Assembly: GCF_030646845.1 (NCBI RefSeq)
Contig: NZ_JAUSLE010000010.1
Span: forward strand, 1-64,000
Source: Rhodoferax sp.
GTDB lineage: Bacteria > Pseudomonadota > Gammaproteobacteria > Burkholderiales > Burkholderiaceae_C
Length of the DNA stretch: 64,000 bases
Direction: 5' to 3'
Made by a program: the position numbers and the translations under genes. This document shows, piece after piece, positions 1 to 64,000 of the stretch. A model generated the notes under the pieces. The model ran no database searches and had not been told where the DNA came from. It saw nothing but the letters and a program-made list of their open reading frames with translations. Numbering within the stretch: the stretch's first letter is position 1; every line of letters starts with the position of its first letter.

Positions 1-136
1 CCAGCGTGGCCGCACCAAATTGCCAGTCGGTAAAGGACATGACAGCCACGATGGCCACGGGTATCACCAGCAAGGCAATGATGAGCACCGTAGCGGGTGT
101 CAGCAGGAGGGCCGTGTGAAGCGGATTGACTCGCAT
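1..136 (-). CDS. ABC transporter permease, N-terminal fragment (runs off window start)
   Basis: Reverse-strand translation MRVNPLHTALLLTPATVLIIALLVIPVAIVAVMSFTDWQFGAATL: hydrophobic MalF/UgpA-type permease N-terminus, directly upstream of a MalK-type ATPase gene. Confidence 0.6.
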   Translation of the reverse strand, partial: MRVNPLHTALLLTPATVLIIALLVIPVAIVAVMSFTDWQFGAATL

Positions 137-145
137 GTTCCAGCC

Positions 146-1294
146 TCAGGCGGCTTCGCCCATCAAAACCGAAAAGGGTTCAAACGCCCGGCGCTGACCA
201 TCGGCATCGAACAGATGAATCTCACCAAGAGGAACTGAAACCCGCAGGGTCTGGCCGACCCGAATTCCGTGGCTGTTGGCGGGCAGGCAGAAAACAGACG
301 TTTCTTCGGTGCCGTCAACCTGGAGTGATGCAATCTGTTCGGCACCGGTGTACTCCACGCTGACAACGACGCCTTGAACCTGCATGCCATCCCTGGACTC
401 GAGACACCCGGCCTGCGGTCTGAACGCAACATGACATGTGCCAGACCTGCCATGGGAATGGCCGACTTGACGCCCTTGTGCCCACACCGCGCCATGGGCT
501 CTGACTTCAGCATCGAGCAAGTTGATGCGTGGTGCACCCACAAAGCGAGCGACATCGAGGTTGGCTGGCTGGGTGTAAATTTCTTCGGGTGTTCCGATTT
601 GCAGGATGAGTCCCTCACGCATCACGGCCACACGGTCCGACATGGACATGGCTTCATGCTGGTCATGCGTGACGTAGATGAAAGTCACGCCCAACTGGTC
701 ATGGAGCTGACGGATTTCCGTACGTAGCGCCTGGCGCAGGTTGGCGTCGAGGTTGGAGAGGGGTTCGTCGAAAAGAAAGACCGCAGGGTGACGCACCATG
801 GCACGGGCAAGGGCCACTCGCTGACGTTGTCCGCCAGACAGCTGTGCGGGCTTGCGCTCCCAAAGTCCATCAATGCCAAGACTCTGCGCCACCTTTCGGG
901 CATTGGCTTGCGCCTCCGCCTTGACGCGACGTGTGTTGGCCGAAAAGAATTTCGCGCCGGGCAGCCTACCCCAGAAATTGAGGCCTCGCATCAGCAGAGG
1001 CGTGCAGATGTTGCCGCCTACCGTCATGTGCGGGTACAGGGCGTACGACTGGAAGACCATGGCGCAGTCGCGCTGACTGGGTGACAAGGCCAGCAGGTCG
1101 CGCTGGCCCAGCCGAATCGAGCCCGCATCAGGCTGGTCCAGCCCTGCAATCAATTTGAGCAAGGTGGATTTGCCGCAGCCCGAGGAGCCCAACAGCGTCA
1201 GGAACTCACCCTCCTTGACAGTCAGGTCCAGTCCCTTGAGGACCTTGGTGTCGCCGAATTGCTTGGTGAGTCCGGAAATATGAATGTCAGGCAT
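146..1294 (-). CDS. ABC transporter ATP-binding protein, MalK/UgpC type
   Basis: Walker A GSSGCGKST, signature LSGGQRQRVALARA, Walker B VFLFDEP, C-terminal TOBE-like region. Confidence 0.9.
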   Translation of the reverse strand: MPDIHISGLTKQFGDTKVLKGLDLTVKEGEFLTLLGSSGCGKSTLLKLIAGLDQPDAGSIRLGQRDLLALSPSQRDCAMVFQSYALYPHMTVGGNICTPLLMRGLNFWGRLPGAKFFSANTRRVKAEAQANARKVAQSLGIDGLWERKPAQLSGGQRQRVALARAMVRHPAVFLFDEPLSNLDANLRQALRTEIRQLHDQLGVTFIYVTHDQHEAMSMSDRVAVMREGLILQIGTPEEIYTQPANLDVARFVGAPRINLLDAEVRAHGAVWAQGRQVGHSHGRSGTCHVAFRPQAGCLESRDGMQVQGVVVSVEYTGAEQIASLQVDGTEETSVFCLPANSHGIRVGQTLRVSVPLGEIHLFDADGQRRAFEPFSVLMGEAA

Positions 1295-1991
1295 GGCAAG
1301 CGTCCCTGGTGGCAGATTGATGGCCGAGAACCCAGTTCGTCAACTGGTCGTAATCGCTGAAACTAAACACGTTGGGAAGCAGGTCACCGGGTTGCCCTGC
1401 ATATCCACCGAGGTGAGCGGCGAAGCGAACCTGCGACTGTTGGGCACAAGTGGCATCCATGTAGGAGTCGCCCACAAACAAGGCTTCGGACGCCGATATC
1501 CCCATATGCTCCAGCACCAGGAGCAGTGGGTCTGCCGCTGGCTTGGGATGAGGTGCATCACCCATTCCAACGATGACGTCGAAAACGCCTTCGATGCGAG
1601 CTTGGGCCAGCAAGACCTCGGTTGAGGCGCGGTCGCGGTTGGTGCAGATGCCAAGCTTCAAATCCGGCGTTTTGAGCGCCGACAATGCATCGTGCAAATG
1701 GGCATACAAAGGCGCCGCTGGCAACCATCGCTGCATGTACTGCTCCAGATACTCAATTTCCAGTTGGGTTGCCAACCCTGGCTCCACGGGAACTGTTTGC
1801 AGGGCAATCGACTTGCGAAACATCGCCCGTAAACCTTCGTTGAGCGCCGTGCGCAAGAGCGATGTTGAAACTTCCCGCAGACCGGCCTGGACCAGCACGC
1901 TATTGGCAGCAGCCGCGAGCGATGGCAATGTGTCAAACAGGGTGCCATCGACATCAAAAATGACCGCTCGAAAATGTCCGTTTGTGTTCAT
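1287..1991 (-). CDS. HAD-family phosphatase (Gph-like)
   Basis: AVIFDVDGTLFDT, GICTNR, HPKPAADPLL, FVGDSYMD HAD motifs; start at MNTNGHF. Confidence 0.85.
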   Translation of the reverse strand: MNTNGHFRAVIFDVDGTLFDTLPSLAAAANSVLVQAGLREVSTSLLRTALNEGLRAMFRKSIALQTVPVEPGLATQLEIEYLEQYMQRWLPAAPLYAHLHDALSALKTPDLKLGICTNRDRASTEVLLAQARIEGVFDVIVGMGDAPHPKPAADPLLLVLEHMGISASEALFVGDSYMDATCAQQSQVRFAAHLGGYAGQPGDLLPNVFSFSDYDQLTNWVLGHQSATRDACHA

Positions 1992-2105
1992 GCGTTGAAT
2001 GTTACGAACAATAAATGTCACTTTCATGACTTAATCTGCTCATACAGTGGCAATATCTGTCCCAGTCTGTTCGTTTCCAGGTCCAGTCATCACCTCAGGT
2101 TTCAC

Positions 2106-2906
2106 ATGCTCAAAGCCGCTCGCCACAAAGAAATCGTTACCCTGCTTCACAACGGCGGGGTCGTGGAGGTCAATACTTTGGCCGACAGATTTCAGACCTC
2201 ACCCATCACGATTCGGCGAGACTTAATCGAACTTCATGAACGAGGGTTGGTCGAACGCACCCGTGGCGGCGCCGTCTCGGGGGAGGTCATTGCCGAGGGT
2301 TGGGCCCGCTACGAAAGCATCAGCTACGCGGAACGTGAGCGCGAGAATGTCCGGGAAAAGCGGGCGATTGCTGAGTTGGCTGCGCAGCATGTTTCCGATG
2401 GCGACTGCATTTTGGTCAATGCCGGCACGACCTCACGTCATTTTGCGGAGGCCTTGCGCGGTCATCACAATCTGCATGTCGTGACCAACGGCTTGACGGT
2501 TGCGATGGAGTTCGCCAGAAGCCAGAACGCATCCGTTTATCTTTTACCGGGCACTGTTGACTTCAAGAAAATGGCATCGGTTTGTCGTCCGGCTCCCGGC
2601 ACGTTTGACGACATCACAGTACGTGCGGCGTTTCTCGGCGTCAACGGCATTTCGCCTTCCGCTGGTATCTCCATGCTGTCCCCGGAGGAGGCCGCGATGA
2701 ACCGGGCCTTCATGGAAGCAGCCCAGACAGTCACTGTCCTGGTGGACTCATCGAAGTTCCACTCTCAGGCCATTTTCCGGATTGCACATCTGGACAAAGT
2801 GACGCGCATCATCACGGATGCAGGCATCGACCAGGGCATTCGTGAGGCGCTTGAAAAGTTGGATGTCGAGGTGCTCATAGCTTCACCGGATGATGCTTCG
2901 CCTTGA
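2106..2906 (+). CDS. DeoR/GlpR-family transcriptional regulator
   Basis: N-terminal HTH MLKAARHKEIVTLLHNGGVVEVNTLADRFQTSPITIRRDLIELHERGLVERTRGGA; DeoR sensor domain. Confidence 0.9.
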   Translation: MLKAARHKEIVTLLHNGGVVEVNTLADRFQTSPITIRRDLIELHERGLVERTRGGAVSGEVIAEGWARYESISYAERERENVREKRAIAELAAQHVSDGDCILVNAGTTSRHFAEALRGHHNLHVVTNGLTVAMEFARSQNASVYLLPGTVDFKKMASVCRPAPGTFDDITVRAAFLGVNGISPSAGISMLSPEEAAMNRAFMEAAQTVTVLVDSSKFHSQAIFRIAHLDKVTRIITDAGIDQGIREALEKLDVEVLIASPDDASP

Positions 2907-3214
2907 GTTAAGAGGCGGAGATTCATCTCTGAAACTCCGATGGCATGTTGTTAGGGGAGATGCTCGAACGTCGGCTCTTGGTCGGCAGGCGCCACAGTTA
3001 GACGTTGCGCCGCACCACTTTTCTTGGACGGTGCTTTCCAACTTGGTGTGGCATAGCAATAGTTCTACCGAACCCAGATTCTTGGCTAGCTTACAAATGA
3101 GCGATGCTGCCTTCGTGCGCCGCACTGAAGTTGTTGAGAATCGTCAATCGATTGACTCTTGGTTGCTGTAACTATTAGTCGTTGATTCATTAACAACTAT
3201 TGGGAGCGTCCATT

Positions 3215-3445
3215 ATGAAAGCCGTCGATGTACTGATTCACGTGCACCCAGAACTGTCCCCGATAGACCGGGCCAAGGTAGAACAGGAGGTGGCCGCGTC
3301 TGTCGGTGTAATTTCCGCGAACTTCGACAAACACGAACGCCCACATTTGCTGATCGTTCAGTACAACCCAGACGCGCTTCAATCCAGTCAGATACTTGAG
3401 ATGGTGAAGCGACTCGATCCGGATGCTTCCCTGGTAGGCTTGTGA
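3215..3445 (+). CDS. Small HMA-fold-like protein without CxxC
   Basis: 76 aa MKAVDVLIHVHPELSPIDRAKVEQEVAASVGVISANF...LLIVQYNPDALQSSQILEMVKRLDPDASLVGL, resembling a heavy-metal-associated domain topology without cysteines. Confidence 0.6.
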   Translation: MKAVDVLIHVHPELSPIDRAKVEQEVAASVGVISANFDKHERPHLLIVQYNPDALQSSQILEMVKRLDPDASLVGL

Positions 3446-3681
3446 CCAGTTTCTTGCGCACATTCAGGATGTGCAAGGTACCCCCACCAGCAATCAAGGA
3501 TTGGTTTCAAGGGCAGGTCTTGGCCGCGAACAGTCAGCCAGTCGTTAAACGCCACGGACAGCAGTCGCAGTTGGGCAAGCGTTCAAGGCGAAACATATGT
3601 CGCGGTGAGTGCCATCCATTCAGGCCCCATTGCGTTGCGGTTGAACCGCACTGCCTGCCTGCGCAGTGACACGGTGGTTCC

Positions 3682-4491
3682 CTAAATCAGCGACTTGCGA
3701 ATCCGCGCAGAGATCACGTCAATCACCGTCACCGTCACGATGATGATGATCATCACGGCGCAAGTTTCGGCGTATTGGAAGCCGCGGATGATTTCCCACA
3801 GGATGACACCGATGCCGCCGGCGCCGACCATGCCCACCACCGAGGCAGAGCGCACGTTGGACTCAAACCGGTACAGCGAATAGGAAATCCACAGGGGCAG
3901 CACCTGCGGGATGATGCCGTAGACGATTTCTTCCAGTGCATTGGCACCGGTGGCGCGGATGCCTTCAACCGGTTGGGAATCAATGGATTCGACCGCTTCC
4001 GAAAACAGTTTGGCCAGAATGCCGGTGGTATGCACAAACAGGGCCAGCACACCGGCGAAAGGCCCCAGCCCCACGGCCACGATGAACAGCATGGCAAACA
4101 CCATCTCGTTGATGGCGCGGGCCGCGTCCATCAGGCGCCGCACTGGCTGGTGAATCCACCAGGGCGTGATATTGGCCGACGACAGCAAACCCAGCGGTAC
4201 CGCAAACACAACGGCCAGGGCAGTGCCCCACAGCGCAATTTGCACGGTGATGACCATTTCCCGCAGGTACATGCGCCAATCGCCAAATTTCGGCGGGAAG
4301 AAATCGGCGACATAAGTGGCCATGTTGCCGGCATCGCGCACCAGGTCAAATGGCCGCATATCGGCGCCCTGCCAGGAGCCCGCCAGCAAGGCCAGCAAGA
4401 TGCCCCACGCCAGCAAGCCCAGCAGGCTGGCCCGAGGTATCTGCATCGCCGGTGCTGCGGACAACACCGGCGTGCTGACAGGCGCGCTCAC
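3682..4491 (-). CDS. phnE: Phosphonate/phosphite-type ABC transporter permease PhnE
   Basis: PhnE-like membrane protein ([42 protein letters not shown]); last gene of phnCDE order. Confidence 0.88.
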
Positions 4492-4537
4492 GCCTGCACC
4501 TCAAGCAAACAGAACAGGGGTTGAGGTGCCCGACGCA

Positions 4538-5506
4538 TTACTTGGCCTGGCCCAGCGCGGCCAGCTGTTTGTCGATGTCAGCCAGTTTGGCCTGCTTGTC
4601 GGCGGCAGCAAGATTGGCATCGGCTTCGAACTTGTTGCGGGCCTTGAACAATTCAAGCTGACGAATCGGAATGAGCTGGCTGTTGGTGGATGCCTTGAAG
4701 CCGGACAGCTTGGAGAGCTTGAACAAGGCATCTTTTTCCTGCTGGCCGCCCTGGCCATAGGTGTAGAAGAAATCGCGCACTTTGGCCTTGGTAGCTTCGG
4801 GCAGGTCTTTGCGAATAACCAGCGGGTCCAGCGGGATGAGTGGCGAGGTCCAGATGATGCGCAAGTCATTGAACTTGGCAGGCAGCTTGTCTTTCAGCTT
4901 GTCCAGGTTCTCGCTGTTGTTGGTGGCCACGTCAACCTGCTTGTTCGCGACTGCCAGCGAATTGGTTTCATGGTTGGCGCTGCGCGTGAGCTTGAAGAAG
5001 GTCTTCGGGTCAATCTTGTTCTGGGCAAATACGTAATAGCTGGGCACCAGGAAGCCCGAGGTGGAGTTGGGGTCGCCGTTGCCGAAGGACAGGTTCTTGC
5101 CCTGTTTCAGCATGTCGTCCAGCGACTTGAGCGGGCTGTCCTTGTGCACGATCAGGTGCGAGTAGTAGCCCTGTGTGCCGTCGGCGTTGACCATCTGGGC
5201 AAACACTTCACCGCTGGCGCGATCGACCGCTTCCATCGCCGACTTGTTGCCAAACCAGGCCACGTGCACCTTGTTGAAGCGCATGCCTTCAATGATGCCG
5301 GCGTAATCCGGGGCGAAGAAGGCGTTGACCTTCATACCGGTCTTTTTGGCCATGCCGTCCAGGATCGGTTGCCAGTCCGACTTCAGGTTTTGTGACGATT
5401 CAGTCGAGATGATGCCGAAGTTGAGTTCCTTCAGTTCCTGGGCTGCCACCGGGTTGATGGCAATGAGGGTGGCGCCAGCCAGGGTGGCGAGCAGTTTCTT
5501 GATCAT
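4538..5506 (-). CDS. phnD: Phosphate/phosphite/phosphonate ABC transporter substrate-binding protein PhnD
   Basis: Signal peptide MIKKLLATLAGATLIAINPVAAQ; PhnD motifs (LNFGIISTESSQNLKSDWQPILDGMAKKTGMKVNAFFAPDYAGIIEGMRF). Confidence 0.88.
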   Translation of the reverse strand: MIKKLLATLAGATLIAINPVAAQELKELNFGIISTESSQNLKSDWQPILDGMAKKTGMKVNAFFAPDYAGIIEGMRFNKVHVAWFGNKSAMEAVDRASGEVFAQMVNADGTQGYYSHLIVHKDSPLKSLDDMLKQGKNLSFGNGDPNSTSGFLVPSYYVFAQNKIDPKTFFKLTRSANHETNSLAVANKQVDVATNNSENLDKLKDKLPAKFNDLRIIWTSPLIPLDPLVIRKDLPEATKAKVRDFFYTYGQGGQQEKDALFKLSKLSGFKASTNSQLIPIRQLELFKARNKFEADANLAAADKQAKLADIDKQLAALGQAK

Positions 5507-5552
5507 GGGAGTTTCCTTTGTAGAGATTGATCGGACAGATGGCAAATTGAGT

Positions 5553-6425
5553 TCAGGCGGCACGCGCGAGGGGTGCCAGCGGCGCTGGCCAGGCCAGATG
5601 CGGCACGGCGGGCTTGCTGTCCTGCAGGCTGGAGATGTGGTCGCCGAGCGCCAGGATGTCGTCGGCCTCGGCGCCGTAGAGTTCGCGCAGCAAGGTCGGT
5701 GTGAGGGCCACCGACGGGCCGTCGTACACGACGCGGCCCCGGTGCAGGGCGACAGTGCGGGCGCAGTACTTCATGGCGACGTTGACCTGGTGCAGGGACA
5801 CCACCACGGTGCATTTGTCTTCCCGATTGACACGCGCAAGGATGTCCATCACCTTGCGCGACGACTCGGGGTCGAGCGAGGCAATGGGCTCATCGGCCAG
5901 GATCACCTTGGCGCCCTGCACCAGGGCGCGTGCAATGGCGGCACGCTGCTGCTGGCCGCCCGACAGGGTTGAGGCGCGCTGGGCGCAGCATTCGGCGATG
6001 CCCACGCGTCTCAGGGCATCAACGCCGCCGGCCACTTCGGAGGGCGTGAACCAGCGCAGCAGGCTGCGCCACAGGGGAACCCGGTGCAGCGTGCCGGCCA
6101 GTACGTTGACGATCACAGGAAGGCGGTCCACCAGGTTGAACTGCTGGAACACAAAGCCAACGTCAGCCCGGGTCTGCCGGATGTCGGACGCGATCTTGCC
6201 GCTTTGCTGGACCGTCTTGCCGTGGATCTGGATCAGACCCTGGCCGGAACCGTCCCCGACCATGAGGCCGGCCATGTGGCGCAACAGGGTTGACTTGCCG
6301 GAACCGGAGGCGCCAATCAGCGCCACCATCTCGCCGGCTTGGATATCCAGATCAACGTCATGCAACGCCTTGCGTCCGCCGGGAAACGTTTTGTTCAGTG
6401 CCTTGATGCTGATGGCGATGGTCAT
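5553..6425 (-). CDS. phnC: Phosphonate ABC transporter ATP-binding protein PhnC
   Basis: Walker [11 protein letters not shown], signature [14 protein letters not shown], Walker B VILADEP; PhnC-like [21 protein letters not shown]. Confidence 0.9.
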
Positions 6426-6591
6426 GATTCCTCCGTGTCAATGCGCAGACCATATCGGCGCAATATGACAAACAGGTGTCAGTCCCAAATTTGGCTCGGC
6501 CGGATCTACACCCGCCCGCCACGCCGACCACGCACTGCAAGCAGGAAAAGCTTATGTCCACGGCCAGAAGGCCGCCGTAGAATTGCCTGCC

Positions 6592-7740
6592 ATGACCAAA
6601 TTGACCCGACGTCTGTTGCTGGCTGGAGGCGGTATGGCATTGGCTGCGACCGGCATCAGCGGCTATCTCATCAAGCATCCCAGGCCTGCACCCATTGGCT
6701 TTGACTTCACTCCGGAGGAGTTGGCACGGGCGCGGGCGTTGCTCTCGCGTCATCCTTCTATTGATGCCCATGCCCATCCGGGCCGGACCTTTGTGGACGG
6801 GGCGGAAAATCTGTCCGGGCTGGTCTGGCTCTACGCAAAGCTGGGAACGTTTGAGAAAAGGACCATTGCCGATATGCAATCGGGCGGGTTGACCGCCGCA
6901 GCCTTTGCCGCCGTATCAGATTTTCAGACGCTCGGCACCGCCGGTGAAGGCTTGACGACGGTACGGAACTTCGAACCCGGTGAAGCCTGGGCAAGCTACA
7001 AACGGCAAATCGGCAATATCCAGGCGCTGGCCGCCAGTGGGCTGGTTTATCCCGTCAAGGCCCTGGCAGATTTTCAGTCAGCCAGGGCGGCGGGCAAGCC
7101 CGGCGCGCTCTTGACCGTGGAAGGTGGCGATTTCCTGGAAGGCAAACCGGAGCGTGTGGCCGAAGCCCATGCCGATGGCGTGCGGTCCATCACCCTCATG
7201 CACTACCGCAACAATGAGCTGGGCGACATCATCACCGGCGCCCCCGTTCATGGAAAACTGAGCGACGCAGGCGTGGCGGTGGTCAAGGCCATGAACGCCG
7301 TCGGCATGGTGATCGACCTTGCCCACGCCTCGGAAGCGACCGCCATGGGCGCCATTCGCGCGTCGTCGAAACCCGTGATGGCATCGCACGTTCATGTGCA
7401 CAGCGAAAAACTTCATCACCCGCGCTTCATTTCACTCGATCTGGCCAAGGCCGTTGCACAGACGGGCGGTGGCGTGCTCGGTGCGTGGCCTGCCGGGGTT
7501 GGCATTGTCGATCTCAATGGCTTTGTCGACCGCACCTTTGAGCTGATCGATCATGTCGGCATTGAGCACGTCTGTCTGGGAACCGACATGGATGCCAACT
7601 ACAAGCCGGTATTTGATACTTATGCCAATCTGCCTCTTTATGTTGCGGGGCTATTGAAGCGAGGCCTGCAGGAGCCCGAGGTGGCGAAGCTGATTGGCGG
7701 CAATTTTCTGCGCGTGTTTGCCGCAGTGCAGGGCGTCTGA
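6592..7740 (+). CDS. Membrane dipeptidase (peptidase M19), probable Tat-exported
   Basis: Twin-Arg-like leader MTKLTRRLLLAGGGMALAATGISGYL; HPSIDAHAHPG, LLTVEGGDFLEG, HYRNNELGDI, VIDLAHASE, HVCLGTDMD. Confidence 0.85.
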   Translation: MTKLTRRLLLAGGGMALAATGISGYLIKHPRPAPIGFDFTPEELARARALLSRHPSIDAHAHPGRTFVDGAENLSGLVWLYAKLGTFEKRTIADMQSGGLTAAAFAAVSDFQTLGTAGEGLTTVRNFEPGEAWASYKRQIGNIQALAASGLVYPVKALADFQSARAAGKPGALLTVEGGDFLEGKPERVAEAHADGVRSITLMHYRNNELGDIITGAPVHGKLSDAGVAVVKAMNAVGMVIDLAHASEATAMGAIRASSKPVMASHVHVHSEKLHHPRFISLDLAKAVAQTGGGVLGAWPAGVGIVDLNGFVDRTFELIDHVGIEHVCLGTDMDANYKPVFDTYANLPLYVAGLLKRGLQEPEVAKLIGGNFLRVFAAVQGV

Positions 7741-7777
7741 CCGGCCCTTGTCGCAAACATTCCCGGACCCTGCCGAA

Positions 7778-8206
7778 CTAACTGCTGATGTAGCTCGTCA
7801 ACTGCGAAATGGTCTGCTCATGGTCGGCAATGATGTCGTCCATGATGTCGCGTATCGAGATCATGCCCAGCACCTGCCCGCCGTCCATCACGGGCAGGTG
7901 GCGGATCTTCTTCTGGCTCATCAAGGCCATGCAGGCACGGGTGCCGGTTCGGGGTGTGACGGTGATGACGTCGCGGGTCATGATCTCGGCCACGGTGGTT
8001 TCTTTGGAGTTTTTGCCCTGCAGCGCGACCTTGCGGGTGTAGTCGCGCTCGGACACCACGCCCACCAGCTTGCCCTTGTCCATCACGACCATGGCACCCA
8101 CCTCGTAGTCGGCCAACAGCCGCAGTGCCTCAAAGACGGTGACCGAAGGGCTGACCTGAAAGACCGTCGGCTTGCGGCGTTTCAACAATTCCTGAACGGG
8201 TTTCAT
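7778..8206 (-). CDS. CBS domain-containing protein
   Basis: 143 aa, two CBS motifs (GAMVVMDKGKLVGVVSERDYTRKV; HLPVMDGGQVLGMISIRDIMDDI). Confidence 0.9.
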   Translation of the reverse strand: MKPVQELLKRRKPTVFQVSPSVTVFEALRLLADYEVGAMVVMDKGKLVGVVSERDYTRKVALQGKNSKETTVAEIMTRDVITVTPRTGTRACMALMSQKKIRHLPVMDGGQVLGMISIRDIMDDIIADHEQTISQLTSYISS

Positions 8207-8298
8207 GAACACTCCCTTCGATGGATGGACACTGAATCTGCAGTGTAAACAAACTGTTCTGCAATGCAATAGGCGCCGCGCCTGCCTGAGTGGCGGCC

Positions 8299-10413
8299 TC
8301 AGGTTTTCTTCAAAGCCGCTGCGGCCCTCTTGCGTGGCGTGACCACCCGTTTGGCGGGCCCCACCTTCCTGGCTGGCCGCTCGCTCCTGGCGCGCGCCGC
8401 CAGTGCCAGTTCGCGCACCCGCTCGATGTCGGCATCGGAAAACACGCCGTTGACCCCGGAGATGGCCGCCAGCTTCATGCCATGCTTCAAGCCGAGGCGG
8501 TAGATTTCGCGCACCTTCTCCCATTCGATGGCGCGGCCCACGGTGTAGTTCTCGAACCGGCCTTCCAGCGCCAGCACGATGGTTTCGGCCAGACAGGCAT
8601 AGGCCACGTTTTTGGGCAGGCCGATGTTCTTCATCTCCACATCTCCGGGGAGCAGGATTTCGCCGGACTCGACCACCAGCACATCCGGGCGCTTGGCCAC
8701 CTCTTCGGGCGGCAGGTCCAGCGGGCGTGCCACATCGGTGATGACGCAGCCGGGCTTGACTTTCATGATGTCGAGCACCTTCTTGCCAGCGCCGGAGGTG
8801 GCGGTCACGATCATGTCCATGCCGGCGATGTCCTTGTCGGCCCGGGCCGCCAGGAACAAGCTGGCGTCTGGCGTCTCTTTCAGGATGGATTCCTTGAGCG
8901 AGAGCAATTTCGCGGTCTCGGGGGAGACAAGGTAAAGCTCCTCGGCGAAGGTAGCCAGCAGGCGGGCGCAGACGGAGCCGATGGCCCCCGTGGCGCCGAC
9001 CACCATGGCCTTGAATTGCACCTTCTCGCCTTTCTTCGGGGCGGACAGCAACCGCAGGCGCAGCAGGGCGTCATGCGCGGCCCACAGCGCGCCAGAGGCG
9101 CTGTAGCTGTTGCCGGTGGTGATGGGCAGGGGCGCGCGCTTGGCCACCGTCAGCCCCGCATCGCCCACCACTTTGGTGAAGGCGCCCAGGCCCATGATCT
9201 GTGCGCCCAGTCGCTTGGCCACGTCGGCCGCAGCCAGCAAACGGCGGTAGGTGAACTCGGGGCTATGGGCCATGATTTCTTTCGGTGTTCCCCCCACGGA
9301 GATCAACCACCCTTCGGCTTCCACGCCGGTGGGCGATTTGATGCCCGTCACCCTTGAGTAAACAAAGGGCGGGGCATAGGCCATCACCTTCTCGAGCGAG
9401 TTCATGAACAGCGGCGGCGAGACCTGCGACAGCAACTCGATGGGCTTGACGACCTTGAAATATTCCTGCGACAGGGGATGGATGACGAACGCAAAACGGT
9501 TGACGCGCCTGAATCCGTCAGGGTAAATAATGCGCGGCTCCACCTGCAAGTCGGTGATGATTTCCAGGTAATCGTCTTCCAGCAAGTCCTGCGGATCCTT
9601 GCCGGTGGCGGCGATGATCATGGCATCCAGGATATTGGGGCCCAGCACGTGGTTGAACATCGTCGGTGAACCGTCAATCACCATGTAGACGCCTTTGGCC
9701 TTGAACTGGGCCACCCGCTCCTCATTGACCGAGGACGTGATGATGGTCTTGCCGGCCAATTCTTCCGCGCTGAAATCGTCCAGTTCATGCACTGGCGCCA
9801 CAATCACGGTCGCCTTCTGCATCGCCTTGCGCAGCACGAAATGGGTCCACTCCTTCACCGGGGCGGATGACATCACAGCCGGGAGCACCCAGTCCGAAAC
9901 ATAGTGCGCGCCACCGGCATAGAGCTCCAGCGCGCTCAAGGAAGTCAACAGCTTGGGCACCCCGAGCTGCAGCAGAGGGTCGGCAAACTGCAGGTTCTGG
10001 CTGTACTCAGCCATGCACATGGCCAGCTTGTAATTGGTCAGGCCCGAGAAAAACAGGACTCTGGCGTTGTTGAAATAGTTGCCCAGCTTGATCTGCACGT
10101 GGCGCAGAGCCCACTCCTGCAGAATGTCATTGAGACGCCCACCCGTGGTCACCGGAATGCGTTTGACGACGCCCGTCATGCGGGCGCTGTCTTTTTCAAC
10201 GTAGCGACGGGAGCCCACGTTGTAGCTGTCTTTTGCCACCCCCAGCCCAATCACACTGGCCTGTTTTTCCCAGTGTTTCAACAGCTTCACGGCCCTGGTC
10301 GTGCTGCCGTCCGTGCCCAGACGCTGCACACTGATGCGCTGCCCCATGAACGGCGCCACAAACTCAAAATCCTGATCCCGCGCGCCCAGGCTGATACTGA
10401 CCACTTTTTTCAT
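8299..10413 (-). CDS. Long-chain acyl-ACP reductase (AAR)-like dehydrogenase with ~310-aa N-terminal extension
   Basis: C-terminal half carries AAR-like blocks: ITTGNSYSASGALWA, VVGATGAIGSVCARLL, CVITDVARPLDLP, ACLAETIVLALEGRFENYTVGRAIEWEKVREIYRLGLKHGM. Confidence 0.65.
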   Translation of the reverse strand: MKKVVSISLGARDQDFEFVAPFMGQRISVQRLGTDGSTTRAVKLLKHWEKQASVIGLGVAKDSYNVGSRRYVEKDSARMTGVVKRIPVTTGGRLNDILQEWALRHVQIKLGNYFNNARVLFFSGLTNYKLAMCMAEYSQNLQFADPLLQLGVPKLLTSLSALELYAGGAHYVSDWVLPAVMSSAPVKEWTHFVLRKAMQKATVIVAPVHELDDFSAEELAGKTIITSSVNEERVAQFKAKGVYMVIDGSPTMFNHVLGPNILDAMIIAATGKDPQDLLEDDYLEIITDLQVEPRIIYPDGFRRVNRFAFVIHPLSQEYFKVVKPIELLSQVSPPLFMNSLEKVMAYAPPFVYSRVTGIKSPTGVEAEGWLISVGGTPKEIMAHSPEFTYRRLLAAADVAKRLGAQIMGLGAFTKVVGDAGLTVAKRAPLPITTGNSYSASGALWAAHDALLRLRLLSAPKKGEKVQFKAMVVGATGAIGSVCARLLATFAEELYLVSPETAKLLSLKESILKETPDASLFLAARADKDIAGMDMIVTATSGAGKKVLDIMKVKPGCVITDVARPLDLPPEEVAKRPDVLVVESGEILLPGDVEMKNIGLPKNVAYACLAETIVLALEGRFENYTVGRAIEWEKVREIYRLGLKHGMKLAAISGVNGVFSDADIERVRELALAARARSERPARKVGPAKRVVTPRKRAAAALKKT

Positions 10414-10559
10414 ACATTCACACCGTGGAACTGTGGCAACTTTGAGGCAAGACACCGCACGACAGATTGATCCCTGTCAACCCACAACGTTCTTTCCCGC
10501 CACCTAATCGGACTGCTTTCGCGGTCAAAATACCGGGGCAGACAAGCGCTACAAGGGGA

Positions 10560-11843
10560 ATGGTCTTGATACCGAATTTACTAAGTGATGTCGGGCGCTC
10601 GGTAGGGTTGTCGACGGTGATGCGCGTCGCCGGGCTCGTCACACGCCTGCTGCCGATTCCGCAACCCACCATGCTGGTGGGACCGGGCTCGAGCGCCCGG
10701 CTAGGGCACGCTGTTGCCGGCTTTGGCCATCAGAAAATCCTGATCGTCACAGACCGCGTCATTTCGGGACTCGGCCTGCTGGATGGCTTGACCCGGGCCC
10801 TGACGGAAGGCGGCACGGCCTTTTGTGTCTTTGACGAAATCACCCCGGATGCGCCGATCCCGCAGATCGAAAAAGGCATCGAGATCTTCAAGACCGAGGG
10901 TTGTGACGCCATCGTGGCTTTTGGCGGCGGCTCCGCCATGGATGCCGCCAAGGCCATTGGGCTCTCGGTGACCAACCACAAGCATCCGCGCCGCTTGGTC
11001 GGCTACTTCAGGGGATTTCACGCGCCGGTGCCCATTTACGCCGTACCGACCACCGCCGGCACCGGGTCCGAAGTGACCGTAGCCGCCGTGATCTCGGACC
11101 CCGAAAACAACAAGAAGCTGGTGATTGCCGACTCGCGCCTCGTACCGAAGATGGCAGCCCTGGACCCTGAGCTGATGACGGGTCTGCCGCCTGACATCAC
11201 GGCGGCTACCGGCATGGATGCGCTGACCCATGCGATTGAGGCGTTCATTGGCCACTGGTCGACCAGCTTCACCGATCGCATGGCGCTGGCGGCCGTGGGC
11301 ATGATTTATGACAACCTGCGAGTCGTCTACAAAAACGGAAAAGACCTCACGGCGCGCGAGAACATGGCGCTGGCGTCGAACTATGCCGGACTGGCCTTTA
11401 CCCGGGCCAACGTCGGCAATGTCCACGCGATCGCCCATCAGCTCGGTGGCAAATACCACACGCCGCATGGACTGGCCAATGCCATCATGCTGCCGCATGT
11501 TCTGAGGTTCTACGGCCCCTGCATTCATGACAAACTGGCCGTGCTGGCCGTGCGTGCCAAGGTCGGGGCAGCGGGGGAGCCTGTCGACGTTTTGGCCCAA
11601 AAATTCCTGGAGTCCATCGACGCGCTGAGCCGCGACCTCGGCATTCCGCGCCAGCTTGATGCGCTGCGCAAGGCGGATATCCCTGCCCTGGCCAAAGCGG
11701 CCTGTTGGGAAGCGGATACCAACTACCCGGTGCCGCGCTACATGTCGGTTGAAACATGTGAAGAGCTGATCCGTGCGGTACTGCCAAAGGCCGCTTCGCG
11801 CAAAAAATCAACTGGCCAAGCGAGCACACGCAACGCCGGATGA
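10560..11843 (+). CDS. Iron-containing alcohol dehydrogenase
   Basis: VAFGGGSAMDAAKAIGLS, PTTAGTGSEVT, GMDALTHAIEAFI, NVGNVHAIAHQLGGKYHTPHGLANAIMLPHV. Confidence 0.9.
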   Translation: MVLIPNLLSDVGRSVGLSTVMRVAGLVTRLLPIPQPTMLVGPGSSARLGHAVAGFGHQKILIVTDRVISGLGLLDGLTRALTEGGTAFCVFDEITPDAPIPQIEKGIEIFKTEGCDAIVAFGGGSAMDAAKAIGLSVTNHKHPRRLVGYFRGFHAPVPIYAVPTTAGTGSEVTVAAVISDPENNKKLVIADSRLVPKMAALDPELMTGLPPDITAATGMDALTHAIEAFIGHWSTSFTDRMALAAVGMIYDNLRVVYKNGKDLTARENMALASNYAGLAFTRANVGNVHAIAHQLGGKYHTPHGLANAIMLPHVLRFYGPCIHDKLAVLAVRAKVGAAGEPVDVLAQKFLESIDALSRDLGIPRQLDALRKADIPALAKAACWEADTNYPVPRYMSVETCEELIRAVLPKAASRKKSTGQASTRNAG

Positions 11844-11900
11844 CCGGGTTCAGGTCCTTTTTTGGCCTGCCGCAGATGGCTTCATGGCTTGATGGTTACA

Positions 11901-11953
11901 TTTGGCTTCAGCCCCCGTTAAACTTGCCTATATAGCTATTGAATTTATAGCGG
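11901..11953 (+). repeat. Dispersed intergenic repeat, copy A
   Basis: GGCTTCAGCCCCCGTTAAACTTGCCTATATAGCTATTGAATTTATAGCGGC; same layout as copies B-F (TAGCCC-rich 5' part, then TAGCTAT..ATAGC inverted repeat). Confidence 0.75.
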
Positions 11954-11963
11954 CAAAATACCC

Positions 11964-13529
11964 ATGACTCACAAAAAGCCTTTTGAAATAGCACGCGAAA
12001 CGCTCAAGCAGCTGACCGCCCGCAAAATGGCGCCAACGCCGGCCAATTACCAGGCAATCTACAGTGAAGTCGCGGGTGTGCCCGTTGACCCGCCTTTTCC
12101 GGCAGAGCGGCTGCGGGACATTGCGCAGGCCCTGCCCACCAAAACACCAGGCCAGCAGAGGCAGCGCGGTTTGCTCGATTCCGCCATCGGCCAGTTGAAC
12201 TGGGACGGCGTGAAGAATGCCCTGATGGCTTACGGTGGCTTCAGCCCCCCGCCAGAGGCGCCCGCCCTTCCCAGATTCGCGGCATCGGCCCCGGCGCCCC
12301 TGGAGGAAAGCCCGTCGCCGGCCGTCTCCGCGCCAGCGTTGACGGCGGATTTTTTCGAACAAATCGCACGGATGATTGAATTTGCATTGCCGGCGCTGGG
12401 CACGGACGACGCCCGCTTTACCGAGCAGACCGAGACCTTGCTCGCGGCCATGCGACAGCCCGGGGCCGACGTACTGGCAGTGAAGCTGATGCTGGGCAAC
12501 TTCAGTCACCGCTTGTCATTTGCCGCGGAGGATCAGGCGGAGATCAAGGGCACACTGCTCAAGCTGCTGCACCTGATCATCGAAAACATTGGCGAGCTGA
12601 GTCTGGATGATCGCTGGCTCCAGGGCCAGATAGAGGCGCTGCTGACGGCATCAACACCGCCGCTCACCTTGCGCCGGCTCGATGATGTGGAGCGCCGTCT
12701 GAAAGACGTCATCTTCAAGCAGACCGAGGCCAAGGGCCGCGCCCTGGAAGCGCAGGAAGATCTGCGCCAGATGCTGGCCACTTTCATTGAGCGGCTGTCG
12801 CAAATGACCGAGTCGACCAGCACGTACCACGGCCAGATGGAAGAGAACGCGCGCCTGATTGAGCAGGCCAGGACCATGGCGGACATTGCGCCCGTATTGA
12901 AAGACGTGGTGGGCGCGACCCGCACCATGGCACACGACAGCCTGACCGCCCGCGATGAACTGCGCGGCATGCGCGAAAAGGTGCAGACCACCGAAGCAGA
13001 ATTGGTCAAGCTGCATAGGGAGCTGGACCGCGTGAGCGCGCAGGCGCGTCACGATCCGCTCACGGGCGCACTGAACCGCAAAGGCCTGGACGAGGCGCTG
13101 CAACGTGAAGTGTCCAACGTGCGACGCAAGGACACGCCCCTGTGCATGGCCTTGCTGGACATTGACAACTTCAAGAAAATTAACGACAAATCGGGCCACG
13201 CCGCCGGGGACGCGGCGCTGACGCACCTGGCGACCGTGGCGCGTGAAGTCATGCGTCCGCAGGACACACTGGCGCGCTATGGTGGTGAAGAGTTTGTGAT
13301 TCTGCTGCCCGACACATCGCTGGAGAATGGCATTGAAGCCATGACGCGTTTGCAGCGCGAGCTGACCAAACGCTTCTTTCTGACGGGCACAGAAAAGATT
13401 TTGATAACCTTCAGTGCCGGGGTTGCACAACTGGCAGCCAACGAATCCGGACCGGACGCCATCCGCCGCGCCGACCAGGCCATGTATCTGGCCAAGCGCG
13501 CGGGCAAGAACCGCGTGCTGGGTGCTTGA
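11964..13529 (+). CDS. GGDEF-domain protein (probable diguanylate cyclase)
   Basis: RHDPLTGALNRKGLDEAL, LLDIDNFKKINDKSGHAAGDAAL, ARYGGEEFVILLPDT (GGEEF active-site motif). Confidence 0.92.
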   Translation: MTHKKPFEIARETLKQLTARKMAPTPANYQAIYSEVAGVPVDPPFPAERLRDIAQALPTKTPGQQRQRGLLDSAIGQLNWDGVKNALMAYGGFSPPPEAPALPRFAASAPAPLEESPSPAVSAPALTADFFEQIARMIEFALPALGTDDARFTEQTETLLAAMRQPGADVLAVKLMLGNFSHRLSFAAEDQAEIKGTLLKLLHLIIENIGELSLDDRWLQGQIEALLTASTPPLTLRRLDDVERRLKDVIFKQTEAKGRALEAQEDLRQMLATFIERLSQMTESTSTYHGQMEENARLIEQARTMADIAPVLKDVVGATRTMAHDSLTARDELRGMREKVQTTEAELVKLHRELDRVSAQARHDPLTGALNRKGLDEALQREVSNVRRKDTPLCMALLDIDNFKKINDKSGHAAGDAALTHLATVAREVMRPQDTLARYGGEEFVILLPDTSLENGIEAMTRLQRELTKRFFLTGTEKILITFSAGVAQLAANESGPDAIRRADQAMYLAKRAGKNRVLGA

Positions 13530-13545
13530 TCACAAGAAAGCGCAT

Positions 13546-14124
13546 ATGACATTTCTGATTCTGGGTTTGATTGTTTTTCTGGGCGTGCATTCAGTGCGCA
13601 TCGTGGCCGACGACTGGCGCACCAAGACCCGGGCGCAGATAGGCGCACTGCCATGGAAAGGCCTTTATTCGGCGGCTTCCCTGGTTGGTTTGGGCCTGAT
13701 CGTGTGGGGCTTCAGTTTGGCGCGGCAGCAGCCGGTGCAGTTGTGGAGCCCGCCGGTGGCCATGCGTCACCTGGCCTCGCTCCTCACCCTGGTTTCCTTC
13801 GTGTTGCTGGCGGCGGCCTATGTGCCGGGCAACAGCATCAAGGCGCGGCTTCACCATCCCATGGTACTGGGCGTGAAAGTCTGGGCCCTGGCTCATCTGC
13901 TGGCCAACGGCAACATCGCACATATGGTGCTGTTCGGCTCGTTTCTGGTGTGGGCCATTTTCGACTTCAGGGCCGCGCGCCAGCGCGACCGAGTGGCCGG
14001 CACATCCTATCCTCGTGGCTCGGCCGGAGCCACGGCCATCGCGGTCGCGGTGGGGGTGGGTGCCTGGGTTGTTTTTGCGCTATTGCTGCACGGCCTGCTG
14101 ATGGGTGTGCGCCCGCTGGGCTGA
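13546..14124 (+). CDS. NnrU-family membrane protein
   Basis: MTFLILGLIVFLGVHSVRIVADDWR...VRHPMVLGVKVWALAHLLANGN-like NnrU pattern, multiple TM segments. Confidence 0.8.
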   Translation: MTFLILGLIVFLGVHSVRIVADDWRTKTRAQIGALPWKGLYSAASLVGLGLIVWGFSLARQQPVQLWSPPVAMRHLASLLTLVSFVLLAAAYVPGNSIKARLHHPMVLGVKVWALAHLLANGNIAHMVLFGSFLVWAIFDFRAARQRDRVAGTSYPRGSAGATAIAVAVGVGAWVVFALLLHGLLMGVRPLG

Positions 14125-14145
14125 TGCCACGCGCCGGACCAATCC

Positions 14146-16818
14146 ATGAGTATCCGCAATCTCGACTCGCTGTTTGACCCGGAGTCCATCGCTGTTTTTG
14201 GTGCTTCGCTGCGTCCGGGCAGCGTCGGCGCCACCGTATGGCACAACCTGACCAGCGGCACCTACCAGGGGCGCCTGTTCGCCGTCAACCCGAAATACCG
14301 TGAACTCGCTGGCCATCCCGTGGTTGCCCATGCGGCTGATTTGCCAGCCGTTCCGGCGCTGGCCGTGATCTGCACGCCAGCGGCCACTGTGCCCGGCTTG
14401 ATCAAGGAATTGGCCAAGTTGGGAACGCGCGCCGCCGTCGTGCTGAGCGCCGGTATGACTGCCGCGCAGAAGCAGTCCATGCTGGACGCCGCGCGGCCGC
14501 ACCTGTTGCGCATCCTGGGGCCCAACTGCATCGGGCTGCTGGCGCCGCACAAGGGCCTGAATGCCAGTTTTTCCCACATTGATGCGCTGCCGGGCGAACT
14601 GGCCTTTGTCTCACAGTCCGGTGCCCTGGTGACCGCCATGCTGGACTGGGCACGCGGGCGCGGCATCGGGTTCTCACATTTCGTGTCCCTGGGTGAACAC
14701 GCGGACGTGGACTTTGGCGACATGCTGGATTACCTGGCCAGCGATCCGAAGACGCGCGCCATTCTGCTCTATGCCGAATCGATCGAATCACCCCGCAAAT
14801 TCATGTCCGCAGCACGCGCGGCGGCGCGCAACAAGCCCGTGATCGTGGTGAAAGCCGGCCGCTCGCCACAGGGGCAACTGGCGGCTGCGTCGCACACCGG
14901 GGCCCTGGCGGGCTCGGACATGGTGTTTGATGCCGCCATTGCCCGGGCCGGCATGCTGCGGGTCGACACCTTGCAGGAACTGTTCCTGGCCGCCGAGACC
15001 CTGTCGCGCTTTCGGACCAATGCCAGCGAGTCCATCATGATTCTGACCAACGGGGGCGGAGCCGGTGTCATGGCGGCCGACGCGGCCGCCGATGCCGGCG
15101 TCAAGCTGTCGGAGCTTGGTGACGCGACCCTGCAGCGGCTTGATGCGGTGCTGCCACCCAACTGGTCGCGCGCCAATCCCGTAGACATCATTGGTGACGC
15201 GCCGGTAGCGCGCTATGAGCAGGCGCTGAAAGTCCTCAATGAGGATTCCGCCACGGGCGCCATTCTGTTCATTCATGCGCCCACGGCTATTGTGCCCAGC
15301 GCCGACATCGCGCGGGCCCTGGTGCCGCTGGCACAGCATGACGCTCATGCACCTGCGCGCCTGATGAGTTGCTGGCTGGGTGACCGGGCGGTGGCCGAGG
15401 CACGCCAGCTATTTCAGGACGCCGGCATTGCCACCTTCGATACCCCTGAGCAGGCGGTGCGCGCCTTTTCCATGCTGGTCCGCTATCGGCGCAACCAGGC
15501 TGAACTGACCGAGGCACCTCCGGCCCTGCAGCCGGATTTACGCCCCGACACGGCGGCCATCAAGGCTCTGGTGCGAGAGGCGCTGGCCAGTGGTCGTGAA
15601 ATGCTGACGGAACCTGAAGCGAAGGCGGTGCTGGATGCCTGTCGCATTCCGGTGGTGGCCACGCAACGCGTGGCCGGCACGCCGGACGCGGCGGCCGAAG
15701 CCGCACTGGCCATGGGCTTTCCTGTGGTCCTGAAAATTCTGTCTGACGATATTTCGCATAAATCGGACGTCGGGGGTGTCGCCCTCAATTTGCAGGACGA
15801 GGGGGATGTGCGCGATGCGGCGCAGACCATGCTGGCGCGCGTGCTGCGTCAGCACCCCAAGGCGCGCATTCAGGGCTTCACGGTACAGGCCATGGTGCGA
15901 CGCCAGCATGCACAGGAGCTGATCGTGGGCAGCACGGTCGACAGCGTGTTTGGACCGGTCATTTTGTTCGGGCAAGGCGGCACCGCGGTGGAGGTCATGG
16001 CGGACCGGGCGGTGGCCTTGCCGCCCCTGAACGTGCCGCTGGCCAAGGCACTGGTGTCGCGCACCCGGGTGGCGCGGTTATTGGCCGGGTGGCGCGACAC
16101 CCCTGCGGTGGACGAGGCGGCGGTGCACGGGGTGCTGGTGGCGGTGTCGCAGTTGCTGGCCGAGATCCCCGAGATCGCCGAGCTCGATATCAATCCCCTG
16201 ATCGTGAACTTCGAAGGTGCCATCGCCCTCGACGCCCGCATTCGACTGAGCGCGGCGGGTCCGGCCGGGGCAGCCCATTTCGCCATCCGGCCCTATCCGG
16301 CGCATCTGGAGGAAACCGTGCAGTGGCGGGGCCGGGACTTGTGTCTGCGGCCGATTCGACCGGAGGACGAGGCCCTGCACATGGCGTTCCTGCAGGATCT
16401 GGACCCGGAGGACGTGCGCATGCGGGTGTTCTACAGCAAGCGCACCATGGAGCGTAGCGAGCTGGCACGGCTGGTGCAGATTGACTACGCGCGCGAGATG
16501 GCTTTTGTGGCCATGGGCACCGGGCCGGATGGCCAGCCACAGACCCTGGGCGTGGCACGCGCCATGACCGACCCCGACAACTTTGCGGCAGAGTTTGGCG
16601 TGATCGTGCGCTCTGAACTCAAGGGCAGCGGCCTGGGGCATTTGTTGATGCAGAAGCTGATCGCCTATCTGCGCAGTCAGGGGACGCAGCGGCTGGTGGC
16701 CACCGTGCTGGACTACAACGATCGCATGCTCAGACTGGCCAGGGAACTGGGCTTCGAGGAAGACCCGGGCAACGAAGATGGCGAGGGCACCAAAGGAATC
16801 TTCCTGTCGCTCACTTGA
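14146..16818 (+). CDS. Acyl-CoA synthetase (NDP-forming)/GNAT fusion, Pat-like protein acetyltransferase
   Basis: CoA-binding LFDPESIAVFGAS, succinyl-CoA-ligase-like PNCIGLL and SHTGALAGSD, ATP-grasp KSDVGGVALNL, C-terminal GNAT VRSELKGSGLGHLLMQKLIAYLRSQG. Confidence 0.88.
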   Translation: MSIRNLDSLFDPESIAVFGASLRPGSVGATVWHNLTSGTYQGRLFAVNPKYRELAGHPVVAHAADLPAVPALAVICTPAATVPGLIKELAKLGTRAAVVLSAGMTAAQKQSMLDAARPHLLRILGPNCIGLLAPHKGLNASFSHIDALPGELAFVSQSGALVTAMLDWARGRGIGFSHFVSLGEHADVDFGDMLDYLASDPKTRAILLYAESIESPRKFMSAARAAARNKPVIVVKAGRSPQGQLAAASHTGALAGSDMVFDAAIARAGMLRVDTLQELFLAAETLSRFRTNASESIMILTNGGGAGVMAADAAADAGVKLSELGDATLQRLDAVLPPNWSRANPVDIIGDAPVARYEQALKVLNEDSATGAILFIHAPTAIVPSADIARALVPLAQHDAHAPARLMSCWLGDRAVAEARQLFQDAGIATFDTPEQAVRAFSMLVRYRRNQAELTEAPPALQPDLRPDTAAIKALVREALASGREMLTEPEAKAVLDACRIPVVATQRVAGTPDAAAEAALAMGFPVVLKILSDDISHKSDVGGVALNLQDEGDVRDAAQTMLARVLRQHPKARIQGFTVQAMVRRQHAQELIVGSTVDSVFGPVILFGQGGTAVEVMADRAVALPPLNVPLAKALVSRTRVARLLAGWRDTPAVDEAAVHGVLVAVSQLLAEIPEIAELDINPLIVNFEGAIALDARIRLSAAGPAGAAHFAIRPYPAHLEETVQWRGRDLCLRPIRPEDEALHMAFLQDLDPEDVRMRVFYSKRTMERSELARLVQIDYAREMAFVAMGTGPDGQPQTLGVARAMTDPDNFAAEFGVIVRSELKGSGLGHLLMQKLIAYLRSQGTQRLVATVLDYNDRMLRLARELGFEEDPGNEDGEGTKGIFLSLT

Positions 16819-17023
16819 TGTTCATGGTCCATTGAATCAGGTACTTCGCCACGAAGCCGACCATGCCGAAGGCCAGGCCCAGGAAGATGATGAATGTGCC
16901 AAATCTTCCGGCTTTGGACTCCCAGGCCAGATGGCCAATGATGAACAGCATGTAGAGCATGAAGCCGCCCACGCCGAAGGTCAGACCGAAGGCGGCAATC
17001 TGCTCTTCCGAATAACCGAACAT
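16811..17023 (-). CDS. DUF2788-like small membrane protein
   Basis: 70 aa MFGYSEEQIAAFGLTFGVGGFMLYMLFIIGHLAWESKAGRFGTFIIFLGLAFGMVGFVAKYLIQWTMNIK, two TM segments. Confidence 0.7.
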   Translation of the reverse strand: MFGYSEEQIAAFGLTFGVGGFMLYMLFIIGHLAWESKAGRFGTFIIFLGLAFGMVGFVAKYLIQWTMNIK

Positions 17024-17880
17024 CAGCGGGCATCCTTTGCCAGTGCGTCCCGTTCCGGCAGGGCCGAGACATCCACCAGATCGCGATAGGCATGCCAGCT
17101 GGCATGGCCCAGCATCGGCATCACGGCAATCAGCCCGAGCAGGGCCGAGCCCAGCCCCAGCAGGGTAAAGCCCATGATGAGGGCCGCCCAGAAGGCCATC
17201 GGCATGGGGTTGGCCAGCACGGCACGCCAGCTGGTGAGAACCGCCTGCATCAACGTAACCCGGCGGTCCAGCAGCAAAGGCATGGCAACGGCCGTCGACG
17301 CAAAAATGGGCGCTGCCAGCACACCGCCCAGGGCCAGCCAGAGCTCAAACAGGAAGCCGTCTCTGGCCAGCACCACGTGCTGGATGAAGGCAAGCGGGGT
17401 GGTGATGGGCACGGGCGCCAGCAGGGTGATGAGAGCCGCCGAGGTGAGCACCCAACCCGTACCCGCCAGGGCCAGCAGGGCGCCGAACTGCACCAGGCAC
17501 CAGTAATCATTGCCCCACTTGTTGATGTGGTTGTTTTGCCAGTTCAGCCAGGTTTTCAGCACCACACCGATATCTGCTTTTTCACCGCGTTCCAGTGCGC
17601 GGCTCAAGGCGTACAGGCTGGTGGCCAGCGCCGGCGCCACCACGAGGAAGCCGGACAGCGCCCCGGCCAACAGCCAGAAGCGGTCGTGCGCGACGGCCAG
17701 AATGACAGCGCCCACCAGGGCCAGCACCAGGCCGTGGGCAAAACTGATCCAGCCGCACCGGGCCATGTCACGCCACGCCAGAATCACCCAGTGCATGGGC
17801 TGCGTCAACGCAATGGTGCGCACGCCAGGCGTGGCGCGAGAGGGGGACGTGGCCGGAAGTGGGGGCGATGGTGTGTGCAT
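17023..17880 (-). CDS. DUF2189-like integral membrane protein
   Basis: MHTPSPPLPATSPSRATPGVRTIALTQPMHWVILAWRDMARCGWISFAHGLVLALVGAVIL... multi-TM; ALSRALERGEKADIG. Confidence 0.75.
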   Translation of the reverse strand: MHTPSPPLPATSPSRATPGVRTIALTQPMHWVILAWRDMARCGWISFAHGLVLALVGAVILAVAHDRFWLLAGALSGFLVVAPALATSLYALSRALERGEKADIGVVLKTWLNWQNNHINKWGNDYWCLVQFGALLALAGTGWVLTSAALITLLAPVPITTPLAFIQHVVLARDGFLFELWLALGGVLAAPIFASTAVAMPLLLDRRVTLMQAVLTSWRAVLANPMPMAFWAALIMGFTLLGLGSALLGLIAVMPMLGHASWHAYRDLVDVSALPERDALAKDAR

Positions 17881-18010
17881 GAGTGCTGCCAGTGTAATTC
17901 TGGAACGGGGGGCCGTGCTCGCTTCGTGGCATGGGTCAACGCAGGCGCAAGACTCGGGAGGCGTGATAGGGCAACGCATAATGCTGCTTTGCCGCGCCCA
18001 GGAGACTGCC

Positions 18011-18376
18011 ATGCCCCGTCCGATACTTGATGAATCCCATATTCACGCCGCCATCCGGGAAAAGGTGGCCACGCACGAACAGGCGATTGTCAGAGAGGTA
18101 CAGGCGGCGGTGGCGAAGCATCCCGTCGTGGTCGTCGGCATGGGCATGAACCCGTTCCCGAAAAAGGCACGCAAGCTGCTGGACGATGCCGGTGTGGTCT
18201 ACCAGTACCTGGAATACGGCAATTATTTCAACACCTGGCGGCAGCGCAACGCCCTCAAGCTGTGGACCGGTTGGCCAACCATGCCCATGGTCTTTGTCAA
18301 GGGCGTGCTGGTGGGCGGTGCCAATGACCTGGTCAAGCTGATCGAGAGTGGTGAGCTGAAGAAGATGCTGGCCTGA
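18011..18376 (+). CDS. Glutaredoxin-fold protein with substituted active site (NPFP in place of CPYC)
   Basis: VVVVGMGMNPFPKKARKLLDDAGVVYQYLEYGNYFNTWRQRNALKLWTGWPTMPMVFVKGVLVGGANDLVKLIESGELKKML: Grx fold blocks (WPTMPMVFVKG, VGGANDL). Confidence 0.8.
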   Translation: MPRPILDESHIHAAIREKVATHEQAIVREVQAAVAKHPVVVVGMGMNPFPKKARKLLDDAGVVYQYLEYGNYFNTWRQRNALKLWTGWPTMPMVFVKGVLVGGANDLVKLIESGELKKMLA

Positions 18377-18384
18377 ATGAATAA

Positions 18385-18415
18385 GGGCGGGGCCCGCTGC
18401 ATGCGAACCCCGCCC
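18385..18415. terminator. Probable bidirectional terminator hairpin between convergent genes
   Basis: GGGCGGGG ... CCCCGCCC perfect 8-bp arms with 15-nt loop between converging CDSs; no U-tract. Confidence 0.5.
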
Positions 18416-18467
18416 CTGAATAGCGGCCCTGAATTCCGGCCGTCAGTTGCCTGGCCAGCCGTCTGGC

Positions 18468-19022
18468 TTATGGCTTGACTTGGGCCGGGGCCTTGATGTC
18501 GCGGGGACCGCCCTTGCGGCCGTCCCGGCCATGGTGGCGCGAAGCGCTGGTGTCAAACACCTTTTGCTGGTCCGCTGTCAGCGTGGCGTAGAAGGCTTTG
18601 GTGGCGTCGCCACGTTTGTCCATGGCTGTCGTCATGTCAGCCATGTGCTGGGTGCGCAGGGCCTTCATCTTGTCGATGCGCTCGGGCGTGGACAGCTTGT
18701 CCAGCTCGGCGCGATCCGGGCGTTTCGCCAACAGGTCGGCCGGTGGTTTCATGGCCGCCGTGTAAGTGGTCCAGGCGCCTTCCTGGGCCGGGGTCAGCTT
18801 GAGTTGGGCCTTGAGTTCGGAGTTGCGTTTGTCCATCCGGACCTGCATCTTTGCAGGGTCCATTTTGCCCATGCGGTCATGATGGCGCATGCCCTCATGC
18901 ATGGAGCTGCCGGCCCCCATCATGCCGCCACGCTCGCCGCCAGCCGGGGCTTGCGAAAATGCTGCAAAACCTGCGGTGGCCAGCAAGCCGGCAAGGAGAA
19001 TGGGTTTGAATACTGATTTCAT
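18468..19022 (-). CDS. Spy/CpxP-like periplasmic protein (LTxxQ family)
   Basis: Signal peptide; His/Met-rich segment; LKLTPAQEGAW and ATLTADQQKVFD repeats. Confidence 0.8.
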   Translation of the reverse strand: MKSVFKPILLAGLLATAGFAAFSQAPAGGERGGMMGAGSSMHEGMRHHDRMGKMDPAKMQVRMDKRNSELKAQLKLTPAQEGAWTTYTAAMKPPADLLAKRPDRAELDKLSTPERIDKMKALRTQHMADMTTAMDKRGDATKAFYATLTADQQKVFDTSASRHHGRDGRKGGPRDIKAPAQVKP

Positions 19023-19209
19023 GTGAGCTTCCTTCGTGGTAGGTCTGACGCTCAGGACTTGGCATCAGGTTGGGAGTCAGTTTGCGCCCGCTCTGTATCT
19101 GACGCGTGACGCCCAGATAAGAGTTTGTAAAGTTGCGTTGAAGATTTGCGCGGAAATTTGATGGGATGATTGACCCTGTCGCAGTTAATTCAATCGAAGA
19201 AGGGTGCCA

Positions 19210-20106
19210 GTGTTCAAGAACGTGATCATGTATCGAGTCGGGCCCGGGTGGTCTGCATCCGTGGCGCAGATGGAGGAGGGCCTCGACGCGGCCCGCTTTG
19301 TCCCGTGTGGCGCCAGCCAGGAAAAATCCATCGGCTGGGTTGAGCCCCGCGGCGAGGCCCACGGCCCGCTGGTAGAGGCCGTGGGTGGGCAGCTGATCCT
19401 CAAACTGATGATCGAGACCCGGGCGCTGCCCAGTTCGGTGGTGAACCGCAAGGCCGAGGAGCGGGTGGCCCATATTGAGGCCACCACCGGGCGCAAACCC
19501 GGCAAAAAGGAGACCCGCGAGATCAAGGACGACATCAAGCTGGAGTTGCTGCCGATGGCGTTTTCCAAGGAATCGTCCGTTTCCGTGTGGCTTGATCCGC
19601 AGGCGCGCCTGCTGGTCATTGATGCGGGCAGCCAGGCCCGCGCCGATGAAGTGGTGACGATGCTGGTGAAGTCACTCCCCGGGCTGGCGGTGGCGCTCAT
19701 TGACACCAAGGTGTCGCCGACGGCAGCGATGTCCGAGTGGCTGATCACGCAGGAGCCGCCTGCCGGCTTCACGGTGGACCGTGAGTGCGAGTTGAAAGCT
19801 GCCGATGAATCCAAGGCGGTCGTGCGTTACACCCGTCACCCGCTGGACACCGAAGAGGTCAAGCAATACGTGGAAAGCGGCAAGCTGCCCACCCGCCTGG
19901 CGCTCACCTGGGACAGCCGCGTCTCGTTTGTGCTGACAGAGGGTCTACAGCTCAAGAAACTGGCGTTTCTGGATGTGGTGTTCGAAGGCGCGTCCACGGG
20001 CAAGGACGATGGCTTTGACGCCGACACCGCCATTGCCACCGGCGAGCTGCGCAAACTGTTGCCGGACCTGCTGGAAGCGCTGGGTGGCGAGATGGTGAAA
20101 CCCTGA
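19210..20106 (+). CDS. rdgC: Recombination-associated protein RdgC
   Basis: MFKNVIMYRVGPGW (GTG start), GWVEPRG, RALPSSVVNRKAEERVAHIEATTGRKPGKKETREIKDDIKLELLPMAFSK. Confidence 0.93.
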   Translation: MFKNVIMYRVGPGWSASVAQMEEGLDAARFVPCGASQEKSIGWVEPRGEAHGPLVEAVGGQLILKLMIETRALPSSVVNRKAEERVAHIEATTGRKPGKKETREIKDDIKLELLPMAFSKESSVSVWLDPQARLLVIDAGSQARADEVVTMLVKSLPGLAVALIDTKVSPTAAMSEWLITQEPPAGFTVDRECELKAADESKAVVRYTRHPLDTEEVKQYVESGKLPTRLALTWDSRVSFVLTEGLQLKKLAFLDVVFEGASTGKDDGFDADTAIATGELRKLLPDLLEALGGEMVKP

Positions 20107-20137
20107 CGAATCCTCCTGACAAAACGAAAGAACAACC

Positions 20138-21298
20138 ATGCTCAATTTTGATTTTTACAACCCGACCCAGATTGTTTTCGGCAAGGACCGCATCGCCGAT
20201 ATCGCCAAGCTCGTCCCCGCCGGGGCGAAGGTGCTGATTCTGGTCGGCGGCGCCAGCGCTGAAAAAACCGGCACCCTGGCCGAGGTGCGCCTGGCCCTGG
20301 GCACGCGCGCACACAGCACATTCGGCGGCATCGAGCCCAACCCGGGCTTTGATACCGCGATGAAAGCCGTGCAACAGGTTCGTGACGAGGGCTTTGACTT
20401 TCTGCTGGCCGTCGGTGGCGGCTCGGTGATCGATGCCGCCAAATTCATCGCCGCGGCAGTACCCTTTGAAGGCGATGCGTGGGACATCCTGCTCAAGGGC
20501 GGGCGCAACATCAAGACGGCCTTGCCCTTTGGCACGGTGCTGACCTTGCCCGCCACCGGCTCCGAGATGAACAATGGCTCGGTCATCACCCGGCGCGACA
20601 TCGGCGCCAAACTGCCGTTTCGCAGCCGCCATCTGTTCCCCCAGTTTTCGGTGCTGGACCCGACCAAGACCTACACCCTGCCACCGCAGCAACTGGCGAA
20701 CGGCGTCGTGGATGCCTTCGTGCACACCGTCGAGCAGTACCTGACCTACCCGGTGAACGCGCCGGTGCAGGATCGTTTTGCCGAAAGCCTGCTGCAAACG
20801 CTGGTTGACATCGGGCCGCGTCTGCTGGCCGCAACCGAGCCGGATTATGACGACCGCGCCAGCCTGATGTGGGCGGCCACTCTCGCGCTGAACGGCTTGA
20901 TCGGGTCGGGTGTGCCACAAGACTGGGCGACCCACATGATTGGCCACGAACTGACGGCCCTGCACAACATCGACCACGCGCGCACGCTGGCCATCGTGCT
21001 GCCGGCCATGCTGGACGAGCGCCGTGTTCAAAAGCGCGACAAGCTGCTGCAGTACGGCGAGCGCGTCTGGGGCATTCGCAGTGGCAGCGACGACGAACGC
21101 ATTACCGCCGCCATTGATCACACCCGCGACTTCTTCGAGCGCATGGGCATTCCAACCCGTCTCAGTGCCTATGGCCTGGCGGCCGATGCCATTGACGTGG
21201 TGATCCGCCAGCTGGAGGCGCACGGCATGACCAAGCTCAGTGAACGCGGTGACGTGACACCGGCAGTCAGCCGCCGCGTGCTGGAGGCGGCGCTCTAA
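20138..21298 (+). CDS. yqhD: Iron-containing alcohol dehydrogenase, YqhD-like
   Basis: MLNFDFYNPTQIVFGKDRI, LAVGGGSVIDAAKFIAAA, LTLPATGSEMNNGSVI, HMIGHELTALHNIDHARTLAIVLPAML. Confidence 0.9.
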   Translation: MLNFDFYNPTQIVFGKDRIADIAKLVPAGAKVLILVGGASAEKTGTLAEVRLALGTRAHSTFGGIEPNPGFDTAMKAVQQVRDEGFDFLLAVGGGSVIDAAKFIAAAVPFEGDAWDILLKGGRNIKTALPFGTVLTLPATGSEMNNGSVITRRDIGAKLPFRSRHLFPQFSVLDPTKTYTLPPQQLANGVVDAFVHTVEQYLTYPVNAPVQDRFAESLLQTLVDIGPRLLAATEPDYDDRASLMWAATLALNGLIGSGVPQDWATHMIGHELTALHNIDHARTLAIVLPAMLDERRVQKRDKLLQYGERVWGIRSGSDDERITAAIDHTRDFFERMGIPTRLSAYGLAADAIDVVIRQLEAHGMTKLSERGDVTPAVSRRVLEAAL

Positions 21299-21310
21299 GG
21301 GCGCCGTCCC

Positions 21311-21508
21311 TCAGGTTTTGCTTTTCATCGGGCAGGTGTTCATGCCCAGCAGGGTGTAGGCAGGGCACCAGCCGATCAGGCCGGTGGCCAGCGGCACGAT
21401 CCCCAGCCAGCCCCACCAGCCGATGGTTCCCATGGCCATGAGGCCAAGCAGCACGACACCTGCGACGATGCGCACCACGCGGTCAATACCGCCTTCGTTG
21501 GTTTTCAT
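21311..21508 (-). CDS. DUF2892 (YgaP-like) membrane protein
   Basis: MKTNEGGIDRVVRIVAGVVLLGLMAMGTIGWWGWLGIVPLATGLIGWCPAYTLLGMNTC. Confidence 0.85.
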   Translation of the reverse strand: MKTNEGGIDRVVRIVAGVVLLGLMAMGTIGWWGWLGIVPLATGLIGWCPAYTLLGMNTCPMKSKT

Positions 21509-21560
21509 AGGGGACTCTCCTGAAGGGTTGTAGATAAGGCGATTAGACGCCTTGTCTTCT

Positions 21561-22253
21561 TCAGCGTATGTGACTGAAGTCACGCAGGGCCGGGCCATTG
21601 GTGATTTGTATCTGCTCACGCCCCAGCGTCACCCAGCCTTCGCGCTCAAAGCGGCGCAGCAGCCGGGTGACGATTTCGCGCACGGTGCCCAGCTCATCGG
21701 CCAGGGTCTGGTGGGTAATGGCCAGCTGCGGGCCATGTCCCAACAGCGCAGCGGCGAGCCGGCGGTCGAGTTTGTGAAAGGCCACGGCATCAATCAGGCT
21801 GGTGAGATCGGCCATGCGTTCGGCGAACAGGCCCAGCACCTCGTTGCGAAATGCCGGGGTCTCCAGCCAGCGCCTGAAGATGTCGGCCGGAATCAGTATC
21901 AGGCTGCTGGGTTTGGTGGTGATGCCATGGGCTGACAGCGGCTGGGTGCGAAACAGGCTGGCGGATGACACCAGGCACAGCTCACCGGGCACCACACGGT
22001 ACAGCTCCAGCGAGCGGCCGTCCTCCGAGCTGCGCGACACCTTGACCTCTCCGTCGAGCACCAGCGGAAAGCCTTGGCAAGGCGCATTTTCACTGAATAA
22101 AGCCGTGCCGCTGGGTACCTGCAGGGGTGCGACCGCCGGACTCAACTCAGCCAGGGAAGGCCGCACCTGCGCCAGCGCGGGGTACAGTGACAGGGGTAGC
22201 GCAGCCACGTCCGGCGTCGGCGGGGCAAATTGCGGATCGGGGTGTGAGTTCAT
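21561..22253 (-). CDS. Crp/Fnr-family transcriptional regulator
   Basis: cNMP-binding-like N-terminus, C-terminal HTH ITHQTLADELGTVREIVTRLLRRFEREGWVTLGREQIQI. Confidence 0.9.
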   Translation of the reverse strand: MNSHPDPQFAPPTPDVAALPLSLYPALAQVRPSLAELSPAVAPLQVPSGTALFSENAPCQGFPLVLDGEVKVSRSSEDGRSLELYRVVPGELCLVSSASLFRTQPLSAHGITTKPSSLILIPADIFRRWLETPAFRNEVLGLFAERMADLTSLIDAVAFHKLDRRLAAALLGHGPQLAITHQTLADELGTVREIVTRLLRRFEREGWVTLGREQIQITNGPALRDFSHIR

Positions 22254-22266
22254 ATCAAAAGTGCCG

Positions 22267-22314
22267 TTAGCCCTCATGGAATATGCATACATAGCTATTA
22301 TATTGATAGCAATT
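22267..22314 (+). repeat. Dispersed intergenic repeat, copy B
   Basis: TTAGCCCTCATGGAATATGCATACATAGCTATTATATTGATAGCAATTT. Confidence 0.8.
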
Positions 22315-22424
22315 TTGACCTGCGTGGCCCGACGCCATTATGATTCACGAAGCGCCGCGCTGGCGCGCACGGAGTGCACTCACCCCGGCCATTTGCCAGC
22401 GTTGCCAAACTTGAAAGTGTTTCG

Positions 22425-22892
22425 ATGAACAAAATGTTTGCCCTCGCTGTTTTGCTGTCTGCAACACTGGGTGCCGTTGCTGAAACCGTAGGTGAGGTCA
22501 GCACCACCTTCAAATTGCTGAGTCCAAATGACAAGGTCGTGGTCGACGTGTTCGATGATCCTGCCGTCGAGGGCGTCGCCTGTTATTTGTCGCATGCCAA
22601 AACCGGCGGCTACAAGGGTGCGATGGGCCTGGCGGAAGACACGTCTGACGCCGCTGTGGCCTGCCGCCAAGTCGGACCGATCTCCTTCAAGGGCAAGATC
22701 GCCGCGCAAGAGGAAGTATTCAATGCCCGTTCGTCATTCCTGTTCAAGCATGTGCGCGTGGTCCGGATGGTCGACAGCAAACGCAATACGCTGGTCTACC
22801 TGGTGTATTCCGACAAGCTGATCGATGGCAGCCCGAAGAACAGCGTGACGGCAGTGCCGGTGCCAGCCACTCAGCCCATACCGCTGAAATAG
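22425..22892 (+). CDS. creA: CreA family protein
   Basis: MNKMFALAVLLSATLGAVAETVGEVSTTFKLLSPNDKVVVDVFDDPAVEGVACYLSHAKTGGYKGAMGLAEDTSDAAVACRQVGPI. Confidence 0.88.
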   Translation: MNKMFALAVLLSATLGAVAETVGEVSTTFKLLSPNDKVVVDVFDDPAVEGVACYLSHAKTGGYKGAMGLAEDTSDAAVACRQVGPISFKGKIAAQEEVFNARSSFLFKHVRVVRMVDSKRNTLVYLVYSDKLIDGSPKNSVTAVPVPATQPIPLK

Positions 22893-23250
22893 CGGATGGC
22901 CGTGACCGGCCAGGATTTGGCACCTCGCGGACAAGGTTATCGGCTGGCGGGGAGAATCGAAATATTTGAGGCAAGCAAGCTGCTTGATGACCATGCTGGA
23001 CAAGCGCCGCTTTGTTGAATCAACCCGTTGGCTTCGGCCCTATATCCGTTGGTCAGCCCGCTTTGCCCTGAACTCGCCGCCGTGGCTTCCCTTGATGGTT
23101 CGCAACGCCCCTCTGCGCTTGTCGTCGTTTGCCCTTCGCTGCTATCACTGGGCCATGCGTTAGCGGGCAGGGCAGCCTGGCCGATGTTCTTGCGCAAGGC
23201 CACCGCGGCATCCTGCATGGCCGTGTCCGGCGCAGCGTTGTGCGCCGGGC

Positions 23251-23535
23251 TCAGAACTGGGATTTGAAGTAGTTGAAGGAGTGGGCAATTGCGTCGCGGA
23301 TCTTCTCCGTTTCAGTCACCAGGGCCTCCCATTTGTCTTCCCCGGCCGCCTTGATCTCCTCGAGTTTGCCTTTGGCAGCTCTGGATTGCTGACGCAGCTT
23401 GGCCATTTCTTCCTTGTACTTGGCGCGGGCGTCTTCCTTGGCTTCCGTCGCCTTGGCCTCCAGTTTGTCCATCTTGGCATCGAGCTCGTCGAGCTGGAGC
23501 TTCACTTTTGCGATGTACTCGTCTCCTTTTGACAT
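23251..23535 (-). CDS. Coiled-coil protein
   Basis: MSKGDEYIAKVKLQLDELDAKMDKLEAKATEAKEDARAKYKEEMAKLRQQSRAAKGKLEEIK: heptad-rich, highly charged. Confidence 0.75.
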   Translation of the reverse strand: MSKGDEYIAKVKLQLDELDAKMDKLEAKATEAKEDARAKYKEEMAKLRQQSRAAKGKLEEIKAAGEDKWEALVTETEKIRDAIAHSFNYFKSQF

Positions 23536-23602
23536 GGTTGTTCCTTGCTGTTGAAAAGGGACGGTCCGCAGAGCGACGCGTCCGTCAGGCGGTCGCCGAA
23601 AG

Positions 23603-23935
23603 TCAGGCGTTGTCTTTGACCGTCGTGGACGGGCCTTCGGCCTTCACGCGGGCGATGTCGGATTCACGGGCGGCCTCGGTCGCATACATCTGGCTGGTAC
23701 CGATGACCTGCTGGTTGGCCGCCTTCAGGTTGAAATAAGCCTTGCCATTGGACGACGTCTTGCGCTCATAGCGTTCATCCAGAAGACTGTTTGCCTGTAC
23801 CGATGCAATCCCGCCCTCTGCCGAGCTCTTGGCCTTGTACAGCTCGCTCGTGAGCAGGGTGTCGCCCGTGCCTGTCTTCAGGACGAAACGGAATTGTCCG
23901 TCGCTGCTCTTGCTCAGTTCATACCAGCCAGCCAT
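23603..23935 (-). CDS. YegP family protein (DUF1508 tandem)
   Basis: AGWYELSKSSDGQFRFVLKTGTGDTLLTSELYKAKSSAEGGIASVQ ... SSNGKAYFNLKAANQQVIGTSQMYATEAARESDIARVKAEG: two DUF1508 repeats. Confidence 0.9.
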   Translation of the reverse strand: MAGWYELSKSSDGQFRFVLKTGTGDTLLTSELYKAKSSAEGGIASVQANSLLDERYERKTSSNGKAYFNLKAANQQVIGTSQMYATEAARESDIARVKAEGPSTTVKDNA

Positions 23936-24102
23936 GTGCATTCTCCTGTTGCGGGACCACAACTGCGCAAAACGCGAAGGGAGCCGCTCCTTGCCTGCCC
24001 CCGCTCAGTCTTTGCATCCCGTATTCAAGCGTACGCAAAACGAAAGGCGCCCTGTTGCGAAATCTCAATGCTGCAGCGGGCCGGCCGACTCGCCATGCCC
24101 CC

Positions 24103-25164
24103 CTATTGGCACAGACCAAGAATGCGTTCCTGCTGCGAGCACACCTTCACCGCCCGTGATTTCAGCGGTCTGCCCGCCCTGGTTTCCCCGGCGAGACAGG
24201 TGCGGATCTCGCGCGCCGTCGGCGCATAGTAGAACCATCCGCGTCCGAGATCCGGCAACGCAAGCTCCACCTCGCGCCACTTCGGGTGACCCTTGTCCTG
24301 CAGGAGCGGGAGGTTCTGGCACAGCGAACGCGCCATATGCCGCAGATTGCTTTCCGTGTCCTTCAGCTCGAAATCGTAGGTGACGAGGAACGCCTTGACC
24401 GCCAGGCTGGGCAGGTCGGTCGTGAGCAGGTTGGGGTAGCTGCTGGCGCGCACATTCGCGGGGAAATAAGTCTTGAGAACCGCTTCGCTGGAAGGATGCC
24501 CGGGATCAAACTTGAGCAGTTTGATGAGCTGGCGCGACTCGGGCTTCATGTCGACAAGCAGCTTGGCGGGCTGGCCCGCGACCACGGCAACCACATCAAT
24601 CGTCTTGTCGGTGACCAGTTTGGCCAGCGCCTCCTCGTTGGAGAGGTAGCTCACGCCTGCGTCCGGCATGGGTTCGCCAAACATCAGGCGGTAGAGCGTG
24701 GCCGAGGTCAGCGCCGTGCCGCTTCCCAGCTCGCCGGCATTGAGCTTCGCGTTCCTGATCTCATGGACGTAGTTCCGGTCCGAGTCCGCCCGAACGATGA
24801 AGTAGATCTCCTCGTTGTACAGCGGCAGGATGACGCGCAGCGGCCGGATCATGGTGCCGGCCGCTGCGTTTCCAGCAGCAGCCATGTCGAGGAAGGACTG
24901 GTAGACGTCCGACTGCACCAGGGCCAGTTTCACGCCCGGCTCGTAACGCAGCCGCCGGACGTTCTCGGCCGAGCCGGCCGAAGGTACCGCGTCGAGCTTG
25001 ATGTTCGCCGCGGGCGCCACGAACTGGGCAAGATCGCGCCCGATCTTGATGTAGGTCCCGCGTTCCGACGCGGTCACTATCTTGTATTCCACCGCGGCGA
25101 CCGCCGCCGTACCGTGCCCGAGCAGCCCGGCCAGCAGCAGGGCGGACAAGACTATCTTTTTCAT
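24103..25164 (-). CDS. TAXI-family solute-binding protein
   Basis: Signal peptide; VTASERGTYIKIGRDLAQFV, VPSAGSAENVRRLRYEPGVKLALVQSDVY, GSGTALTSATLY: TAXI TRAP-receptor pattern. Confidence 0.8.
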   Translation of the reverse strand: MKKIVLSALLLAGLLGHGTAAVAAVEYKIVTASERGTYIKIGRDLAQFVAPAANIKLDAVPSAGSAENVRRLRYEPGVKLALVQSDVYQSFLDMAAAGNAAAGTMIRPLRVILPLYNEEIYFIVRADSDRNYVHEIRNAKLNAGELGSGTALTSATLYRLMFGEPMPDAGVSYLSNEEALAKLVTDKTIDVVAVVAGQPAKLLVDMKPESRQLIKLLKFDPGHPSSEAVLKTYFPANVRASSYPNLLTTDLPSLAVKAFLVTYDFELKDTESNLRHMARSLCQNLPLLQDKGHPKWREVELALPDLGRGWFYYAPTAREIRTCLAGETRAGRPLKSRAVKVCSQQERILGLCQ

Positions 25165-25165
25165 G

Positions 25166-25912
25166 CTATTTCGTCTCCTCTTTGGTAGCGGAACTGCAGA
25201 GCCCGAGCGCTGCGACGGCGTCCGGGCATTGCGCCAATATCGGCGGCGGCGGGGTGATTGGTTCCGCGTCAGGCGGCGGTGATCGCCGCGCGGTCATTGC
25301 AGCGACCGCCTTGGGCGGTGACGGCGCTGGCGCCTCGCCAGGGCCTGATATCGCCGCTGCAGGCTTTGGCGTGACGCCGGTCGCTGCCGATGCCGGCTCA
25401 ATGGGCGCGTCAGCGGTCGCGGGCCCAGCGCTGACGGAATTCAAGGTACCGGAAGCGCCGCTGGCCAGTGGCGCGGCGCCCGGCCTCTTGGCGCTGGGCG
25501 CCGACGGGACGAGAAAGTAATAAACGCCGGCGGCCATTGCCACGAGCACCATCGCTGGCACGGCAAAGTGCACGGTGCGCCGCGATCGGTTCGCCGTCGC
25601 CGCACTGGCCGACGAGACTATTTCATACGCCGGCGCTGATTCAGGGGGAGGGAGAGCGGAATCAACTGGTGCAGACGTGCGCAGCTTTTCGATGCCGGCA
25701 TCCTGTGGCGCCGAGTCGGGTTCGGGTGCCGCAGGGAGCGTGAATCCCGCATCGCATTTGTAGCAGTTTCGCGCCGTTCGCTTGTTGATCGCGCCACACC
25801 GGTCGCAGGGTTGCAGGTGCATCTGCGAACCACAGTCGTTGCAAAAGCTTGCACCCGCCGGATTGAGGTGGTTGCAGAAGAGGCACTGGAGCGGTGGGGG
25901 TAGTGACGACAT
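25166..25912 (-). CDS. Double zinc-ribbon, single-TM protein with Pro/Ala-rich tail
   Basis: LQCLFCNHLNPAGASFCNDCGSQMHLQPCDRCGAINKRTARNCYKCDAGF; TM AVPAMVLVAMAAGVYYFLVP. Confidence 0.75.
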   Translation of the reverse strand: MSSLPPPLQCLFCNHLNPAGASFCNDCGSQMHLQPCDRCGAINKRTARNCYKCDAGFTLPAAPEPDSAPQDAGIEKLRTSAPVDSALPPPESAPAYEIVSSASAATANRSRRTVHFAVPAMVLVAMAAGVYYFLVPSAPSAKRPGAAPLASGASGTLNSVSAGPATADAPIEPASAATGVTPKPAAAISGPGEAPAPSPPKAVAAMTARRSPPPDAEPITPPPPILAQCPDAVAALGLCSSATKEETK

Positions 25913-26035
25913 CTCACGTAGGCGACCTTGTTGCGGCGGGCGAAGCGACATGCGGCTTTTTGACCTTGCCCCCGAAAAACGTCCTCCCTGACTGCGAATT
26001 AAATGCAGAGAACGGAGACCCGCCATTGAGAAAAC

Positions 26036-26509
26036 TCAAAGACGCGGTGTGTTGCCGTGGTTTGTGCCCGCCAGATCATCCAGGATGGGGCAATCGGGCC
26101 GCTCGTCCCCATGGCAGTAGTGCAGCAGGGAGGTCAGGCTTCGCTGCATGGCTTGCATGGCTTCGATGCGTTGCGCCAGGTCATTGACGTGTCTCTGGGC
26201 GATGCGCTTGACGCTGGCACTGGCGCGCTTGCGGTTGTGCCACAGGTCCACCAGTTCCGCGATCTCGGCCATGGAGAAGCCCAGGTCGCGCCCGCGCCTG
26301 ATGAACTGCAGGGTGCGCACATCGGCCTCGTTGTACTGGCGGTAGCCACTGTCGGTGCGCGCCACCGGTGCGAGCAGTCCGAGCGACTCATAGTGCCGCA
26401 CCATCTTGGCCGACACATTGGAAAGCCGCGCCGCCGTGCCAATGGCAACCGGCCAGAATGTGTTGTCCAGCGCAGCGGCCTCGTCGGGCACCCGATCGTT
26501 GCCTTTCAT
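26036..26509 (-). CDS. cueR: MerR-family copper-responsive regulator (CueR-like)
   Basis: IGTAARLSNVSAKMVRHYESLGLLAPVARTDSGYRQYNEADVRTLQFIRRGRDLGFSMAEIAELVDLW; C-terminal CxxxxxxxxC-type (CHGDERPDC); adjacent to copZ/copA. Confidence 0.88.
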   Translation of the reverse strand: MKGNDRVPDEAAALDNTFWPVAIGTAARLSNVSAKMVRHYESLGLLAPVARTDSGYRQYNEADVRTLQFIRRGRDLGFSMAEIAELVDLWHNRKRASASVKRIAQRHVNDLAQRIEAMQAMQRSLTSLLHYCHGDERPDCPILDDLAGTNHGNTPRL

Positions 26510-26703
26510 GCTGCGACTGCGTAACCTTCTTCGGCAATGGCCTTGGCCAGCAGTTCGCGGGGTTGATCGGATTGCACTTCCACCAGGTTGACAGCGCGGT
26601 CGATGGTGACTTCGGCCTGCGGGTCCACCTGCTTCACGGCGCGCGTCACCGCCTTTTCGCAGTGGCCGCAGGTCATGCCGGTGACGGTGAAGGTCTGGTT
26701 CAT
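26506..26703 (-). CDS. copZ: CopZ-like copper chaperone (HMA domain)
   Basis: MNQTFTVTGMTCGHCEKAVTRAVKQVDPQAEVTIDRAVNLVEVQSDQ; stop overlaps the regulator start (ATGA-type). Confidence 0.88.
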   Translation of the reverse strand: MNQTFTVTGMTCGHCEKAVTRAVKQVDPQAEVTIDRAVNLVEVQSDQPRELLAKAIAEEGYAVAA

Positions 26704-26758
26704 GGAAAACTCCTGTGTGTAAAACGGTAAGAATGGCTTGAGACGCAGCATAGCGTGA

Positions 26759-26779
26759 ACCTTGCCACCATGGCAAGGT
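26759..26779. promoter_or_regulatory. CueR-type operator 1 (perfect palindrome)
   Basis: ACCTTGCCA-CCA-TGGCAAGGT, perfect 9-bp arms; TTGACC -35 on the minus strand overlapping. Confidence 0.8.
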
Positions 26780-26831
26780 CAAGCGAGCCGGCAACACCAC
26801 GGTTCGCTGAAGGGTTTAAATGCAGCCCGTG

Positions 26832-26862
26832 TTGACCTTGCCATCATGGGAAGGATTAGGAT
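26832..26862 (+). promoter_or_regulatory. CueR-type promoter/operator 2 for copA
   Basis: TTGACC (26832-26837), 19-bp spacer containing ACCTTGCCATCATGGGAAGGA-type dyad, TAGGAT (26857-26862). Confidence 0.75.
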
Positions 26863-26869
26863 GCTGTTC

Positions 26870-29128
26870 ATGAATACTGTTGCCGCCTCCTCGCCCGCCC
26901 CCCTGCCACTGGACATCGGCATTGGCGGCATGACCTGCGCCTCCTGTGTGGCGCGGGTCGAAAAAGCCCTGAAGAAAGTGCCCGGCGTGCAGGATGCGAC
27001 GGTCAATCTGGCGACCGAATCGGCGCGCATCGTGGTCGCGCCGGGCGAGCAGATGGAGGCCCGGCTGCGCCGCGCCGTGCGCGATGCGGGCTACGAGCCG
27101 CGCGCCGCCGATGCCGCGGTGCTGGCCGAAGATGCCTCGCCCTGGGCGGGCTTCGCGCCCGTCGCGTTTGGACTTGCGCTATCAGCGCCGCTGGTGCTGC
27201 CCATGATTGGCGACCTGTTCGGCATGCACTGGATGCTGCCGCCCTGGATGCAGTTCGCACTGGCCACACCGGTGCAATTCATTCTGGGGGCACATTTTTA
27301 CAAAGCAGGCTGGCACGCCCTCAAGGCGTTCACCGGCAATATGGACCTGTTGGTGTCGATTGGCACCACGGCCGGCTGGGCCCTGTCGATGTGGCTGTGG
27401 CTCACCGCCGAGCCGGGTGCCATGGTGCACCTTTACTTTGAAGGCTCGGCGCTGGTGATCACACTGGTGATGCTGGGCAAATGGCTGGAGGTGCGCGCCA
27501 AGCGGCAGACCACCTCGGCCATCCGCGCCCTACACGCCCTGCGCCCGGACGTGGCGCACCTGATCGGGCTGGATGGGGAAGTGGATGTGCCGGTGGCCGA
27601 GGTGCTGGTGGGCGACCGGCTGGTGGTCAAGCCCGGTGAGCGCTTTCCGGTGGACGGCGTGCTGCTGGAGGGCCAGACCCAGGTGGATGAATCCATGCTC
27701 ACCGGCGAGCCGCTGCCGGTGGAAAAACGCGCGTCCGAACACCCGGATCAGGGCGCGGCCATCGACCCGGCAGCGGCGCTCACCGGAGGGTCCATCAACG
27801 GCGAGGGCCGCATCGTGATGCAGGTGCGCGCCGTGGGCAGCGAGACCGTGCTGTCGCGCATCATCCGTCTGGTGGAAGACGCCCAGGCCGCCAAGGCGCC
27901 GATCCAGCGCATGGTGGACCAGGTGAGCGCGGTGTTTGTGCCGGTGGTGCTGGTGATCGCGCTGGTCACCCTGCTGAGCTGGTGGCTTACAGGCCACCCG
28001 TTCGAGCAGGCACTGATCTACGCGGTGGCGGTGCTGGTGATCGCCTGCCCCTGCGCCTTGGGGCTGGCCACGCCGGTGGCCATCATGGCGGGCACCGGCG
28101 TCGCCGCGCAACACGGCATTTTGATCAAGGACGCGCAGGCGCTGGAACTGGCGCACAAGGTGGATGTGGTGGCGTTCGACAAGACCGGCACCCTGACGGT
28201 AGGCCGCCCCAAATTGACCGCCTTGCGGGTGGCACCCGGCATCACTGAAGACGAGGTACTGAAGACAGCGGCCAGCCTGCAAAGCGGCAGCGAACACCCG
28301 CTGGCGCGCGCCGTTGTCAGCCGCGCGCAGGAACAGGGTTTGAGTTTTGAGGCGCCCGACAACGTGCGTGCCGTACCCGGACGTGGCAGCGAAGGGGAGG
28401 TGGGTGTGCGCAGTTTTCTGATCGGCAGCCTGCGCTGGATGGACGAACTCAAGGTCGACACCCGCCCCATGGCCGTGGAGGCCGCAGCACTGCAGGCGCA
28501 GGGCGCCACCGTCTCGGCCATGGCCGAGCGCACCACGCAGGGCCTGACCCTGCGCGCCCTGCTGGCCTTCGGCGACGAGCCCAAACCGGGCGCCAAAGAG
28601 GCGTTGGCGGCTCTGCGCGTGCGCGGCATCAAGACCGTGATGATTTCAGGTGATAACCAGGGCGCTGCCGAAGCGATGGCGCACCGCCTGGGCCTGCGCC
28701 CGGAAGAGGGCGAAGTGATGGCCGAGGTGCTGCCCGGCGACAAGGCGGCCAAAGTGATGGCGCTGAAGGAGGGCGGACACACGGTGGCGATGGTCGGTGA
28801 TGGCGTCAACGACGCACCGGCACTGGCGGCCGCCGACGTCGGCATGGCGATGGGCAACGGCACCGATGTCGCCATGCATGCGGCTGGCATCACGCTGATG
28901 CGCGGCGACCCGCGGCTGGTGGCAGCGGCGCTGGAGATTTCCGACCGCACCGTGGCCAAAATCCGGCAGAACCTGTTCTGGGCCTTTGCCTACAACGTGG
29001 CCGGTATTCCGCTGGCGGCGCTGGGCTTTTTGAACCCGGTGGTCGCTGGTGCCGCCATGGCGATGAGCTCGGTCAGCGTGATGAGCAACGCGCTGCTGCT
29101 CAAGCGCTGGAAGCCTGGGAAGGATTGA
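26870..29128 (+). CDS. copA: Copper-translocating P1B-type ATPase CopA
   Basis: [67 protein letters not shown]. Confidence 0.95.
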
Positions 29129-29135
29129 AGAAATA

Positions 29136-29186
29136 GGGCTCTAGCCCACGTGGAATATGCGCATTTAGCTATTATATTTGTAGCGC
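29136..29186 (+). repeat. Dispersed intergenic repeat, copy C
   Basis: GGGCTCTAGCCCACGTGGAATATGCGCATTTAGCTATTATATTTGTAGCGC. Confidence 0.8.
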
Positions 29187-29483
29187 TTCGAGTGATTTAG
29201 TTGCCGCGCCCAAGCCGTTGGCGCATCGCCCTGAAAGCGGCGGCGGTCAGGACACCACTTCTGAGCACCTCTCTGTGAGGTCGGGAATCCCGTCTCCTCC
29301 ACCGCGTCGAGTATTTTTACAGTCGAATTTCCCGCGTTGTCCCCACCGGCGGCCAAGTTGTTGATTAATATGAAGATTGGTCGCCCGTCCCAACGCGGGT
29401 AAGAAAATTGCTTGCTCATGCAAAACTGACCGCCGGTGAATTCTTCACCGCCGATCCACCTTTCATTGAAGTCGGAGGTCCGC

Positions 29484-30536
29484 ATGCAACGAGCTGTTCT
29501 TCTGCGCTTTGGAGTCGCTGCGATTCTGCTCTCGGGCAGTTTGTCGCAATTGGCGAACGCGACACCTCAGACGGTCTTCTTCGACACTCTCAATGGATCC
29601 GTAACCGTCGGACAAGCAGTCAATGCTGGTGACACCCTGTACGTCGATACGCTTGTCCGTTCCGGATCCGGAGCATTGGCTCAGTCGGCGTCCTTCACGC
29701 TTGGCGCCGGGGTCACGGGTCTGACCGGCCATGCCGCATGGATGATTGGCGCTGCCGCGGATCCAGGACCTCGTCTCGTGGGTTTCAATGTCGACCTAGT
29801 CGACGCTAACACCAACGCCCTCGTCACAAGCGATGTGTTCGGCGGCGTCCTGGCTGGATATGCGCATTCCACCTTTGTCGCTGGCATTAGCCCCGGAGAT
29901 TACCGGTTGGTGGCAACGGGAACGGGGGTGCGCGAATCGTTCTTTGATTTGGCGTTGAGCTTTACCGGAACGCCCCCGGTTTCCGTGTCGACCGCGACCG
30001 GTGCAATACCGACGCAAGGACTGATTACCAACGAGCCAACCGCCTTCTTTTCCAAACTGAACGATGCCCGAACGATGGGCGTCGCATTCAAAGCAGGAGA
30101 GTCTCTCATCGTCGATTCTTTGGTCACTTCGGACACAGGGGCGTTGGAACAACTGGTGACTTTCGCTCTTGAATCCGGGGTGGACAGCCTGACCGGGTTC
30201 GCGCAGTGGGATGTCTCACCCGCTGGCGGCATCGGGGCCCGACTGGTTGGGGTGAATATCGACCTGCTTGATGCAGGCAATACACTGATTGCGTCTGATA
30301 GCTTCAGTGGTTTAGTAGATGACTTTGCTCACTCCACGATCGGGGCTGCACTGGGTCCCGGCACCTACAAGATCAGGGCCACTGGAACGGGTATCCGCGA
30401 TGCCTCTCTCAATATCGCCCTCACCTTCGGTGGGACAACGACAACAAGTGTGCCGGAGCCCTCGGGCATCGCATTGACCCTTACTGCATTGGGTGCAGCA
30501 GCATTGGGTGTTCGCCGTCGCACCCAGCACGCTTGA
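29484..30536 (+). CDS. PEP-CTERM sorting-domain protein with two tandem ~125-aa repeats
   Basis: Signal peptide MQRAVLLRFGVAAILLSGSLSQLANA; C-term SVPEPSGIALTLTALGAAALGVRRRTQHA; repeated SGSGALAQSASFTLGAGVTGLTGHAAW / SDTGALEQLVTFALESGVDSLTGFAQW. Confidence 0.85.
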   Translation: MQRAVLLRFGVAAILLSGSLSQLANATPQTVFFDTLNGSVTVGQAVNAGDTLYVDTLVRSGSGALAQSASFTLGAGVTGLTGHAAWMIGAAADPGPRLVGFNVDLVDANTNALVTSDVFGGVLAGYAHSTFVAGISPGDYRLVATGTGVRESFFDLALSFTGTPPVSVSTATGAIPTQGLITNEPTAFFSKLNDARTMGVAFKAGESLIVDSLVTSDTGALEQLVTFALESGVDSLTGFAQWDVSPAGGIGARLVGVNIDLLDAGNTLIASDSFSGLVDDFAHSTIGAALGPGTYKIRATGTGIRDASLNIALTFGGTTTTSVPEPSGIALTLTALGAAALGVRRRTQHA

Positions 30537-30561
30537 TTGGATTTCACTTTTTGAGAGTTCA

Positions 30562-31224
30562 ATGCTTCGTCGCCACTTCCTGCTATCCGCCACCTATCTG
30601 GCTGGTCACGGATTGCTGGCCATGGCCCAGACCAGTCCGCTTGACGCTGTTGCGGTCTACGTGGTGCCGCTAGATGATTTTCCTGAAGATCTCGGCGCTT
30701 CCCTGGCCCGGCTTCTGCAGCAGCAACTCGGAATTCGGATCAAGGCATCACTCCGGCTGGCGCCCCTCGGCCTTGGTCCCATGCCAGGAACCAATCAGTA
30801 CGCGTCGGAAGATATCCTGGCGCAAGCGGTCACGGCATCCCGACGCCTGCCCGAGGCGGCAGCCACGACCTATCGCCTGTTCCTGACCACCAAAGACATC
30901 AATACACGCTCGGCGAACTTCCGGTTTCAATTCTCCACTCACAACCGGCAATTGAACAGTTCGGTGCTGTCAATGGCCCGTTTTCTGGAGTACGCCAACG
31001 ACAAACCGGTCTTTACAGAACTCTCGGCTTCCCGACTCGTCAAGATGGCAAAGCGTGCCATTGGCGAGGTGAAACTCGGGTGGACCAGATCCGGTGATTC
31101 ACGCGACCTCATGTACGCGCCAATCATGGGCCTCGAGGACCTGGACCGAATTGGCTATGAGCACAGTCCGAAGGCACCGGACAGCGAATCGCCGAAGCCG
31201 CAACCAGCGTCTGGCAGCGTTTAG
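30562..31224 (+). CDS. Archaemetzincin-like exported protein lacking the HExxH motif
   Basis: Signal peptide MLRRHFLLSATYLAGHGLLAMAQ; archaemetzincin-like blocks NQYASEDILAQA, LFLTTKDINTRSANFRFQFSTHNRQLNSSVLSMARF, RDLMYAPIMGLEDLD. Confidence 0.5.
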   Translation: MLRRHFLLSATYLAGHGLLAMAQTSPLDAVAVYVVPLDDFPEDLGASLARLLQQQLGIRIKASLRLAPLGLGPMPGTNQYASEDILAQAVTASRRLPEAAATTYRLFLTTKDINTRSANFRFQFSTHNRQLNSSVLSMARFLEYANDKPVFTELSASRLVKMAKRAIGEVKLGWTRSGDSRDLMYAPIMGLEDLDRIGYEHSPKAPDSESPKPQPASGSV

Positions 31225-31372
31225 CTGCCCGTTTCTTGCTCGAGCGACGAAAAGTACCGGAAATCGCGCCGCTGCATGTTTTATTTCCTGTTCGCAGAGC
31301 CAAGTAGCCGGCGAGGGCCGCTAACGGCCTCAACATACACTTCAATCACGTACTTATTGATGGACGCAGTAA

Positions 31373-31798
31373 ATGAATTTGACAACACAAGGTCTCGAGC
31401 GATTTGTCGAGGCGCAGGACCGGGTTTATGAGTCTGTCTGCAACGAACTAGCGCTGGGAGAAAAAACCAGCCATTGGATGTGGTTCATCTTTCCCCAGCT
31501 CAAGGGACTGGGCCGCAGCCCGATCGCCAAGCACTATGCGATCGAGTCGGGCGCCGAGGCGCTCGCCTTCTGGCAGCATCCCATCCTGGGCAAGCGTCTG
31601 AAAGAGTGCACCCAGCTCGTGCTGGCCCAGCCCAACACGACCGCGCATGATATTTTTGGCTCGCCCGATGACCTGAAATTCAAGTCGTGCATGACGCTGT
31701 TCGCGCAGGTCGCCCCGCAGGAACCGGTGTTCAAACAGGCGCTGGAACGCTTCTTCGGTGGCAAGCCGGACGAGAGCACGCTCAAGCTGCTGTCGTAG
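31373..31798 (+). CDS. DUF1810 family protein
   Basis: LERFVEAQDRVYESVCNELALGEKTSHWMWFIFPQLKGLGRSPIAKHYAI. Confidence 0.88.
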   Translation: MNLTTQGLERFVEAQDRVYESVCNELALGEKTSHWMWFIFPQLKGLGRSPIAKHYAIESGAEALAFWQHPILGKRLKECTQLVLAQPNTTAHDIFGSPDDLKFKSCMTLFAQVAPQEPVFKQALERFFGGKPDESTLKLLS

Positions 31799-31822
31799 CG
31801 TGACCCGCCCGGGGCCTGCTAT

Positions 31823-32083
31823 TTAGCGGGAATCCGGCAATTCGATCTTGACCTCCAGCACTTCGAGATTGTCCTGGCGCTCCAGGTTCACCTTGATATC
31901 TGCCGGGTTGATCTTGATGTACTTGCTGATCACGGCCACCAGTTCACGCTGCAGGGCCGGCAGGTAATCGGGCTCGGCCGCATTGCGGCCACTACGCTCG
32001 TGCGCCAGGATGATTTGCAGCCGCTCTTTGGCGACGTTGGCAGTTTTCTTTTTTTCACCAACAAAAAAAGAGAGAAATGACAT
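31823..32083 (-). CDS. minE: Cell division topological specificity factor MinE
   Basis: [58 protein letters not shown]; directly downstream of minD. Confidence 0.95.
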
Positions 32084-32087
32084 GGCC

Positions 32088-32903
32088 TTATTTCCCACCG
32101 AAGAGTCGTTTCAGAAGCCCCTGTTTGGGTGCATCGGTAAAGCGCATGGGCTTGTCCTCACCCAAAAAGCGGTCAATCACGTCCTTGTAGGCCTCTGACA
32201 CGTCGCTGCCCTGCATGTGCACCGCCGGCACGCCCTGATTGGAGGCCTGCAGCACCGATTCACTCTCGGGAATGACACCGATGAGCTTGATGCGCAGGAT
32301 GTCCTGAATATCTTCCAGCGACAGCATCTGGCCCTGGTTCACCCGCGCCGGGTTGTAGCGGGTAATGAGCAAATGCTCCTTGATCGGGTCCAGCCCTTCA
32401 ATGGCGCGTTTGGTCTTGCTGGAGAGCATGCCCAGAATACGGTCCGAATCGCGCACCGAGGACACCTCGGGGTTGGTCACCACCAGCGCTTCGTCGGCAA
32501 AGTGCATGGCCATCAGGGCGCCAGTCTCGATGCCCGCTGGCGAGTCGCACACGATGTACTCAAAATCCATGGCGGCCAGGTCGGTCAACACTTTCTCGAC
32601 GCCGTCCTGCGACAGGGCGTCCTTGTCACGCGTTTGCGACGCGGCCAACACGTACAGGTTGTCGCACTGCTTGTCCTTGATCAGAGCCTGGTTAAGGTTG
32701 GCTTCACCATGGATGACATTGATCAGGTCATACACCACGCGGCGTTCACAACCCATGATCAGGTCCAGGTTGCGCAAACCGACGTCGAAGTCGATCACGG
32801 CGGTCTTGTGCCCGCGCAGGGCCAGACCGGTCGCAAAGCTGGCGCTGGTGGTTGTTTTACCCACACCACCTTTGCCGGAGGTAACCACAATGATTTTTGC
32901 CAT
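32088..32903 (-). CDS. minD: Septum site-determining protein MinD
   Basis: [62 protein letters not shown]-terminal amphipathic [10 protein letters not shown]. Confidence 0.97.
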
Positions 32904-32929
32904 GGGTGAAACGTCTTTCAGATTAAAAA

Positions 32930-33718
32930 TTAGGTTTTCAGGGCTTCGATCAGCAGCTTGTCCTGCCCATCGTTGCTCAAACGCACCTGCGCCGGCTTGC
33001 CACGCACGTCAGGCTCCAGCGGGTTCTCGCTGGTGCGGTACACGCCCGCAATGGAAATCAGCTCGGGCTCCAGGCACAGCGAGAAAATGCGCGCGTTGGT
33101 GTTGCCACTGGCGCCGGCCATGGCCTTGCCGCGCAGGGGCGCATACACATGGATGTTGCCGTCTGCCACCACTTCGGCGCCCTGGTTGACCATGGCCAGA
33201 ACGACCAGATCAGCGCCGCGGGCGTAGATTTTTTGCCCGGATCGCAGGGGTTTGTCCACCACCATGGTGAGCTGGCCCGGGATTTCACGCACGATCTCCC
33301 TGACCACCTCTTGGACCACGTATTCGGTCGGCGCCGTGGCCGCAGCCGCCGGTCGAACCCGCGGCGCATCGACCGGCGCTTCAACCAGACCCAGCGCGAG
33401 GGCCGATTGCATCCAGGCCGTACTGGCACCACGCACCGCCAAAGGCACCAGCCGACAGGACCGCAATACCCTCAACAAGGGCTTCAGATCTTGCAGCGGC
33501 GTGTCTGGCGCCAGCTGCGAAAAATCGATCACCAGGGCGTCATGGTCAAAAAAATCCGGGTTCTCGCCGGCAACACCGTATTGCTTTTCCAGATCAGCTG
33601 CCAGCAAGTTCCAGTCATTGGTCTTGAGCATCAACGCGACCAATGGCAATTGGGCACTTTTTATTTCAAAAGAGGCAGACGTGTGGCCAGGCGAATTGCC
33701 TGCGGAAGAAACGGACAT
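32930..33718 (-). CDS. minC: Septum site-determining protein MinC
   Basis: [75 protein letters not shown]. Confidence 0.95.
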
Positions 33719-33931
33719 TGGGGAATGAAGAAGCAGTAGAGGACGGTTGAGCTGCGGACAAAAAAAGGACAAACGACTGGAAAGAAACACCAGACGCCGG
33801 GACTCAGCAGAGGACCGATTTTACTTGATTGCGTCAAGCCAAACCAGAACTCTGCCAGCTTCTTTCACAGGTTTTCGTAAGCAAACGTCTGGCCGGCGTG
33901 AGCATATTTTTTTGATGCGGGTTTGTTTGCA

Positions 33932-34146
33932 CTTATCTTCTTATTTATCTATTTAAAAGATAGTAGTAGTAGATAGAGTGTTGCGATCTTTGTGGACAAG
34001 AAGATTTTATTCATACCAATCAATAACTTAGCTATGGTCAATCAATGTGCGCGACCATGCTTTTGTACTGTACCCCGAATCTGGATAACTTCACCCGACT
34101 TGATTTTCCTGTGGATAACTATGATCTTGTGCCGGAACTATTCACA
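33932..34146. other. Origin-like element: AT-rich tract + DnaA-trio-like TAG repeats + DnaA-box cluster
   Basis: ttatcttcttatttatctatttaaaaga then TAGTAGTAGTAGATAG (33961-33976), then 9-mers TGTGGACAA (33991-33999), TTATTCATA (34007-34015), TCTGGATAA (34080-34088), TGTGGATAA perfect (34110-34118), CTATTCACA (34138-34146); lies in a divergent intergenic gap. Confidence 0.6.
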
Positions 34147-34334
34147 GGGTTGTTCCTTGACAGATTTTAGTGCGTGGGGGCAATGCCAGACATGGGCTGG
34201 TGGCGAGTAAAACCGGCGTTGCGCCAGAAACAGGGGAGTCAGTGCGTCCTGAACGGGGCTGAAGGGCAGTTGATCTGCATCAAGGCGAGTTGACCCGTCG
34301 CATGCCATGCTTGCAGCAAAGAAGGAGATATGCC

Positions 34335-34919
34335 ATGGCCCATGAAAGCATTCGGATTATTCGCGATGAGCATGCTGCGCTGGCGGCGATGTTGCGTTCG
34401 CTCGGCATGATGGTCGAACGTGGCCCGGTCAATGAGCCTGAGGGTTTTTTTGATGTGTTGCGGGCGATGCTGTTCTACATCGACGAGTTTCCGGAACGCC
34501 TGCATCACCCAAAAGAGTCGGAGTTGCTCTTCCCCCGGGTGGCGCGTCTGGCGCCTGAGACCGTGGAAGTCATTGCCCGGCTGGACCATGACCACGCGAA
34601 AGGCGAGTCGGCGGTGCGGGAGTTACAACACCTGTTGCTGGCCTGGGAACTGGTTGGCGATGCCAGGCGTGAGGCGTTTGACCAGGCCGCGAAGAAGTAT
34701 CTTGATTTCTATCTGGAGCACATGCGCCTCGAAGAAACCGTGATTTTGCCCGCAGCACAAAAGGTGCTGAATGAGGCGGACTGGAAAGAACTCGACGCTG
34801 CCTTTGCCACCAACTGCGATCCCCTGACCGGCAAATACCCGCGGGACCCGGCCTATGACCGGCTGTTCACCCGCATCGTGATGCGGGCGCCCGCGCCGAT
34901 TGGCTTGGGCGAGGGTTAA
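34335..34919 (+). CDS. Hemerythrin HHE domain protein
   Basis: IIRDEHAALAAML, FPERLHHPKESELLFP, DHDHAKGE, YLDFYLEHMRLEETVILPAA; strong SD AAGGAG. Confidence 0.9.
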   Translation: MAHESIRIIRDEHAALAAMLRSLGMMVERGPVNEPEGFFDVLRAMLFYIDEFPERLHHPKESELLFPRVARLAPETVEVIARLDHDHAKGESAVRELQHLLLAWELVGDARREAFDQAAKKYLDFYLEHMRLEETVILPAAQKVLNEADWKELDAAFATNCDPLTGKYPRDPAYDRLFTRIVMRAPAPIGLGEG

Positions 34920-34949
34920 GGCCCGCGCCAGTTCATCCAGGTTCAGGGT

Positions 34950-36068
34950 TCAGGCCAGCGCGGGATAGTCGGTGTAGCCTTTGGCGCCACCGCCGTAAAA
35001 CGTGCTGCGGTCCGGGACATTGAGGGCGGCATTTTCGCGCAGGCGGCGCGTGAGGTCGGGGTTGGCGATGAAAGGGCGGCCGAACGCCACCAGATCAGCA
35101 CCCTCTGCCAGCGCCTGATTGGCCAGTGGCGTGTCATAGCCGTTGTTCACCATCCAGGCACCCTTGCCGCCGGCATGGCGGTAGGCGGCGCGCAATGCGG
35201 CATAGTCGAATGGCTTGTCGCCCTGGACATGGTCGCGGGGACCACCGGTCGAACCTTCGATGATGTGCACGAAAGCCAGGTTCAGCGGGGTAAGCTGGGC
35301 CAGGACGTATTCAAACAGCGGCTGGGGGTGCGCGTCCTGCGCATCGTTGGCCGGTGTCACCGGCGACAGGCGCAGGCCGACGCGGTCACCACCGATTTCC
35401 TGGGTGACGGCGGTCATGACTTGCAGCAGCAAACGGGCCCGGTTTTCAATGCTGCCACCATAAGCGTCAGTGCGGGTGTTGGAGCCTGAGCGCAGGAACT
35501 GGTCCAGCAAATAGCCGTTGGCACCATGGACTTCGACGCCGTCAAAACCGGCTGCGATGGCATTGCGTGCCGCGCGACAATAATCGTCGACGATGCCGGG
35601 CAACTCTTCCAGGGCCAGGGCGCGCGGGGCCGAGGTGTCGACAAATTTGGCGACTCCGTCCTTGATCAGCACCGTCTTGGTTTTGGCCGTGATGGCCGAA
35701 GGTGCCACTGGTGCCTGGCCACCGGGCTGCAGGTCGACGTGCGAGACCCGTCCGACATGCCACAGCTGCATCACGATTTTTCCACCCGCCGCGTGAACGC
35801 CGTCTGTGACAGGTTTCCATGCCGCCACCTGGTCGTCGCTCCAGATGCCGGGGACGTCCGAGTAGCCCTGTGCCTGGTGGCTGATGGCGGTGGCCTCGGT
35901 CACGATCAGGCCGGCGCCATTCCTGGGATCGGCGCGCTGGGTGTAATAGGTGGCCATCAGCGCGGTGGGCGTGGCGCCGGGCGCGCGGTTGCGCGTGAGC
36001 GGGGCCATCACCATGCGGTTGGCAAGATGCAGACGGCCGACTTGAAGGGGATCGAACAGAGAAGTCAT
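34950..36068 (-). CDS. Old yellow enzyme family alkene reductase (NemA-like)
   Basis: LFDPLQVGRLHLANRMVMAPLTRNRA, LWHVGRVSH, FDGVEVHGANGYLLDQFL, NTRTDAYGGSIENRARLLL, VAFGRPFIANPDL. Confidence 0.92.
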   Translation of the reverse strand: MTSLFDPLQVGRLHLANRMVMAPLTRNRAPGATPTALMATYYTQRADPRNGAGLIVTEATAISHQAQGYSDVPGIWSDDQVAAWKPVTDGVHAAGGKIVMQLWHVGRVSHVDLQPGGQAPVAPSAITAKTKTVLIKDGVAKFVDTSAPRALALEELPGIVDDYCRAARNAIAAGFDGVEVHGANGYLLDQFLRSGSNTRTDAYGGSIENRARLLLQVMTAVTQEIGGDRVGLRLSPVTPANDAQDAHPQPLFEYVLAQLTPLNLAFVHIIEGSTGGPRDHVQGDKPFDYAALRAAYRHAGGKGAWMVNNGYDTPLANQALAEGADLVAFGRPFIANPDLTRRLRENAALNVPDRSTFYGGGAKGYTDYPALA

Positions 36069-36189
36069 GGATTACCTGGTTGTCAAAGAGGGATGGGACC
36101 ACCCCAGCCGGGGTGACACATCCGACTGTAGGCTTTCCCGCACAATGCAAGTCTTCATGACGACGACTACCCCCCTTTCTCTGACACCC

Positions 36190-37362
36190 ATGCGACACGT
36201 TCTCTGGCTGGCGCTGGCCCTGTCGATGGGCGCGGCACTGTCTTTGGGCATCACGCGTTTTGCCTATGGCCTGTTGTTGCCCACCATGCGGGCGGACCTG
36301 GCCTGGTCCTACACGCTGGCGGGTGCCATGAACACGGTGAACGCGCTGGGTTACCTGCTGGGCGCGTTGATGACGCCGCGCCTGTTGCAGCGCTTTGGTG
36401 CGGTCCCGGTGCTGTTGGTGGGCGCCGTGCTGGCCAGTGTGTTCATGGGCTTGAGTGGTTTCTTCACGGCCACGGCGCCCTTGCTGGCGCAGCGCCTGCT
36501 GGCGGGCGTGGCCAGTGCCTGGGTGTTCATTGCCGGGGGTCTGCTGGCGGCGCGGCTCGGCGCTTTGCAGCCGGCGCGGGGTGGTTTTTTGATCGGACTG
36601 TATTACGGCGGCACCGGTTTTGGCATCGTGCTGTCGGCGTTGCTGGTGCCGGCCGTGCTGGTTGCGGCAGAGCAGGTGCCTCACGGCTGGGCCTGGGCCT
36701 GGTGGGCGCTGGCGCTGGCCTGTTTCGCCGTCACCGCTGTTCTGCTGTGGCCCGCCAGGGTATTGCTGCATCTGGCACCAATGGCGCCTGCGGGTGCTGT
36801 ACGTCCGGTCGGATTCAAGTGGCGGCCGTTTGCCTTTGCACTGGCGGGCTATGCCATGTTTGGCGTCGGCTACATCGGCTACATGACCTTTGTCATTGCC
36901 CTGTTGCGCGAGCAGGGCGCCAGTGGCCCGGCGGTGACGGCCTTCTATGCCCTGCTGGGCGTCGCGGTGCTGGCGTCATCGCGCATCTGGGCTGGTCTGC
37001 TGGACCGCTACAAGGGCGGGCAGGTGCTGGCGCTGTTGAGCGCCTTGCTGGGGCTGGCGACGTTGCTGCCGGCGCTGACCTCGGCGTGGCCGGTGATTCT
37101 GGCCTCCGGCTTCCTGTTTGGCGCGGTGTTTCTTTCGCTGGTGGCATCGACCACGGCGCTGGTGCGGCACAACCTGCCGCAAGCCGCCTGGGCGGGCGGC
37201 ATCAGCGCCTTCACCATCGTGTTTGCGGTCGGGCAGATTGTGGGTCCCACCATCGTGGGCTGGATCGCCGATGGCCCGGGCGGGCTGGCCCGCGGGCTGG
37301 TGTTTTCGGCCTTTGCACTGTGGACCGGGGCCGCGCTGGCCTGGCGCCAGCGGGCCCTGTAG
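36190..37362 (+). CDS. MFS transporter (YbfB-like)
   Basis: ~12 TM; GITRFAYGLLLPTMRADLAWSYTLAGAMNTVNALGYLLGAL. Confidence 0.88.
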   Translation: MRHVLWLALALSMGAALSLGITRFAYGLLLPTMRADLAWSYTLAGAMNTVNALGYLLGALMTPRLLQRFGAVPVLLVGAVLASVFMGLSGFFTATAPLLAQRLLAGVASAWVFIAGGLLAARLGALQPARGGFLIGLYYGGTGFGIVLSALLVPAVLVAAEQVPHGWAWAWWALALACFAVTAVLLWPARVLLHLAPMAPAGAVRPVGFKWRPFAFALAGYAMFGVGYIGYMTFVIALLREQGASGPAVTAFYALLGVAVLASSRIWAGLLDRYKGGQVLALLSALLGLATLLPALTSAWPVILASGFLFGAVFLSLVASTTALVRHNLPQAAWAGGISAFTIVFAVGQIVGPTIVGWIADGPGGLARGLVFSAFALWTGAALAWRQRAL

Positions 37363-37369
37363 CGGCCAG

Positions 37370-37978
37370 TTACTTGAGCAGGCCTTCGGCGCGCAAGGTG
37401 TCCTGCACCGCCGGGCGGGCGCCAACACGGGCCATGAAGGCACCCAGGTTGGCCAGGCCGGAGATGTCGATGCCGACATGCTTGCTCCAGCCAGCCACCG
37501 TGAACAGATAGCCATCGGCCACCGTGAAGGCGTCACCCATCACATAGGGCGTCTTGGCCAGTTCACCATCGACCCATTGCAGGCGTGAGGTCAGGCGGGT
37601 TTTGGCGATGGTTTTGGCTTCGTCGGGCATGCCGGGGGTGAACAGCGGCGTAAAGCCTCTGTGCAGCTCGGTGGCGATGAAGTTGAGCCATTCCTGCAGC
37701 TTGTAGCGCTCGAATGTGCCATTGGCCGGTGCCAGTTGTCTGGCGGGCACCTGGTCGGCGATGTATTGCAGGATGGCCGGGCCTTCACGCAACTGGGCGC
37801 CGTTGTCCAGCACCAGCAGGGGCACGTAGCCGAGCGGGTTGATGGTGTAGTAGTCAGTGCCATCGGGCAGTTTGTGGGTTTTGGTGGGCGCGGCAATGGC
37901 TTCAAAAGCCAGACCGGACTCCTTCAGCGCGATGTGGGGCGACAGTGAGCAGGCACCGGGGGAGTAATAGAGCTTCAT
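37370..37978 (-). CDS. Glutathione S-transferase
   Basis: MKLYYSPGACSLSPHIALKESGLAFEAI, GYVPLLVLDNGAQLREGPAILQYIAD. Confidence 0.93.
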   Translation of the reverse strand: MKLYYSPGACSLSPHIALKESGLAFEAIAAPTKTHKLPDGTDYYTINPLGYVPLLVLDNGAQLREGPAILQYIADQVPARQLAPANGTFERYKLQEWLNFIATELHRGFTPLFTPGMPDEAKTIAKTRLTSRLQWVDGELAKTPYVMGDAFTVADGYLFTVAGWSKHVGIDISGLANLGAFMARVGARPAVQDTLRAEGLLK

Positions 37979-38087
37979 GGATCGTCCTTGGGCGTGGTTC
38001 AGATGAACCGGTTTGAAAAACTGTTGGAGCGCCGATGCTAGCGGCTGCGGCGAATTCCTGCCGGGCCGGGCCATGCAAAATGGCGGG

Positions 38088-39377
38088 ATGAAACGAATTT
38101 TCAAATGGGCCTTGCTGACAGGGCTGGCGCTGCTGCTGCTGTTGGTGGCAGGCGTGTGGGCCGTGCAGCGCTGGATCGGCACGGACGATTTCAAGGCGCG
38201 GGCCGAGCGCGAGGCCAGTACAACGTTGGGGGTGGGCGTGACGCTCAGCCGCATAGAGGTCGACGTCTGGCCGCTGCCGGCGGTGGCCTTGGCCGGCGTC
38301 CAGATTCAAACGCGTCCGGCGTTGACGCTGGAACGCATTGAGGTGCGGCCAGCCTGGCGCGGTCTGCTGCAGGGCCGTCTGGAGCTGGCCACCGTGCTGG
38401 TGCGTCGTGCGTCGCTGCCGCAGGCGGGCGTGGATGCCCTGTTGCAGGCGCTACAAAAAAAGAAGCACACCACGCCCGTTTCACGGGGGCCAGAGCTGGA
38501 AAACACCACAAATCCTCAATACATCCCGCGGCGTACCGTGCTGGATCACGTGACCTGGGTCAGTGCCAGGGGCGCCAGCATGACGCTGGACGCAGATGCC
38601 TTGCTGGACGCGCAGGGCTTGCCGGATGACGTGTCAATCAAGATGTTGCAGGGGCAGTTGAAGGGCGGAACCGCCCGGCTGCTGCGCCAGGGCAACGACT
38701 GGACGGTCGCCATGGCGGTGGGCGGCGGCACCGTGAAGGGCACGGTTCAGCTGCAGCCCGCGCCCAAAGCGGGTGCGGCGTTCTCGCTCAAGGGCCAACT
38801 GGAAACCCGGGCCGTGGAAGTGGCGGCAGTGGCCAGCACCGCCCCGCCGGTATTGAGCGGGCGCCTGGATGCCACCACCTCGCTGTCAGCGCGCACCGCC
38901 AGCCTGGGCGCTTTGGCGGACGTCTTGCAGACGCAGAGCAAATTCACGGTGCGCAATGCCGTTGTGCATGGCATTGATCTGGAGAAGGCGGTCAAGACAG
39001 TGGGCCTGAGCCGGGGCGGTCAGACGCCGCTGGACACGCTGGCCGGGCAGGTCAACACCCAGGGCCGCACGGTGCATCTCACCAATCTGGTCGCCAGCTC
39101 CGGGGTATTGAGTGCCAGTGGCAACGTGACGGTAGCACCCAGCCGTGCCCTGAATGGGCGCGTCAGCGTGGATCTGGCAGCAGCCGCCCTGGGCAGTGCG
39201 GTGGCGGTGCCCCTGGCCGTGGGCGGCACGCTGGATGCGCCCGAGGTGACCCTGACACGCGGCGCCCTGATTGGTGCCGCCCTTGGCACGGTCGTGATGC
39301 CCGGCGTCGGCACCGGGGCGGGTGCCTCGCTCGGCGACAAGGTGGGCAGCGGTCTCAAGAAGCTTTTTGGCAACTAG
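38088..39377 (+). CDS. AsmA-like protein
   Basis: N-terminal TM and VWAVQRWIGTDDFKARAEREASTTLGVGVTLSRIEVDVWPLPAVALAGVQI; C-terminal AsmA-like LDTLAGQVNTQGRTVHLTNLVASSGVLSASGNVTVAPSRALNGRVSV. Confidence 0.75.
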   Translation: MKRIFKWALLTGLALLLLLVAGVWAVQRWIGTDDFKARAEREASTTLGVGVTLSRIEVDVWPLPAVALAGVQIQTRPALTLERIEVRPAWRGLLQGRLELATVLVRRASLPQAGVDALLQALQKKKHTTPVSRGPELENTTNPQYIPRRTVLDHVTWVSARGASMTLDADALLDAQGLPDDVSIKMLQGQLKGGTARLLRQGNDWTVAMAVGGGTVKGTVQLQPAPKAGAAFSLKGQLETRAVEVAAVASTAPPVLSGRLDATTSLSARTASLGALADVLQTQSKFTVRNAVVHGIDLEKAVKTVGLSRGGQTPLDTLAGQVNTQGRTVHLTNLVASSGVLSASGNVTVAPSRALNGRVSVDLAAAALGSAVAVPLAVGGTLDAPEVTLTRGALIGAALGTVVMPGVGTGAGASLGDKVGSGLKKLFGN

Positions 39378-39421
39378 CCCCCGTCCCCTATGCCTTGATA
39401 GCTATCAATACGATAGCAAAA
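39373..39421 (+). repeat. Dispersed intergenic repeat, copy D
   Basis: CTAGCCCCCGTCCCCTATGCCTTGATAGCTATCAATACGATAGCAAAAT. Confidence 0.8.
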
Positions 39422-39429
39422 TGTCTTTG

Positions 39430-41040
39430 TCAGACGGCCGTGGCCCGAATCAGGTCGGCGGCTTTTTCCGCGATCATGATGGTCGGCGCGTTGGTGTTGC
39501 CCGACACCAGCTGCGGCATGATGGACGCATCGACCACGCGCAGGTTCTGAATACCGTGCACGCGCAATTCCGCGTCCACCACCGCCATGGGGTCGCTGGC
39601 CGGGCCCATTTTGCAGGTGCCGCAGGGGTGGTACTCGGTGTCGGAATGGTCGCGCAGGAACTGTTCGATCTGCGCCGGATTGTCGCGCTCCAGCGGGTAC
39701 AGCATCGCGCCGCGGTAGGGGGCAAACGCCTTGCTCTGCATGATGTCATGGCCAATTTGCGTGCCCTTGATCAGGGTGGCCATGTCGCGCGGGTCGGACA
39801 AGAACGCGGGGTCGATCAGCGGGGCGTTTTTGGCATTGGCACTTTGCAGCGTGACGGTGCCCCGGCTTTTGGGCCGCACCAGCGTGACGTGCAGCGTGTA
39901 GCCATGGCCCCGGTGGTTCTTGCGGGTGTGGTCGTCCACGATGCCGGTGCACAGCGCCAGCTGGATGTCGGGCGAGGGCTCGCTCTTGTCTGCAAACAGG
40001 AAAGCCTGCGATTCGGCGACGTTGCTGGTGATCATGCCGGTGCGCTGGTTGCGCCACTGGAAGATGCCGCGCACGATGGCCGCCAGCCCGGACAGCGACA
40101 GCCCGAAGGTGGCGTCCTTGCGCTGGGTGCGGTAGATCAGCACCGTCGTGATGTGGTCATGCAGGTTCTGGCCGACACCGGGCAGGTCGTGCACCACGGC
40201 AATGCCGTGCTGCTGCAGATGCGCCGCCGGGCCGATGCCGGAGAGCATCAGCAACTGGGGCGAGCCAAACGCTCCGCCCGACAGAATCACCTCGCGCCGG
40301 GCCCGCACCTGGCGGGTTTGCCCCGCCTGCTGGAACTCGGCCCCCACCGCGCGTTGGCCTTCCAGGACGATGCGCTGGGTGTGCGCCTGCGTGATGACGG
40401 TGAGGTTGGGCCGCGCCCGATGCGGCGTGAGGTAGCCCTTGGCGGCGCTCCAGCGTTCGCCATTTTTCTGCGTGACCTGGGCCGGGGCGCAGCCGAACTG
40501 GGAGGCGCCGTTGTAGTCCTTCGTGACGGGCACGCCCTGTTCGGTGCACGCGTCCAGAAACGCCTGGTTGATGACGCTGGGGCTGCGCAGGTAGCTGACA
40601 TTGAGCGGGCCACCGGTGCCACGGTAATCGTCGGCGCCAAAGCATTCGTTGTTCTCTGATCGCTTGAAGAGCGGCAGCACGTCGGCATAGGACCAGCCGG
40701 GGTTGCCCTGCGCCGCCCAGTGGTCGTAGTCCAGCCGGTTGCCCCGGGTGTAGACCATGGCGTTGATGGAACTGCTGCCACCGAGCACCTTGCCGCGCGG
40801 CTGGAAACCGCGCCGACCGTTCAGGCCCGGCTGCGGCACGGTCTGGTAGTTCCAGTTGTGAATGCCGAGTGCGGCGGTGGCGGCAAAACCCAATGGCGCG
40901 TGGATGAAAACAGAGGTGTCGGGTCCACCGGCTTCGAGCAGGCAGACGGAAACCGCCGGGTCTTCGGACAAGCGGCTGGCCACCACACAACCGCCTGCGC
41001 CGCCGCCGATCACGACGTAATCAAATTCCTGAATTTGCAC
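39430..41040 (-). CDS. GMC-family FAD-dependent alcohol/choline dehydrogenase
   Basis: FDYVVIGGGAGGCVVASRLSEDP, GRGKVLGGSSSINAMVYTRG-type motif, YHPCGTCKMG. Confidence 0.93.
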   Translation of the reverse strand: MQIQEFDYVVIGGGAGGCVVASRLSEDPAVSVCLLEAGGPDTSVFIHAPLGFAATAALGIHNWNYQTVPQPGLNGRRGFQPRGKVLGGSSSINAMVYTRGNRLDYDHWAAQGNPGWSYADVLPLFKRSENNECFGADDYRGTGGPLNVSYLRSPSVINQAFLDACTEQGVPVTKDYNGASQFGCAPAQVTQKNGERWSAAKGYLTPHRARPNLTVITQAHTQRIVLEGQRAVGAEFQQAGQTRQVRARREVILSGGAFGSPQLLMLSGIGPAAHLQQHGIAVVHDLPGVGQNLHDHITTVLIYRTQRKDATFGLSLSGLAAIVRGIFQWRNQRTGMITSNVAESQAFLFADKSEPSPDIQLALCTGIVDDHTRKNHRGHGYTLHVTLVRPKSRGTVTLQSANAKNAPLIDPAFLSDPRDMATLIKGTQIGHDIMQSKAFAPYRGAMLYPLERDNPAQIEQFLRDHSDTEYHPCGTCKMGPASDPMAVVDAELRVHGIQNLRVVDASIMPQLVSGNTNAPTIMIAEKAADLIRATAV

Positions 41041-41074
41041 TTGGGGCTACCTCATTGAATGAATTGAAAATGGG

Positions 41075-42517
41075 CTACTTGGTGAGGAAATCCAGGTACT
41101 TGGTCGCAAATTTCCCGTACGGCGGCCACATGAATTTGATCGCGCTGAACGGCGCCTGATAGAACACCGGGCGCATCTTGGAAAAGGTGACGAAACCTTC
41201 GTGACCGTGGTAGTGCCCCATGCCGCTGTCGCCCACGCCGCCAAAAGGCAGGTCATGCTGGCCGACATGAAACAAGCCGTCGTTGACGCTGACGCCACCT
41301 GACATGACGTGGTGCAGCAGGCGGTGCACCAGCGCCTTGTCATTGCTGAAGGGGTAGAGCGCCAGCGGACGGGGCCCGTCATTGATGGCCTGGATGGGTT
41401 CTTCAATGGCGTTGTAGGCAATGACCGGCAGCACCGGGCCAAAGATTTCCCGGGTGCGCAAGGCGCAGTCGGCGGGTGCATTGAGCACGATGTGCGGCGC
41501 AATCTTGCGGGTGATGGCGTCCCAGGCAGCGCCGGGCACGAGTTGCACCAGGGTGGCGCCGCGCGCCTGTGCTTCTTCCAGCGCGGCGACCACGCGGTTG
41601 AAGGAGCGCTCGTCAATCATGGAGGTGTAGTCGGGCGTGTCCAGGCGCGGGTAGCGCTCGGCCACGATGCCCTTTGCCATGGCGGTGAATTCGCTGACCT
41701 TGCCCGCGGGGATGTAGACGTGGTCCACCGTGGTGCAAATCTGCCCGGCGTTGAAGTACTTGACGAACAGCAGGCGCTCGGCCGCCTTGCGCAGGGGATA
41801 GTCCTCGCAAATGATGGCGGGCGACTTGCCCCCCAGTTCCAACGTGACCGGGCACAGGTTGGGGGCCGCGGCGGCCATGACGGCGCGCCCGGTGACCCCG
41901 GAGCCGGTGAACAGCAGGTGGTCAAACTTCAGCTTGGAGAACTCGATGCCGACGCCGCCGGTTTCATCGAAGAAGGCCAGCTTGTCCCGGGGAAAATAGC
42001 TGGGGCATTTTTCAATCAGGAGTTGAGCCAGGCGGCGGGAGTTTTCCGACATCTTCACCATCGAGCGGTTGCCGGCAGCAAAGGTGGCGATCAGGCCGCT
42101 GAAGGCGAGGTTGATCGGAAAATTCCAGGGCACGATGGCCCCGACGATGCCCAGGGGCTGCGGGATGATGCGGTTGCTGGCGCCCAGGAAGTTCTTCAGG
42201 TCGACGCCGCGGCGCTGCGGCTTCATCCATTTCTTCAGGTGCTTGAGGGTGTGGTCCACGCCGTCTACGACACTGAAAATCTCGGCAAACAGGGTTTCGT
42301 GGCGCGAGCGGTTGCCGTAGTCGGCGCTGATGGCGTCCACGATGGCATCGCGGTTGTCGCGGATGAAGGCCTTCAGCTTGAGCAGGTCGGTGCGGCGCTC
42401 GTCAAAGCTGGGGTAGGGGTGGGCAAAGTAGGCCGCACGCTGGAGCTTGAGGGTATCTTCGAGCGTGTTGCGGATGACATCGACCGGGGTGACGGAATGC
42501 AGGGGAGTGGCGGACAT
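41075..42517 (-). CDS. Coniferyl-aldehyde dehydrogenase-like ALDH
   Basis: IPQPLGIVGAIVPWNFPINLAFSGLIATFAAGN, VTLELGGKSPAIICEDYPLRKAAERLLFVKYFNAGQICTTVDHV. Confidence 0.88.
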   Translation of the reverse strand: MSATPLHSVTPVDVIRNTLEDTLKLQRAAYFAHPYPSFDERRTDLLKLKAFIRDNRDAIVDAISADYGNRSRHETLFAEIFSVVDGVDHTLKHLKKWMKPQRRGVDLKNFLGASNRIIPQPLGIVGAIVPWNFPINLAFSGLIATFAAGNRSMVKMSENSRRLAQLLIEKCPSYFPRDKLAFFDETGGVGIEFSKLKFDHLLFTGSGVTGRAVMAAAAPNLCPVTLELGGKSPAIICEDYPLRKAAERLLFVKYFNAGQICTTVDHVYIPAGKVSEFTAMAKGIVAERYPRLDTPDYTSMIDERSFNRVVAALEEAQARGATLVQLVPGAAWDAITRKIAPHIVLNAPADCALRTREIFGPVLPVIAYNAIEEPIQAINDGPRPLALYPFSNDKALVHRLLHHVMSGGVSVNDGLFHVGQHDLPFGGVGDSGMGHYHGHEGFVTFSKMRPVFYQAPFSAIKFMWPPYGKFATKYLDFLTK

Positions 42518-42586
42518 GGGGTACCTCTTTTTGAATATGGCTGAATTGTTCGCGGGGTCGCAAAACCGTGGCTGACCGGGCTGGTC

Positions 42587-43342
42587 TCAGGTCCGGTAGC
42601 CGGGGTCCATGCGGTCGAGCTTGCGCAACAGGGCCGGCCAGGCCAGCGCGGCGCCCATGCCAGCCGTGGCCACCTTCATGACGCTGGCGATGCCGGCCAC
42701 GATCTGCGGGTTCACCAGGGTCAGTTCCCCACCGGCCTGGGCGTCGATCTGGATGCGGCAGGTATTCTCGAACGTGTACATGGCCAGGAACGCGTCGGGA
42801 ATAGTCTTGCCGACGGTGAGCAGGCCGTGGTTGCGCAACATCAAGTAGTTGGCATTGCCCAGGTCGGCCTGCAGGCGTGGTTTTTCCTCGTCGCGCAGCG
42901 CCACGCCTTCGTAGGCATGGTAGGCCAGTGAGCCCAGAACAAAGGTGGATTGCTGGCTGATCGGCAGCACGCCGCATTTCTGCGCGCTCACGGCCACACC
43001 GGCGCGGGTGTGGGTGTGCAGCACGCAGCCGGCGTCTTCACGCACCTGGTGGATGCAGCTGTGGATGGTGAAGCCGGCCGGGTTCACCGGATAGGGCGAG
43101 TCGCTGAGTTTGTTGCAGTGCTGGTCGATCTTGACCAGGCTCGAGGCCGTGATTTCGTCAAACATCATGCCGTAGGGATTGATCAGGAAGTGGTGTTCCG
43201 GGCCGGGAATGCGGGCCGATACGTGGGTGAACACCAGGTCGCTCCAGCCATAGGCGGCCACCAGCCGGTAACAGGCGGCGAGGTCGCAACGCAGCTGCCA
43301 TTCTTCGGCGCTGACAACTTCTTTGAGTGAGGGGATGTGCAT
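42587..43342 (-). CDS. Class II aldolase/adducin family protein
   Basis: LAACYRLVAAYGWSDLVFTHVSARIPGPEHHFLINPYGMMFDEITASSLVKID, LHTHTRAGVAVSA, LMLRNHGLLTVG. Confidence 0.9.
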   Translation of the reverse strand: MHIPSLKEVVSAEEWQLRCDLAACYRLVAAYGWSDLVFTHVSARIPGPEHHFLINPYGMMFDEITASSLVKIDQHCNKLSDSPYPVNPAGFTIHSCIHQVREDAGCVLHTHTRAGVAVSAQKCGVLPISQQSTFVLGSLAYHAYEGVALRDEEKPRLQADLGNANYLMLRNHGLLTVGKTIPDAFLAMYTFENTCRIQIDAQAGGELTLVNPQIVAGIASVMKVATAGMGAALAWPALLRKLDRMDPGYRT

Positions 43343-43566
43343 GGGGGCTCCGATAGGGGTGTTTTGCACCCTGTTGAATGGTCAGGGGACGAAGGGTATG
43401 CGCGGTCTGGAGGTTCAACTGTCCAGAATTTGACAATCAAGGGTAATCACTAGCAGGAAATGGGGAGGGCATTCCAAAATCGACGCCCCTTGCGCCATGT
43501 CGGCCAGGCCCTGGATCAGTGGCGTGCCGGGGCCCGACCCTGCGGCTTGCCAGCCTGCCGTCCTGC

Positions 43567-44547
43567 TCAGTGGGTGAGTTGGCGGTCCGCGTTGTGGGCG
43601 CCCGCTGCCAACCTGAATTCGCTGGGACTGCAGCCGGTGTGCTCGCGAAAGACCCGGCTGAAGTGGGACAGGTTGTTGAAGCCCCAGGACAGCGCAATGT
43701 CGGTAATGGGCCGTGCCTGCGGCCCGGTTTGCTGCAGCTCGCGAATGCAGGCCTCGAGCCGCAGGCGCAGGATGTGGCTGGCCAGCGTGTCGTCGTCCCC
43801 CGCAAAGGCATTGTGCAGGTGGCGCTTGCTGCAATTGAGGGCGTGGGCGATGTGCTCCACCGACAGGGCCGGGTCGCGCAGGTTCAGGGCGATGTAACCC
43901 CGAATGCGGTCTTTCAACACCTCACGTTGCGTCAGCGCGGTTTGCTGGCCCGACAGTTCGATCAGCGAGAGCCGCACCAGCTGGGCGATCAGTTCACCGG
44001 CACCCCGCGCCGCGTCGGCGCTCATGTGGGGCAATTCCTGGTAGGTGCTGCGCATGGTCGCCAGTGCCACCCGGGAGATGCCGCTGGCGCCACCCACGTA
44101 ACGCGCCATCAGATTGTCCAGACGCAGGCCGCGCTCCATGATCTGGGCCTTGGGCAACATCACGATCAGGTGCTCCACCCGTTCGGGGTTGTGCACCTCA
44201 TAAGAGCCCGTGGTGTCGTAAATGGTCCAGGCACCGGGGCTGACCCAGGCCTGGCGTCCGAGTTGCTCAACGCCGGCACGTCCATGCAGCGGGGCCACGA
44301 TTTTCAGATAGCCGGCATCGCTGGCGCGCACCATGTCCTGCGTGCGGACCACGCGGTGGCGATTGGCCTCCAGTTTGGTCAGGATGACATCCCCGGCATT
44401 CACGGACGCCATGTGGCCATCGAATTCGGTGTCGCCATAGAGGTCGGATTCCAGGCCACCGAAGTGCTTCCAGATCCATTCACGCCACACCGGCGCCCGC
44501 TCGCGTGGGGCGATATGGTCGGTCGTGACGACAAGCGAAGCGGGCAT
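43567..44547 (-). CDS. AraC-family transcriptional regulator
   Basis: C-terminal AraC HTH: LSVEHIAHALNCSKRHLHNAF..., ITDIALSWGFNNLSHFSRVFREHTGCSPSEFR. Confidence 0.92.
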   Translation of the reverse strand: MPASLVVTTDHIAPRERAPVWREWIWKHFGGLESDLYGDTEFDGHMASVNAGDVILTKLEANRHRVVRTQDMVRASDAGYLKIVAPLHGRAGVEQLGRQAWVSPGAWTIYDTTGSYEVHNPERVEHLIVMLPKAQIMERGLRLDNLMARYVGGASGISRVALATMRSTYQELPHMSADAARGAGELIAQLVRLSLIELSGQQTALTQREVLKDRIRGYIALNLRDPALSVEHIAHALNCSKRHLHNAFAGDDDTLASHILRLRLEACIRELQQTGPQARPITDIALSWGFNNLSHFSRVFREHTGCSPSEFRLAAGAHNADRQLTH

Positions 44548-44751
44548 GTGGTTCTGCGTGAGTGGGGGGTTGCGGTGCTTCCGAATTATGGGCTGTGTGC
44601 CCCGTTTTGTCCCGGAGCGGAATTCAGGGTTAACCCGTGGCGCTGTGCGCGATTGATCAAGTGGATATTGCGCGCTGAGCAAAGCGCCTGTGGATCGGGT
44701 CTCCTACTATCTGTGCTCCAAGCCCCGGGGTGGGCCTACAAAGGAGACATC

Positions 44752-45951
44752 ATGGTTCAACAATCCAAACGCACCTTGCTCAAGGGCGCGGCTGCCGCAG
44801 TCGGGGCGGCTACTTTTGCCCCCCAGCTATTTGCCCAGGAAAAGCCCGTGCGAATCGGCTACGCCATCGCGCGCACCGGCCCGTGGACGGGCGGTGCCCA
44901 GATCAGCCAGGAGCCCAATTACCTGTTGTGGGCCGAGCAGCAGAACGCGGCGGGTGGCCTGAATGTCAAGGGCGTCAAACGCCCGATCGAGCTGATCAGT
45001 TCCGACGACCGCAGTGACATCGAAACCTGTGTTCGCTCTTACGAGAAACTGATGGGCAGCGACAAGGTCGACCTGATCCTGCCGCCCTGGGGCTCGAACG
45101 CCAATTTCGCCGTGGCGCCTCTCGCCAATCGCATGGGCTACCCCGTGCTGGCGCCCACCGCGCTGTCGCGCAAGCTGGTCGAGATGAAGTTGCCCAATTT
45201 CTTTTTGCTGCTGCAGCAGCCGGACCGCATGGTCGGTGCCCTGGTGGACATGCTGGTGGCCAATGGCGTCAAGACGCTGGCGGTGATCTACGTCGATGAC
45301 CTGTTCGGCCTTGAGAATTATGCGGCGCTGAAGATTGCGCTCAGGGGCACCGGCATCCAGATCGTGGAAGAGAAAAGTTACCCCGGCGACATCAAGGACC
45401 TGTCGCCCGTGCTGCGCTCCATCAAGGACAAGAACCCCGATGCGTTCGTCGGTCTGAGCTACCCGCCCGACACCATTCTGGCCAGCAAGCAGTCCAAGGA
45501 GAGCGGCTTCAATCAGAAGTTTTACTACGCTTCGGTGGGCACGGCATTCCAGCTGTATCGCAACGTGATGACGCCCGCCGGGGCCGAAGGCGTGCTCGGC
45601 ATGGGTTCCTGGAACAGCAAGACCAGCCCGGCTGCCAAGGCCTATTTCGATGCCCATACCAAGAAATTCGGCGGCAAGGAGCCGGATCGCTGGGCCAGCG
45701 GCCACTGCTGGGCGGGCCTTGAGATCATGCAGGCGGCCGTCGCCAAGGTGGGTCTGGACCGCAAGGCGATCCGCGACTACGTGGCCGCAACGACGCACAA
45801 GACCATCATTGGCGATGTCAAGTTCACCGGCAGCGAAAACACCGCCACGCCGGGCACCGTGGGCCAGTGGCAGAACGGCGAGTTTGAGGTGGTCTGGCCG
45901 GCAAAAATCGCCACGGCCAAGCTCAACCCGAACAAGCCGGCCTGGAAATAA
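44752..45951 (+). CDS. Branched-chain amino acid-type ABC substrate-binding protein
   Basis: Signal-like KRTLLKGAAAAVGAATFAPQLFA; RIGYAIARTGPWTGGAQISQEPNYLLWAEQQNAAGGLNVKG. Confidence 0.9.
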   Translation: MVQQSKRTLLKGAAAAVGAATFAPQLFAQEKPVRIGYAIARTGPWTGGAQISQEPNYLLWAEQQNAAGGLNVKGVKRPIELISSDDRSDIETCVRSYEKLMGSDKVDLILPPWGSNANFAVAPLANRMGYPVLAPTALSRKLVEMKLPNFFLLLQQPDRMVGALVDMLVANGVKTLAVIYVDDLFGLENYAALKIALRGTGIQIVEEKSYPGDIKDLSPVLRSIKDKNPDAFVGLSYPPDTILASKQSKESGFNQKFYYASVGTAFQLYRNVMTPAGAEGVLGMGSWNSKTSPAAKAYFDAHTKKFGGKEPDRWASGHCWAGLEIMQAAVAKVGLDRKAIRDYVAATTHKTIIGDVKFTGSENTATPGTVGQWQNGEFEVVWPAKIATAKLNPNKPAWK

Positions 45952-45952
45952 G

Positions 45953-46828
45953 TTGTCGGTTACTGCCTGGCTTGAACTGATTGCCTCCGGTCTCATCACC
46001 GGTGGCATCTACGCGCTCGTCGCGCTCGGACTCAATTTGCAGTACGGGCTGATGCGCATCCTGAACATTGCCCATGGTGAATTCCTGATGGTGGGCGCTT
46101 ACCTGACTTGGATGGCGCAGAGCACGCTGGGACTTTCGCCGCTGTTGATGGTGCCGGTGTCTTTTGGGGTGATGATGGCGCTGGGCGTGGTGATTCACTG
46201 GCTCACCTTTCGCCGCCTTACCGCCACCTCGCCGAACCTCGACATTTTTGAGGCGCGCGGCCTGATGGTGGCGTTCGGCCTGATGTTCCTGGTGCAGAAC
46301 TTCGCCTCCTACATGTGGGGTGGCGACCTGCGCGGCTACGACTACCTGACCGACCCGGTGAAGCTGGGCGATGCCCAGTTTGCCGGCAACAAGCTGCTGG
46401 TGTTTGGTCTGGCCCTGCTGTTCAGCGGCGCCCTGATTGTGCTGTTGCGCTACACGCTGCTGGGCAAGGGCGTGCGGGCGCTGATGCAGTCGCCGGTGGG
46501 CGCGCAACTGGTCGGCATCGACACCAAACGCCTGCACCCGCTGATGTTCGGCATCGGTCTGGGCCTGTCCGGCGTGGCCGGTTGCCTGCTGTCCATGGCC
46601 TACACCATCACCCCATCCATGGGTGAGCCTTACACCGTCACCGCGCTGATCGTCATCACGCTGGGCGGCTTTGGCAGCATGAGCGGCGCGCTCGCGGGCG
46701 GCCTGCTGCTGGGTGTGATTGAAGCGCTGGGCATGCATTTCAGCAACCCGTCGCTCAAGGCTTTGCTGTCCTACAGCGTGTTCATTGCCGTGCTGTTGTT
46801 GCGGCCGCGTGGCTTGTTTGCAAAATAA
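45953..46828 (+). CDS. Branched-chain amino acid ABC permease LivH-type (TTG start)
   Basis: ELIASGLITGGIYALVALGLNLQYGLMRILNIAHGEFLMVGAY; ITLGGFGSMSGALAGGLLLGVIE. Confidence 0.92.
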   Translation: MSVTAWLELIASGLITGGIYALVALGLNLQYGLMRILNIAHGEFLMVGAYLTWMAQSTLGLSPLLMVPVSFGVMMALGVVIHWLTFRRLTATSPNLDIFEARGLMVAFGLMFLVQNFASYMWGGDLRGYDYLTDPVKLGDAQFAGNKLLVFGLALLFSGALIVLLRYTLLGKGVRALMQSPVGAQLVGIDTKRLHPLMFGIGLGLSGVAGCLLSMAYTITPSMGEPYTVTALIVITLGGFGSMSGALAGGLLLGVIEALGMHFSNPSLKALLSYSVFIAVLLLRPRGLFAK

Positions 46829-46844
46829 GAAGAAGAAAAAGAAG

Positions 46845-47822
46845 ATGACCAATCGCCAGATTCTTGTGCGCGACCTGCTGGTCCTGCTGGCCTTTGCCGG
46901 CTGGGCCATGGCGCTGCCGCATTACGGCAGCGAGTTCGTGGTGTCGATGGCGCTCACCTGTCTGATGTACGTGGCGCTGTCGTCGAGTTGGGGACTGTTC
47001 TGTGGCAGCACGCGCTACCTGTCGCTGGCCACCTCGGCCTTCTTCGGCATTGGCGCCTACACCAGCGCCCTGGCGCTGGAAAGCCTGTCGTGGCTTGAAT
47101 CCATTGCGCTGGGCGCTGGGCTGGCCACCGCGGTGGCTGTGGTCATGGGGGCGGCGGTGCTGCATTTGCGCGGCACCTACTTCGCGGTGCTGACTTTCGG
47201 CATGACCGAGTTGATCCGCCACGCCGTGACTTATTTCGAGAAGAAGGTCACGGGCACCGTGGGTCGGGTGCTGACCGTGATCCCGGACCGCGACACGATC
47301 TACCTCACGGTGCTGGCACTGGCGGTGCTGGCGGTGCTGGTGTCCATCATCGTGCGCCGCAGCCGCTTCGGTCTGGCGCTCATGGGCATTGGGGCCGATG
47401 AGCAGCGCGCCCAGACGCTGGGCGTGAACACCCGCCTGATCAAGATCATGGGTTTTGCCATCACGGCGGCCTTTGCCGGTGCCGTCGGCGCCGCCATGGC
47501 GGTGCGCTGGACCTACATCGATCCGCACACGGTGTTCAACCCGTTCATCGGTTTTCAAACCGTGCTGATTGCCCTGATTGGGGGCGCGATGACGCTGTGG
47601 GGGCCGCTGATTGCCGCGATCGTGTTCAGCGTGCTGGCCGAGACGCTGCGCCTGCAGGCACCGCAGATCTACATGATGTCGCTGGGCCTGTTGCTGATTC
47701 TGAGCGTGCTGTACCTGCCGGGCGGCCTGGCCTCGCTGCGCTGGAGCACCTTTGGCGGCTGGTGGCGTGGCAGCCGTCAGTGGGTGCGTGAGGCAAGCGC
47801 GCGGGAGCGCAAGAATGTCTGA
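46845..47822 (+). CDS. Branched-chain amino acid ABC permease LivM-type
   Basis: SSWGLFCGSTRYLSLATSAFFGIGAYTSAL; RSRFGLALMGIGADEQRAQTLGVNTRLIKIMGFAITAAFAGAVGAAMA. Confidence 0.92.
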   Translation: MTNRQILVRDLLVLLAFAGWAMALPHYGSEFVVSMALTCLMYVALSSSWGLFCGSTRYLSLATSAFFGIGAYTSALALESLSWLESIALGAGLATAVAVVMGAAVLHLRGTYFAVLTFGMTELIRHAVTYFEKKVTGTVGRVLTVIPDRDTIYLTVLALAVLAVLVSIIVRRSRFGLALMGIGADEQRAQTLGVNTRLIKIMGFAITAAFAGAVGAAMAVRWTYIDPHTVFNPFIGFQTVLIALIGGAMTLWGPLIAAIVFSVLAETLRLQAPQIYMMSLGLLLILSVLYLPGGLASLRWSTFGGWWRGSRQWVREASARERKNV

Positions 47823-48561
47823 AGTATTACTCGACGCCCGTGACATCACGGTGCGCTTTGACGGCCTGACGGCGGTGGATGCGGTCAGTGCCACCTTTCG
47901 CACGGGCGAGCTGGTGGGCATCATCGGGCCGAACGGCGCCGGCAAGACCACGTTCTTCAACGCGATCTCGGGCGTGATCGCGCCGACCTCGGGCCAGCTG
48001 ATCACGGGCGGGCGCAATCTGAGTGGCAAGGGCCCGCACCGCTATGCGTCGGCCGGCATTGCACGCACCTTCCAGACGCCGCGCGTGTTTCCTGACATGC
48101 CGGTGGTGGCCAACATCGACTTCGGCCTGAAGTTTGCCGGGCGCCATCGCAAGGGTTCCTGGCATTTGCGCGATGCGTTGAGCATTGTGGAACTGATCGG
48201 CCTGAGCCATCTGGCCGACCTGCCGGCGGGCGCCATCACCCCATCGCAACAGCGCCTGCTGGAGATTGGCATGGCGCTGGCGACGCGGCCGCGCCTGCTG
48301 CTGCTCGATGAGGTGGCGGCCGGTCTGACCGAGGCCGAGGTGGAGGCCATGGCGCAGCTGATCCGCCGCATGCGCGATGAGCTGGACCTGACGGTGGTGT
48401 GGATCGAGCACGCGGTGACGACGCTGTTGCGCCACGTGGAGCGCGTGATCGTGCTGCACCAGGGCCGCAGAATAGCTGACGGCACGCCCGCGGAAGTGGT
48501 GCGCAATGCCGAGGTCATCGAAGCCTATCTGGGCGACGAGATGGTGGAGGCCGCAGCATGA
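47815..48561 (+). CDS. ABC ATP-binding protein LivG-type
   Basis: IIGPNGAGKTTFFNAISGVI, Walker B LLLLDEVAAGLT. Confidence 0.92.
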   Translation: MSEVLLDARDITVRFDGLTAVDAVSATFRTGELVGIIGPNGAGKTTFFNAISGVIAPTSGQLITGGRNLSGKGPHRYASAGIARTFQTPRVFPDMPVVANIDFGLKFAGRHRKGSWHLRDALSIVELIGLSHLADLPAGAITPSQQRLLEIGMALATRPRLLLLDEVAAGLTEAEVEAMAQLIRRMRDELDLTVVWIEHAVTTLLRHVERVIVLHQGRRIADGTPAEVVRNAEVIEAYLGDEMVEAAA

Positions 48562-49373
48562 TGTGGTTCGAACCCACCCCCTTCGTGCTGGGCGGATCAA
48601 AGCGCGCGCATCTCAAGGTCAATGGCTTGAGTGCCGGCTATGGCCCCTTTCTGGTGCTGCGCGACCTCAAGCTTGAAGTCAAGCCCGGCCTGACGGTCAT
48701 CCTGGGCCCCAATGGCGCCGGCAAGACCACCTTGCTCAAGGCGCTGGCCGGCCTGATTGGGCGCGGCGGCGAGGTGCTGCTGGACGAGAAAAAGCTGCCG
48801 GAAAAGACCAACGAGATTGTGAAATCCGGCATGGCGCTGGTCGCCGAGGGCCGCCAGCTGTTCCCGCAAATGACGGTCACCGAGAACCTGGAACTTGGTG
48901 GCTGGCTGGTGAACAAAGCAGAACGTGCCAGCCGGCTGGAGCAGGCGCTCACTGACTTTCCAAAATTGCGCGAACGCGCCCAGCAACTGGCCGGCACCAT
49001 GAGTGGCGGCGAGCAGCAGATGGTGGCCGTGGCGCGCGCCATGATGAGCGCGCCGCGCTTGTTGATGCTGGACGAGCCATCACTCGGCCTGGCGCCGAAG
49101 ATGGTGGACGAATTGCTGGCGATCGTTCGGCGCATTGCCGATGCCGGCACCACCGTGCTGATGGTGGAGCAGAACGTCAAGAAGGCACTGGCGGTGGCCG
49201 ACCGCGGCTATGTGATGGAGCGCGGCATGCTGCTGGCCAGTGGGCCGGCCGCGTTGCTGGCGCGCTCCAGCGTGATCCGGGAGGCCTACCTGGGTGTGGA
49301 TACGGCAGGCAAGACGGCTGCATCAGGGGCGGGTGACGCCGCCAGCCGCCGGGCGGTTTCCGCCACGGCTTGA
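48558..49373 (+). CDS. ABC ATP-binding protein LivF-type
   Basis: ILGPNGAGKTTLLKALAGLIG, MSGGEQQMVAVARAMMSAPRLLMLDEPSLGLAP. Confidence 0.92.
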   Translation: MMWFEPTPFVLGGSKRAHLKVNGLSAGYGPFLVLRDLKLEVKPGLTVILGPNGAGKTTLLKALAGLIGRGGEVLLDEKKLPEKTNEIVKSGMALVAEGRQLFPQMTVTENLELGGWLVNKAERASRLEQALTDFPKLRERAQQLAGTMSGGEQQMVAVARAMMSAPRLLMLDEPSLGLAPKMVDELLAIVRRIADAGTTVLMVEQNVKKALAVADRGYVMERGMLLASGPAALLARSSVIREAYLGVDTAGKTAASGAGDAASRRAVSATA

Positions 49374-49407
49374 ACAATTTATCAATTTTTACCCAAGGAG
49401 ATCCATC

Positions 49408-50862
49408 ATGTCTGACATGTCCATGCTCATCAATGGCCTGAAGGTCACGGCCGAAAAAGGCGCCACATTCGAGCGCCGCAATCCGCTGGACGGCAGCGTG
49501 GCCACCCGTGCCCCCGCCGCGTCCCCGGCGGATGCCGTGATGGCCGTCGAAGCTGCTGCCGAAGCCTTCAAGACCTGGAGCCAGACGGGGCCCAGCGAGC
49601 GCCGCATGCTGCTGCTCAAGGCCGCTGACGCGCTGGAAGCCAAGACGCCGCAGTTCATCGAGGCCGTAGCGGCCGAGACTGGCGCTTCGGGCATGTGGGC
49701 CGGATTCAACGTGCACCTAGCCGCCGGCATGATCCGCGAGGCGGCCTCTCTGACCACGCAGATCAGCGGCGAGGTAATCCCGTCCGATGTGCCGGGTTCA
49801 CTGGCGATGGGGGTGCGCCAGCCCGCCGGTGTGGTGCTGGGCATTGCGCCCTGGAACGCGCCCATCATTCTCGGCGTGCGCGCCATCGCCACACCGCTGG
49901 CCTGTGGCAACACGGTGATTTTCAAGGGCTCGGAAAACTGCCCGCACACCCACCAGCTGATTGTGGAAGCCTTCTCGGACGCCGGTTTTCCACCCGGCGT
50001 GCTGAACTACATCACCAACGCCCCGGCCGACGCCGGTGCTGTGGTCGAGGCGATCGTGGCGCATCCGGCGGTGCGCCGCATCAACTTCACGGGCTCTACC
50101 AAAGTGGGCAAGATCATCGCCATGACCTGCGCCAAATACCTCAAGCCGGTGGTGCTGGAGCTTGGCGGCAAGGCGCCGCTGGTGATCCTGGACGACGCCA
50201 ACATCGAGGACGCCGTCAATGGCGCCGCGTTCGGCTGCTTTGCCAACAGCGGCCAGATCTGCATGTCGACCGAGCGCATCATCGTGGACCAGAAAATTGC
50301 CAACGAGTTCGTCAAGAAATTCGCCGCCAAGGCCAGTGCCTTGCCGCTGGGCGACCCGCGCAAGCCCGAGCCGGTGGTGCTGGGCTCGGTCATCGGCATG
50401 AGCACGGTGGAGCACTGCAACGCGCTGATTGATGACGCGCTGGCGAAGGGCGCCAAGCTGCTGTGCGGCGGCAAAGCCACCAACACGCTGATGCCCGCCA
50501 CGGTGCTGGACCATGTGACGCCGGCGATGAAGATCTACCATGAGGAAACCTTCGGTCCGGTCAAGTGCGTCGTGCGCGTCAACGGGGTGGAAGAAGCCGT
50601 GGCCTGCGCCAACGACAACGAGTACGGTCTGTCAGCGGCCGTGTTTGGCGGTGACATCGCCCGGGCTTTCAACGTGGCGCGCCGCATTGACTCCGGCATC
50701 TGCCACGTCAACGGTCCCACCGTGCACGACGAAGCGCAGATGCCGTTTGGCGGTGTCAAGGGCAGCGGCATCGGCCGCTTTGGCGGCAAGGCCGGCGTGG
50801 CCGAGTTCACCGAGCTGCGCTGGATCACGATCCAGACGACGCCCCGGCATTACCCGTTCTGA
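49408..50862 (+). CDS. Aldehyde dehydrogenase (vanillin/aromatic-aldehyde dehydrogenase-like)
   Basis: PAGVVLGIAPWNAPIILGVRAIATPLACGNTVIFKGSENCPHTHQLI, LELGGKAPLVILDDANIEDAVNGAAFGCFANSGQICMSTERIIVD. Confidence 0.88.
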   Translation: MSDMSMLINGLKVTAEKGATFERRNPLDGSVATRAPAASPADAVMAVEAAAEAFKTWSQTGPSERRMLLLKAADALEAKTPQFIEAVAAETGASGMWAGFNVHLAAGMIREAASLTTQISGEVIPSDVPGSLAMGVRQPAGVVLGIAPWNAPIILGVRAIATPLACGNTVIFKGSENCPHTHQLIVEAFSDAGFPPGVLNYITNAPADAGAVVEAIVAHPAVRRINFTGSTKVGKIIAMTCAKYLKPVVLELGGKAPLVILDDANIEDAVNGAAFGCFANSGQICMSTERIIVDQKIANEFVKKFAAKASALPLGDPRKPEPVVLGSVIGMSTVEHCNALIDDALAKGAKLLCGGKATNTLMPATVLDHVTPAMKIYHEETFGPVKCVVRVNGVEEAVACANDNEYGLSAAVFGGDIARAFNVARRIDSGICHVNGPTVHDEAQMPFGGVKGSGIGRFGGKAGVAEFTELRWITIQTTPRHYPF

Positions 50863-50909
50863 TAGCTGGCGGGGGCAGATGACCGCGCCGTTGTTGCCGG
50901 ACCGCTGCC

Positions 50910-51179
50910 TCAGCCGGGTTGCGTTGCCAGCTCCAGCTGGGTCAGCCAGGCCAGCGCCCCGACGGCGCTGGCACCGCACATCTCGGCCGACGGCATCAGT
51001 TGGCTGCAGACGGCGGGGCGTTCCGGCTGACCGAAGATGCGGCAGCCATTGGCGTCGTCGAGTTGCACGCAGCGCACTCCCGCGGGCTTGCCGTGCGGCA
51101 TGCCGGGAATCGCGGAGCTGATGGAGGGGGCGATGCAGCAGGCACCACAGCCAAGCCGGCACTTCATGTCAAGTTTCAT
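50910..51179 (-). CDS. YkgJ-family cysteine cluster protein
   Basis: [52 protein letters not shown]. Confidence 0.88.
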
Positions 51180-51180
51180 T

Positions 51181-51230
51181 TGCTATATAAATCGTAGCTA
51201 AAGACGCAATGGGGACGTGGGCTAGAGTGC
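51181..51230 (-). repeat. Dispersed intergenic repeat, copy F (reverse orientation)
   Basis: Reverse complement GCACTCTAGCCCACGTCCCCATTGCGTCTTTAGCTACGATTTATATAGCA. Confidence 0.8.
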
Positions 51231-51463
51231 TTTTTTTGGTATGAAACCATTGGTTCGCCCGCAGCACCGGATTGACAGCATCTGGCACGCACGGGCGGTG
51301 AGCTTTGCGCTGCCACACGCCGTCGGCGTCGAATGCCTGCAAAGGCCAGAAGCTTCATGCCCCTGATTGTCCCCATATTTGGGAGCAGCCGGTAAAATCG
51401 CGTGTTGCCCACCGGGCGCAGGGCGCGCCTCTTTCTTCCCCGCCCACACTCAGACCCATAGCC

Positions 51464-53521
51464 ATGCTTTATCCACAGAATTTCGACGTCATCGTTGTTG
51501 GCGGCGGTCACGCCGGTACCGAGGCGGCCCTGGCCGCCGCCCGCATGGGCTGCAAGACCCTGCTGCTCAGCCACAACATCGAAACCCTGGGCCAGATGAG
51601 CTGCAACCCGTCGATTGGCGGCATCGGCAAGGGCCATCTGGTCAAGGAAGTGGACGCCATGGGTGGCGCCATGGCGGCGGCGACCGATGAAAGTGGCATC
51701 CAGTTTCGCATTCTCAATTCCAGCAAGGGGCCGGCCGTGCGCGCCACCCGCGCCCAGGCAGATCGCGTGCTGTACAAGGCGGCCATTCGCCACCGGCTGG
51801 AAAACCAGCCCAACCTCTGGCTGTTCCAGCAGGCGGTGGACGACCTGATGGTGGAGGGCGACCGGGTGGTGGGGGCGGTAACCCAAGTGGGCATCAAGTT
51901 TCGCGCCAAGACCGTGGTGCTGACGGCCGGGACTTTTCTGGATGGCAAGATCCATGTGGGCCTGAACAATTATGCGGCCGGCCGGGCCGGGGACCCGCCA
52001 GCGGTTTCCCTGAGTGCGCGCTTGAAAGAGCTGAAGCTGCCGCAGGGCCGGCTGAAAACCGGCACACCGCCGCGGCTCGATGGCCGCTCGATTGACTTCA
52101 GCAAGTGCATTGAGCAGCCCGGTGACGGCATGCCCGGCGGCATGAGCGCGGCCATGCCGGTGTTCAGCTTCATGGGCCGCGCCGAGCAGCACCCGGCGCA
52201 AATGTCATGCTGGATGACCCATACCAATGAGCGCACCCACGACATCATCCGCAGCGGCTTTGACCGCAGCCCCATGTTCACCGGCAAGATCGAGGGCGTC
52301 GGCCCGCGCTATTGCCCGAGTGTCGAAGACAAGATCAACCGCTTTGCCGACAAGGACAGCCACCAGATTTTTCTGGAACCCGAAGGCCTGACGACGAACG
52401 AGTATTACCCGAACGGCATCAGCACCAGTCTGCCCTTTGACATTCAGTACGAACTCGTGCGCTCGATGGCCGGCCTGGAGAACGCCCACATCCTGCGCCC
52501 GGGCTACGCCATTGAGTACGACTACTTCGATCCGCAGCAGCTCAAAAGCAGTTTCGAGACGCGGGCCATTGGCGGCCTGTTCTTTGCTGGCCAGATCAAT
52601 GGCACGACCGGCTACGAAGAGGCCGCTGCCCAGGGCATGTTCGCCGGTATCAATGCCGCGTTGCAGGCCGGTGCCAAAACCGCGTGGCAGCAGGACACCT
52701 GGGTGCCGGGTCGGGACGAGGCCTACCTGGGTGTGCTGGTGGATGACCTTATTACCAAGGGCGTGACCGAGCCCTACCGCATGTTCACCAGCCGCGCCGA
52801 GTACCGCCTGCAACTGCGCGAAGACAACGCCGACGTGCGTTTGACCGAAGTAGGGCGGCAGCTGGGTTTGGTGGATGATGCCCGTTGGGATGCTTTCAGC
52901 CGCAAACGCGATGCTGTTTCACGTGAAACAGAGCGGCTTAAATCAATCTGGATCAGCCCTAAAAATGTGTCTGCACCAGAAGCTGAGCGTGTTTTTGGCA
53001 AGGCCTTGGAGCATGAGTACAACCTGCTCGAATTGTTGCGCCGCCCCGATGTGGACTACGCGGCGCTGATGAGTCTGGAGTCGGCCAAGTTTGCGAACCC
53101 TGTTGTTATTGCCCTTGTCCCGATGGATGTTTCACGTGAAACATCAGTTGATTCGAGCGCTTTGTTTCAAACCGAACAAGCCAGAGCGGTGATTGAGCAG
53201 ATCGAAATCGTCGCTAAATACTCCGGCTACATTGACCGTCAACACGCGGAAGTGGAGCGGGCGCTGCACTTTGAAAGCTTCAAATTGCCGCCGGATATGG
53301 ACTACGCCCAGGTGACCGCACTCAGCATCGAGGCGCGCCAGACCCTCGCCAAACACAAGCCGCAGACGCTGGGTTTGGCGTCGCGCATCTCGGGCGTCAC
53401 GCCTGCGACGGTGTCTTTGCTCTTGGTCTACCTGAAAAAGAATGGCTATAAAGGGTTTTCTGGCAAGGGAGTAGAGGTCGAAGCTTTGGTGGCTGTCGCT
53501 ATAGAGGTGGCGGCAGAATGA
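51464..53521 (+). CDS. mnmG: tRNA uridine-5-carboxymethylaminomethyl modification enzyme MnmG (GidA)
   Basis: [68 protein letters not shown]. Confidence 0.98.
52915..52930. promoter_or_regulatory. parS site 1 (inside mnmG)
   Basis: TGTTTCACGTGAAACA, exact match to the canonical 16-bp parS palindrome. Confidence 0.92.
53128..53143. promoter_or_regulatory. parS site 2 (inside mnmG)
   Basis: TGTTTCACGTGAAACA, exact match. Confidence 0.92.
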
Positions 53522-54201
53522 CGCAATCAGTGACAGGAGTGATCTCATCCAATCCGTATGAGTCAACGTTAAGGCAGGGCGCCAACGCGCTGGGTTTGAG
53601 TCTCAACGACCGCCAAATCGCCCAGCTCTTGGGCTACCATGCCCTGATTCAAAAGTGGAACAAGGTCTACAACCTGACGGCGGTACGCGACCCGGCGGAG
53701 ATGTTGACGCATCATTTGCTGGACAGCTTGGCGATTGTTACTCCGCTCATTCGTCAAACGGCTGGTGCGTCCATCAATATGCTTGATGTGGGGGCAGGGG
53801 CCGGCCTGCCCGGCGTGGTGGTGGCGATCTGCTGCCCACAGGTGTCGGTCACCTGTGTCGATGCCGTGGCCAAGAAGATGGCGTTTGTGCAGCAGGTGGC
53901 GACCGAGTTGAAATTGCCGAATCTCAAGGCACTGCATTCCCGCGTCGAGGTATTGACGCAGAAGTTTGATCTGATCACGTCACGGGCCTTTGCGACGCTG
54001 GCGGATTTTGTGACCGGATCGCGGGCGGCGTTGAAGCCTGGTACGGGCGTGTGGCTGGCGATGAAGGGCAGGGATACGTCGGCTGAAGTGGCTGCTTTGC
54101 CGGCTGATGTGACCGTGTTTCACGTGGAACAATTGACGGTTCCAGGCTTGGATGCGGAGCGGCGCATCGTTTGGATGAAGATGGCTATATCTGCCGGATA
54201 A
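53518..54201 (+). CDS. rsmG: 16S rRNA (guanine527-N7)-methyltransferase RsmG (GidB)
   Basis: [46 protein letters not shown]; follows mnmG. Confidence 0.95.
54116..54131. promoter_or_regulatory. parS-like site 3 (inside rsmG), one mismatch
   Basis: TGTTTCACGTGGAACA (A to G at position 12 of the consensus). Confidence 0.65.
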
Positions 54202-54291
54202 ATCAGAACCTGGCGCAATAAAGCTACTTTCTGCCTGCCGAATGTCGCGTAAACTCAACCCTTACGATTTACGTGCGGGAGTTACGCAAAA

Positions 54292-54918
54292 ATGTTTGGA
54301 AATGTGTTCGGTATCGCAGATTACAGCGCCTTCATCATCGCCATCATCATTTTTTTGGCCATTCCCGGCCCGGGCAATCTGGCCCTGATCACCTCGACCA
54401 GCAAGGGCGGGATCCTCGGTGGTTTGGCTGCCACACTGGGTGTCATCGCCGGTGACCAGGTGCTGATGTGGCTGGCGGTTGCTGGTGTGGCGGCCTTGCT
54501 CAGCGCCTATCCGACGGCTTTCAATGCGGTGCAGTGGTTGGGCGCGGCCTATCTGGCCTGGCTGGGCTTCAAGCTGCTGACCGTCAAACCCGGTGACAAG
54601 CCGGTGCTCAACATCCAGCCGCGTCACTATTTCAAGCAAGCCATGATGATCACCTTGCTCAACCCCAAGGCGATTGTGTTTTACATGGCTTTCTTCCCGC
54701 TGTTTGTCGATCCGGTCAAGCAACAAGGCTTGCTGACATATGCGGTCATGGCGGCGACGATTGCCGCACTGACCTTTGCCTATGGTCTGACGGCGACCTT
54801 GATTTCACACTTCATGGCCGAGCGCATTCGCGCCAACCCGCGAGCTACCAGCGTGCTGCACAAGTTGGCGGGTATCTTTCTCATCGGCTTTGGCGTTAAA
54901 TTGGCCCTCTCTAAATGA
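54292..54918 (+). CDS. LysE-family amino acid exporter
   Basis: LAIPGPGNLALITSTSKGGILGGLAATLGVIAGDQVLMWLAVAGVAALL, YLAWLGFKLL, FKQAMMITLLNPKAIVFYMAFFPLF. Confidence 0.92.
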   Translation: MFGNVFGIADYSAFIIAIIIFLAIPGPGNLALITSTSKGGILGGLAATLGVIAGDQVLMWLAVAGVAALLSAYPTAFNAVQWLGAAYLAWLGFKLLTVKPGDKPVLNIQPRHYFKQAMMITLLNPKAIVFYMAFFPLFVDPVKQQGLLTYAVMAATIAALTFAYGLTATLISHFMAERIRANPRATSVLHKLAGIFLIGFGVKLALSK

Positions 54919-54961
54919 ATATAAAACATAAATATACGCACGAAATACAATTTTCCGACGG

Positions 54962-55026
54962 GCCGCCCCTAGGGAAATTAGTCCCCTTGGGGGGCAGCGC
55001 AGTACGCGAAGCGACAAGCGTGGGGG
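54962..55026. repeat. GC-rich hairpin element immediately upstream of parA
   Basis: gccgcccctagggaaattagtccccttggggggcagcgcagtacgcgaagcgacaagcgtggggg: imperfect stem GCCGCCCCTAGGG/CCCCTTGGGGGGC, ends 11 nt before the parA ATG. Confidence 0.5.
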
Positions 55027-55036
55027 TACATTTCTA

Positions 55037-55822
55037 ATGGCCAAAATCTTCTGTGTCGCCAATCAAAAAGGTGGCGTCGGCAAAACCACCACCACGGTCA
55101 ATCTGGCGGCGGGCTTGGCCAAAATCGGCCAGCGGGTGCTGATGATTGACCTCGACCCGCAGGGCAACGCCACCATGGGTTCGGGTGTCGACAAGCGCCA
55201 GCTGGAGCTGACGATCTATGACGTGCTGCTGGAGAACGCCACGATCACCGAGGCGCGCGTGAAAAGTGACAAGCTCATCACCGCCGGCTGCAGCTACGAC
55301 GTGCTGGGCGCCAACCGCGAACTGGCAGGCGCCGAGGTGGAATTGGTCGATGTTGAGCGCCGCGAACGCCGCATCAAAACGGCCATAGCTGCCGTTGAAA
55401 GCGAGTACGACTTTGTCTTGATCGACTGTCCGCCCAGCCTGTCCATGCTCACCCTCAATGGCCTGTGCTGCGCCAACGGCGTGATTGTGCCCATGCAGTG
55501 CGAGTATTTTGCGCTGGAGGGCCTCACTGATCTGGTCAACACCATCAAGCAGGTCCACGCCAATTTGAATCCGGACTTGCAAATCATCGGCCTGCTGCGC
55601 GTCATGTTCGACCCCCGCATCACCTTGCAGCAACAGGTCAGCGAGCAGCTCAAAAACCATTTTGGCAACAAAGTCTTCAACACCGTCATCCCGCGCAACG
55701 TGCGCCTGGCCGAAGCGCCCAGCTACGGCCTGCCCGGCGTGGTGTTTGACCCGTCCGCGCGCGGCAGCATCGCCTTTGTCGAGTTTGCCAACGAGATGGT
55801 GGAACGCATCAAAACCATGTAA
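55037..55822 (+). CDS. parA: Chromosome-partitioning ATPase ParA (Soj)
   Basis: [50 protein letters not shown]. Confidence 0.97.
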   Translation: MAKIFCVANQKGGVGKTTTTVNLAAGLAKIGQRVLMIDLDPQGNATMGSGVDKRQLELTIYDVLLENATITEARVKSDKLITAGCSYDVLGANRELAGAEVELVDVERRERRIKTAIAAVESEYDFVLIDCPPSLSMLTLNGLCCANGVIVPMQCEYFALEGLTDLVNTIKQVHANLNPDLQIIGLLRVMFDPRITLQQQVSEQLKNHFGNKVFNTVIPRNVRLAEAPSYGLPGVVFDPSARGSIAFVEFANEMVERIKTM

Positions 55823-55867
55823 ACGGGGTGGAAACACGCCAAACCATGAATTTAAGTGCCAAATTGA

Positions 55868-55920
55868 CCTCTAGCCGGCGTATTTATTGCCTAAACAGCT
55901 ATTAAATATATAGCAATTTA
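55868..55920 (+). repeat. Dispersed intergenic repeat, copy E
   Basis: CTCTAGCCGGCGTATTTATTGCCTAAACAGCTATTAAATATATAGCAATTTA. Confidence 0.78.
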
Positions 55921-55950
55921 AATCCATATAGCCTTGACCGTCTCATTGTA

Positions 55951-56511
55951 ATGATGCAAACGCCACTCGTTTTCACCCTCCCAGGCTGGCAAGGCAGCGG
56001 TGCCGCGCATTGGCAAAGCCATTGGGAAGCCGCATTTGGCGACGTTCGCGTAGAGCAGCACGACTGGCAGCAGCCCCTGCGCGGCGACTGGATCACGCGG
56101 CTGGAAGACGCCGTGCAAGAGCACCTGAAACAGCATCCGACGCAGCCCGTCGTGTTCGCTGCGCACAGCCTCGGTTGCCATCTGGTTGCCGCGTGGGCGG
56201 CTTTGTCCCCCAACGTGCAGCACGTCGCTGGTGCACTGCTGGTGGCGCCGCCCGACCCGCTGCAGCCCCATTTTCCGCCGCAGTTGCACAGCTGGAGCAA
56301 ACCGGTGTTGAACAAGTTGCCGTTCAAAACCACGCTGGCCGCCTCCACCAACGACCCTTTTTGCCACTTCCATATCGCCACGGGCTTGGCAGGACATTGG
56401 GGCAGCGAGCTTGTCAGCGTCGGCGAACGCGGTCACATCAACGCCGAATCGGGACTGGGCGACTGGCCCGCGGGGCGAGCCATGCTGATGCAACTGGCTC
56501 AATCGGCCTGA
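55951..56511 (+). CDS. RBBP9/YdeN-type alpha/beta hydrolase
   Basis: VFTLPGWQGSGAAHWQSHWEAAFGDVRVEQHDWQQPLRGDWITRLEDAV, FAAHSLGCHLVA, SERGHINAESGLGDWP-like. Confidence 0.88.
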   Translation: MMQTPLVFTLPGWQGSGAAHWQSHWEAAFGDVRVEQHDWQQPLRGDWITRLEDAVQEHLKQHPTQPVVFAAHSLGCHLVAAWAALSPNVQHVAGALLVAPPDPLQPHFPPQLHSWSKPVLNKLPFKTTLAASTNDPFCHFHIATGLAGHWGSELVSVGERGHINAESGLGDWPAGRAMLMQLAQSA

Positions 56512-56576
56512 ACGCGACCCGTGCTTTATTGCTTATTTATTTATTTATAAAACCTAAAAAATCAACGGAAAACAAC

Positions 56577-57506
56577 ATGGCAACCAAACGACCCAAAGGC
56601 CTAGGACGCGGCCTGGAAGCACTGCTCGGCCCCACATTTGACGAAAATGCCGCCACGAACAGCGGAGTTCTCGCCAACACGGGCACGCCGTCCAGCTTGC
56701 TGTTGACTGATCTGGTCGCCGGCCAGTACCAGCCGCGCACCCGCATGGACGAGGGCGCTTTGTACGAGCTGGCCGAGTCCATCAAGGCGCAGGGCATCAT
56801 GCAGCCGATCCTGGTGCGTCGCCTGACCAGCGGTGCGAATGACGGCAAATACGAGATCATCGCCGGCGAGCGCCGCTTCCGCGCCGCCAAAATCGCCGGA
56901 CTGGACCACGTGCCGGTGCTGGTGCGCGACGTGCCTGACGAGGCCGCCGCCGCCATGTCGCTGATTGAAAACATCCAGCGCGAAGACCTCAACCCACTGG
57001 AAGAAGCCCAGGGTTTACAACGCCTGGTGCGAGAGTTTGCGCTCACTCACGAACAAGCCGCGCAGGCCGTGGGCCGCTCCCGCAGTGCTGCCAGCAACCT
57101 GCTCCGGCTCCTGAATCTGGCCGACCCGGTGCAAACCATGCTGATGGCCGGCGACCTTGACATGGGCCACGCCCGCGCCCTGTTGTCGCTCGACCGCGCC
57201 ACCCAGATCACGGCAGCCAGCCAGATCAGCGCCAGGAAAATGTCGGTCCGCGAGGCCGAGAGCCTGGTCAAAAAGCTCAGCGCCGAGTTCAACCTGGTGG
57301 CCACCAAGCCCAAAAAAGAGAAATCCCGCGACCTCAAACGCGTGGAAGAAGAGCTCTCCGACCTGCTCACCGCGCAGGTCGAGATCCGCGTCAAAAAGCG
57401 CGTGAAACGCCACGGCAAGTTTGAGGAGATGGGCGAGCTGGCGATCCAGTTTGGCTCGATGGAAGAGTTGAACGGGTTGATCGACCGGCTGCGGGGCGAG
57501 GCGTGA
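56577..57506 (+). CDS. parB: Chromosome-partitioning protein ParB
   Basis: MATKRPKGLGRGLEALLG, LLTDLVAGQYQPRTRMDEGALYELAESIKAQGIMQPILVR, IIAGERRFRAAKIAGL, ENIQREDLNPLEEA. Confidence 0.97.
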   Translation: MATKRPKGLGRGLEALLGPTFDENAATNSGVLANTGTPSSLLLTDLVAGQYQPRTRMDEGALYELAESIKAQGIMQPILVRRLTSGANDGKYEIIAGERRFRAAKIAGLDHVPVLVRDVPDEAAAAMSLIENIQREDLNPLEEAQGLQRLVREFALTHEQAAQAVGRSRSAASNLLRLLNLADPVQTMLMAGDLDMGHARALLSLDRATQITAASQISARKMSVREAESLVKKLSAEFNLVATKPKKEKSRDLKRVEEELSDLLTAQVEIRVKKRVKRHGKFEEMGELAIQFGSMEELNGLIDRLRGEA

Positions 57507-57569
57507 GCCCGAGGCGTTGTCCGCCCTTGGGTTTTTTGCTTTGCATGATTTTTGGTGGCCAACTTGAGC

Positions 57570-58844
57570 TTATTTGCCCAACCACGCCACCAATTGCCGC
57601 GTCACCTCCGGGCTGCTGAGCAGCCCCAGATGGTTCATGCGGTAGGCAATCCACTGCGCTGATTTTTTGAAGCCCAGATGGCGCTGCGGGTCGTCATGCT
57701 GCCCGAGCGCGCTGTGCAGGGGCACGAGGCCGTCGCCAACCAGGCGGTCGGCCAGGTGGCTGCGCTTGGCGGCGGTGGTGGCGGCGATGGTGAAGCAGGC
57801 CACGTTGGTGGGCAGGGGTACGACCTGGCGCTTGTCGGGTTGGCGGCGAAAGCGATCGTGGCCCAGCCAGTCCTCATCCAGCACATGGCCAAAGCGCAGG
57901 TCGGTGATACCTGCGCTGCGCAGTTGGGCCAGTTTGGCAAAAGGGGCGGTAAAGGACGTGCTGCCCAGCAGGACGTCAATCCAGTTGCCGGCCCGCTCCA
58001 GGGGTGCACCGTGATGCGGGGTGCCCAGAAACACCATGTTTTTCAGCAGCGCCGGCCAGCGCGGGGCGTCCTGAGCGGCCACCTGCTGGGCAGTGTAAAG
58101 CGCGCTGCGCATGACCAGGCCACCCATGCTGTGCGCCACCACGCTGAGTTCAAGCACGGGCACCGGCCAGTGCGCGACCAATTGCTCCAGCTGGGCGCTG
58201 AGTTCGCGCCCGTTCTCGGAGGTGTGCAGGCCGGTGTTGTAGCGCACGCAGACGGGGGTGTAGCCCAGTTCGGTGGCGAGTGTGCTGCCGTGGTCCACCA
58301 CTTGCCCTTTGTGCTCGGTTCGCCACTGCAAATCGTTCATGCACAGGCCGTGAATCAGCAGCACCAGCTTGCCGGTCAGCTCCGCGGGTGGCGGCAGGGC
58401 GCGCCAGTTCAGTACCTGACCCTGATACCGCAGCGTCATGGGCGTGGCAAAGGGGTTGTGGCTGGCCGCCAGGCGGTCGCCCATCACGCCATTGAGCGCG
58501 GCCAGCACCGCTTCGCGCTGGGGCGACTCAGCCGGCGCGGCTTCGGCCCACTCCAGCAGCGGCTGCAGCCGGGCCAGTACCTTGTCCACACCCGCGCCCA
58601 GCAGTTGCGTGACGCTGCGCAAACTCTTGTAAATCAAGCCTGTAAGGCCCCGAGCCTCTCCCGGCTCCTTGCCACCGGGCACGCCCAGAGCGTTCCAGAC
58701 CGATTGATGCACGCCTTCGGCAATGTGCGTCATGCCTTGCGTGGCTTGGGTGGCGAGCTGGACGACGGCGCGTGCGTCAGAGGCACGCAGGTGTTTGAGT
58801 GCCGGCGTGGTTTTCTTTGGCGGGGCAGACGATGGGGGGGTCAT
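57570..58844 (-). CDS. Alpha/beta hydrolase (lipase/PGAP1-like)
   Basis: GKLVLLIHGLCMNDLQW, LSVVAHSMGGLVMRSAL (GxSxG), VFLGTPHHGAPLERAGN. Confidence 0.85.
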   Translation of the reverse strand: MTPPSSAPPKKTTPALKHLRASDARAVVQLATQATQGMTHIAEGVHQSVWNALGVPGGKEPGEARGLTGLIYKSLRSVTQLLGAGVDKVLARLQPLLEWAEAAPAESPQREAVLAALNGVMGDRLAASHNPFATPMTLRYQGQVLNWRALPPPAELTGKLVLLIHGLCMNDLQWRTEHKGQVVDHGSTLATELGYTPVCVRYNTGLHTSENGRELSAQLEQLVAHWPVPVLELSVVAHSMGGLVMRSALYTAQQVAAQDAPRWPALLKNMVFLGTPHHGAPLERAGNWIDVLLGSTSFTAPFAKLAQLRSAGITDLRFGHVLDEDWLGHDRFRRQPDKRQVVPLPTNVACFTIAATTAAKRSHLADRLVGDGLVPLHSALGQHDDPQRHLGFKKSAQWIAYRMNHLGLLSSPEVTRQLVAWLGK

Positions 58845-58915
58845 GGTGGGCTGGCCGGATGAAAAATCGCGACGAACCACGCATTGTGATTTGACTCACC
58901 AAGAAATGCAGTATA

Positions 58916-58947
58916 AACTTGGTAAGTAATTAATAACTTACCAAGTT
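58916..58947. promoter_or_regulatory. TetR-type operator upstream of the TetR gene
   Basis: AACTTGGTAAGT-AATTAATA-ACTTACCAAGTT, perfect 12-bp arms, 8-nt spacer; TTGACT (58891) and TATAAA (58912) lie immediately upstream/overlapping. Confidence 0.8.
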
Positions 58948-58970
58948 GACAATCCATTCAGAGACACTTT

Positions 58971-59579
58971 ATGCAACTCACAGCTACCCGTTTACCCACT
59001 GAAGCGCGCCAAGCCGAGATTGTGGCCGCCGCCTTGCGTTTGGCGCAAGACAGCAGTCCTGCAAGCATCACCACCACCGACCTGGCCGGTGCGGTGGGTG
59101 TGAGCCAGGGGGCGTTGTTCAAGCATTTCTCGTCAAAAGAGGCCATCTGGCTGGCCGTCATGGCTTGGGTCACTGAGCACTTGCTGCGCTCGCTCCATGA
59201 AGCGGCAGAGCAGGCTCCTACGCCCACAGAAGCGTTGCGTCGCGTTTTTGATGCGCATGTGCGCTTTGTGGTGGCCCACCCCGGCGTACCGCGCGTGATC
59301 TTTCATGAATTGCAGCAGCCGGAGGATTCGCCGCTTAAACAGCAGGTACGCAGCCTCATGCAGGGCTACCGTCAACTGCTGCTGGGTCTGCTGGGGGCAT
59401 CTGTGCAGCGCGGTGACGCGGCGCTTGATCTGGACGTGTCGGCAGCTGCCACCCTGTTTGTGGGCATCGTACAGGGCCTGGTGATGCAGTCCATGCTGAG
59501 CGGGCAGATGGCCAATATGAGTACGCAAGCCTCAAGCGTTTTCGACCTTTACCTGCGCGGTATCCGCACACCATCATGA
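58971..59579 (+). CDS. TetR/AcrR-family regulator
   Basis: RQAEIVAAALRLAQDSSPASITTTDLAGAVGVSQGALFKHFSSKEAIWLAV. Confidence 0.92.
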   Translation: MQLTATRLPTEARQAEIVAAALRLAQDSSPASITTTDLAGAVGVSQGALFKHFSSKEAIWLAVMAWVTEHLLRSLHEAAEQAPTPTEALRRVFDAHVRFVVAHPGVPRVIFHELQQPEDSPLKQQVRSLMQGYRQLLLGLLGASVQRGDAALDLDVSAAATLFVGIVQGLVMQSMLSGQMANMSTQASSVFDLYLRGIRTPS

Positions 59580-60781
59580 AACTCAAATCGCCTTCCTCCA
59601 AAGTGCTTGTGCTCGGCTTGTTGGCCGTGTTGCTGCTGGTCGCCGTCGTTTTTGTCTTCCGGCGCGCTGGACCGCTGGCGCCCGTGCGCGTGACGGTGGC
59701 GCAAGCCGCCGAGGGTTCACTCACGCCCGCGCTCTACGGCATTGGCACGGTGGAGGCGCGTCGCAGTTACCTCATCGGTCCGACCGTCGCAGGCCGCGTG
59801 CTGCGCGTGCTGGTGGATGCGGGAGATACGGTGAAAGCGGGACAATTGCTGGCTGAAATGGATCCGGTGGATCTGGACAACCGGCTGGTGGCGCTGGACG
59901 CCTCGATGGCACGGGGTGCCAGCGCGATTGCAGCTGCCGACGCGCAGACGGCCGATGCAGCCGCGCGCCGGGAGCTGGCCGCAGTCAACGCGCGCCGCTA
60001 CGTGGAGCTGGGACAGCAAAACTTCATGAGCTCCGGTGCGGTAGAGGCGAAAGTGCAGGAGCAGACCTCAGCCGAGGCCGGGGCGCGTGCGGCGCAGGCC
60101 AATCTGTCAGCGGCGCGGCAGGATCTCGTGCGTCTGAAAGCCGAGCGTGCCGCCTTGGCGCAGCAGCGCCAGAACGTGCGCCTGGTGGCAACGCAGGATG
60201 GTGTGGTGATGTCGCGTGACGCCGAGCCGGGTTCCACCGTGGTGGCAGGGCAGGCCGTGCTCAAACTCATTGAACCCGGCAGCCTGTGGGTGAAGGCGCG
60301 CTTTGACCAGGGCCGCTCGGCTGGTCTGGTGCCTGGCCTGGCCGCAGATATTGTGATGCGCTCCCGTGCCGCCACCGTGCTGCCTGGCAAAGTCGCCCGC
60401 GTGGAACTGCAGGGTGACAACGTGACGGAGGAGCGCGTGGCGCAAATCTCGTTTGACACGCTGCCCGCAGGTGTTTCCATCGGCGAACTGGCCGAGGTCA
60501 CGCTCAGGCTGCCAGCCACGCCGCGCTCCCTGTTGTTGCCCAATGCCGCCATCAAGCGTCAAGGCGGGCAGACCGGTGTCTGGCTGCTGGAAGACGGCAG
60601 CCTGCGGTTCGCGCCGCTGCGCCTGGGTCAGACAGGCCTGGATGGACAGGTGCAGGTGCTGGACGGTTTGAAGGCCGGCAACCAGGTCGTGGTGTACAGC
60701 GAAAAGGACGTCGATGCACACAGCCGCATTCAGGTGGTGCAAAGTCTGACAGGGCAAAAAGAAACACAGGGCACGCCATGA
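59576..60781 (+). CDS. HlyD/DevB-type periplasmic adaptor
   Basis: TM anchor; GRVLRVLVDAGDTVKAGQLLAEMDPVDLDNR, LVATQDGVVMSRDAEPGSTVVAGQAVLKLIEPGSLWVKARFDQ. Confidence 0.9.
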   Translation: MKLKSPSSKVLVLGLLAVLLLVAVVFVFRRAGPLAPVRVTVAQAAEGSLTPALYGIGTVEARRSYLIGPTVAGRVLRVLVDAGDTVKAGQLLAEMDPVDLDNRLVALDASMARGASAIAAADAQTADAAARRELAAVNARRYVELGQQNFMSSGAVEAKVQEQTSAEAGARAAQANLSAARQDLVRLKAERAALAQQRQNVRLVATQDGVVMSRDAEPGSTVVAGQAVLKLIEPGSLWVKARFDQGRSAGLVPGLAADIVMRSRAATVLPGKVARVELQGDNVTEERVAQISFDTLPAGVSIGELAEVTLRLPATPRSLLLPNAAIKRQGGQTGVWLLEDGSLRFAPLRLGQTGLDGQVQVLDGLKAGNQVVVYSEKDVDAHSRIQVVQSLTGQKETQGTP

Positions 60782-61968
60782 TCAGTCTGGCTGGCCGCGA
60801 CATTCTGCATTCGTGGAGCAAGTTCGTCTTCACGGGCATTGGCCTGGGCCTGCTGATTGGTGTCACGCTGACCATGGCCGGCGTGTACAGGGGCATGGTG
60901 GACGATGCGCGGATGCTGTTGACCAACAGCCGGGCCGACCTCTGGGTGGTGCAAAAAGACACACAGGGCCCGTACGCCGAAGCCTCCAGCCTGCGCGATG
61001 ACGCGTATCGATCCCTGTTGGGCATGCCGGGCGTGGCGCGGGCCGCCAATGTGACCTATCTCACCATGCAGGTGCGCCGCGAGAGCACCGATGTGCGGGC
61101 CATGGTCGTGGGGTTCGAGCCTGACCAGCCGGGTGAGCCGGGCTACCTGATTGCGGGCCGCCATATCACACGCAACCACTACGAGGCCGTGGCCGATGTG
61201 AAAACCGGCTTCCAGGTGGGTGATCTCATCAAGATTCGCCGCCACGAGTACAGCGTGGTGGGCCTCACGCAGCGCATGGTGTCGTCTGGCGGCGACCCGA
61301 TGGTCTTTATTCCGCTGGCTGATGCGCAGGAGGCGCAGTTTCTGAAGGACAACGACGCCATCGTCAACGAGCGTGCCCGCACTGCCGCCAACCCCGCGCT
61401 CAATCGCCCTGGCGTGCCGGGTCTGCTGGAGGCCATCCAGGCCTCGCAGAGCAGCAACCACAATGTCAACGCCGTGCTGGTGCAAATCCAGCCCGGGCTG
61501 GATGCCGAGCAGGTGGCCGAACCGATTCGCCGCTGGAAGCACCTGCAGGTGTTCACGCGCGAGCAGATGGAAGACATTCTGGTGGCCAAGTTGATTGCCA
61601 CATCTGCCAAGCAGATCGGCATGTTCCTGGTGATCCTGGCCATCGTGAGCGCGGCCATCGTGGCCTTCATCATCTACACCATGACACTGGGCAAGCTGCG
61701 CGAGATTGCGGTGCTCAAGCTCATCGGTACGCGCGACCGCACGATTGCCAGCATGATCCTGCAGCAAGCCATGGGCCTCGGCGTCATTGGCTTCATTGTT
61801 GGCAAGGTGGCCGCGACCATCTGGGCACCCGTCTTTCCCAAGTACGTGCTGCTGGAAACAGGCGACGCCGTGCAGGGTTTTATCGCGGTGATGATCATCT
61901 GCGCGCTGGCTAGCACGCTCGCCATCCGCGTGGCGCTGCGCGTGGACCCGGCTGCGGCCATAGGATGA
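60778..61968 (+). CDS. ABC transporter permease (FtsX/DevC type)
   Basis: N-terminal TM, large extracytoplasmic domain, C-terminal FtsX-like IYTMTLGKLREIAVLKLIGTRDRTIASMILQQAMGLGVIGFIVG. Confidence 0.9.
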   Translation: MISLAGRDILHSWSKFVFTGIGLGLLIGVTLTMAGVYRGMVDDARMLLTNSRADLWVVQKDTQGPYAEASSLRDDAYRSLLGMPGVARAANVTYLTMQVRRESTDVRAMVVGFEPDQPGEPGYLIAGRHITRNHYEAVADVKTGFQVGDLIKIRRHEYSVVGLTQRMVSSGGDPMVFIPLADAQEAQFLKDNDAIVNERARTAANPALNRPGVPGLLEAIQASQSSNHNVNAVLVQIQPGLDAEQVAEPIRRWKHLQVFTREQMEDILVAKLIATSAKQIGMFLVILAIVSAAIVAFIIYTMTLGKLREIAVLKLIGTRDRTIASMILQQAMGLGVIGFIVGKVAATIWAPVFPKYVLLETGDAVQGFIAVMIICALASTLAIRVALRVDPAAAIG

Positions 61969-61977
61969 AAGCGCAAC

Positions 61978-62694
61978 ATGACTGAATTAGTTGAATTGGG
62001 GATCCGCATCGAAGGTTTGAGCAAACGCTATGGCGAAGGTGAGGCCGCCGTGGATGCGCTCAAGGACGTGAACATGAGCGTCGCCCCGGGCGAGGTGGTT
62101 GGCCTGATCGGCCCCTCAGGCTCGGGCAAGAGCACGCTGCTCAAGTGTCTGGGCGCGGTGATCGAACCCACCTCGGGACGCATGATTCTAGGCAACCAGA
62201 CCATCTACGACCAGGGCTGGAAACTGTCTGACTTGCGCGCTTTGCGACGCGACAGCATCGGCTTTGTGTTTCAGGCACCGTACCTCATCCCGTTTCTGGA
62301 TGTAACCGACAACGTGGCCCTGCTGCCCATGCTGGCCGGCCAGCCCAACGCGAAGGCCCGCATCCGCGCCCGTGAACTGCTCGATGCGCTCGAAGTGGGG
62401 CACCGCGCCAAAGCCGAGCCCTCACAACTTTCGGGTGGTGAGCAGCAGCGTGTGGCCATCGCGCGCGCACTGGCCAACCAGCCGCCCGTGATCCTGGCCG
62501 ACGAGCCCACGGCACCGCTGGACAGCGAACGCGCACTCGGTGTGATGCGCATCCTCAACCAGATGGCGCAGCAGTACCGCACCGCCATCATCGTGGTCAC
62601 GCACGACGAAAAAATCATCCCGACCTTCAAGCGCATTTATCACATTCGTGATGGGCGCACGTATGAAGAAGCCGGCCAGGGCCTGAGCCTCTAG
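61978..62694 (+). CDS. ABC transporter ATP-binding protein (LolD/DevA type)
   Basis: [49 protein letters not shown]. Confidence 0.93.
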
Positions 62695-62742
62695 CGGCCA
62701 GGTTTCCAACTTCCAACTCCCCCCATTTTGAAAGGATCTCGC

Positions 62743-63147
62743 ATGACAACCCAACGCATTCTCAAAGTTTTGGCCATCATCGCGATTGTCTTTGGCGCAC
62801 TCACGGTCTTCAGCGGTGGCCACGCACTGTTCGGCGATGCACAGGCGCGCGCCAGCGTCGGCAACGCGGTGGGCTTTGTGCTGTGGTTCAACTTCTGTGC
62901 GGGCTTTGCCTATGTGCTGACCGGCGTCGGGTTATGGCAAGACCGGCGCTGGGCTGCTGGAGCCGCCAGCCTGCTGGCCTTGGCCACGGCGCTCGTGACC
63001 GCTGCCTTTGGCTGGCATGTCATGGGTGGCGGTGCCTATGAGATGCGCACCGTGGGGGCGCTGGTGCTCAGGCTGGTGTTCTGGGTGGGCGTGGCTGCGC
63101 TGGCGCTTCATGCATCGAAGCTGGCGAAAATGCCGCATCTCACATAA
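62743..63147 (+). CDS. Small multi-TM hypothetical protein
   Basis: 135 aa, ~4 hydrophobic segments; good SD (AAAGGA) upstream. Confidence 0.7.
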   Translation: MTTQRILKVLAIIAIVFGALTVFSGGHALFGDAQARASVGNAVGFVLWFNFCAGFAYVLTGVGLWQDRRWAAGAASLLALATALVTAAFGWHVMGGGAYEMRTVGALVLRLVFWVGVAALALHASKLAKMPHLT

Positions 63148-63156
63148 AATACCAAG

Positions 63157-63489
63157 ATGGACTGGCTCACCAAACTGCCCGGCTTTCAGCGCACACCGTA
63201 TGGGTTTGAGTGGCGCTTGCTGCGCCTGATGCCCACCGTGCTGCTGGCGGGCACCTTGCTACCGGCGCTGATGGCGCTGGCGGGTCGATTCTTCATCACC
63301 GCCAGCAACGCCGCCGAGCTGGCGCGGCACATCCAGCTGTTTGATTACGTGATGATCGGTCTGGTGATCTTCATCTGGACCGCCGTACTGACGGTGACGA
63401 TTGGCTGTGTCATCGTCTGGCTGATGAAAGGTCCGGCCTACGTGGCCGACGGCTTTGAGGTCTCGCACAGCGACCTGCCCAAACCTTGA
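63157..63489 (+). CDS. Two-TM hypothetical protein
   Basis: 110 aa MDWLTKLPGFQRTPYGFEWRLLRLMPTVLLAGTLLPALMALAGRFF...; same strand, 9 nt after the preceding stop. Confidence 0.65.
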   Translation: MDWLTKLPGFQRTPYGFEWRLLRLMPTVLLAGTLLPALMALAGRFFITASNAAELARHIQLFDYVMIGLVIFIWTAVLTVTIGCVIVWLMKGPAYVADGFEVSHSDLPKP

Positions 63490-63522
63490 CGCCAAGCCAT
63501 TTTTTGCCTTGGCCAGTCGCGC

Positions 63523-63867
63523 TCATGGCGCCATGCTGTCCCAGGCCTTGAGCGCTTCGGCGGTATACATCAGCGCAGGCCCGCCGCCCATGTAGATGCA
63601 CACGCTGAGCATTTCTTCGAGTTCAGCGCGCGTGCATTGCAGTTTGTGCAGCGCTTTGACGTGAAAGCCAATACAGCCCGAGCAGTGCTGCGTGATGCCA
63701 ATGGCCAGCGCCATCAGCTCCTTGTGTTTGGCGCTGACAACGCCCTCTGCCATGGCACTTTTGGCCAATTGCCCAAAAGCAGCCATCGCTTCGGGTTGCG
63801 CTTTGCGAAACGGGGCCAGGTTTTCGTTGATGTTGTGGATCAGTTCGATGTGATTAAAAGTGCTCAT
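63523..63867 (-). CDS. Carboxymuconolactone decarboxylase/AhpD-like protein
   Basis: KHKELMALAIGITQHCSGCIGFHVKALHKLQCTRAELEEML (CxxC...H). Confidence 0.92.
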   Translation of the reverse strand: MSTFNHIELIHNINENLAPFRKAQPEAMAAFGQLAKSAMAEGVVSAKHKELMALAIGITQHCSGCIGFHVKALHKLQCTRAELEEMLSVCIYMGGGPALMYTAEALKAWDSMAP

Positions 63868-63893
63868 GGTTCTTCTTTATCCTATATCCTTGA

Positions 63894-64000
63894 TTAACCA
63901 AATTTCAAAAACAACTTGCTGTACGGCCCTTTGATTTTGCCCATCGCTTCTTTCACGGCAACGGCATTCTGTGCAAACAAGGCCGCCTGCAAGTCAGCCA
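63894..64000 (-). CDS. C-terminal fragment of an unidentified protein (runs off window end)
   Basis: Reverse-strand ...ADLQAALFAQNAVAVKEAMGKIKGPYSKLFLKFG*; lies upstream of the AhpD-like gene on the same strand. Confidence 0.5.
   Translation of the reverse strand, partial: ADLQAALFAQNAVAVKEAMGKIKGPYSKLFLKFG

Follow-up and report, generated by a model that had tools for sequence, protein, structure and literature searches.

The dnaA-dnaN gap is the classical site of oriC. In a Rhodoferax sp., an origin-like stretch was noticed between minC and a hemerythrin-domain gene, raising the question of whether the chromosomal origin of this bacterium has left dnaA; how a bacterial origin changes place is an old question. 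Origin finders take dnaA as an indicator of oriC (PMC10225481), and chromosomes with a remote origin, or with two predicted ones, have been described (PMC8287927, PMC6323995, PMC4403523). The window analysed here is a stretch of 64,000 nucleotides, bases 1-64000 of the 82.5-kb contig C88, taken from a 4.35-Mb draft assembly of 88 contigs with a contamination estimate of 6.5%. The element lies at least 34 kb from the ends of C88, and dnaA is carried by another contig, C76, where 10 kb or more separate it from a contig end, so that the element does not occupy the canonical position beside dnaA.

The gap is divergent and non-coding and spans 613 bp (33722-34334) between the start of minC at 33721 on the minus strand and that of the hemerythrin-domain gene at 34335 on the plus strand, both domains being confirmed by Pfam. 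Its GC content is 47%, falling to 40% in the core, and the surroundings have about 62%. When the gap was compared by blastn with relatives of the genus, only query bases 204-443 were conserved, with 67-93% identity and in differing gene contexts. Two models of this conserved element were used. R1 is a sequence-only model built from 18 Rhodoferax copies, the window genome (G000) being one of the 18 rows, and R2 was built exclusively from dnaA-dnaN copies of other genera (16 in all), a restriction that avoids circularity. The features of the locus are the following.

31823-32098: minE (Pfam MinE)
32088-32903: minD (ParA/MinD-type ATPase domains)
32930-33721, minus strand: minC, first gene of minCDE (Pfam MinC_C and MinC_N)
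33722-34334: non-coding divergent gap, 47% GC (sequence; Pfam minC and hemerythrin)
33927-34166, plus strand: conserved ~240-bp module, predicted oriC element (R1 match, E=2.5e-44; R2 match)
33934-33960, plus strand: AT-rich tract, probable DNA unwinding element, judged from sequence
33961-33976, plus strand: DnaA-trios TAGTAGTAGTAGATAG, i.e., TAGTAGTAGTAG followed by ATAG, 3'-GAT-5' when read away from the box
33977-33990, plus strand: 14-bp spacer from the trios to the first DnaA box, within the rule of at most 16 bp (PMC8287927)
33991-33999, minus strand: DnaA box TTGTCCACA (TGTGGACAA on the plus strand), the one nearest the trios, conserved as YGTGGAYAA in relatives
34007-34015: box-like TTATTCATA, not conserved in relatives
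34018-34030, plus strand: predicted IHF site, exact match to the consensus, WATCAANNNNTTR (AATCAATAACTTA)
34046-34054, minus strand: weak DnaA-box-like TGTGCGCGA, its TGT invariant in relatives, marking a conserved TGTG(G)G block
34080-34088, minus strand: DnaA box TTATCCAGA (TCTGGATAA on the plus strand), a TGRAYAACTT-like block in relatives
34110-34118, minus strand: perfect DnaA box TTATCCACA (TGTGGATAA on the plus strand), conserved in relatives
34138-34146, plus strand: DnaA box CTATTCACA, CTATCCCCA or CTATNCACA in relatives
34335-34919, plus strand: hemerythrin-domain gene (Pfam), the same neighbour in relatives (L093, L094, L112, L113, L120)
52915-54131, plus strand: parS cluster, TGTTTCACGTGAAACA at 52915 and 53128 (exact) and TGTTTCACGTGGAACA at 54116 (one mismatch)

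The order given by the sequence-only reading, an AT-rich divergent non-coding gap with an AT tract, TAGTAGTAGTAGATAG and then DnaA boxes, was recovered as described when the sequence was re-read. Four of the five DnaA-box-like 9-mers that it listed are conserved in relatives, but TTATTCATA is not and is probably a chance match, and the exact IHF consensus at 34018-34030 had been overlooked. The 18 aligned Rhodoferax copies are nearly collinear, sharing the trios, the YGTGGAYAA box, an IHF-like core, the TGTG block, the TGRAYAACTT-like box, TGTGGATAA and CTATNCACA. The trios are near-invariant both in these copies and in the dnaA-dnaN gap copies of other genera, and the TCA...TTR core of the predicted IHF site is at the same place in both the Rhodoferax and the R2 alignments. 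The AT tract is AT-rich in relatives too, its letters being poorly conserved.

A basal unwinding system, consisting of DnaA-box, spacer and DnaA-trios, has been described for most bacterial origins (PMC8287927). In the window element, a DnaA box (TGTGGACAA) is separated by the 14-bp spacer, hence by less than 16 bp, from at least three correctly oriented trios (four TAG and ATAG), which adjoin the AT-rich region at 33934-33960 that is predicted to unwind. The window element agrees with the basal unwinding system of B. subtilis (PMC8287927) in how trios, spacer and box are ordered and oriented, in a spacer (14 bp) that keeps to the 16-bp limit and in having at least four TAG trios, and differs from it by lying beside minC rather than dnaA and by its extra IHF site. 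With the oriC of E. coli, located between mnmG and mioC, it has in common a position away from dnaA, an IHF site, several DnaA boxes, an AT-rich unwinding region and the presence of mnmG in the region. Unlike E. coli oriC, it is situated in the minC gap about 17 kb from mnmG, its letter-level homology is to dnaA-dnaN origins of the same family, and its position varies within one genus. The IHF site makes the window element resemble E. coli more than B. subtilis.

R1 matches were found in 85 of 90 Rhodoferax genomes, including 50 of the 51 good ones, mostly as a single copy; the window's assembly contains a single full-length match, and some genomes of the genus are doubled. At the family level, 142 of 151 genomes and 132 of 141 genera gave a match. 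An order-level search outside the family returned any match in 18 of 60 genomes, and because matches there are mostly weak or absent, R1 says nothing on other families.

The position of the element relative to dnaA could be read in 79 family genomes outside the genus, in which both are on one contig. In 39 of these, the element is less than 1 kb from the dnaA C-terminal domain and, at the inspected loci, sits in the dnaA-dnaN gap. In the remaining 40, it is 7.9 to 459 kb from dnaA, several of the distant copies being directly upstream of minC; in seven genomes, the distance to the MinC domain is 0.8-0.9 kb. The largest separation, 459 kb, was seen on a 4.8-Mb contig (G059 C1). In Rhodoferax, none of the 20 placeable genomes has the element in the dnaA-dnaN gap, the distances ranging from 8 to 190 kb with the exception of G122. 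R2, which contains no Rhodoferax copy, detects the elements of nearly all genomes of the genus, and its best match in the window genome is the window element (33936-34160, 107 bits, E=1.4e-30). Together with the alignment, this match establishes homology to the canonical dnaA-dnaN origin.

The dnaA-dnaN gap of the window genome measures 97 bp and holds no intact trios or boxes. It nonetheless provides the second R2 match in this genome (model positions 2-100, 36.5 bits, E=9.6e-9), in which the trio and box letters are substituted and the surrounding letters retained. Part of this match corresponds to the conserved dnaN start, and positions 22-98, taken without it, still score 17.7 bits. Comparable partial R2 matches lie beside dnaA in about 17 genomes of the genus. 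They may represent decayed origins, a reading kept conditional by the conserved CCATTTTCCCC stretch, which could have another role. The claim of an origin-like element away from dnaA withstood this check of the competing site, as the dnaA-dnaN gap contains only a probable remnant and, in the window genome, R1 and R2 both fail to detect a full-length copy in the vicinity of dnaA.

The rpmH-dnaA gap of the window genome (L005 2300-2563, on C76) contains three DnaA-box-like sites, TGTGGATAA, TAATCCATA and CTATCCACA, and no trios; the three sites possibly serve dnaA autoregulation. They also speak for a working origin that is still at dnaA, in the rpmH-dnaA gap, the minC element being a second, silent or backup copy, as does the relative G122, where one complete copy occupies the rpmH-dnaA gap and another lies beside minC. 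This alternative is very improbable, given that the surroundings of dnaA in the window genome offer neither a full-length copy nor trios and that the dnaA-dnaN gap has only the probable remnant.

GC skew, which had been proposed as a check on the locus, bears on the same alternative. Within the window, no sign change of the skew was found at 34 kb, the skew only becoming more positive rightwards, and a whole-genome skew is precluded for the window genome by its 88-contig draft state. In the closed relative G233, one of the two copies lies in the same HHE-minC gap (L113). A two-arm skew fit, based on 400 kb of local sequence and a further 360 kb that was sampled, placed the switch of this chromosome at 3.17-3.195 Mb (block bootstrap 95%, 3.14-3.26 Mb), beside the element copies at 3.171 and 3.176 Mb. 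The dnaA site (3.327 Mb, 150 kb off) was 14.9 log units worse, hence an origin at dnaA is rejected in G233 by about 15 log units. The skew of G182, in contrast, leans to dnaA: relative to the dnaA region at 85 kb, the fit is somewhat poorer at both element copies, at 283 kb (delta logL -3.3) and at 305 kb (delta logL -4.3), a disagreement that a recent move might explain. In G122, an element copy is 14.5 kb from dnaA, too close for the skew to tell them apart, and the skew of G211 was not discriminating. The proposed skew minimum was found beside the element in G233, and the skew of G182 tends towards dnaA.

The genes mnmG, rsmG, parA-like and parB and the parS sites, which the sequence-only reading had pointed to as origin-proximal markers, were found at 51.3-57.5 kb in the window. 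The parS cluster is located within mnmG-rsmG, ahead of the parA/parB genes and about 19 kb from the element, with a chance expectation of 0.17 (up to 3 mismatches), while no parS was found from -42 to +11 kb around dnaA of the window genome. In most bacteria, parS is known to lie close to the origin (PMC4091711). The distance of parS from the element compared with dnaA is 22-27 vs 177 kb in G233, 10-32 vs 222 kb in G182, 12 vs 85 kb in G211 and 36 vs 50 kb in G122. Hence parS is closer to the element than to dnaA in all four relatives where both were placed, which argues further against an origin at dnaA, and in five genomes its distance to the closest copy of the element is 10-36 kb. The mnmG gene itself was located at about 51.48-53.52 kb, and the ORF at 8299-10455, considered as a candidate for mnmG, was rejected. 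A lone perfect DnaA box, TTATCCACA (51469-51477), without trios, directly precedes the probable start of mnmG at about 51482.

From the homology to dnaA-dnaN origins of other genera, the skew of G233, the position of parS and the remnant in the vacated gap, the element is very probably the DnaA-dependent chromosomal oriC of this Rhodoferax, relocated from dnaA-dnaN. The same evidence supports the earlier proposal of a chromosomal oriC uncoupled from dnaA. At this predicted origin, DnaA would bind the first box (33991-33999) as well as those lying downstream (34080-34146), and IHF would bend the DNA at 34018-34030, folding the downstream boxes back. Starting at the first box, DnaA-ATP would then extend along the TAG repeats, bound as single-stranded DnaA-trios, and melt the AT tract at 33934-33960, allowing the helicase to be loaded. 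Upon firing, two forks would depart, one crossing minC and the other heading for parS by way of the hemerythrin gene.

A datA/DARS-like or accessory element had been the other reading suggested from sequence. In E. coli, datA and DARS carry DnaA boxes and an IHF site away from dnaA, a description that the window element also fits. However, neither DnaA-trios nor an AT tract is known from datA or DARS, and few letters of the element are as well conserved as its trios. Furthermore, the same element occupies the dnaA-dnaN gaps of other genera, and the search of the genome yielded no second full-length copy that could act as origin. Boxes and an IHF site devoid of an unwinding module and accompanied by a separate oriC, as would characterise such a site, are thus not what is seen here. 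A DnaA titration or reactivation site that is not an origin is accordingly very unlikely, and this suggestion was abandoned in favour of the relocated oriC.

Nowhere else on the 82.5-kb contig are DnaA boxes clustered as densely as in the element, with 5 boxes of at most 2 mismatches in 200 bp, a density reached by 0.23% of 3000 simulated random 290-nt sequences of matched dinucleotide composition. Much more weight attaches to conservation than to this box-count statistic. AT-rich gaps do raise the number of near-matches and one of the five listed boxes is unconserved, but a chance cluster in the AT-rich promoter region of minC or the hemerythrin gene can be dismissed, being rare by composition alone and refuted by the conservation of the element in nearly all of the family genomes searched. 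As this conservation extends across many different gene contexts, the element is not tied to either flanking promoter; regulation of the minC promoter was considered as its role and rejected.

Several relatives carry two full-length copies, which are about 0.5-0.6 kb apart in G211, G229, G154 and G242 and 4.8 kb apart in G233. In G182, the copies are 22 kb apart (C3:283017 and C3:305497; L053 and L038), one upstream of a diguanylate-cyclase-type gene and the other in the minC-hemerythrin gap, and in G133 they are at dnaA-dnaN and near minC. Such doubled copies are what a duplicate-then-lose route would leave. Judging from the relatives, the origin would first have been in the dnaA-dnaN gap, a copy would then have arisen elsewhere nearby, here beside minC, and the old dnaA-dnaN site would afterwards have decayed to a remnant, a later rearrangement moving dnaA further from the new origin. 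As a tentative and somewhat doubtful generalisation, the oriC of the family could be a module able to copy itself into another gap close by, with two copies coexisting (as in G122, G182, G233 and G133) until the old one is lost, such that the origin repeatedly leaves dnaA and both copies may fire in two-copy species. In the open-licence literature searched, on oriC of Comamonadaceae, Rhodoferax or Variovorax and on natural oriC relocation, no description of such relocation in this family was found.

Cases reported through Ori-Finder/DoriC, namely Synechococcus lividus (PMC6323995) and Dehalobacter and Ralstonia pickettii 12D (PMC4403523), are similar in that the origin is far from dnaA or that a single chromosome has two predicted ones. 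They differ in that, in the present case, homology of the moved copies to the dnaA-dnaN origin can still be recognised, the old site is marked by remnants and the same pattern is repeated across a family. The anatomy of the predicted element is of a known type, and the new part, computational only, is the recurrent relocation with doubled copies and remnants. On this prediction, dnaA-based oriC calls would miss the origin by some 8 to 460 kb in about one in two of the placeable family genomes outside the genus, and likewise in nearly all placeable Rhodoferax. The position of the origin underlies both metagenome growth-rate estimates, which are derived from coverage ratios, and studies of strand bias. 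In addition, the series of states, from a dnaA-dnaN origin through two copies to a minC origin with a remnant, makes origin relocation testable across living species.

Some genomes depart from the copy numbers given above. Three origin-model matches are found on one contig of G251 (C32), and G053 has five. In G213, a closed genome of the same genus (C1, 3.0 Mb), the only model match is a weak partial one at 2.006 Mb, with dnaA at ~1.3 kb.
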